Positions 1 to 40,326 of a stretch of DNA of 40,326 nucleotides are shown one piece after another. This DNA comes from a virus. The position numbers and the translations under genes are program-made. The notes beneath the pieces were generated by a model. The model searched no databases. It had not been told where the DNA came from and worked only from the letters and a program-made list of their open reading frames with translations. Numbering within the stretch: the first letter of the stretch is position 1; each line of letters begins with the position of its first letter. Location: IMG/VR virus record IMGVR_UViG_3300043640_000180, positions 1 through 40,326 of that record; one strand, written 5' to 3'.

Positions 1-139
1 TCTAAGCCTAAACTAAACTGTGTGTCAGTGTCAAGTGTCTCCCCTACCCCGGTGGCCTTCGAGGTATTGCTATTGGTCATCGATACAGTGTTTAGCAGCA
101 GGATACAAGGCTTTGTTCTACTCACATCTAGGGCATATG

Positions 140-197
140 GCGGCTCACTCGCGGTCGCTCTGCGGTCACTTCGCGGCGGGTTGGCGGTCACTTCGCA
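140..197. repeat. 11-bp tandem repeat array, five units
   Basis: Five head-to-tail 11-bp units start at 140, 151, 162, 173 and 184, and each begins GCGG. The units at 162 and 184 are identical (GCGGTCACTTC). The units at 140 and 151 differ at about three positions and the unit at 173 is the most diverged. An 11-bp period puts every unit on nearly the same face of the helix, as in protein-binding arrays. The function (operator, secondary iterons, partition site) is not known. Confidence 0.6.
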
Positions 198-258
198 CCC
201 GAATTGCATCCGAATAGATACCGCTTTATGGCGTGTGGCGCATGGTGCAAATTAGTTG

Positions 259-288
259 TTGACAGATTCCGAGGGGACAGGCTACCTT
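259..288 (+). promoter_or_regulatory. Candidate sigma70-type promoter for the clamp-loader operon
   Basis: A perfect -35 TTGACA at 259-264 is followed after 18 bp by a weak -10, TACCTT (283-288). It lies about 50 bp upstream of the first rightward gene. The -35 is convincing and the -10 is poor, so the promoter may need an activator, perhaps one bound to the adjacent tandem array. Confidence 0.4.
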
Positions 289-307
289 TGTATTCGCAAT
301 CAGCTCT

Positions 308-332
308 TGGGCATCGCCCAGCACCGAAAGGA
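308..332 (+). promoter_or_regulatory. Hairpin fused to ribosome-binding site, copy A1
   Basis: Arms TGGGC and GCCCA enclose an ATC loop (308-320). They are followed directly by AGCACCGAAAGGA, whose GAAAGGA is the Shine-Dalgarno sequence of the gene starting at 341. The same block recurs at 1599-1622 with one base changed in the loop. It probably stabilises the transcript 5' end or sets translation. Confidence 0.6.
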
Positions 333-340
333 CGTATCGC

Positions 341-994
341 ATGGATTCTCTCTTCTCTTCAAATCCCCTGACCACCGACATACTGACCGAGAAATACAGA
401 CCCCAGCACATCGCCGACTTCATCGGCCTAGACAAACCACGCCGCATCGCCGCCAAGATCGCACACAATCCGCCCTCAAAAGGCGGTCTCTTGTTTCTAG
501 GCGAACCGGGCATCGGCAAAACGACACTCGCGCTTGCCATCGCCGCAGAGATGCCAGCAGAGCTTCATCACGTCGCATCGCAGGATTCCCATGTAGAGCG
601 GTTGCGCCAAGTGGTGAGCAATTGCCACTACGTGCCCCGCATGGGGTTCAAGCGGCATCTCGTGTTGATTGATGAGGCCGATCAACTCAGCGCCGCCGCG
701 CAGCTCTACATGCTGTCCATCTTGGATAGCACCGCACCGCCACCCGATACCATCTTCATCCTCACCGCGAATAGCACGGAAAAATTACAAGACCGCTTAC
801 TCTCACGGTGCATCCCTGTTCAGTTTTCATCGCACGGCCAATCCACACAGACCGCGCAACTCTTAGAGCGCGTATGGCAGTCTGAAGCGCCGCAGGGCGC
901 TGCGCGGCCTAACTTCATTCGCCTGGTCAAAGAAAATTGCAATAACGTCAGGGCTTCGCTGAACGCTTTGGCGTTAGAGCTGCTTTGCGCATGA
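341..994 (+). CDS. RFC/DnaX-like clamp-loader AAA+ ATPase
   Basis: This 217-aa AAA+ ATPase most resembles the small subunit of replication factor C. Visible motifs in order are the RFC box EKYRP (17-21), Walker A GEPGIGKT (54-61), Walker B VLIDEAD (108-114), sensor 1 LTAN (141-144) and the SRC arginine-finger motif (155-157). Family members of about 320 aa carry a C-terminal collar domain for oligomerisation; here only a short helical tail follows the ATPase core. It could load a host or phage sliding clamp during replication, or be a recombination ATPase of the RuvB/RarA type. No clamp gene is seen nearby. It is first in its operon, behind a good SD. Its last 47 bp overlap the 3' end of the convergent HNH gene. 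Confidence 0.75.
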   Translation: MDSLFSSNPLTTDILTEKYRPQHIADFIGLDKPRRIAAKIAHNPPSKGGLLFLGEPGIGKTTLALAIAAEMPAELHHVASQDSHVERLRQVVSNCHYVPRMGFKRHLVLIDEADQLSAAAQLYMLSILDSTAPPPDTIFILTANSTEKLQDRLLSRCIPVQFSSHGQSTQTAQLLERVWQSEAPQGAARPNFIRLVKENCNNVRASLNALALELLCA

Positions 995-1529
995 GTTGAT
1001 GTGGACAGACGCCACCGCCGTAGTGCTGTTTTGCCATATTGCAATTCCAGCAAAGGATTTGAAGATGCTTCGGAAATCCCATCTTTCGTATGAGTCGATA
1101 CCAGTTGGTTGTGGCGTATTGCGCTCGATCGCTCTTACCGTCGTTACCTATGTGGTCGATGGTAAGGAAAGGCAGTCCGCTCTCTCCGCAGCACACGCAC
1201 TTATTACCGTATGCAGACATCACTTCGACACGAATTCCCGCATTTCTTGCATTCGTTCGGAGTCGCGTTCTCTCTTTGTTTTCGGGGATAGCCATCCACT
1301 TTGTAGCACGCAGCTTGCACTTCGCGCATGTAGCTTTTCCCTTTGGTCTAGGCTCTCCGCATCCACAAAAACCAGCCTTGTATCTCTTGCGGTCTCTCGC
1401 TCTCCGCTTTTCAGCGCAAGTCCCACACTGCCTTTTGCCGGGCGGCGGAAAGGACACAGAGCAGCTACAGCATCGCCCTTCGGCCCTTCTTTTGTCTCGC
1501 CATTCTTGACCCATTGCTTTTGTGTTCAT
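948..1529 (-). CDS. HNH endonuclease-like zinc-finger protein
   Basis: This 193-aa cysteine-rich protein starts at ATG 1529; an in-frame GTG at 1544 is possible, and neither has a clear SD. Several CxxC zinc knuckles fill the N-terminal half. The C-terminal half has a KCVCC pair (about 111-115), IDH (about 124-126) and LCWNCN followed by a CPH end. This is the layout of a common phage HNH-like family with the consensus DH, LCWNCN, CPH. It is the only leftward gene inside the rightward 341-4037 block and overlaps the clamp-loader gene tail to tail, with AT-rich DNA on its 5' side. That suggests a later insertion, for example a free-standing homing-type nuclease. Nuclease activity is inferred only. 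Confidence 0.65.
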   Translation of the reverse strand: MNTKAMGQEWRDKRRAEGRCCSCSVSFPPPGKRQCGTCAEKRRARDRKRYKAGFCGCGEPRPKGKATCAKCKLRATKWMAIPENKERTRLRTNARNAGIRVEVMSAYGNKCVCCGESGLPFLTIDHIGNDGKSDRAQYATTNWYRLIRKMGFPKHLQILCWNCNMAKQHYGGGVCPHQLMRKAALTPKRSAKP

Positions 1530-1598
1530 CGTCACAACTAACACTATTTCATAAAAAAATATAACGTTCGCTATCTAACCGCATAACTCACAACCGCA

Positions 1599-1622
1599 TG
1601 GGCCTCGCCCAGCACCGAAAGG
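1599..1622 (+). promoter_or_regulatory. Hairpin fused to ribosome-binding site, copy A2
   Basis: Arms TGGGC and GCCCA enclose a CTC loop (1599-1611), followed by AGCACCGAAAGGA, matching the block at 308-332. It decides the start of the GGDEF gene: the SD at about 1617-1622 points to ATG 1631, not to the ATG at 1598, which lies inside the hairpin. Confidence 0.6.
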
Positions 1623-1630
1623 AATTTACC

Positions 1631-2260
1631 ATGATGAATCTACCCTCCACCCTCGCCGCCGCTCACGACATCATCCGCCAGCTCGAGGCCAAAAACGAGC
1701 AGCTCGAAATGATCGCCCGCATCGACCCCATCACCAACATCTGCAACCGCCGCGCCTTTGAAGAAAGGCTGTCGGCGGCGTTCCTCTCGGTGCGGCGCAG
1801 CTCGTCGCCGCTGGCCGTCGTCGTCATCGACCTTGACAACTTCAAGCGGCGAAACGATACCCTCGGCCACATTGCCGGCGATCATTGCCTGGGCGCGTTC
1901 GCCGCCCGTCTCGGTTCTCTCACTCGTGCCGGCGACACCGTGGCGCGGATCGGCGGCGAAGAGTTCGCCATTCTCCTGCCAGATGCCAGCGAAGACGAAG
2001 CCGCCCAGCTCTGCCGCCGCATCGCGGAGAGTGTCCGGTATGGCTGCTGCGCTGGCGACCCGCTCACGTTCTCCGCTGGCGTGGCCATGCTGGATTCGAC
2101 CATGCTCCACCCGTCCACCATCGTCGATAACGCCGACCGCGCCATGTACCGGGCTAAGGAATCCGGCAAGGACCGCGTGTGCGTCCACCAGTCAGCCGTC
2201 CGCCGCGCCGTCGATGGCGGTCTCTTCCAGCGCCTCACCCGTCACATCCAGTCCCTCTAA
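1631..2260 (+). CDS. GGDEF diguanylate cyclase
   Basis: This 209-aa protein is a near-minimal diguanylate cyclase that should make c-di-GMP from two GTP. A short coiled-coil (about 8-30) precedes the GGDEF domain. Visible residues are IDLDNF with the metal-binding Asp (66-71), GHIAGD (79-84), the intact active loop GGEEF (108-112) and RAGD (99-102), correctly spaced to be the RxxD inhibitory I-site. No sensory domain is present, so activity would be set by expression and product inhibition. ATG 1631 is chosen from the SD in the upstream hairpin block; 1634 is also possible. On a phage-plasmid this is an accessory gene that could push the host towards a sessile state. The domain call is sure, the role is inferred. 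Confidence 0.9.
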   Translation: MMNLPSTLAAAHDIIRQLEAKNEQLEMIARIDPITNICNRRAFEERLSAAFLSVRRSSSPLAVVVIDLDNFKRRNDTLGHIAGDHCLGAFAARLGSLTRAGDTVARIGGEEFAILLPDASEDEAAQLCRRIAESVRYGCCAGDPLTFSAGVAMLDSTMLHPSTIVDNADRAMYRAKESGKDRVCVHQSAVRRAVDGGLFQRLTRHIQSL

Positions 2261-2265
2261 CCGCA

Positions 2266-2293
2266 GGGCGGCGCGTCAGCCGCCCAAAAGGAG
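2266..2293 (+). promoter_or_regulatory. Intergenic hairpin fused to RBS, copy B1
   Basis: The 7-bp arms GGGCGGC (2266-2272) and GCCGCCC (2279-2285) enclose GCGTCA and are followed directly by the SD AAAAGGAG. The block is preceded by CTAACCGCA and is repeated almost exactly at 2619-2645. There is no U-tract, so it is more likely an RNA-stability or translation element than a terminator. Confidence 0.6.
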
Positions 2294-2298
2294 AAAAA

Positions 2299-2613
2299 AT
2301 GTCACTCCAACAGGTTCCTGAAATTGATCGTTTGGTAGCTACGCGCGTCGTGGTCGATCTGCTGGCTGCGGGTTATCTCATCAGTGTCAACGATGGCGAA
2401 GAGACGGTGTTGATCGCCAGCGCGGACGAGGCTGCGATTGTCGAAGCGATGGGCACCACCGATGAAGAATGGCTTACCGCGCACAAAGATGGGCGCAACG
2501 CTTGCGTCTTTCTGGTCTATGGCAATGGCTGCGATGTCGTCAGTGATTGCTCCGTTAGCCTGGTCGAAGTACTCCAGCCAGCGCAGGAATACGCCGAGAA
2601 ATTCGGTTCCTAA
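2299..2613 (+). CDS. Small acidic protein of a plasmid/phage-associated type
   Basis: This 104-aa acidic protein starts at ATG 2299 behind SD AAAAGGAG in the hairpin block; a longer upstream reading would overlap the GGDEF gene. The segment VVDLLAAGYLISVNDGEE (about 18-35) and VFLVYGNGCDVVSD (about 70-83) resemble, from memory, small proteins of unknown function common on conjugative plasmids and prophages. No catalytic motif, membrane segment or signal peptide is visible. It probably shares a transcript with the GGDEF gene. Confidence 0.7.
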   Translation: MSLQQVPEIDRLVATRVVVDLLAAGYLISVNDGEETVLIASADEAAIVEAMGTTDEEWLTAHKDGRNACVFLVYGNGCDVVSDCSVSLVEVLQPAQEYAEKFGS

Positions 2614-2618
2614 CCGCA

Positions 2619-2645
2619 GGGCGGCGCGTCAGCCGCCCGAAAGGA
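2619..2645 (+). promoter_or_regulatory. Intergenic hairpin fused to RBS, copy B2
   Basis: This is the second copy of the 2266-2293 element: arms GGGCGGC (2619-2625) and GCCGCCC (2632-2638), the same GCGTCA loop and the same CTAACCGCA lead-in, followed by SD GAAAGGA. It sets the ATG at 2652. Confidence 0.6.
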
Positions 2646-2651
2646 TCTCCA

Positions 2652-2843
2652 ATGGCAAAAGAAATGGAACCAGTGAAGGGCATCACAGCATACGCCGCGC
2701 TGCTCGACGCAAAGACGCATCTGGATGTGGCCCTCGCCGACTACGCGATGCGCGTCGGCAATCCAGTCGACGCGATCGACTATGAGCACTTGAAGATGGC
2801 GCAGCGCATTGTGCAGTTACTTGTGGAGGCGAACCGTGGCTAA
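2652..2843 (+). CDS. Small helical hypothetical protein
   Basis: This 63-aa protein starts at ATG 2652 behind the SD of hairpin copy B2. It is predicted to be mainly helical, from its pattern of Ala, Leu and charged residues, with no cysteines and no membrane segment. Its stop overlaps the GTG start of the next gene by 8 nt, so the two are translationally coupled. I do not recognise a family. Confidence 0.6.
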   Translation: MAKEMEPVKGITAYAALLDAKTHLDVALADYAMRVGNPVDAIDYEHLKMAQRIVQLLVEANRG

Positions 2844-3168
2844 ATTCAAGGTCAAAGTTGAAGTCATCGCTAAATGGTCGTATGAGGTCGAAGTAGACGA
2901 ATCCACCGAAGCCAAGGCCGAAGATGTTGCAGGGCGGCAATGGCAATCCCACATGCCGACCGATTTTCAGGTGAACGAAGGTTACATCTCCGATTGGGAG
3001 ATGGAGTCTGAGCAGCTCACCGCGGACTGCCCAGGTTGCGGCATCGAGCACACTGTCCCCACCGCTGAACGCAATCTGGCCGAATCCGATTGCTGGCATG
3101 AGGACCAGGAATACTGCAAACCCTGCGGTGCGAAGATTGAACTGGAGGATAAAGCCAATGAGCGATGA
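2836..3168 (+). CDS. Small zinc-ribbon protein
   Basis: This 110-aa protein starts at GTG 2836, 6 nt after a strong GGAGG; the start is set by that SD. The N-terminal half alternates charged and hydrophobic residues in beta-strand fashion (KFKVKVEV, SYEVEVDES). The C-terminal half has CPGC (about 74-77) and CKPC (about 96-99), a likely zinc ribbon. It sits between two other small genes with overlaps or near overlaps. The function is unknown; nucleic-acid or protein binding is possible. Confidence 0.7.
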   Translation: MAKFKVKVEVIAKWSYEVEVDESTEAKAEDVAGRQWQSHMPTDFQVNEGYISDWEMESEQLTADCPGCGIEHTVPTAERNLAESDCWHEDQEYCKPCGAKIELEDKANER

Positions 3169-3718
3169 GGAATTAGCGCGCGAAATGCTGAATGCGCTTC
3201 TGCTGGCAGCGTTTCGATACCCTCTGCTGCCCGGTCTGGTCTATACATCGCCGTACGATTTCGTTCTTCAGCATGGCCGCAGTTACACGGGCAAATGGGC
3301 GCATAAATACAAGATTGGTGCGCAGAAGATGTGCTTCGGCAATGCCATCGTCCTCTCTGGCCGCTTCGGTCTCAAGTATGTCGAAGGGTTCGCCATCGCT
3401 CCCACTGGCCAAGTCATCCTGCACGCATGGAACGAAGAAAACGGCGTTCTGGTCGATAGCACTTGGGGCAATACCGGCCTGTTCTATTTCGGTGTAGAGT
3501 TCTCTGTCGAACGTGCCGACGATGCGACGTGGAACGGTGACACCAACATCCTCAACGATGAGAATCGCAATTATCCTGTCTTCCAACAACAATGGAAAGG
3601 TGAGGATTATGCCTTGGTGTGGCCATACAGCGACCGATTAGAGTCTCTGCGGCTCGATCATCACATTGTCCCGTCATCAGTTCGTGAGTACCAGAAAGGT
3701 TTCTCCAATGGCAGTTGA
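3158..3718 (+). CDS. Putative transglutaminase-like/papain-fold protein
   Basis: This 186-aa protein starts at ATG 3158 behind GGAGGAT, overlapping the previous gene by 11 nt. It carries KMCFGNA (Cys59), ILHAWNE (His89) and VDSTWG (Asp100). This is the order and spacing of a Cys-His-Asp triad in transglutaminase-like and related cysteine-peptidase folds; the HAW and D-x-TW context is typical. No signal peptide is visible, so it should be cytoplasmic. It might act on a host protein. The fold and activity are inferred from these motifs only. Confidence 0.6.
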   Translation: MSDEELAREMLNALLLAAFRYPLLPGLVYTSPYDFVLQHGRSYTGKWAHKYKIGAQKMCFGNAIVLSGRFGLKYVEGFAIAPTGQVILHAWNEENGVLVDSTWGNTGLFYFGVEFSVERADDATWNGDTNILNDENRNYPVFQQQWKGEDYALVWPYSDRLESLRLDHHIVPSSVREYQKGFSNGS

Positions 3719-4037
3719 TTTCACACTCGCCCAGGCTAACGATCTGGCCCGATACTTCCTCGGGCCGGATTGGGAAGCCGTCTTCCTTGCTCTCGGGTTC
3801 GCACCGTGCATGCTTCGCAAAAATACTAAACCTTTAGGAGTTAGCCTTCAGGGTCCGAACTGGCGTTCTGTCTTTCGCATGGCTGGTGTGAATCTCCCAC
3901 TCCGATCGCAGCACGTCGCCCAGGGCACCAGCGTTATGTTCCGCGAAAAGGCGGTCTGCACGGCGGTAAGCGGCACGATGGCCAAGCGGATCGCCGCCGC
4001 GCTGAACAATCACATCCCGGATCGGAGGGGAATCTAG
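3708..4037 (+). CDS. Hypothetical protein, last gene of the rightward operon
   Basis: This 109-aa protein starts at ATG 3708, 8 nt after AGAAAGGT, inside the end of the previous gene (11-nt overlap). It is basic towards the C terminus, with mixed helix and loop and no recognisable domain. It is followed directly by a strong bidirectional terminator. Confidence 0.65.
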   Translation: MAVDFTLAQANDLARYFLGPDWEAVFLALGFAPCMLRKNTKPLGVSLQGPNWRSVFRMAGVNLPLRSQHVAQGTSVMFREKAVCTAVSGTMAKRIAAALNNHIPDRRGI

Positions 4038-4040
4038 CAG

Positions 4041-4059
4041 TGTGTAAGGTTGTTACACA
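4041..4059. repeat. 7-bp inverted repeat
   Basis: The perfect arms TGTGTAA (4041-4047) and TTACACA (4053-4059) are separated by GGTTG, between the last rightward gene and the terminator stem. It may add a second RNA stem to the terminator or be a protein site. Confidence 0.5.
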
Positions 4060-4087
4060 AGCCCTCAGCCTCGCCGTTGGGGGCTTT
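4059..4087. terminator. Bidirectional terminator between convergent operons
   Basis: The 9-bp stem AAGCCCTCA (4059-4067) with TGGGGGCTT (4078-4086), containing one G-T wobble, sits between the rightward gene ending at 4037 and the leftward operon ending at 4065. T-rich DNA (TTTCTGTT) follows on the + strand, giving an intrinsic-terminator look. The leftward gene ends inside the stem. Confidence 0.65.
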
Positions 4088-4397
4088 CTGTTGGCATCCA
4101 CAGCTCAGGGTGTGCCTTGGCGTCGGCAATCGCCTCCAGCAGCCCTTTCTGCCTCGCGTCGTCCCGCTCCCACTCCAGGTCCTCGCGCAGCTTCGGGGGG
4201 TTGATCTTGGCGAAGTGCGCGGCCTCCCACCAGGTGAAGCCGTACCAGTCGGCCTCACCCTCCCACTGCATCCAGATGCCGCTCTCGTAGATCGCCACCC
4301 TCACCCAGCCTTGGTAGTGGTGCGTCGGCCCGTCGACGGTGGTGCGGAACTGCGCGACGCACGCCTCACCCGCTGGCAGCTTGCTAGGTTCGCGCAT
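4065..4397 (-). CDS. Hypothetical protein, last gene of leftward early operon
   Basis: This 110-aa protein is rich in Trp (WMQWEGEADWYGFTWW) with a charged helical C-terminal half. It overlaps the upstream gene by 14 nt. No domain, signal peptide or membrane segment is recognised. It ends inside the convergent terminator stem, so it closes the operon led by the ATPase gene at 7202-8602. Confidence 0.6.
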   Translation of the reverse strand: MREPSKLPAGEACVAQFRTTVDGPTHHYQGWVRVAIYESGIWMQWEGEADWYGFTWWEAAHFAKINPPKLREDLEWERDDARQKGLLEAIADAKAHPELWMPTESPQRRG

Positions 4398-4641
4398 AAA
4401 ACTTTCTTACCGTCTCATCGTCCTCTTCGTAGATGCGCACCGCATTGCCGTCTTTGTCAGCGCCCAGGTGCCAGCTCACAGACTCACCGATGATTGGCAC
4501 GATCTCGGGGATGCCTACTTTTGCGGTGCCTGTCAGATTTATCCAGGTCAACCCTTCGACCTCGGTTTTTCCCATATAACTACGATTCCAATGAATACAT
4601 CCCCGCAGCGCGGCTCTCATCAACTTTGTAGGCTGTTTCAT
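4384..4641 (-). CDS. Hypothetical small protein
   Basis: This 85-aa protein has its ATG overlapping the stop of the HNH gene as ATGA (4638-4641). It has a basic N terminus and an acidic C-terminal half ending KFYART. I recognise no family. The tight coupling on both sides supports that it is real. Confidence 0.6.
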   Translation of the reverse strand: MKQPTKLMRAALRGCIHWNRSYMGKTEVEGLTWINLTGTAKVGIPEIVPIIGESVSWHLGADKDGNAVRIYEEDDETVRKFYART

Positions 4642-4970
4642 GCGAATAACTCCATCGTCTGTTTCTCTCTTCGTCGCCGCCGCTGCCGGATTTCGAGACG
4701 GTGCTTCAGGTCATAGCGGTTGTGGTGGAGCTGGCACGCGGCCTTTAGGTTCTCCTCGCGGCAATCGCTTTCATCGTGATTCAGATGCGCGACGGTCAAC
4801 ACTACAATCACGCCTGTAAAGGGGTGCCGCTGGCCGTGCCGTGCGGTGCAGCGTTCGCCGTCCAGCGTCTCGAACTCGCAGCGATAGCACGCGCGCCCAA
4901 ACCGGATGCGATCGCTAATCGTTGGCCAGTCCTTTGGATACTTCCTCTTGTTCTCTTTTAGAATCGGCAT
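4638..4970 (-). CDS. HNH endonuclease
   Basis: This 110-aa protein starts at ATG 4970, 7 nt after AAGAGG; a start 24 nt upstream lacks this support. CYRCEFE and CTARHG give a zinc knuckle. LTVAHLNHD followed by LKAACQLHHNRYD is the classic HNH core, with the His of the first strand, a central Asn/Asp and a terminal LHHN. Small HNH proteins often sit with phage packaging genes; here the gene lies in the early operon, so a recombination or homing role is as likely. The call is by motif. Confidence 0.75.
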   Translation of the reverse strand: MPILKENKRKYPKDWPTISDRIRFGRACYRCEFETLDGERCTARHGQRHPFTGVIVVLTVAHLNHDESDCREENLKAACQLHHNRYDLKHRLEIRQRRRRREKQTMELFA

Positions 4971-5145
4971 CGTCCCGCCTCTTGAATACGACATCGTAGC
5001 GCTCGAAGAGCTCCGCGATATCGTTGGTCACATCAAACTTCTCTCCGGTGATCGTCACCACGCCGGGGGCTTCCTCTTTGTAGGCGCGCGAAGCATAAAA
5101 CCTGCGCGACAACGGACTAAAGAACACTCGAATAGGTTTGCTCAT
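4915..5145 (-). CDS. Hypothetical small protein
   Basis: This 76-aa protein has its ATG overlapping the stop of the upstream gene as ATGA. The N-terminal half reads as beta-strands (SKPIRVFFSPLSRRFYA), followed by an acidic, lysine-rich C terminus. It overlaps the HNH gene downstream by 56 nt, which is long but has the HNH SD inside it. The family is unknown. Confidence 0.55.
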   Translation of the reverse strand: MSKPIRVFFSPLSRRFYASRAYKEEAPGVVTITGEKFDVTNDIAELFERYDVVFKRRDDADSKREQEEVSKGLAND

Positions 5146-5717
5146 TTGGCGAACTCATGGCAAGCGCCGCAATATCTGTTGAGGATGTCGCCGGGGTTGT
5201 AGCTCACCGCTCCGCACTCCGGACAGGTGAACGTCTGCTGCTCGGGCGCATGGTTGCTAGACAGGTTTTTGCGTTTCTGCTCGTCATGGCATCCGGCGCA
5301 TTGAATGGTGCAGATATCCCGCACATTCGCCGCAGTGCCACTACACCAAAACCCGTTGCCTGTAGCGTCTGCTAGTAGCGCGGCGGTCTCAGGATGGACC
5401 TTGCGAATCATTGCTTGGGCCTCTTTGTAAAATTCCTCCTGGCACTCGTCTTTGAAGCAATAGCGGAATAGCGCAGTTGCCCATCCGCCCTCCTGGGTGA
5501 TGAGGTCGCCGCAGTGTCCGCAAATGACGCCGTTGATCGTCTTCACCTTCTGCAGCAGCAGCATGGCCAGATGGGTAGCCTGGGCGGGCGAAAACACAAT
5601 ATGCCCGCAGCCCTCGGCGTCGGGTTCAAGGTACGGGTGATTGATAACGATATTCTGGCCGTCCTCCGTCATTGCAACGATCAGCTCTTTGGCTCCGGGT
5701 TTGGTCTCGACTGCCAT
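5142..5717 (-). CDS. Multi-zinc-ribbon hypothetical protein
   Basis: This 191-aa protein starts at ATG 5717 behind GGAGGAG; a GTG 6 nt upstream is less likely. Cysteine pairs occur as ICGHCGD, CFKDEC, CAGCH, CPECG and CGACH, giving two or three zinc ribbons, the last at the C terminus. The ATG overlaps the previous stop as TGATG. Zinc-ribbon proteins of this kind often bind nucleic acid or polymerase, but no specific function is claimed. Confidence 0.65.
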   Translation of the reverse strand: MAVETKPGAKELIVAMTEDGQNIVINHPYLEPDAEGCGHIVFSPAQATHLAMLLLQKVKTINGVICGHCGDLITQEGGWATALFRYCFKDECQEEFYKEAQAMIRKVHPETAALLADATGNGFWCSGTAANVRDICTIQCAGCHDEQKRKNLSSNHAPEQQTFTCPECGAVSYNPGDILNRYCGACHEFAK

Positions 5718-5920
5718 CAGCACTCCTCCTCGTCCAGCGTAAGGTCGCAGATGTCGTCCACGATGTTCCTTAGATCGTCGGCTGCACCTCCCGCGCTCAT
5801 GAGAAATTCTGGCGTGCGGACCTCTTCGTTTACAAAGTCCCGAATCTCGTCGGCCTTGGCCCGACAGAAATCCGCAGCTTGGTTCAGCAATTCATTTACC
5901 TTGATCGCGTCCGCTGACAT
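5717..5920 (-). CDS. Small acidic helical protein
   Basis: This 67-aa acidic, helical protein ends LDEEEC. It starts at ATG 5920, overlapping the previous stop (TAATG), with SD AAGGAGAA. No family is recognised; its charge would suit a protein inhibitor or DNA mimic, but nothing specific supports that. Confidence 0.6.
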   Translation of the reverse strand: MSADAIKVNELLNQAADFCRAKADEIRDFVNEEVRTPEFLMSAGGAADDLRNIVDDICDLTLDEEEC

Positions 5921-6501
5921 TAGCTTTTCTCCTTGTCGCCAAACATCTTTCGGGCGTTGTCCTCGCCTGTCTGTCCCATACGATCGCGCTCGAACTCCTC
6001 GCGTGATTCACCCTCTAGGACTTGCCGAATCGGTGCAGCCAGGTCGATGCGCAGCAACAGGTGGGCGCGGGCGTCGACCTTCGGCCCTGTAAATCCGTTT
6101 CCTCGGCAGTCGATCACCTTCCCGTCGATCGCGCTGGCCTCGATCGCGTCGGCGAGCTGGCGCAGGCCTGCGGCAAGGTTCTTGTCGAGCGCCGCCTGTA
6201 TCTCGTCGGGAGTGAAGATCGAGATTGCTGGAGTGGTCTGCTGTAACTCCACGATTTTCTTTGCGGAAGTCATAACATCTTCAGCAACGCCAGCTGCGTC
6301 TGCGGCTAAGCTCGTAGCTCGAAACGCCAAGCATGCAAGCGTAATTGCATACTGATTCGACACCGCGTAGGTCAGCTCCCCTCCAGCCCAGGCCTCGGCG
6401 ATCATCTCGATGGTGGATGGCCTCAATGAAGCAGCTTCAGATGTGTTCATAGCTGCACCCCTCGCAGCTATTAACCGTTCTTCGTGCGTGAACTCTCTCA
6501 T
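5920..6501 (-). CDS. Hypothetical helical protein
   Basis: This 193-aa protein starts at ATG 6501 behind GAGGTAG. It is Ala-rich and helical in the first two thirds, followed by a short beta section (VIDCRGNGFTGPKVDARAH) and a charged C terminus. The FTGP codons contain one of three exact copies of a 13-bp word seen in this window. The stop overlaps the next ATG. No known family is recognised. Confidence 0.65.
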   Translation of the reverse strand: MREFTHEERLIAARGAAMNTSEAASLRPSTIEMIAEAWAGGELTYAVSNQYAITLACLAFRATSLAADAAGVAEDVMTSAKKIVELQQTTPAISIFTPDEIQAALDKNLAAGLRQLADAIEASAIDGKVIDCRGNGFTGPKVDARAHLLLRIDLAAPIRQVLEGESREEFERDRMGQTGEDNARKMFGDKEKS

Positions 6502-6505
6502 TTTT

Positions 6506-6754
6506 CTACCTCAACCAAAGACATTCATACTGCGGGTTCTGGTAAAACCGGCTGTCGATCGCTGCCATCATCACGCCGGTTATACAGTGTTTGCCAATGC
6601 TCCATATCCACGCTTCATTGGCCGCGTCGCAGTAGTCGACGCCGGTCTCGAAGCTATCAAGGACAAACAGGCCGACTCCAACGGAGCGGCCTATCCGGTT
6701 CACGTCGACGCACTCGCCCAGGTTCAGCTTTTCGTGCATTCGCAGGTTCTTCAT
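6506..6754 (-). CDS. Hypothetical small protein
   Basis: This 82-aa protein starts at ATG 6754, coupled by an ATGA overlap to the preceding gene; longer readings upstream run through that gene and are rejected. It is of mixed beta character and Cys-containing, with no recognised domain. Confidence 0.6.
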   Translation of the reverse strand: MKNLRMHEKLNLGECVDVNRIGRSVGVGLFVLDSFETGVDYCDAANEAWIWSIGKHCITGVMMAAIDSRFYQNPQYECLWLR

Positions 6755-6990
6755 GCCTTCACCCGTTCGGCCTCGGTAGGATTGCCATGAAGCTCCCACT
6801 TTGCCGTTTCGAGATTGATAAACCACACTCGGCCTTGTCGATCGATCCCGTAAACGGTGCGGCCCGTATAGCACAGCGATGCCATGCGCACTTCGCCGCG
6901 GCGTGGTCTGACGGTGAGCCCTAAAACAACTCTGAAAATAAATGCGCCCACTAAACCGCCGAATATGCCAGAAAGAATAGCCTCGATCAC
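6751..6990 (-). CDS. Small membrane protein
   Basis: This 79-aa protein starts at GTG 6990, overlapping the previous stop as GTGA, with GGAGG about 7 nt upstream. One transmembrane helix (about 4-24, Gly/Phe/Ile-rich) is followed by RPRR and a small soluble domain with WFINLETAKW. With basic residues after the helix, the C terminus is probably cytoplasmic. A holin role is not supported: there is one helix, and it sits in the early operon. Confidence 0.6.
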   Translation of the reverse strand: MIEAILSGIFGGLVGAFIFRVVLGLTVRPRRGEVRMASLCYTGRTVYGIDRQGRVWFINLETAKWELHGNPTEAERVKA

Positions 6991-7202
6991 TTCTCGACCT
7001 CCACGTCGTCGCCCCGGTCTAAAATCTCGGTTTTCGGCATCAGCTCGATGCCGAATCGCTTGCATTGCTCTTCGATCACTTCTCGAACCGCCTCATCGAT
7101 CTCCGGTCCGGATTTGCTGCAACAGTGACACACCCGCAAGACTCCTATCGTCTGGAGTCTTGCGGAAACCGCTTCGGCAAAATACTGCTCATAACTAGCC
7201 AT
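6987..7202 (-). CDS. Small CxxC protein
   Basis: This 71-aa protein has its ATG overlapping the stop of the ATPase gene (TAATG) behind GGAGAA. It carries CHCC and an acidic helical section, and ends in alternating acidic residues. It sits directly after the Rad50-like ATPase, so a partnership is possible. The family is unknown. Confidence 0.6.
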   Translation of the reverse strand: MASYEQYFAEAVSARLQTIGVLRVCHCCSKSGPEIDEAVREVIEEQCKRFGIELMPKTEILDRGDDVEVEK

Positions 7203-8602
7203 TATTTTTTCTCCTCGGCCTCCACGTCCTCGCCGCTGGCTTCGCCGTCTTCCATAATCACGCTCACCTTGCCATCCGTCTCGACGCGCTCCATCAACAC
7301 CTGGAACTTGTTCGCCTCGGCCAGCTCGTCGATCAGCTTCAGGCTGTCGGCATCCAACAGGCTGCCGTCACGGATGCATAGCAGCCGCAGCTTGGGATTG
7401 GCGGCCATGCCCAGCGCCATGCTCACGCGAATCTGTTCTGCGTTCGACGCCTGATTCAGCGGCAAACCGTTGTAGACCACTTCACCGTGGCCGATGGAAA
7501 GTTTCTCGATGGGCATCTTGGCGCGCTCGATCGCCTTCTCGCGCTCGGTGTCGCGCTCCTTCATCCGCTTGTCGATCGCCGCCCACGCCTCATCTGCCGC
7601 GTCCAGCTCCTTCTCCAGTTGGCGATAGTAGGCTGCCGACTGGATAGCGCGGTTAGTCTCGTTCGCCCTGGTCAGCTCCTCGGCGACGGCGGCGGTGTCG
7701 ATCTCCTTGCCGATTTTGACCTTGGCAGCCAGGGCCAACGCCTCGGCACCGGCGCTCACGCACTCCTCGGCCTCCTTGTCCAGCAGGTCGGCCTGCCGGC
7801 GCAGCTCGGCGGCCTGGGTGCGCCGCTGGGTGGCTTGCGCGGCATGAGTCGTCGCGTCCTCCTCCAACCGTGTCTTTCGCGCCTTCTCTGTCGCGATCGC
7901 GCTGTTGTGCGTGGCCGCGTTTTGCAGCTTCAGGGTAAGCGCCGCCACGTCGATCGGCTGTACCGGCAAGTCCGGGGCGGGAATGGTCATCGCAGTAACC
8001 CGGTTCTTCAGCGAATCGACCACGCGCCCAGCCTCGCGCCGCGCGTCGTAGTCGGCTTTCTGCTCCGCATCCAGCGCGTCAATGTCCACGTCGAACGTGA
8101 CCAGGTTGCGCAGCTCCTCGAGCTGCTCGTCGTCGCCCATCCGGGTGAACGCCATCGGGTCGAATCCGAACTTGCCCAGCAGACGGTCCAGCAACACCTG
8201 GGGGCTGGGGAAGGCTTCTCCGCGCTTTCCGGTGATGACCAGCTTCGAGAGGTAGGTTTCGCCCTTCGCGCTCTTTTCCTCGTCGACCACGGTAAAGTTC
8301 CGGGTAATCACGAAGTCGCCGATGTCGACCTTAACGCTTCCGGTGCGCTGTCCCTTCCGTATGGGATAGCGCGGAATCATCGACGTGCCTGTCAGCGCCC
8401 AGGCCACCGCGTCGAGCACAGAGCTTTTGCCCTGCCCGTTCTTGCCGGCAATGACGATCGTGTTGCCCTTGGGCTTGATGTGCGCGAATCGTACGCGCTT
8501 GATGTTCTCAATGCGCATCTCGATGATGTGCATGTTGTCGCTGCTTGCTTCAACGATCGCGTCGACCTGCGCGTGACGCTCTTCCTTGGGTATGCGTGCC
8601 AT
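7202..8602 (-). CDS. Rad50/RecF/SMC-type ABC ATPase
   Basis: This 466-aa protein leads the leftward early operon, with SD AAAGGAG 8 nt before ATG 8602. Walker A is GKNGQGKS (53-60). A charged, Ala-rich coiled-coil fills about 170-360. The C-terminal lobe has an ABC-signature-like NQASNAEQ (383-390) and a Walker B position LRLLCIRDGS (405-414) that lacks the usual adjacent Asp-Glu pair. The short coiled-coil resembles phage SbcC-like or RecF-like recombination ATPases rather than a full Rad50. A nuclease partner (SbcD/Mre11 type) is not seen next to it. A role in phage DNA recombination or repair is the best guess; a defence-type OLD-like ATPase is less likely, as no TOPRIM is seen. Confidence 0.8.
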   Translation of the reverse strand: MARIPKEERHAQVDAIVEASSDNMHIIEMRIENIKRVRFAHIKPKGNTIVIAGKNGQGKSSVLDAVAWALTGTSMIPRYPIRKGQRTGSVKVDIGDFVITRNFTVVDEEKSAKGETYLSKLVITGKRGEAFPSPQVLLDRLLGKFGFDPMAFTRMGDDEQLEELRNLVTFDVDIDALDAEQKADYDARREAGRVVDSLKNRVTAMTIPAPDLPVQPIDVAALTLKLQNAATHNSAIATEKARKTRLEEDATTHAAQATQRRTQAAELRRQADLLDKEAEECVSAGAEALALAAKVKIGKEIDTAAVAEELTRANETNRAIQSAAYYRQLEKELDAADEAWAAIDKRMKERDTEREKAIERAKMPIEKLSIGHGEVVYNGLPLNQASNAEQIRVSMALGMAANPKLRLLCIRDGSLLDADSLKLIDELAEANKFQVLMERVETDGKVSVIMEDGEASGEDVEAEEKK

Positions 8603-8634
8603 TGTGCCGCTCCTTTTGACATCTTTATTTCGTA

Positions 8635-8649
8635 CCTAGACAATATAGG
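8635..8649. promoter_or_regulatory. Palindromic operator candidate O1
   Basis: CCTAGACAATATAGG matches 14 of 15 bases of CCTATACAATATAGG at 36407-36421. It overlaps the -10 box of the leftward early promoter, so a bound repressor would block RNA polymerase. The likely binder is the ribbon-helix-helix protein encoded at 36423-36677, by inference from the shared site. Confidence 0.6.
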
Positions 8650-8669
8650 GACAGAGATAAAGATGTCAA
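8642..8669 (-). promoter_or_regulatory. Strong leftward early promoter
   Basis: On the minus strand, TTGACA (8669-8664), a 16-bp spacer and TATATT (8647-8642) stand about 40 bp before the ATPase ATG at 8602. This is the best sigma70-like promoter in the window and overlaps operator O1. Confidence 0.7.
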
Positions 8670-8692
8670 AGGGATTGTGCGGGGCGCCCTTT

Positions 8693-9616
8693 TTAGATAC
8701 CTGAGCAATTCCAGGTCACGGTGTAAGTCGTGCTCACCGCCAGGGAGGCTTTGACGCTGATAGTGACAGTGGTCGCATCGCTGATAGCAGACTCCCCCAG
8801 AAAGGTCAGGGTGGGGCCAATAACATTAACCGGGCAGCTAGGCGAAGATGCTCTCGTTACCCCCGTAGTAACTACAAGAATGTTCCCCGGAGAAAGCGAT
8901 CCGGTGCCTGTTGTGAACTGAGCAGTTCCTGCAACGGAGGTACATGCATAGCCGATCCCGCACACAGGCCCCGTCGCTCCGGTACCGACGACTCCAGATG
9001 GGCCAAGGGCAAGCGTTGCAGCTCCGGTTCCTGTGATTGAGGGCATCTTTTGCGGTTGAGTGAATACGTTGGGCAGATTTACATAAGCGGCGTTCGTTTC
9101 AGCAATGTTCGCGTTCACTGAAATGAATTTTCCTAGCGAGGTCGACCAGATATAGGTTTGCTCCGCGCAGGTGTTTGCGACCGCTCCGCTCATGACCGCC
9201 GCCATCGCATCGCTGCCAACCATGAAAGCGGAAGGAGGGACAAAGGTGTGCCCTCCGGTCGCGTCCTGACAGATGATCCAGTGAAATAGATTTCCTGCAT
9301 GGCCAATATCGCCAGAAGTCGTAATACTTGATGAAGTGATGTTCGTGGTGAGCAGGAGATAATTGACTTTATTGCTCACGTCGGAAGAGAAGGCCGCTGC
9401 ACCCGCAGTAACCGGAACCGCGTAGTCCGATGGATACTTTTGGACGGTGAGGACTCCACTCCCTGAATTGAAAACAGTGACGCCATCAGGACTCACAACC
9501 CCAGGGTTGGTTCCTGTCGATAGGGGTGCCTGCAACCCCGCTGTGCTGTTCGTCACCGACACCTGACCGAAAGCCGCGCTGAAAGATATCAAGCATAGAC
9601 AAATGATCTTCTTCAT
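8693..9616 (-). CDS. Tail-fibre-like protein with Sec signal peptide
   Basis: This 307-aa protein starts at ATG 9616 behind GAAGAGG and is the last gene of the late operon. Residues 1-18 form a Sec-type signal peptide: KK, a hydrophobic core and a small-residue cleavage region ending AAFGQ. The rest is Ser/Thr/Gly-rich beta-type sequence, with motifs such as PSGVVGTGATGPVCG and a C-terminal strand TYTVTWNCSG, much like fibre or appendage proteins. The C-terminal strand resembles that of the upstream gene. It may be a fibre subunit or an exported host-surface protein; the signal peptide is unusual for a virion protein. Confidence 0.6.
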   Translation of the reverse strand: MKKIICLCLISFSAAFGQVSVTNSTAGLQAPLSTGTNPGVVSPDGVTVFNSGSGVLTVQKYPSDYAVPVTAGAAAFSSDVSNKVNYLLLTTNITSSSITTSGDIGHAGNLFHWIICQDATGGHTFVPPSAFMVGSDAMAAVMSGAVANTCAEQTYIWSTSLGKFISVNANIAETNAAYVNLPNVFTQPQKMPSITGTGAATLALGPSGVVGTGATGPVCGIGYACTSVAGTAQFTTGTGSLSPGNILVVTTGVTRASSPSCPVNVIGPTLTFLGESAISDATTVTISVKASLAVSTTYTVTWNCSGI

Positions 9617-11617
9617 TTAGAGCCTCTTCCATGTTGCGGTGACTGTGGTGGTGGTGTTGCCCGCCGTGCATCCGGTCCCGACGTAGCCATGCATTGTCGC
9701 CACGAGAGTATCGCCCCCAACGAGGTCATCGACCGGGCCGCCATTAAGGTAGGTCATGGCCGGCGCGAGGATGTATGTATTCGGTCCGGCAAAGTAAGCG
9801 TTCACGAAGATCGGAAAGCCCGAGGTGAGCGAATTGATCTGCACATAGCTAGTGGTGGTCGTGGTCGTGCAAGAGGCTTGCGCGCCGGTGTTGCTAACCG
9901 AAACCGAAACAAGCTGTGCCGGAAAAGGCATCGTCCAGGCCGCAGAATATCCACCTAGTCCCGTTATCCCATTGAATGCCGCAATTGTGAAGCTTGTGCT
10001 GAAGTAGTTATCGCTGAACAGGGCATAGCTAGTAAACTTTCCGTTGGTCAGTGGACTGGCCGCACGCCCCAGCGCCTGCGCCTTGATGAGCGCCCCGGCC
10101 TTGTCTTCATGTAGCGTGTTCGCCCAATTCCCGTTTCCAGTGAAAGTAACCGGGGTGCTGTTCGTCACCGTCGAGTTTGTGGCCATCGTGATCGTTCCAG
10201 AACCAATGGAAAAGACCTGTGAAGGGGCAGCCCAGCCGCTGCCTGATAGTCCCATCCCGAGATTGACCGTCCCTGTTGAGCCGGTGACGGTGATCGTTGG
10301 GCTCCCCGATACCGTGGTGCCGGTGACGGTCACGTTCGGACCAGCATAGTAGTTCAACATCCCCGAGACGTCAGCCTTCACCACGTTCAGCCCATCGGCT
10401 GAGAGTTCGCCTACGATTGCGGTCGTCGTCAGGTCCGCCACATTCGCCTTAGTCCCAAGCGTGTCGCCGCCCTCCTGCTCTAGATTCGGGATGACGACCT
10501 GCGGGCCGAGATAGAGCACTGCCGCCCCGTTGCTTCCAACCCAATTGATCGGAGCTGGGCCGGTCCCCGTCACCGTGATGACAGCGGTGTGGTAAGTGTT
10601 GCGACCGCCCGTCAGCATCGGGATGCGCAGCAGATAGGGCGAGTAGGTGTAGCTGTTCAGATGAGACAGATATTGGAAGCAGTAGGGGTGCGAGCATCCC
10701 ACATAGCCAATTGGCCCATAGACGTAGGACGTGCCACCGTCGAACGCGATGGAGATATTGAAATTCGCCGCCTGGTTGGTATCGACCGAAAGATAAAAGT
10801 GATCTCCAACGAAGCCGATCGGGTTCGAGACGGAACCAGTCGGGCAAATCGTCGTAATCGGGTAATAAGTCCCGGTCGCTCCCGTCGTGCAGGTTCCACT
10901 CGCCCAGGTGAGAGCCGTTCCCGGCGTCTTGGCCGGGTAGCCGCTCAGTGTCTTTCCATCGGGGATCGCCGCATACGCCGCGAGGTCAAGGACGCTGTGG
11001 TAATACTGGTCATCGCCGCTGCCCATCGTGAAGGTGTCATTTGTTGCGGTCCCGATCATGCTTTTATCGGTGTTCGCGAAAGTCGTAGCATAGACCTGGT
11101 TCGCCACGTCCGCCGCGGACTGGCTCGATATGCATTGATAATTCGTCGTTGCCTGTTGCTCAAATACGGAATCCCAGATGCCGCTGAAGGACAATGCTGG
11201 CCCACCCGTAAAGGCTCCGGCACATTTGGAGTCTCCGAAATCATTGACCCGCGCCGGCGCAGTGGAGAGTATGTCGCTAAGTTGCGGTACGCCTGCACCA
11301 TTCGACACGTTCGCGGTTCCCTGCGTTCCCAGCAGGTTGCTCGTTCCCGGCGGCCCCTGCGGGCCAGCTGGTCCAGCTGGGCCTCCGCGAATCTTCCATC
11401 CATCGTTGCCGCAGGTGTAATCGACGTTCGGTGTAACCGACTGGTCCTGGTATGGCTGGAAGTAGTTTGCGCTTGTGCAGGCGCTCGTCGGCGCGCCGTG
11501 GCCAGTCGCCAGTGGCCAGTTGATCCCTGTATTCGGGTTGGTCTTCTGCTGTCCCATCGCCGCGCCGCAGATCGCCAGCGCCGCCATTGTCATTCCTACT
11601 TTAGAAGCAAAGCGCAT
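9617..11617 (-). CDS. Collagen-like tail fibre with signal peptide and SGNH-like domain
   Basis: This 666-aa protein has SD AAGGAG about 8 nt before ATG 11617. A signal peptide covers 1-22 (RFASK, a hydrophobic core, AMG). A short collagen-like run GGPAGPAGPQGPPG (78-91) follows a disulphide-prone section. Then comes a domain with NDFGDS (125-130) and GTATND (189-194), matching SGNH/GDSL esterase blocks I and III of phage tail proteins. A clear DxxH block V is not visible, so catalysis is uncertain. The C-terminal third is Thr/Gly-rich beta-sequence. The likely role is a receptor-binding or glycan-deacetylating fibre. Confidence 0.65.
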   Translation of the reverse strand: MRFASKVGMTMAALAICGAAMGQQKTNPNTGINWPLATGHGAPTSACTSANYFQPYQDQSVTPNVDYTCGNDGWKIRGGPAGPAGPQGPPGTSNLLGTQGTANVSNGAGVPQLSDILSTAPARVNDFGDSKCAGAFTGGPALSFSGIWDSVFEQQATTNYQCISSQSAADVANQVYATTFANTDKSMIGTATNDTFTMGSGDDQYYHSVLDLAAYAAIPDGKTLSGYPAKTPGTALTWASGTCTTGATGTYYPITTICPTGSVSNPIGFVGDHFYLSVDTNQAANFNISIAFDGGTSYVYGPIGYVGCSHPYCFQYLSHLNSYTYSPYLLRIPMLTGGRNTYHTAVITVTGTGPAPINWVGSNGAAVLYLGPQVVIPNLEQEGGDTLGTKANVADLTTTAIVGELSADGLNVVKADVSGMLNYYAGPNVTVTGTTVSGSPTITVTGSTGTVNLGMGLSGSGWAAPSQVFSIGSGTITMATNSTVTNSTPVTFTGNGNWANTLHEDKAGALIKAQALGRAASPLTNGKFTSYALFSDNYFSTSFTIAAFNGITGLGGYSAAWTMPFPAQLVSVSVSNTGAQASCTTTTTTSYVQINSLTSGFPIFVNAYFAGPNTYILAPAMTYLNGGPVDDLVGGDTLVATMHGYVGTGCTAGNTTTTVTATWKRL

Positions 11618-12395
11618 AAACGGTATCTCCTTCGTACGTTGGGAAAGTTAAATCGAATGTGTCGTCGGTGAGGATGGTGTAATACGCGCTGCTTTGCAGA
11701 GCACCGTTGTAGGCCACCGCAACGACTTTTCCCGGCGCGGTGTAGACCGTGCCGGCATCTCCGGGAATATCCCCCGCAGACACCGCATACTTCAGCAGCG
11801 AAGCCCCAGGCGCGAGCGACGACGGGATGACAACCGTACAGAGTGCGCTGATATTTTCCCCTTCTTCGTCTGTCGTCGAAAAGGTCAGATTGATCTGCTT
11901 GCCTCCGTTGCTAAGGGTGTAGTCGATGCCTGGGCGCTGCAGGGTGCCGTCGTAGGCAACTCCGACCACAACACCCGCCGCAAGGTAGGTTGTGCCTGGA
12001 TAATCACCAGTAGTTGGCAGATACGCGATGCTGTTGGTGGGTACGATCTGCACCGCGCTGCTCAGGTCGATGCTTTCGCTTCCGCTGAACTGGTACGCGC
12101 CCGTCTGCAGGATGTTGCCGTCGCCGTCGAGCAGCGTGATGGCGTAGTAGGTGCCCAGAGGGTTGATAACATCGTTTCCCCAAAGCGACGTGCTGACGCC
12201 CGTCCCGTCGTCGTAAAAATCTTCAGGGCCTACGCGAACAAGGTTCGAGGTTCCCACGATGCAGGGCAGCGTCAGCCCAAACCCGGCCAGCGCGATCCGC
12301 AGCACTGCAGGGCTTGCCGTGGTTCCGGCCGCGTTGCCGCTGACATCCTGCAGCGTAGCGGTCAATGTGATCTGGGGAGTGAGGGGAGTGGGCAT
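11601..12395 (-). CDS. Beta-rich tail fibre/appendage protein
   Basis: This 264-aa protein contains Ig/fibronectin-like beta-strand segments (ITLTATLQDVSGNAAG, ITLLDGDGNILQTGAYQF) typical of phage tail appendages. Two internal repeats are visible: VVVGVAYDGTLQRPGIDYTL and VVAVAYNGALQSSAYYTI. Both carry AYxGxLQ followed by Y, which suggests a duplicated fold. There is no signal peptide, in contrast to the two genes downstream, which it overlaps by 17 nt. No strong SD precedes ATG 12395. It is probably part of the fibre assembly. Confidence 0.65.
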   Translation of the reverse strand: MPTPLTPQITLTATLQDVSGNAAGTTASPAVLRIALAGFGLTLPCIVGTSNLVRVGPEDFYDDGTGVSTSLWGNDVINPLGTYYAITLLDGDGNILQTGAYQFSGSESIDLSSAVQIVPTNSIAYLPTTGDYPGTTYLAAGVVVGVAYDGTLQRPGIDYTLSNGGKQINLTFSTTDEEGENISALCTVVIPSSLAPGASLLKYAVSAGDIPGDAGTVYTAPGKVVAVAYNGALQSSAYYTILTDDTFDLTFPTYEGDTVYALCF

Positions 12396-12404
12396 AGGGG
12401 AGGG

Positions 12405-12848
12405 TTATTCGAAAAACATCATAAGGCCCATCGTTGCGTTGCTTGGGTGGTTTTCCTTGTCGGCGGCGATGGTGTCCTTGAACCATTGCGTCGTCGGCCT
12501 CTGTAGAAATAGCCAGTAGAAACAAGGCCGCTCCTTCTCGCACAAAGTGTCTTCGAGCGTCGGCCCTTCGTCGCTTCCGTAGCTGTGGCCGAAATAGATA
12601 TCGTCAACATCATGCAGGAGTCGCTGGTAGGCACGATTGGCGGTGTCGATGCGGGTTGGATCAATCGGCTCGTTGCACAGGGTTTCGCCTGCGCTCTCGA
12701 TCACGTCCAGCCATTCCCCCCAGCCGGCGCGCACGCGATTGCGCAGGCAGTAGCAGATGGCTTTCATCTCCTCCAGGCTCCCCCGCGGCCCCGCCTCCTG
12801 CACCGCGTAGCGAACCAGCATCACGCGGTCAACGTCTTTCTGTGTCAT
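12405..12848 (-). CDS. Putative cell-wall hydrolase (SleB-like endolysin)
   Basis: This 147-aa protein starts at ATG 12848 behind GGGGGAAA, coupled by ATGA to the gene before it. The N terminus, YAVQEAGPRGSLEEMKAICY followed by CLRNRVRAGWGEW, resembles SleB-family hydrolases: a catalytic-type Glu (Glu18), then the A-x-x-x-x-NRV block. It has no signal peptide, so release would need a holin, which I cannot identify. Its position before the fibre genes in the late operon suits lysis. The family call is by eye only. Confidence 0.45.
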   Translation of the reverse strand: MTQKDVDRVMLVRYAVQEAGPRGSLEEMKAICYCLRNRVRAGWGEWLDVIESAGETLCNEPIDPTRIDTANRAYQRLLHDVDDIYFGHSYGSDEGPTLEDTLCEKERPCFYWLFLQRPTTQWFKDTIAADKENHPSNATMGLMMFFE

Positions 12849-13069
12849 CGTTTCCCCCTGCACCGCTTCAGATTGCGCGGCCACGGCGTATTCGGTTCAT
12901 ACTGACGCATCAGCCAATAGCACAAAGCGCAAGCGGCACAAGCTATATCGTCCATGCCGCCCCGTACCCATGTGGTTGCGTGCCGAGAGCAAAATTCGCA
13001 CTGGCCGCAGACGGTTCTGCTCGCGAATTTTCCTTCAGGGCGCACGCGATCGAGGGTTCGGCAGCTCAT
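12845..13069 (-). CDS. Small cysteine-rich protein
   Basis: This 74-aa protein starts at ATG 13069 (ATGA overlap); longer upstream readings run through the neighbouring gene. CGQCEFC and CAACALC give a likely zinc-binding pair. The helix between them is hydrophobic but too short to be a clear membrane segment. It is adjacent to the putative endolysin, so a lysis role is possible but unsupported. Confidence 0.5.
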   Translation of the reverse strand: MSCRTLDRVRPEGKFASRTVCGQCEFCSRHATTWVRGGMDDIACAACALCYWLMRQYEPNTPWPRNLKRCRGKR

Positions 13070-13317
13070 GCCAGATGCACTTTCTTTTTCTGGTTGTCCC
13101 GGATAAATTCGCCCATCAGAAACGCCTGGTGGCTCTCCCATCCCACATCGAAGCCACTGCAAAACGTCGCCTTCGCTACCTCGATCTGTTTCGCATTCAG
13201 TCCACCATTGGCAAACTTGGGAAGGCATTGCGTCCGCCACAACTTCTCTCGCTGTTCTTCTCGCGCCGCGTCCGCGCGCGCCTGAATCTGCCTCTCTGCC
13301 TCGTCGAAGCTCGCCAT
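13066..13317 (-). CDS. Small helical protein
   Basis: This 83-aa protein starts at ATG 13317, overlapping the previous stop by 1 nt (TGATG). It has a charged coiled-coil N-terminal half (DEAERQIQARADAAREEQRE) and a C-terminal section with FCSGFDVGWESHQ. No family is recognised. Confidence 0.55.
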   Translation of the reverse strand: MASFDEAERQIQARADAAREEQREKLWRTQCLPKFANGGLNAKQIEVAKATFCSGFDVGWESHQAFLMGEFIRDNQKKKVHLA

Positions 13318-14387
13318 CAGTTCACCGTCTCCCCGTTGCGCCACATAAAGAGCTGCTGCAGGTACCACTCCGCTGCCGGCCCGCTGCCCAGGGGAAACGC
13401 GCGGTGCGCCTCGTCCTCGGTAATCACCCGCGCGCGAATCATCGTCATCAGCGCCGTTCGCCAGCCTACATACTTTGCCGACGTTGGCACGCCGAACTCG
13501 TCGAAGCCCATAATCATCCACTCGGTTCCCAGCGGGGCCTGCAGGGTGCCTACTCTCAGGAACTCCGGAACCTCGGTCTCATACGCCTCGCGCTCCAGCA
13601 GGATCTCGGTCGCGGTCTGGATCATATCGCCGGCCAGGTGAAAGCTCTTGTCTGCCTCGGCGTTGTACTTCGCCTTGCGCAGCCGCTTGGCCTTCACCAG
13701 CTCGCCCTCGGCGGCGTCCTTCATCTCGCCGGCCTTCACCTGGGCGTAGTCGTGCTGCACGGCGGTCTGTCCGTTCCACATCGGGTTGCGTACCACCAGT
13801 GCCAGCAGGCCGCTCTTTCCGGTGGCGCTCATCTTCACGATGCGGTCATCCTTCAGCAGTATGCGATCCCTGCGCCCCAGCGCCTCGCACAGCCGCTCGT
13901 GGAACTGCCAGGGGCTCAACACCTCGCCGCGCCGCATCTCTTCGTTCTCGCGGCCCTCCCATCGCTCCTGACCCTCCCACTTGTTGCGCTCCTGGTCGGC
14001 GGCCAGCAGCTCGTGCAGACGCCAGCGCATCTCGATCTCCTCCTCGGGCGTCTTCGCGTCCTCGATCTCCATCTGCATCCGCTCCATCGCCTCCTGCACG
14101 CGAGGGTGGCGGCCCAGCTCGTTCATCTGCCGGGTCGCCTTCTCCTCCTGGTGCCAGTCGGCGAAGCTGGGCGCGGCCCCCACCGCGACTCCATCCATTC
14201 CCATCCCCAGCGCGAGGCCCAGCCCGTCCAGCGCCCTCTCATCACTCGCGCGGGTATCGGCGACGTAGCGGCCACCGTCGATCTCCTCCGCCGCCTTGCG
14301 GATCTCCGCCTCGGCGGGGTGAGCCTTCGGCGCGCTCTGGTGACGACGGGCGATGTGGATAGCTGGCGAAACTGACCGATTGCTCAT
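13317..14387 (-). CDS. Hypothetical late protein with coiled-coil
   Basis: This 356-aa protein starts at ATG 14387 with SD AGGAG, coupled ATGA to the gene before it. It has a long charged helical middle (about 85-160, Met/Glu/Arg-rich) and a mixed C-terminal domain with WMIMGFDEFGVPTSAKYVGW and a C-terminal helix. It sits between the counter-defence pair and the lysis gene. It could be a minor virion protein; nothing specific is recognised. Confidence 0.55.
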   Translation of the reverse strand: MSNRSVSPAIHIARRHQSAPKAHPAEAEIRKAAEEIDGGRYVADTRASDERALDGLGLALGMGMDGVAVGAAPSFADWHQEEKATRQMNELGRHPRVQEAMERMQMEIEDAKTPEEEIEMRWRLHELLAADQERNKWEGQERWEGRENEEMRRGEVLSPWQFHERLCEALGRRDRILLKDDRIVKMSATGKSGLLALVVRNPMWNGQTAVQHDYAQVKAGEMKDAAEGELVKAKRLRKAKYNAEADKSFHLAGDMIQTATEILLEREAYETEVPEFLRVGTLQAPLGTEWMIMGFDEFGVPTSAKYVGWRTALMTMIRARVITEDEAHRAFPLGSGPAAEWYLQQLFMWRNGETVN

Positions 14388-14575
14388 CGTTGACTCCTGA
14401 GTTTGTCAGCTTTTTGGATTACTGCCGTTGCTTCGGCCACAACCTCACCGGCGATTCTTCGGGCTTCCGCATCCATAATGAGGCGTGTGGCATTGAAAAG
14501 CGTCACAACTTCTTTCAGTGTCGAAAGCAGCTCGTCGTTTAGCTTCTCGGCAACTATCAGCTTCGCTTCGCTCAT
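14384..14575 (-). CDS. Small helical protein following the sponge pair
   Basis: This 63-aa protein starts at ATG 14575 behind GGAGGAA and overlaps the Acb2-like gene by 4 nt (ATGA). It is almost wholly helical with a heptad-like pattern, so probably an oligomerising coiled-coil. Being coupled to the Tad2-like and Acb2-like genes, it is worth testing as a third counter-defence gene, though no family is recognised. Confidence 0.6.
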   Translation of the reverse strand: MSEAKLIVAEKLNDELLSTLKEVVTLFNATRLIMDAEARRIAGEVVAEATAVIQKADKLRSQR

Positions 14576-14793
14576 TGTTCCTCCTCCGGGTTGCACGCGA
14601 TCGCAAGATTCATGGCCATCACGGTTTCGCGCAGATGGCGCATCGCGGCGGTCTTGTCCGCGCAGTCCGGCACGCTCTTGTTGAATAGCTCCGCGAAGCC
14701 CTTGGCCACGATGCGCAGGTCCGTGTATCGGTTTACGCGCGTTGGGTTCGGCGTGTGGTACTGAAACCAGTTGTCGATGTCTTCCTGTCTCAT
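14572..14793 (-). CDS. acb2-like: Acb2/Tad1-hairpin family cyclic-nucleotide sponge
   Basis: This 73-aa protein starts at ATG 14793 (ATGA overlap with the Tad2-like gene). It matches the helical-hairpin family of Acb2 (DUF7681 or Acb2_Tad1_hairpin, as I recall): an N-terminal aromatic patch NWFQYH (8-13), a following Tyr (23), helix 1, the short turn VPDCADK (41-47), then helix 2 with AAMRHLRETVMAMNLAIA. Known members form hexamers that sequester the cyclic di- and trinucleotides of CBASS; some Tad1/Acb2 relatives also bind Thoeris gcADPR. The turn-Asp-Lys followed by a long amphipathic helix ending in N-AIA is the key evidence. Ligand choice cannot be read. It sits in the late operon beside a Tad2-like gene. 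Confidence 0.7.
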   Translation of the reverse strand: MRQEDIDNWFQYHTPNPTRVNRYTDLRIVAKGFAELFNKSVPDCADKTAAMRHLRETVMAMNLAIACNPEEEQ

Positions 14794-15062
14794 AGAACCA
14801 TCCAATCTTCGGCCAGCTGGTCAGTTTGCGATGGTGTCCACGGGACGACAGTTCCGTCCACTGTCTTCAAAGCTATGTAGGCCTGATAGGGAACCAAACC
14901 ATTTTCGCCCCATTCTGCCTTCGCGATCTCGGTCCTCGCGGGATACTGACCCTCTGGGACGTAATACAGAAACATCCCTTTGCCGTTCCATCCCTTTCTC
15001 GCTACTCGGTCGCCGTCTTTCAACGCTGCAAGCGCCACTCCATAATTCAATGGAAATTCCAC
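14790..15062 (-). CDS. tad2-like: DUF2829 / Tad2-like anti-Thoeris sponge
   Basis: This 90-aa protein starts at GTG 15062, with GAGGAGA upstream, overlapping the previous stop (TAGTG). It is a full-length DUF2829 protein: GVALAALKDGDRVARKGW (8-25), NGKGMFLYYVPEGQY (26-40) and the C-terminal signature VPWTPSQTDQLAEDW (73-87). DUF2829 is the family of Tad2, which as a tetramer sequesters the gcADPR signal of Thoeris immunity; some members also bind cyclic dinucleotides. The family call is strong, the exact ligand is not. It is translationally coupled to the Acb2-like gene. Confidence 0.85.
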   Translation of the reverse strand: MEFPLNYGVALAALKDGDRVARKGWNGKGMFLYYVPEGQYPARTEIAKAEWGENGLVPYQAYIALKTVDGTVVPWTPSQTDQLAEDWMVL

Positions 15063-17257
15063 TATTTTGTCTCCTCGGTGTTCTCTTCCTGCGGTGGTTG
15101 GTTCTCCTGAATGATCGCAGATGAGATTAACCCAGCGGCCAGCTTCGGGGTTACGTTATTGCGCACGGCGTAGTCGACCAGCGTACCAATGTGCGGATTC
15201 GTTGCCGCCTGTTGCAGCAGCCATCGTTCGGCCTTCGCGCCGGCGTAGCTTCCGGCCACTGCGCCCTCGAAGCCTCCCATCTGGTGACCGATATAAGCGC
15301 CCAGCGCGCCTCCTACCTTGCCGTGCATCATGTTGTGCATCACGCTCATACTCATGCCCTTGAACCCGCTGGCACCCTTGGGCGTATTCAGCAGATCGGA
15401 CATGCGCGTCATGTTCTCCATGCCCTCCTTGCCGATGACACTCTCCAACCGGTCCTGGCCGTACTGCTTGATAAGCCGCTGCATCCCGTTCTGCAGCCGC
15501 ACCCCGCTCAACACGCGGCCACCGGCTACCTCTGAGGCATAGCGTTCATTGACGTTGGCAGCATGTTCCACCGCGCTGTGCAGGCCGTCGAGCACCATCG
15601 ACTTCGACCACAGCGTCGAGGCCTGGGCGCGCTCGCCGTGCGTGATTCCATTCGAGTTGTCGATGATGCCTCGAATCTGTCCCTCTAGCTGGTATTGCTT
15701 GGTGAAGTCGCCGCGCTTGCCGGCTGCGGCGCGTTCACGGTTCAGGCGTCCGAACTCGCCATCCGAAACCGCGTCGAGCTTCTGATAGATCGGCGTGGCC
15801 GCATTCTGCAACTGGTCGGCAGCATCCCCAAAGGTCTGCACGCTCTGAGCGCCGCGCAGCGCATCGACGGGTCGGAAATTCGGCAACGTCCGCTGGTAGG
15901 CGTGATACATATCCATCTTCTGGGCGAGCTGGTCCCGCGCCTCGGTTACGTCGCTGATCTGCTGCGGAGACATATCAGGCTCCGGGTTGTCTACCAGATC
16001 ATTCAGCCTGCTCAAATGCGCCTGCGTCGCTTCCGGCCCCATCGAAACGATGTCGCCGCTCCCTGTCACCCTCGTACTTCCCATTTCTTCACCGGGTTTG
16101 AGGCTGGTGAGGTATTGCAGGATCGGCTCTTTGTGCGTCGGCCCTGTAAACGGCTCCTGGTCATGGACGAGCGGCAGCGGCTCCTCATCGCCATACTTGA
16201 AGGCACCCTCGTTGTACGGCTCCGTCTTCGCTGCGGTCGGCGAACCTTTCCCCGGAACGTACTCGCTTCCAATCTGCTTCACGCGCGGCGTATTCCCGCC
16301 TGGCACTGACTCCTCTGTCGTTCCGATGCCTTCGATGGTGAAGGGATAGGGTCTCGCATCCTCGGGCGATGCCAGGAGACGCGCGGGGTTCCTAATCTGG
16401 TTGGCCACGACGCGCCCCTGATTGGCTTCGTTCAAGGCGTCCTGCGTGGCGTTCCGTGCAACATTCCTGAACACCTTTGGGGCTGATGCCTGCTGCGCCG
16501 CTCCTACTTCGGGAACCTCGTTCACCTTCACGTCGCCGCGCGGTCCTGTGCCTGGTCGCTGCGAGGAAAGCGTCTGCACCTTCTCTCCCGCGATGTCCTC
16601 GACTGCCGGCGCAACCTTCGCCGCTCCATGCTGCAGCGCGCCCAGCCCACCATCGAGCGCGCCTGCGGTCAATCCTGTTACTGCTCCACTCTCAAGCGCC
16701 CCCGTTGTGTCCGCTCCATGCAATCCGGCTTGCGCCGTGCCAATCCCCATCGCCTTTAGGCCCGTCTGTACGGCTTGAGCGATGCGGGGATACTTCTCCA
16801 TCGTCTTCATCAACGGGGCCAGGTGCGAAAACTTCTCGGCCACGCTCATCCCCTTGACCGCTTCGTCGCCCAAAGCAAACTCCGCGATGTTCTCCAAGCC
16901 ATATCCGGTCATGCCGGCGATCGTGTGGGGTATCGGCGCGGCGGCGGCGGCATCCACTTTGCTCTTGAGTTCTGGGGCCAGGTCCAGAGCGCTGGTCGTT
17001 TTACCATCCATCGGGGCAAAGAGCTTGGCCAGGGTAGAAAGGCTCTGCGCACCGCCCGTCTTCACAGCCTGCCATGCCTCACTGGCTTGTTGGCCCAACG
17101 AATCTTCATCTGGCGGCGGCGTTGCGGGGGCGCTGGTGGCTGGCGCAGCTCCAACCGGCGCACCGAGTCCGGCGAGAGGATCGCCGCCGCCGCTCGATGG
17201 CGGTGGAGCGCCGACTGGAGCGCCGATTCCCGCGAGAGGATCTGCAGCGGCGCTCAT
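15062..17257 (-). CDS. Large internal virion (DNA-ejection) protein
   Basis: This 731-aa protein has its ATG coupled ATGA to the previous gene. The N terminus has a duplicated segment, DPLAGIGAPVGAPPP and DPLAGLGAPVGAAPA, also visible in the DNA. Long Ala/Gln-rich helices follow, and near the C terminus there is a glycine-zipper-like stretch, GGALGAYIGHQMGG then AVAGSYAGA, suited to membrane insertion. It is one of three consecutive large, low-complexity genes after the nozzle and GNAT-like genes, the position of T7 gp14-gp16-type ejection proteins. No transglycosylase motif is seen. Confidence 0.6.
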   Translation of the reverse strand: MSAAADPLAGIGAPVGAPPPSSGGGDPLAGLGAPVGAAPATSAPATPPPDEDSLGQQASEAWQAVKTGGAQSLSTLAKLFAPMDGKTTSALDLAPELKSKVDAAAAAPIPHTIAGMTGYGLENIAEFALGDEAVKGMSVAEKFSHLAPLMKTMEKYPRIAQAVQTGLKAMGIGTAQAGLHGADTTGALESGAVTGLTAGALDGGLGALQHGAAKVAPAVEDIAGEKVQTLSSQRPGTGPRGDVKVNEVPEVGAAQQASAPKVFRNVARNATQDALNEANQGRVVANQIRNPARLLASPEDARPYPFTIEGIGTTEESVPGGNTPRVKQIGSEYVPGKGSPTAAKTEPYNEGAFKYGDEEPLPLVHDQEPFTGPTHKEPILQYLTSLKPGEEMGSTRVTGSGDIVSMGPEATQAHLSRLNDLVDNPEPDMSPQQISDVTEARDQLAQKMDMYHAYQRTLPNFRPVDALRGAQSVQTFGDAADQLQNAATPIYQKLDAVSDGEFGRLNRERAAAGKRGDFTKQYQLEGQIRGIIDNSNGITHGERAQASTLWSKSMVLDGLHSAVEHAANVNERYASEVAGGRVLSGVRLQNGMQRLIKQYGQDRLESVIGKEGMENMTRMSDLLNTPKGASGFKGMSMSVMHNMMHGKVGGALGAYIGHQMGGFEGAVAGSYAGAKAERWLLQQAATNPHIGTLVDYAVRNNVTPKLAAGLISSAIIQENQPPQEENTEETK

Positions 17258-19233
17258 TGACTCACCACCAGGCCGGGAACGTTCTTGGGTATCTGGTTAG
17301 TCGGAACGTCCTTCCACGTCGGGGAGCCGGGTGCCCAGATACGGCTCATGCCTGCTGCTGGCGGCGCGACGTTGGGCGCGAGGGCTGGCGGCTGCGCGGT
17401 GTGTGACGGCCCGCCCTGCTGGGCTACAGCCTGAGCGCGGTAGCTGGGGTCCAGCGAAGCTCTCGCCTCCATCGCTTCCTTGTCGATGTTGGGCATGGGT
17501 GCTTCGTAGGATTTACTCGGTGCGGCGTTATCCCAGGTCTGTTGCATACTGTCGAACTTCTTCCCCATCGATCCCACCTGGGTTGCGATGGCGGCATGGC
17601 GATTGCGTGGGAGCGTCGAACCCAGAGTCTCCTTGAAAGAATCGATCGCCGGAATGGTCGTGTCGCCATAGAACTTGGCCAGCTCGGGCGCGAGAGTGCC
17701 GAGTTGATTTCGGTAGGCGATGTAGTCGCTGGTTCCGTAGATGTGGCTTTGGGTGGTGTTGAGCTCGTCCAGCTTCTTTAAATGCTTCAATGCCGTGGCT
17801 CCGGCGTTGAGGGTGAATCCGGCTGTGCCTGGCTTCATGCTGGTGAACTCTTTGTAGACCGATGGATAGGCTGCCACCTTCGAGCCGTCGAAATCCGGAT
17901 ATTTCTGGGTCACGGCGCTCAGCAGCTCGGGGTTGCGCGAGAGCAGATATGCCATCCGTTCGGGTGCCACCTTGCCGGTTCCAATGGAATCGACTAATGG
18001 GGATGCCCCTCCTTTGCCGTCGCCCGTCAACGTGCGGTCTTTCGCCGCCGTAGCTTCGCTGGCATCGGCCCGCGCATTGTTGGCGCGAATCTCGCTTGGT
18101 GCCTTCGCTGCGGTCGCCCTCGATGCGCCGGCTTCGGCCTTGTTCTTTTCAATCTCACTCGGAGCTTTGCCGGCGTTGGCCTTCGCCTCATCGGTCGCGG
18201 CCTGCTTCTGCGCCAGATTCGCCTGGTCGAGCTTGAACTTCTGCGCGGCGTTGGCGGCTGCGGTCTCGTAGTCGTCGACTTCGCCGGCTGTCAGCGGCTC
18301 ACTGCTCTTGTGCTCGGCATACTGGCCGGTCGCGCTGTCGAAGGTATGGAAGACGGTCCCTGCAGGCTCGATCGTCTTCCGGTAGCCATCCGGCATCTTG
18401 AAGACGCGGATTCCGGCTGCCGTCCCGTCCGGGTTGTAGTGGGGAAGTATCTCGATCTGGTGATTCTGAATCATGCTCTGCATCACGTTCGGGTCGACCT
18501 TCAGGATTTTGTCGATGTCGTTTGGGTTAGCTGCGGTCCCCAGCAGCGTTGCGCCGTCGACCTTCATCAGCCTGTCCTCCTGCCCCTGGGCGAACGTCAC
18601 ATCATGCTCGCTCGCCTCGTGCTTCATGGCGGTCAGGTGCCACGCCTGCTCGGCGGTGTCCATGCGCAGCTTCTGATAGTTGGCGTTGGCGAGAATCTGT
18701 TTCTGCAGCGCCGGCGTCTGCGCCGCCGCATCCTTCGCCTGTTGCTGGCCCTGGTCGAAGCCTGCCGCCGCTGCAGCTCCGGGGTTGCGTCCCTTTCCCG
18801 CCGCGAACCCCTTGGCCGCTCCCCCGATCAGGCCCGCGCCGATCCGCACCCACTGCTGGCCTCGGCTCATCGTCTGCTGTTTCACGTACTGATTGCCCGC
18901 CGCGTCGGTTCCGATCTCCGGTTTGGTCTTGCCTACCAGAGCATCCGCGATCGAATCGACCACTCCAAGGATGCCCGGTGCCTTCTGTGACGTGACGACT
19001 ACCGGCTGCGCTGCTGCAGGGGGCGGCGGGGGTGTGGAACCGGCTGCGGGGCTTGCTGGCGGCGTTGCTGGCGGCGCGTTGGGGGATTGGGTCGCCGGCG
19101 CGCTGCTGGGCGGCTGTGAGGCCGCTGGTGCGGTTTGCGGGGGTGCCGGTGTCGCCGCCGCGTCCCATCCGCTGGGTGCCGCCGCTGCCTCCATCTGTCC
19201 CGCCGCCTGTACTCCTGATGTCGTTCCGCCCAT
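17254..19233 (-). CDS. Large Ala/Pro-rich internal virion protein
   Basis: This 659-aa protein starts at ATG 19233 behind GGGAG. The first 85 residues are disordered and Pro/Ala-rich. A hydrophobic Gly/Ala segment (about 110-140) comes next, then long helices. Two degenerate copies of a repeat containing KAPSEI occur around 330-375 within an Ala-rich coiled-coil. Size, composition and position support an ejection protein that is expelled with the DNA and spans the envelope. No enzyme motif is seen. Confidence 0.6.
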   Translation of the reverse strand: MGGTTSGVQAAGQMEAAAAPSGWDAAATPAPPQTAPAASQPPSSAPATQSPNAPPATPPASPAAGSTPPPPPAAAQPVVVTSQKAPGILGVVDSIADALVGKTKPEIGTDAAGNQYVKQQTMSRGQQWVRIGAGLIGGAAKGFAAGKGRNPGAAAAAGFDQGQQQAKDAAAQTPALQKQILANANYQKLRMDTAEQAWHLTAMKHEASEHDVTFAQGQEDRLMKVDGATLLGTAANPNDIDKILKVDPNVMQSMIQNHQIEILPHYNPDGTAAGIRVFKMPDGYRKTIEPAGTVFHTFDSATGQYAEHKSSEPLTAGEVDDYETAAANAAQKFKLDQANLAQKQAATDEAKANAGKAPSEIEKNKAEAGASRATAAKAPSEIRANNARADASEATAAKDRTLTGDGKGGASPLVDSIGTGKVAPERMAYLLSRNPELLSAVTQKYPDFDGSKVAAYPSVYKEFTSMKPGTAGFTLNAGATALKHLKKLDELNTTQSHIYGTSDYIAYRNQLGTLAPELAKFYGDTTIPAIDSFKETLGSTLPRNRHAAIATQVGSMGKKFDSMQQTWDNAAPSKSYEAPMPNIDKEAMEARASLDPSYRAQAVAQQGGPSHTAQPPALAPNVAPPAAGMSRIWAPGSPTWKDVPTNQIPKNVPGLVVSQ

Positions 19234-19242
19234 AGTGTCTCC

Positions 19243-19860
19243 CTATCCCCACTTCTGAATACTTGCGCCCGACGCCATGCCTGCGGCACTGCCAACTGCT
19301 CCAATCGTCGCGTTGAGCCAGCTATCGTCTTCGCTGGCGATCTCGGAGGCCGTCGTTCCTGCCGCCGACCCGGAGCTGGTCTCATTCGATTCGTAGCCCA
19401 GCGGATTCTCCCCAGCGGCGATCGTCTGCAGTCCCTGTCCCGCGTTCTCCCATTCGTTGTAGCCCTGCGTGTAGTCGGCCTCGTTAATCTGGTTCTCCTG
19501 GCTCGACTCCTCCTGCGCTGCGGAGTTGGCGACCTGCTGCTTAAGCTGTATCTGGCCGCCGCTGGGCAGTGGGTTGTCGCCGCCGCCCTCGGCTGCGATG
19601 CTTTCATTCACGCCCTTCGCCGCCGCCTGATAGTTCTCTGCGGTTCCCTCGACCGCCTGCGAGTTCAGGGTGTTGAGTTCGGGAGTCGAGAATCCCGTCT
19701 GGTTCGGCCCTTTGGCGTAGATCGATTGAAACTGCGATACCAGCGGCGCAAAGATGGCCTGCTGGTCGGCGTACTGCTTCGCGGTGAGGTCCGCCGCCTG
19801 CTTGTAGGCCGCGAGCTGGGCATCGCCTAAATCCGTTTGCTGCTGTGTGGGACCCGACAT
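19243..19860 (-). CDS. Small internal virion protein
   Basis: This 205-aa protein starts at ATG 19860 behind GGAGAC. It is Gln/Ala/Asn-rich and helical, with a Gly-rich middle (AEGGGDNPLPSGGQIQLKQQ) and a small-residue hydrophobic C-terminal helix (IGAVGSAAGMASGAS). In position and size it matches the smallest of the three podovirus ejection proteins (gp14-like). The assignment rests on synteny and composition. Confidence 0.55.
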   Translation of the reverse strand: MSGPTQQQTDLGDAQLAAYKQAADLTAKQYADQQAIFAPLVSQFQSIYAKGPNQTGFSTPELNTLNSQAVEGTAENYQAAAKGVNESIAAEGGGDNPLPSGGQIQLKQQVANSAAQEESSQENQINEADYTQGYNEWENAGQGLQTIAAGENPLGYESNETSSGSAAGTTASEIASEDDSWLNATIGAVGSAAGMASGASIQKWG

Positions 19861-19870
19861 CGGCGGTCTC

Positions 19871-20137
19871 CTATCTCTTCTTCGCCATCATGGAATAGCC
19901 GGCATGATCGCCGATGGCATCGTGTCCCTTGGCCGCGCGTTTGCCGCCTTTGCCTGCGTGGTCTTTGTGCTTCGCGGCGATCCCTTTCATATTCTTCGCA
20001 AATTGCGCCTTCTTCGCCATCTTGCCGCCTGCTTTAAGACCTGCCGCGATCTTCTTCGGAGTCGCCTTCCCGAACGATCCCTCGGTTCCTTTGGCCTTCA
20101 TCTTCGCGTCCGCTTTCTGTATCCATTTGCCTGCCAT
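19871..20137 (-). CDS. Lysine-rich small virion protein
   Basis: This 88-aa protein starts at ATG 20137 behind AGAGGGGG. It is very basic: MAGKWIQKADAKMKAKG, then repeated AKK/GK motifs to a MMAKKR end. Such short Lys/Gly/Ala proteins with a KWIQKA-type start are found next to ejection genes in several phages and may bind DNA in the capsid. The function is inferred. Confidence 0.55.
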   Translation of the reverse strand: MAGKWIQKADAKMKAKGTEGSFGKATPKKIAAGLKAGGKMAKKAQFAKNMKGIAAKHKDHAGKGGKRAAKGHDAIGDHAGYSMMAKKR

Positions 20138-20147
20138 GATGCCCCCT

Positions 20148-20627
20148 CTATGAAGCCTGTTTGACCTCAAACTCGGTATCTTTCAGCGTGTAAATCTCGC
20201 GCGCGCCGTCCTTCACAAAGCCCAGCCTCTTCTCCGTGAACAGAACCAGGTCCTCATTCTTGCTAAAGAAATAGAGGGTCTTGAAGCCATTCATCGGCAA
20301 TGCTTTTTTCAGCCACCCAAAACCCGCTTCCAGCCCTCTCACCACTCTCGCCCTCGATACGGTTCCGCACTCTCGATCGAACTGCAGGGAGATTTCAATT
20401 TCGTTGTCCGCCTGACGGATGGACTTCACAAAAAACAGAATCCCGATCGCGTCTTCGAGCACATAGCTGTTCACCTGGTTATTCTGGTCGACCCAATAGT
20501 CGGGATACTGCAGCTCCCATTTGTGCTCGGGGTCCATCAGGTTCCACATGCGCGACAAAGGCTTATCGTCAAGGGTCGCGGGGCGAAACGTATAGCCATC
20601 GAATTGATACACCGGAAGATTATCCAA
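20148..20627 (-). CDS. GNAT-like acyltransferase-fold protein
   Basis: This 159-aa protein has its likely start at TTG 20627, 5 nt after GAGGAA; an in-frame TTG at 20672 would overlap the previous gene. YTFRPATLDDKP near the N terminus, central strands (NEIEISLQFDRE) and FFSKNEDLVLFTEKRLGFV near the C terminus follow the GNAT fold, whose last part typically reads N-x-x-A-x-x-h-y-x-x-x-GF. The acetyl-CoA loop (Q/R-x-x-G-x-G/A) is not clear, so it may be a structural or degenerate member, as in some podovirus gene clusters. Confidence 0.5.
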   Translation of the reverse strand: MDNLPVYQFDGYTFRPATLDDKPLSRMWNLMDPEHKWELQYPDYWVDQNNQVNSYVLEDAIGILFFVKSIRQADNEIEISLQFDRECGTVSRARVVRGLEAGFGWLKKALPMNGFKTLYFFSKNEDLVLFTEKRLGFVKDGAREIYTLKDTEFEVKQAS

Positions 20628-20655
20628 AGTCGTTCCTCGTGCTTGCTTCTTATCT

Positions 20656-21120
20656 CTATTTTCCGATTGCAAATATCAACGGCGTCACGATCATGTCGCC
20701 GTGGTCTGCGTTGCGCTGGTAGTAGTAGGACACAGAGGTCTCGTCCCATTCGGTGACGCTCCACGCCGGCATCTCGCCATAATCGGTTCCCGTCGTCATG
20801 CCGCAGACCGTAGCCTGAAAGATTGCATTCGGGAAAGGAATCGGAAAGTCGGTGGAGAAAACCTCTCCGTTCTGCGTCCCGTCGAGCGGCGCTCCCTGGC
20901 ACCACTGCATGATGGTTCCATCCGGCAGCGTCGTATGGGTGTCGGAGCTGGGGACGGCGGCGGCGGCCACAACCGGGGCCTGCGTCACAGAGGTTACGTT
21001 TCCGCTCTGGTCGATTACCACTTTGGGGTCGCTATAGATTCCCGGCGCGAGGGGTCCTTTTTTCGACTCAGGCCGCGAGGCTAATTCGTTGGCGACTGCT
21101 GCATCACGAAGGTTTGCCAT
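20656..21120 (-). CDS. Tail-fibre protein with gp53-like C-terminal domain
   Basis: This 154-aa protein starts at ATG 21120 behind AAAGGA, overlapping the nozzle-gene stop (TAATG). The C-terminal half, from LPDGTIMQWCQG through FPIPFPNAIFQATVCG to an FAIGK end, matches the gp53-like tail-fibre fold: the IMQWG-type strand, an FP-x-x-FP turn and a terminal W/F-x-IG. The short N-terminal part could attach to the tail. It may recognise a surface receptor. Confidence 0.6.
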   Translation of the reverse strand: MANLRDAAVANELASRPESKKGPLAPGIYSDPKVVIDQSGNVTSVTQAPVVAAAAVPSSDTHTTLPDGTIMQWCQGAPLDGTQNGEVFSTDFPIPFPNAIFQATVCGMTTGTDYGEMPAWSVTEWDETSVSYYYQRNADHGDMIVTPLIFAIGK

Positions 21121-24005
21121 TATCCTTTCGCCACTCCTTCCTCGCGCTCATCGTGCTCTCTCGCGAAGATGCCCCAATCCAGCAGCTCGTCGGCGACCGC
21201 CTGCGTGCCATAGTCGAACTTCGTCAACAGGCAGTCGCCCAGCGTGTTTGCTCCGCTTTGCTTCACCACGTAGCGATCGCTGTACACGCTCACGCTGCGC
21301 GGCGTCCGCGCCGGATCGTTGCTCTTGTCGCCCAGCTTCAAAGCTCGGTATGGCCGCTTGGGGCTGGGCTTGATCTCGCCCAACAGAACGCTCACGGTGG
21401 GCCGCGCTCCCACGGCGACGGACTTGGTGCTGATATGCACCACCTCTGCCCACTTTCCGGTCGGACACAACTGGTTCACACCCTTCGCGTCCCAGCTCGG
21501 ATAAGGCACGCCGTTGTCCGTGTACACCGTCCCGGTCGCATCGCGTACAAGGATGGGGCCCGGCGTGCCGGCTGGCGGCCCGATGAGCAGCTGGTACTTG
21601 CCGGGTGTCGTCTTGACGCTCTGCACCGCGCTGGTGCCGCCTACGATCTGGCGCGGCGTGTTCCAACACAGGCCGCTCTCTGGCGGGTTCACGATTCCCA
21701 TGCGGAACCATCCCACCGCGCCGTCCGCCACATACATCCCGGTATCGAAGGAGTTGGCGACACACCAGGTCACGTATGCGGTGGCGGGGTTGTAGAGCGC
21801 GGCGTTGAGTCCTCCGGTTGTCACCTTCAGAAACTGGTCGCCGATCGGGAAGCCAATCTCGTTGTATCCAGTCTGCGGGTTGAAGGGATACTCGATCGCA
21901 AGCGTTGAGACCTTGCCGTTCGACTCCATCATGAACGCCGAATTTTGATACACGTCGACGGCGGTAAAGCTGCTGATGCTGACCGAAGAAAAATAAATTG
22001 TCGTATAGAACGGGTCGGATGGGGTTCCGGTACCAAGGATGATCCAAAAGCCGTCCGTGGTCAGTACCACGATGCCGCCGCCCTGCACCGTCATGGGGAT
22101 GAGCATGATCGGCTGGGCCATGTACGGGATCTCGTTAAGCGCGGCGAAGGCCGTATTGCCGTTGCCGACGATCGCATCCGGTCCCTGCGAATAAACCACG
22201 CTATAGCCGGAAATCCCCCAAACCCGCTGCACATGATAGATCGGCCCTGTAAATCCCGGTGGCGGCGGCTCCTGCGACTCCGCGACGGGCGCGGGGATAA
22301 AGGCGTCAAGCGCCGGGCTGCCGTTCGCCGTCGTGTCCGTGATGCCGCGCTCAAGATAACTGAAGGTCGCCGGAGGGTCATAAACATTGTCGCTGGCGAT
22401 CTGGTCTTCGAGGATCAGCGTCGGCTCTCCCTGGGCGGTCCTCCATATCCAGATTTGGCCGCACTGCTCGTCTGTGCTCTTCGCGCCCACGATGTCGATG
22501 TAGGGCGTGGCCGGTGTAAGCGAGGTTCCGACGATAGGGCCGAGAATCGTGGCCTTGCTCGATGAGGTGGTCACGGTGCCGTCGATTCCCTGCCAGCTAT
22601 AGCCATAGCTCACGCTGGCGGTGGTGAGCTGCGCGCCGGCGTCGAGGCACATCCAAGTGATATCGCCATCGGTCGTCGTATCGCCAAACACCGTTGCCCA
22701 GGTCGGCTCGGTGCCTCCGGTCAAACCCGCTCCGGTCGAGCCGATGCATAGCTGGAGGTTATGGTTGGAGTCGAGGACGATCGAAGGGTCTGGCTGTAAA
22801 AAGCTGGGCCTCCATACGCCGATCTGCCCCATGTTCATCCATGTGATATCGCCGTCGCTGGTTGACTGGAACATGCTTGTCGCCCAGGCCGGATAGCTTG
22901 TGCCGGTGACGAAGTTTCCGCTCACCGAAGTCTGCGCGAGCTGCACGTTCTGGTATGGGTCGATCAGGCTGTAGTTGAAATAGTGCTGCGTCAGCGGTGT
23001 CCACCACCGCGCCCCGTTCAACGCTGTCAGCGTCGGGGCTTTCACTGGCGAGACCATTCCCCAATTCTCGATCGCGGAGCCGTAGGACTTCCATTGCTGT
23101 CCGCTGTCCGCTGTAACCGCGAGGTACGAAGGGAGAAACGTCGGCGCTGTGGCTCCGGTGGTGCCGTTGCCGGTCGTCGCGGTCCCGGTGTCCGGGGTGA
23201 AGGCGTACGCGCCCGACGATGCCTCGACGATGAAGATTCCCAGCGTCGCCGAAATGATCTCATCGACCAGCAGTGTCTGCCCGTTGAGGAAGGTGGCACC
23301 GGTCAGTCCTGAAAAACTCATCTTCGCGTCGACCAGATTTGCGAAGGATTCGGGAAGGTCGGAAGGGTCGACATAGACCATCACGCGGAAGTCGGGCGTT
23401 CCTGTCGACGACGTTCCAAGAATCGTAAGGCTCATGCCGCCCAGCGCCATGTATGCGGTGCCTGGCTCGGCTCCCTGATTAATCAGCTTCCCCGGCTGGA
23501 TCGCCGTGCTCGCCTGCCAGCTCCCCGGATAAATCCACTTCTTCTCTTCCTTGCCGTCGCCGAAAAAAAGCTCATTGTTGATTCCAAGAAACCGCGCCGG
23601 CCCAGCGCCCGCGGCTTTGCTGAAGAGCGTCGATTTCTGGCCTGGGGTGGCGTCGTAGATATTGCCGTCCATGCCGTCCGCAATCACGCGGATGCTCTCG
23701 ACTCCGTTCTGCAGGGATTGATAGCCGTAATAAGACTTGATATCGGGAAAAGTGTTGTCGTTGAAAACGATGCTGCCTGGGCTGCGCTTGTCGGTCAGGT
23801 CGACGCTGATTTCGCGGTTCTCGCCGTCGAGGATCGAATCGAATCGGCTGCCTGAGTAGAACTTCGCCGCAAGGTACGGCACGGCGGCATCCCTGTAGGG
23901 GCTGCGCTGCGTCCATAGCCCGGTCATCTGGCGCGCGCCCATGCTCAACGCGGCGTACTTGGTCGGGTTGGTTACGGCTCCTGCAGCTGAGATCGGCCCC
24001 GGCAT
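21120..24005 (-). CDS. Putative tail nozzle (tubular protein B-like)
   Basis: This 961-aa protein, the largest in the window, follows the connector-type genes directly. It is rich in beta-strands with recurring GDITWM and TYPAWATSMFQS segments (about 350-480), which look like internal repeats. The N-terminal region (RSPYRDAAVPYLAAKFY, then DLTDKRSPGSIVFND) is typical of podovirus beta-propeller nozzles. It probably forms the tail tip that opens to release DNA. Another large beta-rich tail protein is the main alternative. Confidence 0.5.
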   Translation of the reverse strand: MPGPISAAGAVTNPTKYAALSMGARQMTGLWTQRSPYRDAAVPYLAAKFYSGSRFDSILDGENREISVDLTDKRSPGSIVFNDNTFPDIKSYYGYQSLQNGVESIRVIADGMDGNIYDATPGQKSTLFSKAAGAGPARFLGINNELFFGDGKEEKKWIYPGSWQASTAIQPGKLINQGAEPGTAYMALGGMSLTILGTSSTGTPDFRVMVYVDPSDLPESFANLVDAKMSFSGLTGATFLNGQTLLVDEIISATLGIFIVEASSGAYAFTPDTGTATTGNGTTGATAPTFLPSYLAVTADSGQQWKSYGSAIENWGMVSPVKAPTLTALNGARWWTPLTQHYFNYSLIDPYQNVQLAQTSVSGNFVTGTSYPAWATSMFQSTSDGDITWMNMGQIGVWRPSFLQPDPSIVLDSNHNLQLCIGSTGAGLTGGTEPTWATVFGDTTTDGDITWMCLDAGAQLTTASVSYGYSWQGIDGTVTTSSSKATILGPIVGTSLTPATPYIDIVGAKSTDEQCGQIWIWRTAQGEPTLILEDQIASDNVYDPPATFSYLERGITDTTANGSPALDAFIPAPVAESQEPPPPGFTGPIYHVQRVWGISGYSVVYSQGPDAIVGNGNTAFAALNEIPYMAQPIMLIPMTVQGGGIVVLTTDGFWIILGTGTPSDPFYTTIYFSSVSISSFTAVDVYQNSAFMMESNGKVSTLAIEYPFNPQTGYNEIGFPIGDQFLKVTTGGLNAALYNPATAYVTWCVANSFDTGMYVADGAVGWFRMGIVNPPESGLCWNTPRQIVGGTSAVQSVKTTPGKYQLLIGPPAGTPGPILVRDATGTVYTDNGVPYPSWDAKGVNQLCPTGKWAEVVHISTKSVAVGARPTVSVLLGEIKPSPKRPYRALKLGDKSNDPARTPRSVSVYSDRYVVKQSGANTLGDCLLTKFDYGTQAVADELLDWGIFAREHDEREEGVAKG

Positions 24006-24710
24006 CTAGCGCGCCCGTCCCTGTCCGCCGTTCCTGGACATATCCTGGCTCCGCTGCACCGTCCGCGTCGTGTTCATAAACTGGCTGTAAAACATATCCT
24101 TCGCCTGCGCGTCCAGTCCGTCCTGCGTGGCGAGGCACTGCGCAATCCACTCCGATCGCCAGATGGAAAAACGCGAGTCATTGACCAGCAGCGCACCCTC
24201 ACTCAACATGCCCTTATTGAACAAGTAACCGAAATAGTCACTTAATGGCGTGAAGGTGTCGGCAGGGCTGGTGATGAGAGGCGCACAGTTCTGGATATCG
24301 AGAAATGCGGTATAGGTCGCGTCCGGCACAGAGTTAACCCGGAAGGTAATGTTTCCCTGGTTGTCGTCGTACTGTGCTGCGATCATCGTGGGAGTCCGCG
24401 TAAAACTAACCTTCGCCAACGCGGTTTGTCCATTCAATTCGAGGATGCTTCCAGTCGAATCCGCGAGCCACTGCGTCTCGATAAATCCCATATTCGGCAC
24501 CGATTGCGTATAGTCGGTGCCTCCCGCCGTGCTGACGGGGAAGCTCAGGTTGGTGCGATTCTGCCTCCACACGAAGGGCGGTCCCAGCATGGTTCCCAGC
24601 ACAATGTTCGCCATCGTCACGCCGGGCTCCATGTTGTTCACATTGAGGCGCTGATTGTCGATCAACGATTGAACGAAGGTCATCGACTGCTGGATGCTGA
24701 GGCTCCCCAT
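24006..24710 (-). CDS. Putative tail connector (tubular protein A-like)
   Basis: This 234-aa protein starts at ATG 24710, overlapping the previous stop (TGATG); a longer reading upstream runs into that gene. It has a helical N terminus (SIQQSMTFVQSLIDNQ), a beta-rich middle and a helical C terminus (QDGLDAQAKDMFYSQFMN). The position just before the nozzle gene and the size suit a gatekeeper or adaptor protein. The assignment is by position and shape. Confidence 0.45.
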   Translation of the reverse strand: MGSLSIQQSMTFVQSLIDNQRLNVNNMEPGVTMANIVLGTMLGPPFVWRQNRTNLSFPVSTAGGTDYTQSVPNMGFIETQWLADSTGSILELNGQTALAKVSFTRTPTMIAAQYDDNQGNITFRVNSVPDATYTAFLDIQNCAPLITSPADTFTPLSDYFGYLFNKGMLSEGALLVNDSRFSIWRSEWIAQCLATQDGLDAQAKDMFYSQFMNTTRTVQRSQDMSRNGGQGRAR

Positions 24711-25717
24711 CAGTTCCACCCATAGGGGTTGTCCGCCGTGCGCGGTGCGCCCGATCCCCACTTCGGCTCAACCACGCTCGTCGCCGGCAGCAGCGCATAC
24801 ACGTTCAGCTCGCGGTCGCCCTGCTTCTTCGGCTCTTTCATCCATCGCGGCTCCCCGTTCTGGTCTCGCTCCATCAGGGCCTCGCCGCGCTTGACATCGC
24901 CGGGATTTGGGCTGTTCAGCAGGCATTGCGCCTGCAGGCCGCGAAAGAAAAAGCGGCTGAAGCTGTCGGGAATCGGATCGAGCATCTGTTGCATGGTGGC
25001 GAAGCGCGGCGGGTCGAGCTGGTAGTAGGGCTTGATTTCGAGCGTCGGCCCTGCAGCCGAGGGAAGACGGTCGATGCGGAATCCCTGGGACGTTGGGCTG
25101 ACGCATATCCACGACACTGTGCCGTCATCGACGACGGTTCCCTCCTTGCTGTTTACTGGAAGCGCCGATGGGATTGCGTTTCCCGTGGTGCCAAAGCTAT
25201 CGAGGATCAGCAGATTTCCGTTCAAGTCGATGTAACTCAGGATCGGGTTCTGGCCACCTGGCGCGCTCGTACCCAGCAACGGATAGATGACGACATCGGC
25301 TCCTGGCCATTCCCCGTAAGACAGCTCGGAGTTGTACATCCAGCAAAGGTTTTCAGGCCACCATCGGCTTACGTTGGTGCGGCTGAGGCCGCGCCGCCAC
25401 TTGATGTTGTTCATCGGCTTCGGTAGGTACGTGTTGTTCACGTCGACCACATCGCCGTCTTCGCCCCAGCCGATCGGCCCGGCCTTCTGCGCGAGCTGGG
25501 GGTAGTCCTGCTGAAAGCTATTGGTGTAGAACGGGGCGGCGTAGGCCCGATTCCATTTCTGGTTGTAGCGTTCGCAGACGATATCCGCCATCACCTCGCT
25601 CGCGCACTCCAGCGCGAGCTGGTCGCCATAACCGCTGGGGCCTCCCCTCGGATCGGGGATGCCCTTCGCGGCGATGACGTTGTAAACGGTGGCGAGCTTG
25701 ATGGTGGAGTTGCCCAC
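24710..25717 (-). CDS. Head/tail structural protein
   Basis: This 335-aa protein starts at GTG 25717, 6 nt after AAGGAG. The N-terminal part is helical and the middle beta-rich and Trp-containing (NIKWRRGLSRTNVSRWWPEN, then VDDGTVSWICVSP). The C terminus carries a helix with FSRFFFRGLQAQCLLNS. It lies between capsid and connector genes. A head-completion or adaptor role is likely, with no specific family recognised. Confidence 0.5.
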   Translation of the reverse strand: MGNSTIKLATVYNVIAAKGIPDPRGGPSGYGDQLALECASEVMADIVCERYNQKWNRAYAAPFYTNSFQQDYPQLAQKAGPIGWGEDGDVVDVNNTYLPKPMNNIKWRRGLSRTNVSRWWPENLCWMYNSELSYGEWPGADVVIYPLLGTSAPGGQNPILSYIDLNGNLLILDSFGTTGNAIPSALPVNSKEGTVVDDGTVSWICVSPTSQGFRIDRLPSAAGPTLEIKPYYQLDPPRFATMQQMLDPIPDSFSRFFFRGLQAQCLLNSPNPGDVKRGEALMERDQNGEPRWMKEPKKQGDRELNVYALLPATSVVEPKWGSGAPRTADNPYGWN

Positions 25718-25719
25718 GC

Positions 25720-25911
25720 TTACTCCTTGTTGTCGACTTCCTGCGGTTCGCCCTGGGCTACGTCGTCGGGTTCCGTCTGGGCGTCGAGATGGATGCCATG
25801 CGTCCGCAATTTGGCCGCCAGAAACCGGAAATCCTTCTCGATCCGCTCCAGGCGCTGCTCAACCGTGAGCGGCCCCTTCGCCTTCTTTACTGCCTTCTTC
25901 ATCGTTGCCAT
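25720..25911 (-). CDS. Small basic/acidic helical protein
   Basis: This 63-aa protein starts at ATG 25911 behind a perfect AAAAGGAGG. It has a Lys-rich N terminus (KKAVKKAKG), an amphipathic helix and an acidic tail. It sits among head genes; a minor head or scaffolding role is possible. No family is recognised. Confidence 0.6.
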   Translation of the reverse strand: MATMKKAVKKAKGPLTVEQRLERIEKDFRFLAAKLRTHGIHLDAQTEPDDVAQGEPQEVDNKE

Positions 25912-25922
25912 CGTGCCTCCTT

Positions 25923-26567
25923 TTAGGCTTCGTACATCACTGTTACCGAACGAAGTTGCGCGCTCGGGATGGCCGCGCCGGCTGCGATGGTCACTGCCAA
26001 CGTAGAGGCTGCCGTCAGGTTCACCGCTCCGGACACCGTGGCATTGGTAGCGAGGTAGGTTGAGACTGGTCCAACGGCGGTGGCTGAAATGTTGGCGTCG
26101 ACCCTTCCATGCGTCTCAAGCGTCGCCGCCGCGCCCAGGGTGACGACAGTAGTCTCGAATTCAAATCGAATGGGGAGGTTAGTGCTGGCCGCCGTGTTGG
26201 TTGCTTGGGTAGTGATGGTCCCGAGGGTCACGCCGCCCAGCGTAAACCCCAGGGTGATTGCCGCGACGTTGGCCGCAGTGGTCGAATAGATGAGATTTCC
26301 CTTGACCCTCAGTTTGCGTCCGGTCACATTCAGCGCGCCGGCGCCGAACAGGAAGCTCAGAAGAGTTTGTGCGGTGGTGATGGCCGTCAGCGCGGTCTGC
26401 GCAGGCAGCACCAGGGGCGCTCCCATCGCCACCATCAGCTTACGGTTGTTGGCCGCGCCGCTCACATACAGCACGCCGTTGTTCTGGTCGAGCACCAGTG
26501 CTTTCTGGTCGTAGGAATTGACTCCGCTTGCGCTCGGTGGTCCGTAGGTTACGCGATCTGCACCCAT
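25923..26567 (-). CDS. Beta-rich structural protein (head decoration/fibre)
   Basis: This 214-aa protein starts at ATG 26567 behind GAAGGAA. It is Ala/Thr/Val-rich beta-type sequence with few charges, typical of capsid decoration or fibre proteins. VDANISATAVGPVSTYLATN and a C-terminal VTVMYEA are typical strands. It resembles the protein at 34468-35097 in composition and length, so the two may play related roles. Confidence 0.55.
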   Translation of the reverse strand: MGADRVTYGPPSASGVNSYDQKALVLDQNNGVLYVSGAANNRKLMVAMGAPLVLPAQTALTAITTAQTLLSFLFGAGALNVTGRKLRVKGNLIYSTTAANVAAITLGFTLGGVTLGTITTQATNTAASTNLPIRFEFETTVVTLGAAATLETHGRVDANISATAVGPVSTYLATNATVSGAVNLTAASTLAVTIAAGAAIPSAQLRSVTVMYEA

Positions 26568-26620
26568 TGTTTCCTTCTCTCTGCCTCGCTCACGCGACGC
26601 GAATCATTTCTGGTTGAAAT

Positions 26621-27292
26621 TTATGCGACGGCCTGCGGATAGAAGTCGCTCGGTCGACGGCGATACACCGGCATCCCCTTGTGGTCTTTCACCTCGAAGG
26701 TGTTGCCGCAGTCCATCGTGCTCGAATACTCGTCGGACTTCGACTCCTCACTCTTCTCCAGCAGATCGTTGAATTTCTCGGTATCCGCCTGCCACTTCGC
26801 GACGCGCACCTTGGCCTGGGTCTCGGTCTCCATCTTGCCGGTGAGAAAGTTTTTCTGTGGCTCGGGGTTCCGGTCGTAGGGATGCGGACTGAAGACGGCG
26901 AGCCGGCAGATCGCGCAGTGAATCAGGATGGTGAAGCCATCCATCATGCGGACCTTCTTCAACGTCGTGTCGCCCTTGCCCTTGTAGATGTTCTTGGGGC
27001 TGGCTCCCTGTTTATGGGCACACTTCGACGCAACCTGGGCGCGTCCGCGCATCTTGCTGGACAGCTCGCTCTGACGCTGGGCGTTCTGGCTGGTCTTGGA
27101 TCGCTCCTGCGCCTCGAACTTTTCGAGGGCGCGCGCGGCGATCTTCATATTCATCTCAGCGGTCTTAAGGGTTATCTCTTCAAGCTGCTGCGCAATCGTC
27201 TTTTCTGCCATGCCATTCTCCTCGGGCGGTGCGAGAAACACGCTTCGCAGAGCACCGTTGTCCACAACGCTTTTTGTAGATTTCTTTGCCAT
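26621..27292 (-). CDS. Hypothetical protein after the capsid gene
   Basis: This 223-aa protein starts at ATG 27292. It has a long Gln/Lys/Glu-rich coiled-coil (about 28-80), then a Cys/His-containing part (SKCAHKQG, ILIHCAICRLAVF) that could bind zinc, and a charged C terminus with VYRRRPSDFYPQAVA. It lies just downstream of a strong hairpin that follows the capsid gene. The function is unknown. Confidence 0.55.
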   Translation of the reverse strand: MAKKSTKSVVDNGALRSVFLAPPEENGMAEKTIAQQLEEITLKTAEMNMKIAARALEKFEAQERSKTSQNAQRQSELSSKMRGRAQVASKCAHKQGASPKNIYKGKGDTTLKKVRMMDGFTILIHCAICRLAVFSPHPYDRNPEPQKNFLTGKMETETQAKVRVAKWQADTEKFNDLLEKSEESKSDEYSSTMDCGNTFEVKDHKGMPVYRRRPSDFYPQAVA

Positions 27293-27311
27293 CTTCAAAC
27301 CCTGCCCGTCA

Positions 27312-27339
27312 CCCCGGATGCTCCATTGGCCATCCGGGG
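27312..27339 (-). terminator. Strong intercistronic hairpin after the capsid gene
   Basis: The perfect 9-bp arms CCCCGGATG (27312-27320) and CATCCGGGG (27331-27339) enclose a 10-nt loop, in the 68-bp gap after the capsid gene. There is no U-tract, so partial attenuation or protection of the capsid mRNA 3' end is more likely than full termination. Confidence 0.6.
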
Positions 27340-27366
27340 CTGTCGTCTACGTCTTCTGTTTTGGGG

Positions 27367-28629
27367 TTATGTCGTCATCGGAACGGCGATCGCGATCCGC
27401 ATACGGCTGGTCACGTCGGGCGGTGGCCCGATGCCCAGCACGCAGTTGTATCCCGTTCCCGCCTGGATGAGTTGGTTGGCATCGTAGGCGGTACGCGCGG
27501 TGAACTTCTCGGCCCAGAGGTCGAGATTCTGCCACTTGTGGCCGGGCTTGGTCAGTTTGCCGTGAGGAAACTGAATGAAGACCATGCCATCCATTCCGGC
27601 GAGGTAGGTGCTGATTCCGGTCTGCGCGGAACCCTGCCAGTTCGCCGTCTGGGTCTGGTTTGTACTCTTTCTCCAGTGGCAACCGAACAGTTCCAGCGTG
27701 CGAACCGGAGCCTCGCCGTCGTCGCCGTCCAGCGGTTCCAGCTTCAACTGGCCCGCGTCGGTGTGCTTCCAGATGTCGACGATGGAGTTATTGGAGTCGT
27801 CGAGCATCAGGTCGGAGACGAAGAAAGGATGAATGCTTCCGTTGTAGAAGCCATCCTTCATCTGCGGCACCTCGGCACCTTCGAGCGAACCGGGCATCTG
27901 CTCGATGATGTTCTTGGTGAACGCATAGGGCGCGGTCGTCGCGTCCTGATTGGCCGTCCGCGTGTCCATCGTGCGCAGATAGTCCATCTGGTACATGATG
28001 AGGTCGTCGATCGTCAGCGCGAGCTGGTAGGCCATGATGCGCCTGTTCTCTACCAGGTCATCCGAGATCGAAGTCAAGGCGGCGAAGTCTGAAATTGTAT
28101 TGAAATTCGCCCATTGACCGACAACGATGTCCTTGAAGTTGACGTTGATCTGCTCTGGCGGTCCGGGTGTTCCCTCGGTCTGCTGGGTGATGTCCGGCCC
28201 CAGCGGAATCGACATGAAGTTACGCCAGGTCTGACCGCTCTTTTCGGGCAGGTCCATGTGCGTGCACATCAGCAGCTTGTTGGTCTTGGCGTACAGCCAT
28301 TGCATGAAGACGCGGTTGTAATACACCGTCAGACGCGCCTGCGGCATGTTGGCTGAGGTCTGAGCGGCTGCGGTTGCTCCACCCTCGCCCATCACTGGCG
28401 AGTGCGCGGCCTGCGCGCCCATCGCCATCGCCGTGGCTCCGGTCGCCATCAGCGCCGCCGCACAAGCGATCAGCAGCTGTAGCAGAGGCCACAGAATGTA
28501 CTTAAACAAAAATGCAGCGATACCGTCCTGAGTCCGGCTCTGCATCCCGATTGGGCGGAACTGACTGCTCGTTCCGCTCACCCATTGCTTCTTTCGCTTC
28601 CACATCCGGTACGTCATTGTCTGACGCAT
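27367..28629 (-). CDS. Major capsid protein, N4-gp56-like
   Basis: This 420-aa protein starts at ATG 28629 with GGGGGAG 6 nt upstream. From about residue 97 the sequence follows the N4-gp56 capsid family: ARLTVYYNRVFMQWLY, KSGQTWRNFMSIPLGPDIT, TEGTPGPPEQ, and FAALTSISDDLVENRRI in the HK97-fold region. Before that lies an unusual extension with a strongly hydrophobic segment (about 38-65) and Ala/Met-rich residues to 75. It may be a cleaved pro-piece or a membrane-targeting element; the alternative Met80 start has no SD. It should assemble on the portal with the protein at 28647 as scaffold. Confidence 0.7.
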   Translation of the reverse strand: MRQTMTYRMWKRKKQWVSGTSSQFRPIGMQSRTQDGIAAFLFKYILWPLLQLLIACAAALMATGATAMAMGAQAAHSPVMGEGGATAAAQTSANMPQARLTVYYNRVFMQWLYAKTNKLLMCTHMDLPEKSGQTWRNFMSIPLGPDITQQTEGTPGPPEQINVNFKDIVVGQWANFNTISDFAALTSISDDLVENRRIMAYQLALTIDDLIMYQMDYLRTMDTRTANQDATTAPYAFTKNIIEQMPGSLEGAEVPQMKDGFYNGSIHPFFVSDLMLDDSNNSIVDIWKHTDAGQLKLEPLDGDDGEAPVRTLELFGCHWRKSTNQTQTANWQGSAQTGISTYLAGMDGMVFIQFPHGKLTKPGHKWQNLDLWAEKFTARTAYDANQLIQAGTGYNCVLGIGPPPDVTSRMRIAIAVPMTT

Positions 28630-28646
28630 GTTGCGCTCCCCCAGCG

Positions 28647-29471
28647 TTAGGCTGTCGCCTTCGCTGCCGGGTAGTAGAACTCACAGGCCTCCGCATAATC
28701 CTTGTCCCCGTTGCGAATTAACGCCTCGGCTTTGGTCATGCTCATCCTGTCGATCTGCTCCCGCGTGTATTTGAGTGTCCTTGTCTGGACGCCCTGGGGG
28801 GCACGAAAATTGGTGCTTCGCGTTCCTGTCCCACTGCGTCCGCCTCGGCTCGTCTCGACACGCTGGACCTGATTCTCGTCAGGAAACGTTGTGACGTTCG
28901 GTGCTGCTTCACCAGGGTCTTCGACTAAATCCCCGGCTTCTGACATCTGGTGAAAACAATCCGTCATCATCTCTTTCGTGATGAGTGACACATCGCCGTT
29001 CACCATCGCACCCAACCGCGTCGCCAGCAGCGATCGGTTGGGCTTGCAGTTGTAAAAGTCTGGAGTCTCGCTCACCCATTGGTCAGCGCGGCTCTTGAAG
29101 GCATCCATCGCCATCTGGCGAAGATCCATTCCGGTCGCGTCCTGAACCAACCTGGTTACTGCGTCTGCTGCTTTCGCCGGGTTCTGCAGGTCTGTGGTTG
29201 CCTGCATGGTTTCGTCGGCGGTCATGCGCTTACGTGGTGTGACGGGAGAGGGAGTGGTGATGGTGCCGTTGGCGGGAGGAGCTGCGGAGCGACGCGCCAA
29301 CGCTTGCTGCGCGTGCATGTTGTTCAATGCGATCTTATTGCTGACTTCCTCTTCGGTTTTTCCGTAGTAGTAAATCGGGTTGGTGCCATCTTCCATATCC
29401 AGTACGCGGCAGAAAGTACCGGGTTCGACAGGCTTACCGTTCGGGCGCGTTGTTACCCAATCCATCCTCAT
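28647..29471 (-). CDS. Putative scaffolding protein
   Basis: This 274-aa protein starts at ATG 29471, overlapping the previous gene by 4 nt, with GGAG upstream. It is charged, helical and low in complexity, with an Ala/Thr/Pro-rich region (APPANGTITTPSPVTPRKR). It lies directly before the capsid gene, where scaffolds normally sit. Its C-terminal part (YTREQIDRMSMTKAEALIRN) is a likely capsid-interaction helix pair. The call is by position and composition. Confidence 0.5.
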   Translation of the reverse strand: MRMDWVTTRPNGKPVEPGTFCRVLDMEDGTNPIYYYGKTEEEVSNKIALNNMHAQQALARRSAAPPANGTITTPSPVTPRKRMTADETMQATTDLQNPAKAADAVTRLVQDATGMDLRQMAMDAFKSRADQWVSETPDFYNCKPNRSLLATRLGAMVNGDVSLITKEMMTDCFHQMSEAGDLVEDPGEAAPNVTTFPDENQVQRVETSRGGRSGTGTRSTNFRAPQGVQTRTLKYTREQIDRMSMTKAEALIRNGDKDYAEACEFYYPAAKATA

Positions 29472-29872
29472 CGTTCGTTCTCCAACTCAGCCAGTTCCCC
29501 GCTCACGATCAATTCCATCTCCGCTATCGCTCGACGAAACATTTTTACATACGCCCAGGCATTGGCAATCTGATCCCGGTTTTTAAGGGGGTCTTCTTGA
29601 CTGAGGTTAATAGCACGGTTCTGATGCAAGTGGATAGCCTTTTCAGCGATACGGGAATACAACTTTTGTCCCGGCATCTCCCAGAACTCCTTCAGGTCCA
29701 GCCTTTCCGGTCGGCTCAGTTCACGCTCGGGGTCGTCGTAGGCTCTCCGTTCCACTGGCGCAGGCCGCGGCTTCGGTTCCGGCTGGTCGCGCCCATCGCG
29801 CACCGCTGCCAATTCATCCGTCAGGGGCACGCCGGCCATAAACTTTTCATGCGGCGTCATCGGTTCAGGCAT
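29468..29872 (-). CDS. Hypothetical head-region protein
   Basis: This 134-aa protein starts at ATG 29872, overlapping the previous gene by 8 nt. It is Pro/Arg/Glu-rich in the first half (EPKPRPAPVERRAYDD) and helical after that. It sits between the portal and the scaffold-like gene. No domain is recognised. Confidence 0.6.
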   Translation of the reverse strand: MPEPMTPHEKFMAGVPLTDELAAVRDGRDQPEPKPRPAPVERRAYDDPERELSRPERLDLKEFWEMPGQKLYSRIAEKAIHLHQNRAINLSQEDPLKNRDQIANAWAYVKMFRRAIAEMELIVSGELAELENER

Positions 29873-30119
29873 CTTTGCTCCCCTCGGTCAGCGCCGGCTG
29901 CCCAGCTTCCAGCTTCATCGGCTTTTCCTTGACTATCTTCGTCTCCGCGCGAATCAGCGCATACCACGCCATCATGTGGCCCAGCTCCTGGATCGTCATG
30001 GTTACGTTGTCGCGATCGCGCAACGTCGACCACGCTTTAAATCCCTCGCTCAGCGGCTTGCGAATGAAATCCTTCGCCTGCTCGATCTCCATCCAATCGA
30101 CGTCTCTTGGCTGAATCAT
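29865..30119 (-). CDS. Small head-region protein
   Basis: This 84-aa helical protein starts at ATG 30119, coupled by ATGA to the portal stop, with SD GGAGGAGGAG. DVDWMEIEQAKDFIRKPL and TIQELGHMMAWYALIRAE are likely helices. It resembles small proteins found after portals in related podoviruses; no function is known. Confidence 0.6.
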   Translation of the reverse strand: MIQPRDVDWMEIEQAKDFIRKPLSEGFKAWSTLRDRDNVTMTIQELGHMMAWYALIRAETKIVKEKPMKLEAGQPALTEGSKDA

Positions 30120-32344
30120 GCTGCTCCTCCTCCCGGCACACCATTCTGCAGCTCTGAGAGGTCGGTGTTACGTTCGTTTCGCGCCTCGGCCTCCTCGAAT
30201 TGCGTCGGGCCTTGCAGCCGTTCCGCAGCCTTGTCCGCTGCGGCTCTTACGACGGCCAGATTTGTATCGGTTTCGCCCTTGGCGCTGATCTCCTGCAGCT
30301 TGTTTTTCCCGCGCAGCGCCTCGATCGCCGCCGCGCTCTGCGTTCTCTGGGCGGCTGGGTTGGTCGCCTGAACCTGCTGCATCTCCTCGGGGGTGAGGTC
30401 GACGATGATGTCTTCCGCGCCCTGCAGCTCGCTCACGCGCATAAAGATTTTCTCGATCGCTGAAAAGTTGATCGTCTTGCCCTTCTGGTGCATAAATTCC
30501 ATCAGTTGCGGCTGCTGTAGCAGCTGCAGCATAAAGGGGATGAGCTGCTGAATTGAAGCCTTCGCCGCAAGCTTCTGCCCTGCCAGAATCTTGATGTTGA
30601 ACTCCGCGCAAACCAGCCTCTCCGGGTCGATCTTGTTAATAACCGTGTCGGCGTACTTCTTGCTGAGGATTTGTCGAATCTCAGCAATCGGCATCTTGGT
30701 TTGCACGATCCACCATAGAAAGCGATACCAGCGCACAAGTACGCCCTCGATGTTCGAGATGGGTTCGGCCACGTTGTCATCGGCTTTGTTGCCCAGCCGG
30801 TTTACTCCGGTGGCCGTCTTGAGCGCGGTCGATCCCGGTCCGGTGTTGCCCTGCATGGTGGTCGCGTTTGCGCCTACCAGGTCCTCGCCGCCTTCCTTTC
30901 CCAGCGTGTAAATCTTCCACGCCTCGGGGGGAATCTCTGGCTTCGGCACATAGGCCAGAACTTTGCGTATGTCGCCGCTCGCTCCCGCATTGACTCCCCA
31001 AAGGGTTCCTAGTCCCATCACCACATTCTGCGTCGGCTCGTTGCCGCTGGCGCTGTCGTACATCAGCGGCGCGTTGGTCCAGTAGCCGATCATCTTCAGC
31101 ACTTCGTTGAGGACGCCCTGGTCCATGCGCTGGTCGCCGGCGTTGAGTCTGCCGATCCCCATCCCATATCCGCTGTTGTCGATGTTCCACCAATTCGCCG
31201 TGACTCCAAGGGCGAAGTCCCGCAGGTCGTGCGCCCCGTTTCGGATTGTCTTCCTACGTCCCTGGAAGCACAGAACCTCGACGATCTTCTCTTTGGTCGA
31301 ATACTTCAGCCTCATCAGTGGCCGCAGGGTCGGGTCGGCGTTGGTCTGTTCGTGTTCGCCCTCGGCGTGGAAGACGACAGCCGAATTAGACTCCATGCTT
31401 TCGGAGGTCGTCGACGCTGCCGGCGCATCGCCCAGCGGGTTCTCAAAGAAGAATTTCTTCAGGTCCTCGTCGCTGGGGATGTCCTTATAGCAGTCCATAC
31501 CGCGTAGCTGCTGAAGGTTCTGCAAGTTCAGATAATCAACGTCGATCTTTCCGAACGCGCTCAACTCCGGTCGGTTGGGTGTACGCCACGCAGGATCATA
31601 GAGCGTCGTTCCCAGCTTGCGGTATTCAAAATAGGGCCAGGTCTCCTTTACTTTCATGGGTACAGCTTCAAATTGATCGCTCTCCCAGGTGTTGACTATC
31701 TTGGGTGGGCCGATCGGCATCTGTATCTGTTGCGGCTGTTTCTTGCGTTTGCGCGTCGTGTAGACGGTCTCTTTCTCTTCATACCCCATATCGCCAATGC
31801 CGGTGCCTTGGAGAACCTGACAGTCGACCAGCAGCCCCACGTTGTATTCGAGGTCTGCGCGTTCGCTGAGGGTGTTGAAGATTTCGGTGATGGCGTCGAC
31901 GTAAATCTCCTGGTCGTCATCGTTGGCCAGTTGGCCGCGCGGCTCCAATAGAAACGGCGTCTGGTCGGCAAAGATGCCTCGCTTGATCTGGGTCGCCATC
32001 GTATTCGAGTTTTTGGCCACGTTGAACCGCGAGATGCGCGCCGTGCCGCCGCCGGCACCGCGCCAGTTGCTGTCGAAGTTGGGGCTTTGCTTGAGGTAGT
32101 CGATCAGTTGCCATTCGGCCAGCCACGCATTTTCGTCCAGCCATGCTGTCCAAGCCTGATAGTTCTCCCATACCAACGTCGCCGCCGCGTCGTCGTTGTA
32201 GGCGGTCTCTTGGCCGTCTTCGCCCAGCTCGGCCTGTGACTGCGCGATGCGCGGCGTCATCTCATTTCCGAGTGGCATTCCATCGCCACCTGGTCGCGCC
32301 GCTATGTCATCATTCTCGCGCGGTAAATCCAGTTCTTCAGCCAT
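30116..32344 (-). CDS. Portal protein
   Basis: This 742-aa protein starts at ATG 32344 (8-nt overlap with the terminase gene) behind GGGGGG. Portal-like features are SRFNVAKNSNTMATQIKRGI near the N terminus, a long alternating core with YEEKETVYTTRKRKKQP and LRPLMRLKYSTKEKIVEVLC, and a helical C terminus (ASIQQLIPFMLQLLQQPQL) ending in Gln/Glu-rich helices. Its length fits podovirus portals of the N4/P22 size class. It forms the dodecameric DNA entry channel and terminase docking site. Its position after TerL supports the call. Confidence 0.75.
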   Translation of the reverse strand: MAEELDLPRENDDIAARPGGDGMPLGNEMTPRIAQSQAELGEDGQETAYNDDAAATLVWENYQAWTAWLDENAWLAEWQLIDYLKQSPNFDSNWRGAGGGTARISRFNVAKNSNTMATQIKRGIFADQTPFLLEPRGQLANDDDQEIYVDAITEIFNTLSERADLEYNVGLLVDCQVLQGTGIGDMGYEEKETVYTTRKRKKQPQQIQMPIGPPKIVNTWESDQFEAVPMKVKETWPYFEYRKLGTTLYDPAWRTPNRPELSAFGKIDVDYLNLQNLQQLRGMDCYKDIPSDEDLKKFFFENPLGDAPAASTTSESMESNSAVVFHAEGEHEQTNADPTLRPLMRLKYSTKEKIVEVLCFQGRRKTIRNGAHDLRDFALGVTANWWNIDNSGYGMGIGRLNAGDQRMDQGVLNEVLKMIGYWTNAPLMYDSASGNEPTQNVVMGLGTLWGVNAGASGDIRKVLAYVPKPEIPPEAWKIYTLGKEGGEDLVGANATTMQGNTGPGSTALKTATGVNRLGNKADDNVAEPISNIEGVLVRWYRFLWWIVQTKMPIAEIRQILSKKYADTVINKIDPERLVCAEFNIKILAGQKLAAKASIQQLIPFMLQLLQQPQLMEFMHQKGKTINFSAIEKIFMRVSELQGAEDIIVDLTPEEMQQVQATNPAAQRTQSAAAIEALRGKNKLQEISAKGETDTNLAVVRAAADKAAERLQGPTQFEEAEARNERNTDLSELQNGVPGGGAA

Positions 32345-34031
32345 CTAAGCCCCCCGGCATTGGCGGTAGTCGGTACGTCGTCGTTTCCTGCATCGCCTGC
32401 TGGTGCGCCATTGCTTTCCTCTTTACCTGCTCATCCACGATCGGCGTTCCCTGCAGGTTAAGGAGCCAGTTCAACGTAGCATCATCTCTGCGGCTGCGCT
32501 GATACTCGACCTCATCATCCTCCAGCGAAGCGCGCATCTGGGACATTGGCACCAGGTTCCCTAGCTTCGACACGCACTCGATGATGCCGTTCTCTTCTAT
32601 CAGCCCGAAATACACAAACTGTTTCCTGCACTCGCTGCCTTTGGTCATCCCCCGCGCGAAGATAATTCGTCCCACCTTCAGCATCGGCTCCATCTGCTTG
32701 ATTGCCCCGTTGCGCAGATTTTCGTTGTCCTCAAAGTCTGCCCACTGGATGCGCAGGCTGATATTCTTCCTCGCCGCTTCATTGCGGATGTGTGGGGTGA
32801 AGGCGTCGCAGCCGGGTGTATTCAGGATCATCATGCCGTCCGCCTGCAGCTCGCGGTGGATCTTCACCATGCGCTCGGCCTGGTGGCTGGGCGTGCCGCC
32901 GATCTGCCAGCAGTCGATCACGTACACCTTACCGTCGATGATCCGCGCCGCCGCGCCCTCCATCAGCTTGCTCGTCGCCGGCTTCGAGCCATACTGCAGA
33001 CGCCAACACACAAACGTCTCGCCACCGTAGGGCGGGATGCGCTCGATGTCGGCCTCGCAGGTTCCGTACAGCTTTTCATCGAAGATAGGCGTGTGGCCGC
33101 CCTGCGGGTCGTTCTGCTGCTGGCACATGAACGTCTCGTAGTTCTCATAGAACATGCCCCGCAGCCGCTTGTAGTCCATGCCTGGAAGTTCTGAGAACGG
33201 CAAAATCACTTCATCCTCGGGCGGGAACTCTCCGAGTAGAAGGCGCGATCCGTCTTTGCGCTCGATCGAATGGCGAATCAGTACATCCCACTCGTCGGGG
33301 TCCATGTCTGCGAGTCGGACTCCGTACAGGTCGAAAGGATGGTAGCGGGTGCCGACGAGATACAGGTATCCACCTGGGACGAGGGTGTTTTTGTTGGTGT
33401 CGAAGGTCTCGATAACGCCCTGCCGCGCGTCCTGCGTGGCTCGGATGCCGCTGTTCTTCGTGGCCACCATATCGTCGCAGTTGAGCAGCCAGGGATGCCA
33501 GCCGGATTGCTCTGTCTGTGGCGAGGTAAACGAAATCGTGTCGTCGAGCGAGTTGATATCGTGGTTCTTCGTGTTCCACGTATCGCCGAAGCTGAACGGT
33601 TGTTTGTCGACTACCAGCTCAGGAAAGCAGCATTGAAACCGCGACGGCTTCTGATACTTCGGGCAATAGAAGTAATTGGCGGTTCCTTTGGAGATGGCTT
33701 TAGCGAGTGGCTGCGTGGCCGTCTGATTCAGCAGCGTGATGGTCTTGGGAAACGCAGCGATCCATTGCACCTTATCCACGCGGTTCCATGTGGTTTTGTA
33801 GGTGAAGCGCGGATCGAAGTGCATCAGCTTTTTCTTCGGGCGCTGCTCCTCGATCGACAGCAGGGGATTTTTCCTGCCATAGAGATCGGCGACCGGCTTA
33901 TGCAGGACGGGATGGAAGTCCCAGCCCAACATCCGGCCTGCGAAGAATGGATCGGTAATAAAGCGATGCCGCAAATCTTCGCGATAAGCGGCATCCTGGA
34001 CAATGCGTTCGTTGTCATCTAGCTCAATCAT
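32337..34031 (-). CDS. terL: Terminase large subunit
   Basis: This 564-aa protein starts at ATG 34031; a GTG at 34064 would overlap the gene before it, and neither start has a strong SD. The ATPase has a variant Walker A, PRFTYKTT (74-81), in the place where podovirus terminases read PRGxxKS/T. The Walker B equivalent is WLLNCDDMV (181-189), followed by the coupling motif TRYH (LVGTRYHPF). The nuclease domain has VYVIDCWQIGG with the first metal-binding Asp. It packages DNA into the procapsid. No small terminase gene is recognised; the His-rich protein upstream is a positional candidate only. Confidence 0.8.
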   Translation of the reverse strand: MIELDDNERIVQDAAYREDLRHRFITDPFFAGRMLGWDFHPVLHKPVADLYGRKNPLLSIEEQRPKKKLMHFDPRFTYKTTWNRVDKVQWIAAFPKTITLLNQTATQPLAKAISKGTANYFYCPKYQKPSRFQCCFPELVVDKQPFSFGDTWNTKNHDINSLDDTISFTSPQTEQSGWHPWLLNCDDMVATKNSGIRATQDARQGVIETFDTNKNTLVPGGYLYLVGTRYHPFDLYGVRLADMDPDEWDVLIRHSIERKDGSRLLLGEFPPEDEVILPFSELPGMDYKRLRGMFYENYETFMCQQQNDPQGGHTPIFDEKLYGTCEADIERIPPYGGETFVCWRLQYGSKPATSKLMEGAAARIIDGKVYVIDCWQIGGTPSHQAERMVKIHRELQADGMMILNTPGCDAFTPHIRNEAARKNISLRIQWADFEDNENLRNGAIKQMEPMLKVGRIIFARGMTKGSECRKQFVYFGLIEENGIIECVSKLGNLVPMSQMRASLEDDEVEYQRSRRDDATLNWLLNLQGTPIVDEQVKRKAMAHQQAMQETTTYRLPPMPGGLDG

Positions 34032-34038
34032 GGCGTGG

Positions 34039-34365
34039 CTACTGTCCCGGCATCGCTCCGCCACCCGCTGTTGGGTCCGGTGCCGCGCCGCCTGGTGCAG
34101 CTCCTGCGTCGGGCGCTGCGCCTGCGTCGGGCGCGGGCTGATTCATCCCGAACTGCTCCGCGACGTGTTCGCCGGCTTCATCGGGCGAATTGCTGACGGC
34201 CATATTTTTGCGCTCAGGCTCGGTCTTATCGTCCTCCCTTTTTGCTTTGTAGGTGTGGTGATGGAGGATGTGACCGTCTTCCGTCTGTTCGCTGCGAATC
34301 TCGTGCAGATGCTTCTTCGCTGGCTTTTCCTTACCTTTGTGCTCGTCTTTTTTATCTTCCGCCAT
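34039..34365 (-). CDS. Low-complexity His-rich protein upstream of terminase
   Basis: This 108-aa protein starts at ATG 34365, close after GAGGGAG. It has a highly charged N terminus (AEDKKDEHKGKEK), a His-rich section (DGHILHHHTYK) and a Pro/Ala/Gly tail with a repeated PDAGAAPDAGAAPGG motif. It is likely disordered. It sits where small terminases usually sit but shows no helix-turn-helix, so I do not call it TerS. Confidence 0.5.
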   Translation of the reverse strand: MAEDKKDEHKGKEKPAKKHLHEIRSEQTEDGHILHHHTYKAKREDDKTEPERKNMAVSNSPDEAGEHVAEQFGMNQPAPDAGAAPDAGAAPGGAAPDPTAGGGAMPGQ

Positions 34366-34388
34366 CGTCTCCCTCTCCTCGAAAAGCT

Positions 34389-34409
34389 GGCGGGGATTAT
34401 CCCCCCGCC
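34389..34409 (-). terminator. GC-rich hairpin before the terminase group
   Basis: The arms GGCGGGG (34389-34395) and CCCCGCC (34403-34409) lie in the gap after the structural gene at 34468-35097. On the minus strand they are followed by AGCTTTTC, a weak U-tract. This could partially terminate the upstream transcript. Confidence 0.45.
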
Positions 34410-34467
34410 CTCTGGTCCATGCGTTAAGCATGTGGGTCCCGGCTTTACGGCCCTCGCGGTGATAGGT

Positions 34468-35097
34468 CTAGCCGACGCTGAACTTCTGAATGTTCACGGT
34501 CGTAGGCAGCGGCCCGGTGGCTCCGCTCGATGCAAAGGTGAGAGCAAAGCTGGGCAGGTTCGCCACGGTCGGGGGGTTCGCGGAAGGGTTGCCCTGGTTG
34601 AGAAACCCGGTCGGAAAGTTGGATAGGGTTACTGCGGCAACGATGATTTTGTTGACGTAGAAATCAATCTTTCCGGCCAGCACTCCACTTACCGAGTCGT
34701 AAATCAGGATGGCATGGGCATACCAGGCTGCGATCGCGGTATTCTGGGTGATCGCGCCGCTTGAACCTAGCAGGATGTTGCTGGCGATGGTCTCGCTGGT
34801 GCCTTCGTAAACGTCGATGGTGACGGTTCCGCTCGCCCTGGTCTGGATGTAGCCGGACGCCCAGAGGTCGAAAGGGGTCTGTTCGAGCTGCGTGGCTGGC
34901 GGGATTGCCACTAGAAGCGGAACGGCTGGGTTCGGCGCGCTGGGTGCAATCGTCTGGGTGGCCGCAGTCAGATTGAACTGGACGGCTAATATCCCATTCA
35001 GCGTTTGCGTCTGCGTCGCCTGCTGGTTTAGAGGGATTTGGTTTGCTACGCTGGCGGCTCCGCTATTGGGGCCATAGGGACGATCTGAAAGGGCCAC
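34468..35097 (-). CDS. Beta-rich structural protein (head fibre/decoration)
   Basis: This 209-aa protein starts at GTG 35097 with AAGGAG 8 nt upstream. It is Thr/Ala/Ser/Asn-rich with a Gln-rich N terminus and few charged residues. Strands such as TVTIDVYEGTSETIAS and KIDFYVNKIIVAAVTLSN suggest a jelly-roll-like fold. It is similar in composition and length to the protein at 25923-26567. A decoration or spike role is likely. Confidence 0.5.
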   Translation of the reverse strand: MALSDRPYGPNSGAASVANQIPLNQQATQTQTLNGILAVQFNLTAATQTIAPSAPNPAVPLLVAIPPATQLEQTPFDLWASGYIQTRASGTVTIDVYEGTSETIASNILLGSSGAITQNTAIAAWYAHAILIYDSVSGVLAGKIDFYVNKIIVAAVTLSNFPTGFLNQGNPSANPPTVANLPSFALTFASSGATGPLPTTVNIQKFSVG

Positions 35098-35175
35098 TTT
35101 ATTTCTCCTTAAGTCAATGCAATTTGTTGCATATTCTCGGCAAGTCTACTCTTTCCAATATTTTCGTCCAGTGAA

Positions 35176-35367
35176 TTATTTTTTTGATGGCGCTCTGCGG
35201 AGTGCTTTTCGGTTCAGGATGGCGATGAAGCCGTCCTCGAAACGCACCTGTACGTCGCCAATAGTGCCGCGCGTGCCGATGATCTCGCAGCGTTGCCCCT
35301 TGCGGTCGTGGCGATCCCACAACAGGAAATGAGGAAAGGGTTCTTGGTTCTCGGCTAGTGGTCTCAT
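35176..35367 (-). CDS. Small hypothetical protein
   Basis: This 63-aa protein ends with CEIIGTRGTIGDVQVRFEDG then FIAILNRKALRR, an SH3-like beta-barrel pattern seen in small phage proteins. ATG 35367 has no clear SD. An open frame in another phase over 35114-35374 is rejected in its favour. About 80 bp of AT-rich DNA follow before the next gene. Confidence 0.6.
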   Translation of the reverse strand: MRPLAENQEPFPHFLLWDRHDRKGQRCEIIGTRGTIGDVQVRFEDGFIAILNRKALRRAPSKK

Positions 35368-35370
35368 TGG

Positions 35371-35577
35371 TCAATGCTCATATTGCTCCAGCGCGTCGCG
35401 CAACTCGCGCAACAGACTGACGCTAACCTCGATCACTTCGGTATCGGCGATGTCATCAAAGACCTCACCTGGGCGAAGCGACTCCTGAACCTCCTTGTTC
35501 ACTTCGAGCGCAGCTTCGTAGATTCTCACCTGTCTACGTCTACGATCCACCGTTCGCGACCCCACGTGTTGACTCAT
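35371..35577 (-). CDS. Small charged helical protein
   Basis: This 68-aa protein starts at ATG 35577 (ATGA overlap with the zinc-finger gene). It has an Arg-rich N terminus (RTVDRRRRQVRIYEAAL) and an acidic helical C terminus with VSLLRELRDALEQYEH. It may bind nucleic acid; no family is recognised. Confidence 0.55.
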   Translation of the reverse strand: MSQHVGSRTVDRRRRQVRIYEAALEVNKEVQESLRPGEVFDDIADTEVIEVSVSLLRELRDALEQYEH

Positions 35578-35900
35578 TTCCTTCTCGACTCCGCAAACGC
35601 CTCGGCTGTGGGCGCGCCGCCGTTGGCCTTCCATTCCTCGAAGGCTTCAGGGTAGAGCAGGTCTGGGCGTCTGCGCTCCATCGTGCGGAACCTGCTAAAC
35701 GCTGCGCGCTCCTCGGGTGAGCTGGGGTGGCGGCAATAACGGCACTCTTTTCTGTCCTGCACTGCGCGGAGCTGTTCGCGGCGCTCCTTCGCGTGTTCCT
35801 TCGTGCATGTGATTGCGCCACGCATCACGCGCTCCTTCGCAACCTCGACACTGCAGATGACGCAATGGGTTGTGAAATCGTCATAAGTTTTTCTCTGCAT
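35574..35900 (-). CDS. Small zinc-finger protein
   Basis: This 108-aa protein starts at ATG 35900, coupled to the RusA gene, with GGAG upstream. HCVICSVEV with TCTKEH forms one Cys/His knuckle and CRYCRH a second half-site. The remainder is charged and helical. It may be an HNH-like or DNA-binding accessory of the RusA-type nuclease; no catalytic core is visible. Confidence 0.6.
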   Translation of the reverse strand: MQRKTYDDFTTHCVICSVEVAKERVMRGAITCTKEHAKERREQLRAVQDRKECRYCRHPSSPEERAAFSRFRTMERRRPDLLYPEAFEEWKANGGAPTAEAFAESRRK

Positions 35901-36337
35901 CAGTTCTCCATCCTTTCAACGATGAACTCAGTTCGTGGATTGTGGCGCTCGTTCTTGACTATTAATGCTCTGGAGTCTTCGGAGTAGGCATCCGAGTGGA
36001 TCACGCCGCAGTGTGTCAGAGAATCGATTGCCACCTTCAGGGAGTTGTCGCTGTCGAGCCTCTGATTGAAGCCAAGGACCACGCGCACCACAATGCGATA
36101 ACGGACGCGCCTACGCTCCGCATCTGTTGAGGGTGCCACGGTTCGGCCTCCCGCGAAGATCGCCACCGCATCTCTGTAGGCTTTTGCTTCTTTGGTTAGC
36201 TTCTTCCCGCGATGGGCGAAGCCGTCCTTGCCGGTATACATGCAAGGTTTGGTGTAGTGATTCACGCTCGGCGGCGTAAGATACGGCACCGTGAAGGCGA
36301 TGGATTTTTCAGGTTCGGCATAAATAGGTGGTGTCAT
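35900..36337 (-). CDS. rusA-like: RusA-family Holliday-junction resolvase
   Basis: This 145-aa protein shows the RusA signature: TPPSVNHY near the N terminus (RusA pattern P-x-x-N), RYRIVVRVVLG as a central strand, then LDSDNSLKVAIDSL (94-107) with the metal-binding Asp residues and GVIHSD (111-116). RusA dimers cut four-way junctions, which here could resolve recombination intermediates or debranch DNA before packaging. It is the first gene of the late leftward block. ATG 36337 lacks a clear SD. Confidence 0.8.
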   Translation of the reverse strand: MTPPIYAEPEKSIAFTVPYLTPPSVNHYTKPCMYTGKDGFAHRGKKLTKEAKAYRDAVAIFAGGRTVAPSTDAERRRVRYRIVVRVVLGFNQRLDSDNSLKVAIDSLTHCGVIHSDAYSEDSRALIVKNERHNPRTEFIVERMEN

Positions 36338-36385
36338 CTGTCATTTACCAATAGCGGTGCTGGCAAAACTTCTAATATGATCGAT

Positions 36386-36416
36386 TTGACACCGTGTAAT
36401 TTCATCCCTATACAAT
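36386..36416 (+). promoter_or_regulatory. Rightward promoter of the regulator gene
   Basis: TTGACA (36386-36391) and a 19-bp spacer to TACAAT (36411-36416), or 17 bp to TATACA (36409-36414), place the transcription start at about 36422-36424. That coincides with the ATG at 36423, so the message appears leaderless. The -10 lies inside operator O2. Confidence 0.65.
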
Positions 36417-36421
36417 ATAGG
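36407..36421. promoter_or_regulatory. Palindromic operator candidate O2
   Basis: CCTATACAATATAGG is a perfect 6-bp inverted repeat (CCTATA and TATAGG) around CAA, overlapping the -10 of the regulator promoter and 1 bp from its ATG. It is one base different from O1 at 8635-8649. This suits autorepression by the encoded ribbon-helix-helix protein. Confidence 0.65.
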
Positions 36422-36422
36422 C

Positions 36423-36677
36423 ATGGAAAAGAAAAGTGTGAGAAAAAAGAAAGTCATACGAAAAAAAATGAAGAAGGTAGGCAGACCGAAACTCGATAAG
36501 GTCTATGTGGAGATCGGCCTTCGTGTGACTCCCGAAGAGAGGGCCATACTTAAGAGAGGGGCGGTGGCTGAGGCTGCGCGTCTTGGTATCACCGCGTCGC
36601 GCAACGGCTTCTGTTTGCGCGCGTCTATGGCGGCGGCCAAGAAAGAATTGCGCGACGCCGGCCAAAAAGACGTTTAG
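36423..36677 (+). CDS. Small ribbon-helix-helix-like DNA-binding regulator
   Basis: This 84-aa protein has a very basic tail (1-18, alternating K and R) followed by GRPKLDK, a beta-strand VYVEIGLRV (28-35), VTPEERAILKRGAVAEAARLG as helix 1, and a second helix after SRNGF. This beta-helix-helix order with a basic tail matches CopG/Arc-type repressors. It probably dimerises and binds the palindrome O2 over its own promoter and O1 over the early operon. ATG 36423 falls at the predicted transcription start, so translation may be leaderless; ATG 36468 is an alternative start. The 3' end overlaps the convergent gene by 4 nt. Confidence 0.6.
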   Translation: MEKKSVRKKKVIRKKMKKVGRPKLDKVYVEIGLRVTPEERAILKRGAVAEAARLGITASRNGFCLRASMAAAKKELRDAGQKDV

Positions 36678-37237
36678 GAGGCTCGTTTCGATTCCATCTC
36701 CCCCAGGTCCGCGAACAAGCGCCTCACGTCTTCGGCTCCCTCATCAATCTCATCCTTTCTGACTGGCTCGTACGCGCTGGCGAACTCCTCAAGATCGTCG
36801 TCGAGGATGCGAGCCAGCACATAGAGCGTCTTGACCAGCTCCTCCATCGACTCAAATTTGATCGCCAGGTGGCCACGATATAGTCGCAGAGTGTCCGGCA
36901 CTCCTGCGAGACTCACCGGCGACGTGTCCCGGCGCACCATGCTCCGCACCGATCGGCGAGACGGCGCATTCTTCTCGGCCTTTAGCCGGCGCATCAAGGT
37001 AGTTACGTCGTCAGCCTCGGAGATGCGGTCCAGAAACGCCAGCAACCCCTCACGCTCGGCCAAGTGGCTCCCGTTCACCTTCAGGGTGGGTACGATCTCC
37101 AGCAACCTCGACGCCGCACCCTGCTGAATCTGGAATAGCGCCTCCAACTCCCTGCGCGTGTAATGGGACCTCACCGAGTCGGCCACCGACCGGCGAATTT
37201 CGTGCAGCCTGGGCAGCCATGTAATCGGTCTAGCCAT
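36674..37237 (-). CDS. Putative DNA-binding/regulatory protein
   Basis: This 187-aa protein starts at ATG 37237, 7 nt after AAAGGG. The N-terminal half (ITWLPRLHEIRRSVADSV, then YTRRELEALFQIQQGAASRL) has the look of a helix-turn-helix followed by VNGSHLAEREGLLAFLDRI. The C-terminal half is a helical domain with DTLRLYRGHLAIKFESMEEL. It recalls, from memory, proteins of unknown function scattered in Acidobacteriota genomes. It may be a cargo gene or a copy-control or lysogeny regulator between the RHH gene and the par module. Confidence 0.5.
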   Translation of the reverse strand: MARPITWLPRLHEIRRSVADSVRSHYTRRELEALFQIQQGAASRLLEIVPTLKVNGSHLAEREGLLAFLDRISEADDVTTLMRRLKAEKNAPSRRSVRSMVRRDTSPVSLAGVPDTLRLYRGHLAIKFESMEELVKTLYVLARILDDDLEEFASAYEPVRKDEIDEGAEDVRRLFADLGEMESKRAS

Positions 37238-37360
37238 CGTCAAACCCTTTCCTGAGCGAAGCCTACGCCGCTTTGAAGTTGAGGGGTATTAGTAAAAGCT
37301 CTCGCCATAACCCCTAAAAGGCCACTTTTGGAGCGGCGACGACAATTGTATTACGCAGCG

Positions 37361-37449
37361 TCATCTCCGCGTGTGTCATCTCGTAATCTCAGCGGTAGAA
37401 TCAACGTATGCACTACCGTAATCTCTACGGTATGGCATACCGTAATCTC
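37361..37449. repeat. Centromere/operator-like array upstream of parA
   Basis: Heptamer TACCGTA lies at 37414-37420 and 37438-37444, with its inverse TACGGTA at 37426-37432, spaced exactly 12 bp apart. Each direct copy continues ATCTC. Related TMATCTC words lie at 37361, 37376 and 37384. Alternating inverted 12-bp phased sites are what ribbon-helix-helix partition proteins bind, so this is the likely parS and parAB operator. Confidence 0.65.
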
Positions 37450-38187
37450 ATGCCAATCATCCTCGCTATCGCAAACCAAAAGGGCGGCTGCGGAAAGACC
37501 ACCACCACGATGAACCTCGCGGGTGGTCTCGCGCGCGCCAAGTATTCCGTCCTGGTCGTCGACGCCGATCCGCAAGCCAGCGCGACCGTGTGGAGCCTCG
37601 CGCAAGGGCAGGGAAGCCTCCCCTTTGAAGTCAGGCCGGCGCGCCAGCTCAAATGGCGCTTCTCGGGCCTTGAAGGCGCCGAAGAGGAGATCGTCCTGGT
37701 CGACTGTCCTCCTGGCATCACCGATCAGGATGAGGCGGCCAGGTTCACGCGGGCAGTGCTGCATGGCGCTGACGGCATCCTGGTCCCGCTCAGGCCGTCG
37801 ACGCTCGACTTCTCGGCGGCGGCCACCTTCGTTCGCTACCTGCGGCAAGAGAAAGCCCCCGAGACCAAGGTTGCCGTCCTCGTCAACGCGCGCAAGAATA
37901 CCGTCCTCGGTCGACAGGCGCAGGATTCGGCGGCGGTCATCTTCGCGCCGATCGACACGGCGGTCGTGCTCAAAACCACCATCGGAGACCGCGCACCCAT
38001 CACGGAAGTCTCGGGTTCCGGAAAAACTATCTTCGACTACGCCCCCAGCCATGCAGCGGCGAAGGAGTACGTCGAGCTAACCAAGGAGATACTGCAATGG
38101 CTCACAAACGCGCCCAGCTCGCCGGCTACGCCCTCGAAGACCTTCACACACACATCGACCCCATCCGAGACCGCAAATCGCCTGTAG
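37450..38187 (+). CDS. parA: ParA-type partition ATPase
   Basis: This 245-aa protein shows the deviant Walker A KGGCGKTT (11-18, with the signature lysine), the A' motif VDADPQAS (38-45) and Walker B IVLVDCPPG (81-89). There is no N-terminal helix-turn-helix, so it is of the short (type Ib) class. It positions plasmid copies on the nucleoid before division. ATG 37450 gives the usual MPIILAIANQ start but has no SD; in-frame ATGs at 37432 and 37408 would put codons into the repeat array. The C-terminal 30 residues are Pro/Thr/Ser-rich and overlap the next gene by 91 bp. Confidence 0.9.
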   Translation: MPIILAIANQKGGCGKTTTTMNLAGGLARAKYSVLVVDADPQASATVWSLAQGQGSLPFEVRPARQLKWRFSGLEGAEEEIVLVDCPPGITDQDEAARFTRAVLHGADGILVPLRPSTLDFSAAATFVRYLRQEKAPETKVAVLVNARKNTVLGRQAQDSAAVIFAPIDTAVVLKTTIGDRAPITEVSGSGKTIFDYAPSHAAAKEYVELTKEILQWLTNAPSSPATPSKTFTHTSTPSETANRL

Positions 38188-38471
38188 AGCCTCCTAGCGA
38201 TCCCGATCTGGTTCCTGCGCCGTCTTCGACCCCGCGCAACTTTGTATCGGTTCCGCTGGGATACGAGGGTTCGGCTGGCGCGTCCATCCTCGAAGGTTTC
38301 GCCTCCCTGCGGCCCAGCGGCCAGCGTGAGCGCATGGTGCCGTATCCTATCCGGCTCCCAGCGTCGCAGATTGCCACGCTGGAGCGCCTGAAGGAGAGCC
38401 GGGGTGTCGTTCCCGCCCAATTCATCCGCGACGCCGTGGCGAGCTGCCTATCGCTTCTGGGTGAGGTCTAA
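38097..38471 (+). CDS. ParB-like ribbon-helix-helix partition partner
   Basis: This 124-aa protein starts at ATG 38097, with AAGGAG overlapping the end of the ParA core. The first 75 residues are Pro/Ser-rich, probably a ParA-interaction tail. The last 45 (from ERMVPYPIRLPASQIATLER to ASCLSLLGEV) follow a beta-helix-helix order: a strand VPYPIRLP, helix 1, a GVV turn and helix 2. Small RHH ParB proteins downstream of short ParA proteins bind the upstream array and trigger ParA. The role is inferred from synteny and fold. Confidence 0.7.
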   Translation: MAHKRAQLAGYALEDLHTHIDPIRDRKSPVEPPSDPDLVPAPSSTPRNFVSVPLGYEGSAGASILEGFASLRPSGQRERMVPYPIRLPASQIATLERLKESRGVVPAQFIRDAVASCLSLLGEV

Positions 38472-38473
38472 AA

Positions 38474-38500
38474 AGGGGGGTACTCAGGCGAGTACCCCCT
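38474..38500 (-). terminator. Terminator of the leftward rep transcript
   Basis: The 10-bp perfect stem GGGGGTACTC (38476-38485) with GAGTACCCCC (38490-38499) has the loop AGGC. On the minus strand it is followed by TTTTT (38474-38470), so it should stop the repA and 46-aa-ORF message. On the + strand it lies just after the RHH gene but has no U-tract. Confidence 0.75.
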
Positions 38501-38550
38501 AAACGACAACACATTTGGTACGTCTCTCTCCCGTTTCCCAGGGGAGCTTT

Positions 38551-38691
38551 TTACGGAACCTGTGCCTTGCGTTGCTCACGCGCAGCGCGCAGCTCGTTCC
38601 GAATGTCATGGAGCGTCAGCAGTAGATCGCTCGTGTACAGAATTGCGATGAAGCAACCGATGACCTTGGCCAGCTCCTCCGCGATATGCAT
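38551..38691 (-). CDS. 46-aa membrane-like peptide after repA
   Basis: This short ORF starts at ATG 38691, overlapping the repA stop (TGATG), and ends at TAA 38551. The peptide MHIAEELAKVIGCFIAIL then YTSDLLLTL is one hydrophobic helix, followed by a charged RNELRAAREQRKAQVP tail. Translational coupling to repA and the terminator just downstream suggest it is real. It may be a copy-control or toxin-like peptide; this is inference. Confidence 0.5.
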   Translation of the reverse strand: MHIAEELAKVIGCFIAILYTSDLLLTLHDIRNELRAAREQRKAQVP

Positions 38692-39707
38692 CAGCCAAGG
38701 TCCACCTTTTCGACGCGGGGCGCGATGGCCGGCTTGCTGATGCGGATCTCAATGCCGCCGCCCTGGGGGGGGTAATCAACCTTGAGTCCTGGGTGAGCTA
38801 ATTTCACCTTCCGCATCGCGGTTTTAACTTTTTTCTTGAGGTTGTCCTGGTCGGCATACTCACAACCAAGCTGCTGGCCGAGCATCTTCCAGGTGAGGAG
38901 ATGTTTTGTTCTGCCGCGTGCTTTGAGGTTCGCGCCGATGTAGTTGCAGAAGAGGTATAAATCCAGCGCCAGGGGAGACTTTCGCAGGGCGGTGATGGCC
39001 CGTAGATCGAACGGAATTGCACTCTCCATGATGGCCGCAAAGAAGTCTTGGCTTAACTCGATGTAGCTGTCGAAACTTGGGCTTTTGCCGGGCACCCACC
39101 ACCCGAGTACGCTGCGGTCGACGATCGGCTGCCGCTGCATGGATTCCATTTCGACGCGCTGCAATTTCTTGCCGTCCCACTCCGTATGATCCCACCGTCT
39201 ACGGTAGCTAATGTGCGATCCGATGAGACGCGCGAATTGCTCTTTTACCCTAGCGGTGTCGCTGCGCTTTCCACCCTTCGAGCTATCCAGCCCCAGCTCG
39301 TGAGAGAACTCAGCCAGGCGGCCACCTAGATGCAGCCTGCGTACCCCTGTGCGCTTCGCCTCTGTCACCATCCAGATGAGAATCAGGCGAGGCAAAATGC
39401 CGTAGGGATACCCCATCTGACAGTCGTTTCTCTCATCCCAACCGGGTTGAATGATGAGGGTGTAAGAGCCATTTTTTCGCTTCCATACCGGCGCTTTTCC
39501 GGGGTCTTTGTGGGGTAACGTACATTGCACCAGAAAGCGCGAGAGGAAGGCCGTCTCTCCCAGCGCATCGCCGTGTATCTCCTCGGACCCTTGAATGAGT
39601 TTTAGCGCCGCTTTAGATGGCTCTTTGGCGGCTGCGGCGGTCCCCGATTTTTCGTTCAGGCCCGTTGAATCTGCGATCTCTGGTAAGGAATTGGGGATAT
39701 CGTTCAT
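38691..39707 (-). CDS. repA: RepA_C-type plasmid replication initiator
   Basis: This 338-aa protein matches the RepA family (RepA_C, as in IncW-type plasmids): GYPYGILPRLILIW (99-112), TEAKRTG (115-121), RLAEFSHELGL (130-140), VKEQFARLIGSHISY, LSQDFFAAIMESAIPFDLRA and SPLALDLYLFCNYI, then a winged-helix-like C terminus with KVKLAHPGLKVDYPP. It should bind the iterons at 39841-40056 and open the origin. The first 55 residues are Ala/Glu-rich and probably flexible. ATG 39707 has AAAGGA upstream. It is oriented away from the iterons, as usual. Confidence 0.85.
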   Translation of the reverse strand: MNDIPNSLPEIADSTGLNEKSGTAAAAKEPSKAALKLIQGSEEIHGDALGETAFLSRFLVQCTLPHKDPGKAPVWKRKNGSYTLIIQPGWDERNDCQMGYPYGILPRLILIWMVTEAKRTGVRRLHLGGRLAEFSHELGLDSSKGGKRSDTARVKEQFARLIGSHISYRRRWDHTEWDGKKLQRVEMESMQRQPIVDRSVLGWWVPGKSPSFDSYIELSQDFFAAIMESAIPFDLRAITALRKSPLALDLYLFCNYIGANLKARGRTKHLLTWKMLGQQLGCEYADQDNLKKKVKTAMRKVKLAHPGLKVDYPPQGGGIEIRISKPAIAPRVEKVDLG

Positions 39708-39840
39708 AAGTCCTTTTGAATCTTTCCAACCTTACATTGTTTTTGAGTTTTGTCTAGGGATTTTTTAACTACAACTTTCGTTGGACGTAGAGGAAGCGAA
39801 GAGATTTCCACCGTGCGATGTGGATCAAAAAAGTTTTCCA

Positions 39841-40056
39841 CGCTGAAACGGTACCCCCCCCCTCAAGCGTATAGAAAGCGAACATTTTTTACCGCTGAAA
39901 CGGTACCCCCCCCCCTCACAATATCCTTTACCTAAAGGGTGATTTGCATATTTTCTCTTTTCTCAGTTTCGCTTTTTCATTCCCTGTGATCGACTTTATC
40001 CGGTTTTTTGCAACCGCTGAAACGGTACCCCCTTTTACCGCTGAAACGGTACCCCC
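39841..40056. repeat. Iterons, four copies
   Basis: The consensus is CGCTGAAACGGTACCCCC, usually preceded by AC. Copies start at 39841, 39893, 40015 and 40039, all in the same orientation. The first two run on into 9-10 C residues followed by CTCA. Each unit contains an ACCG/CGGT dyad. Direct repeats of this size beside a RepA_C gene are the classical initiator-binding sites. Spacings are 52, 122 and 24 bp. Confidence 0.8.
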
Positions 40057-40063
40057 CAAATAC

Positions 40064-40103
40064 CATGTAGTTAAGGCATGTAGTTAAGTACCATGTAGTA
40101 AGG
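40064..40103. repeat. Three short direct repeats beside the iterons
   Basis: CATGTAGTTAAG occurs at 40064-40075 and 40077-40088, with a diverged CATGTAGTAAGG at 40092-40103. They lie just past the last iteron and may bind a second origin factor or control repA. Confidence 0.55.
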
Positions 40104-40326
40104 CGGGGTCGGATTTCTGTGGAAATGTGAAAAACCTCGTCCTGGCTCCTGTTGCGGCCTCCAGTCGATTCGATCCCCTTTCCTGTCCCTTTCCCTCCAT
40201 CAAGCCTATCAATCGATTGGCACATGGTTCCACAACGTATATGAAAGCCTCCATAGAGACCCTTCGGAACTTCCAAACGGTAGTGTAAAAACGCTGTAAG
40301 TGCGGTATGGGACAGCCCTAGAGCTA

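Follow-up and report, generated by a model that had tools for sequence, protein, structure and literature searches.

The window analysed here is a 40,326-nucleotide stretch of viral DNA, positions 1 to 40,326 of IMG/VR record IMGVR_UViG_3300043640_000180. Two small overlapping genes in it raise the question of whether this phage carries a translationally coupled pair of sponges against two kinds of nucleotide immune signal, as had been proposed in a sequence-only reading. Three small genes lie together on the minus strand, and a check of the sequence showed the coordinates and strand proposed for them to be correct: a tad2-like gene of 90 codons with a GTG start (14790-15062), an acb2-like gene encoding 73 residues (14572-14793), and a 63-aa open reading frame, h63 (14384-14575). 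The ATGA that tad2 and acb2 were said to share is present at 14790-14793. The same type of stop-start overlap joins acb2 to h63 (14572-14575) and h63 to the conserved gene downstream (14384-14387), all on the minus strand. The third gene is thus coupled as proposed, with an ATGA at both ends, but it is an orphan that matches no family in Pfam, PHROG or NCBIfam searches and has no relatives in the phage and viral-contig collections searched. Its best Pfam match, SMP_2, falls far under the cut-off.

The slot sits within the structural-gene operon of this soil-type phage, between two lineage-conserved genes on the same strand. The upstream flank (15062-17257) encodes a 731-aa putative ejection or virion protein that has no Pfam, PHROG or NCBIfam match and is found with 63-82% identity in six viral contigs. 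The downstream flank (13317-14387) encodes a 356-aa protein, recognized by its conservation in related contigs (88-90% identity in five and 45-55% in two others), for which the same three collections give no family above cut-off. The lysis gene that had been placed next to the cassette was not confirmed, as the downstream open reading frames are without a Pfam match. A scan of the slot for promoters and terminators found none above chance, a DNA-level search of the region against known phages gave no match, and the cassette genes have no PADLOC or NCBIfam model.

The 90-aa protein is a full DUF2829 (Tad2) protein, as had been recognized from the sequence. It matches PF11195 with an E-value of 7.1e-26 (91 bits, against a cut-off of 25 bits), and residues 6-89 span positions 2-72 of the 73 in the profile, which corresponds to a full-length domain. 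Proteins of this family are homotetramers with two ligand pockets. The closest solved relatives in a sequence search of the PDB are entries 9eib and 8v3e (E ~1e-28), with ModTad2 at an E-value of 1.6e-28. The window protein shares 48/83 residues (about 57%) with MoTad2 compared with 34/88 with SPO1 Tad2, which is also a significant match by sequence (E 1.7e-13). The single-chain model, predicted with a pLDDT of 94.5, has as its best fold match ModTad2 in complex with hisADPR (9eib, E 3e-11), ahead of HgmTad2, SptTad2 and SPO1 Tad2 (8smf/8smg). All 24 PDB matches to this model at E<=0.001 are Tad2 proteins, including ones deposited as AcrIIA7.

In a tree of 55 Tad2 proteins, the window protein and MoTad2 fall in one supported clade (95/82), and the SPO1, Spt and Hgm proteins form a separate clade (95/87); because the tree is midpoint-rooted and built from few columns, it serves as a guide to the ligand and not as proof. 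The alignment shows that the window protein lacks the insertion of the HgmTad2/SptTad2 type, which has been tied to cyclic-dinucleotide binding (PMC12043709). MoTad2 is reported to bind His-ADPR, the type II Thoeris signal, and SPO1 Tad2 to bind gcADPR, the type I signal (PMC13299392). Since sequence, fold and tree all place the window protein nearer to the reported His-ADPR binder, we favor a TIR-derived signal as its predicted ligand, with His-ADPR likelier than the gcADPR put forward earlier.

The 73-aa protein proved to belong to the Acb2/Tad1 hairpin family. It matches PF24729 with an E-value of 8.4e-10 and 39 bits, above the curated cut-off of 27, and spans positions 2-58 of the 58-position profile. 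Acb2 proteins are hexamers that sequester cyclic oligonucleotides. The predicted model (pLDDT 93.9) contains the expected helical hairpin, with a short helix (residues 3-9) followed by two long antiparallel helices (17-40 and 45-67), the architecture given for Acb2 (PMC12043709). Tad1, which has the same PF24729 hairpin, was rejected as an identity for this protein, whose model is all-helical and lacks the Tad1 N-terminal beta domain. When the model was compared with 350,542 PDB chains, T4 Vs.4 (Acb2) in complex with cGAMP ranked first, although the match is weak (E 0.5, probability 0.85-0.89, TM 0.63), so the curated profile match is the stronger evidence for an Acb2 assignment. Identity to the T4 and PaP2 Acb2 proteins is 17-18%. 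A PDB search with the single sequence returned nothing relevant, and a profile search yielded just "Acb2 homolog 43" (E 0.004), with Tad1 chains falling below the threshold.

Part of the Acb2 binding site can be traced in the window protein. Residues T4 Lys-23 and PaP2 Lys-26, the latter of which we take to be a ligand contact, align with Arg-27, which is kept in 58/58 relatives; the PaP2 mapping rests on a multiple alignment. T4 Tyr-8, a binding residue (PMC12657218, PMC12657230), aligns with Tyr-12, and the tyrosine is kept in 57/58 relatives. T4 Phe-82 aligns with Ala-66, and PaP2 Acb2 likewise has alanine. At the position of T4 Thr-68, where the substitution T68M lowers binding (PMC12657230), the window protein has Arg-52, and T4 Acb2, PaP2 Acb2, Acb2 homolog 43 and Tad1 all have threonine. 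The sample of 58 sequences divides into two signatures: 37, including the window protein, have R52 with mostly R55 and A45, and the other 21 have T52 or N52 with E/Q/D55 and R45. The first group, the Arg type, is marked by R52/R55 in the motif "ADKTAAxRxLRE." Because arginine replaces the threonine whose substitution lowers binding by T4 Acb2, the ligands of the characterized proteins are no more than candidates for the Arg type.

Scans with the flanking genes identified sister contigs in which the slot, bounded by the conserved genes for the 731-aa and 356-aa proteins, is variable. The window slot contains tad2-acb2-h63. L094 contains tad2-acb2 with the ATGA joint seen in the window, and L003 contains tad2-acb2, joined by GTGA, followed by a gene for a small CxxC protein. 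The slot holds acb2 alone in L091, tad2 and a CxxC gene in L089, and tad2 alone in L092, and it is empty in L093. Searching the complete records for the two families gave results consistent with these contents. L185 and L186, more distant relatives by the downstream gene, have neither Tad2 nor Acb2, and other small open reading frames occupy the slot. At nearly every joint, the cassette genes other than the first, as well as the downstream flank, start at an ATGA or GTGA that overlaps the preceding stop codon, and the first cassette gene overlaps or abuts the end of the upstream gene. The acb2 gene of L003 (L003:6001-6402) is fused to a C-terminal extension of ~60 residues that itself matches no Pfam family; no other acb2 gene of the lineage has a fusion of this kind. 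The CxxC protein ("CPSCRRWYTDM...HLWRGC") occurs in the slot of two contigs (L089:10378-10548 and L003 about 6408-6593); the L089 copy has no Pfam match.

Both sponge-like genes are under purifying selection, with dN/dS values of 0.06-0.20 for tad2 and 0.13-0.28 for acb2; the value for the downstream flank is 0.10-0.15 among close contigs. To call tad2 and acb2 one unit, as had been done, is an overstatement because each also occurs singly in sister contigs. Nevertheless, the tad2-acb2 order recurs in two further members of the lineage (L094 and L003), and this recurrence, together with the low dN/dS of both genes, indicates that the pairing is more than chance. Between the same contigs, dS is higher for tad2 (0.9-2.6) than for the downstream gene (0.4-0.5) or acb2 (0.24-0.55), which fits an exchange of tad2 alleles among relatives, although tad2 is short and its sites are close to saturation. 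The tad2 genes of the slot form a single clade (99/96). The G+C content of the window genes is 0.53 for tad2 and 0.51 for h63, with higher values in the flanks (0.62 and 0.66).

We consider it probable that the slot holds a modular counter-defense cassette, which combines a Tad2-type sponge for a TIR/ADP-ribose-derived signal with an Acb2-type sponge for cyclic oligonucleotides. The predicted Tad2-type protein would most likely sequester the ADP-ribose-derived signal of TIR (Thoeris) systems, and the predicted Acb2-type helical protein the cyclic oligonucleotides of CBASS and related systems. Through the stop-start overlaps, the same ribosomes could make both sponges, resulting in their co-production. 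From what is known of the two families, each protein would form an oligomer that holds signal molecules, so that the effectors would not be triggered and the phage would be protected. Of the earlier claim that two signal classes are covered at once, the breadth is plausible from both family assignments, but gcADPR as one of the ligands is not supported.

A different choice of ligands, gcADPR from type I Thoeris for the Tad2 member and cGAMP/cA3 for the Acb2 member as in T4 and Pseudomonas phages, seems rather unlikely. Both proteins belong to the same Pfam families as the known binders, SPO1 Tad2 is a significant match by sequence and fold and shares an invariant core with the window protein (W25, G27, M30, W75, D81, W87), and clade membership is no proof of ligand. 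The higher identity to MoTad2, which also comes first by tree and fold, argues against gcADPR. That the Tad2-like gene encodes an AcrIIA7-like anti-CRISPR and not a signal sponge is highly improbable. This suggestion derives from HgmTad2, which is deposited as AcrIIA7/"Inhibitor of Type II CRISPR-Cas system," and from the anti-CRISPR annotation of some phage Tad2 homologs. However, HgmTad2 has been solved in complexes with 1',2'-cADPR and cGG, so the sponge function is better grounded, and the protein nearest to the window Tad2 is hisADPR-bound ModTad2.

The slot could also be a hot spot that receives small accessory genes in general, in which the adjacency of the two sponges is incidental and without joint function; we regard this as possible, although on the doubtful side. 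The occurrence of tad2 and acb2 on their own, the use of the same slot by h63 and the CxxC protein, and the finding of Tad2 in 0/9 sampled Acb2-carrying contigs of other lineages would all be expected of such a hot spot. In contrast, three contigs of the lineage keep both the tad2-acb2 order and its stop-start overlap, and the presence of Tad2 and Acb2 within about 1.1 kb of each other in L158 and L128 is suggestive only.

Expression of the two sponges is probably late, given the position of the slot within the structural region, and such timing could be a drawback against defenses that act early. The sponge-sensing defense Panoptes punishes phages that carry Acb2 (PMC12657218, PMC12657230), and a cost of this kind would fit the loss of acb2 in some contigs. 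A more specific proposal, which we consider quite unlikely, is that the Arg-type Acb2 binds a signal unlike that of the Thr-type sponges and that the slot serves as an exchangeable set of sponges, tuning which host signals are blocked and dropping acb2 where Panoptes-like sponge-sensing defenses are present. If the cassette reading is true, a single phage lineage carries, in one coupled cassette, sponges against immune signals of two chemical classes. The close contigs, with both sponges, either one or none, would then be a natural series for asking which host defenses favor which sponge, Panoptes would offer a testable reason for the gain and loss of acb2 (PMC12657218, PMC12657230), and the Arg-type subfamily would be a concrete place to seek new ligand specificity.

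The Tad2 and Acb2 families are already known; the coupling of the pair, the shuffling of the slot and the Arg type of Acb2 represent a modest, incremental addition. The window Tad2 resembles ModTad2/MoTad2 from a Myroides odoratus prophage (PDB 9eib, 8v3e) in its full-length domain, level of identity, predicted fold and lack of the insertion. It differs in its GTG start, its coupling to acb2 and its location in a structural-gene slot, and its ligand, tetramer and activity are predictions. The Acb2-like protein shares the family match, helix layout, binding-site tyrosine and basic residue of T4 Vs.4 (PDB 7uq2) and PaP2 gp26; apart from its low identity to them and the arginine at the Thr-68 position, it lacks their long inter-helix insertion. 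Phages that counter more than one nucleotide signal have been described, namely by the multi-signal sponge Tad1, by Acb1 and Acb2 in T4 and by Tad2 and Acb4 in SPO1 (PMC12043709, PMC11722364), whereas in the window two sponge genes are directly coupled through an ATGA. None of the publications consulted describes a directly coupled pair of this kind. As in other phage accessory-gene hot spots, variable small genes lie between conserved ones, but most joints in this lineage keep the stop-start overlap whichever gene is present.

The host is plausibly a member of the Acidobacteriota, as judged from two sequence similarities: the window RepA-like protein is closest to a plasmid RepA of Granulicella tundricola (44%), and Tunturiibacter phage Tunturi_1 encodes one of the closer Acb2 relatives among cultured phages (41%). 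One genome scan, run with the terminase, returned no host match. The RepA-like protein (38694-39707) matches the RepA_C family of plasmid replication proteins (E 4e-19), and the phage may replicate in a plasmid-like manner as a phage-plasmid.

A search for Tad2-Acb2 neighbors elsewhere found adjacency at 2 of ~75 further loci, a number too small to support a statistical argument. The two genes lie about 0.45 kb apart in L158 (2941-3928) and 1.1 kb apart in L128 (1606-3198); the contigs are otherwise different, and these could be independent pairings. Another structural-region location is seen in Gordonia phage UBSmoodge (L097:1983-3192), where an Acb2-like gene overlaps the end of the portal gene and the start of an RNA ligase gene. 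The Acb2-like genes of Paenibacillus larvae phages (e.g. L098:1998-2213) carry the label "putative phosphomannomutase," apparently a propagated misannotation.
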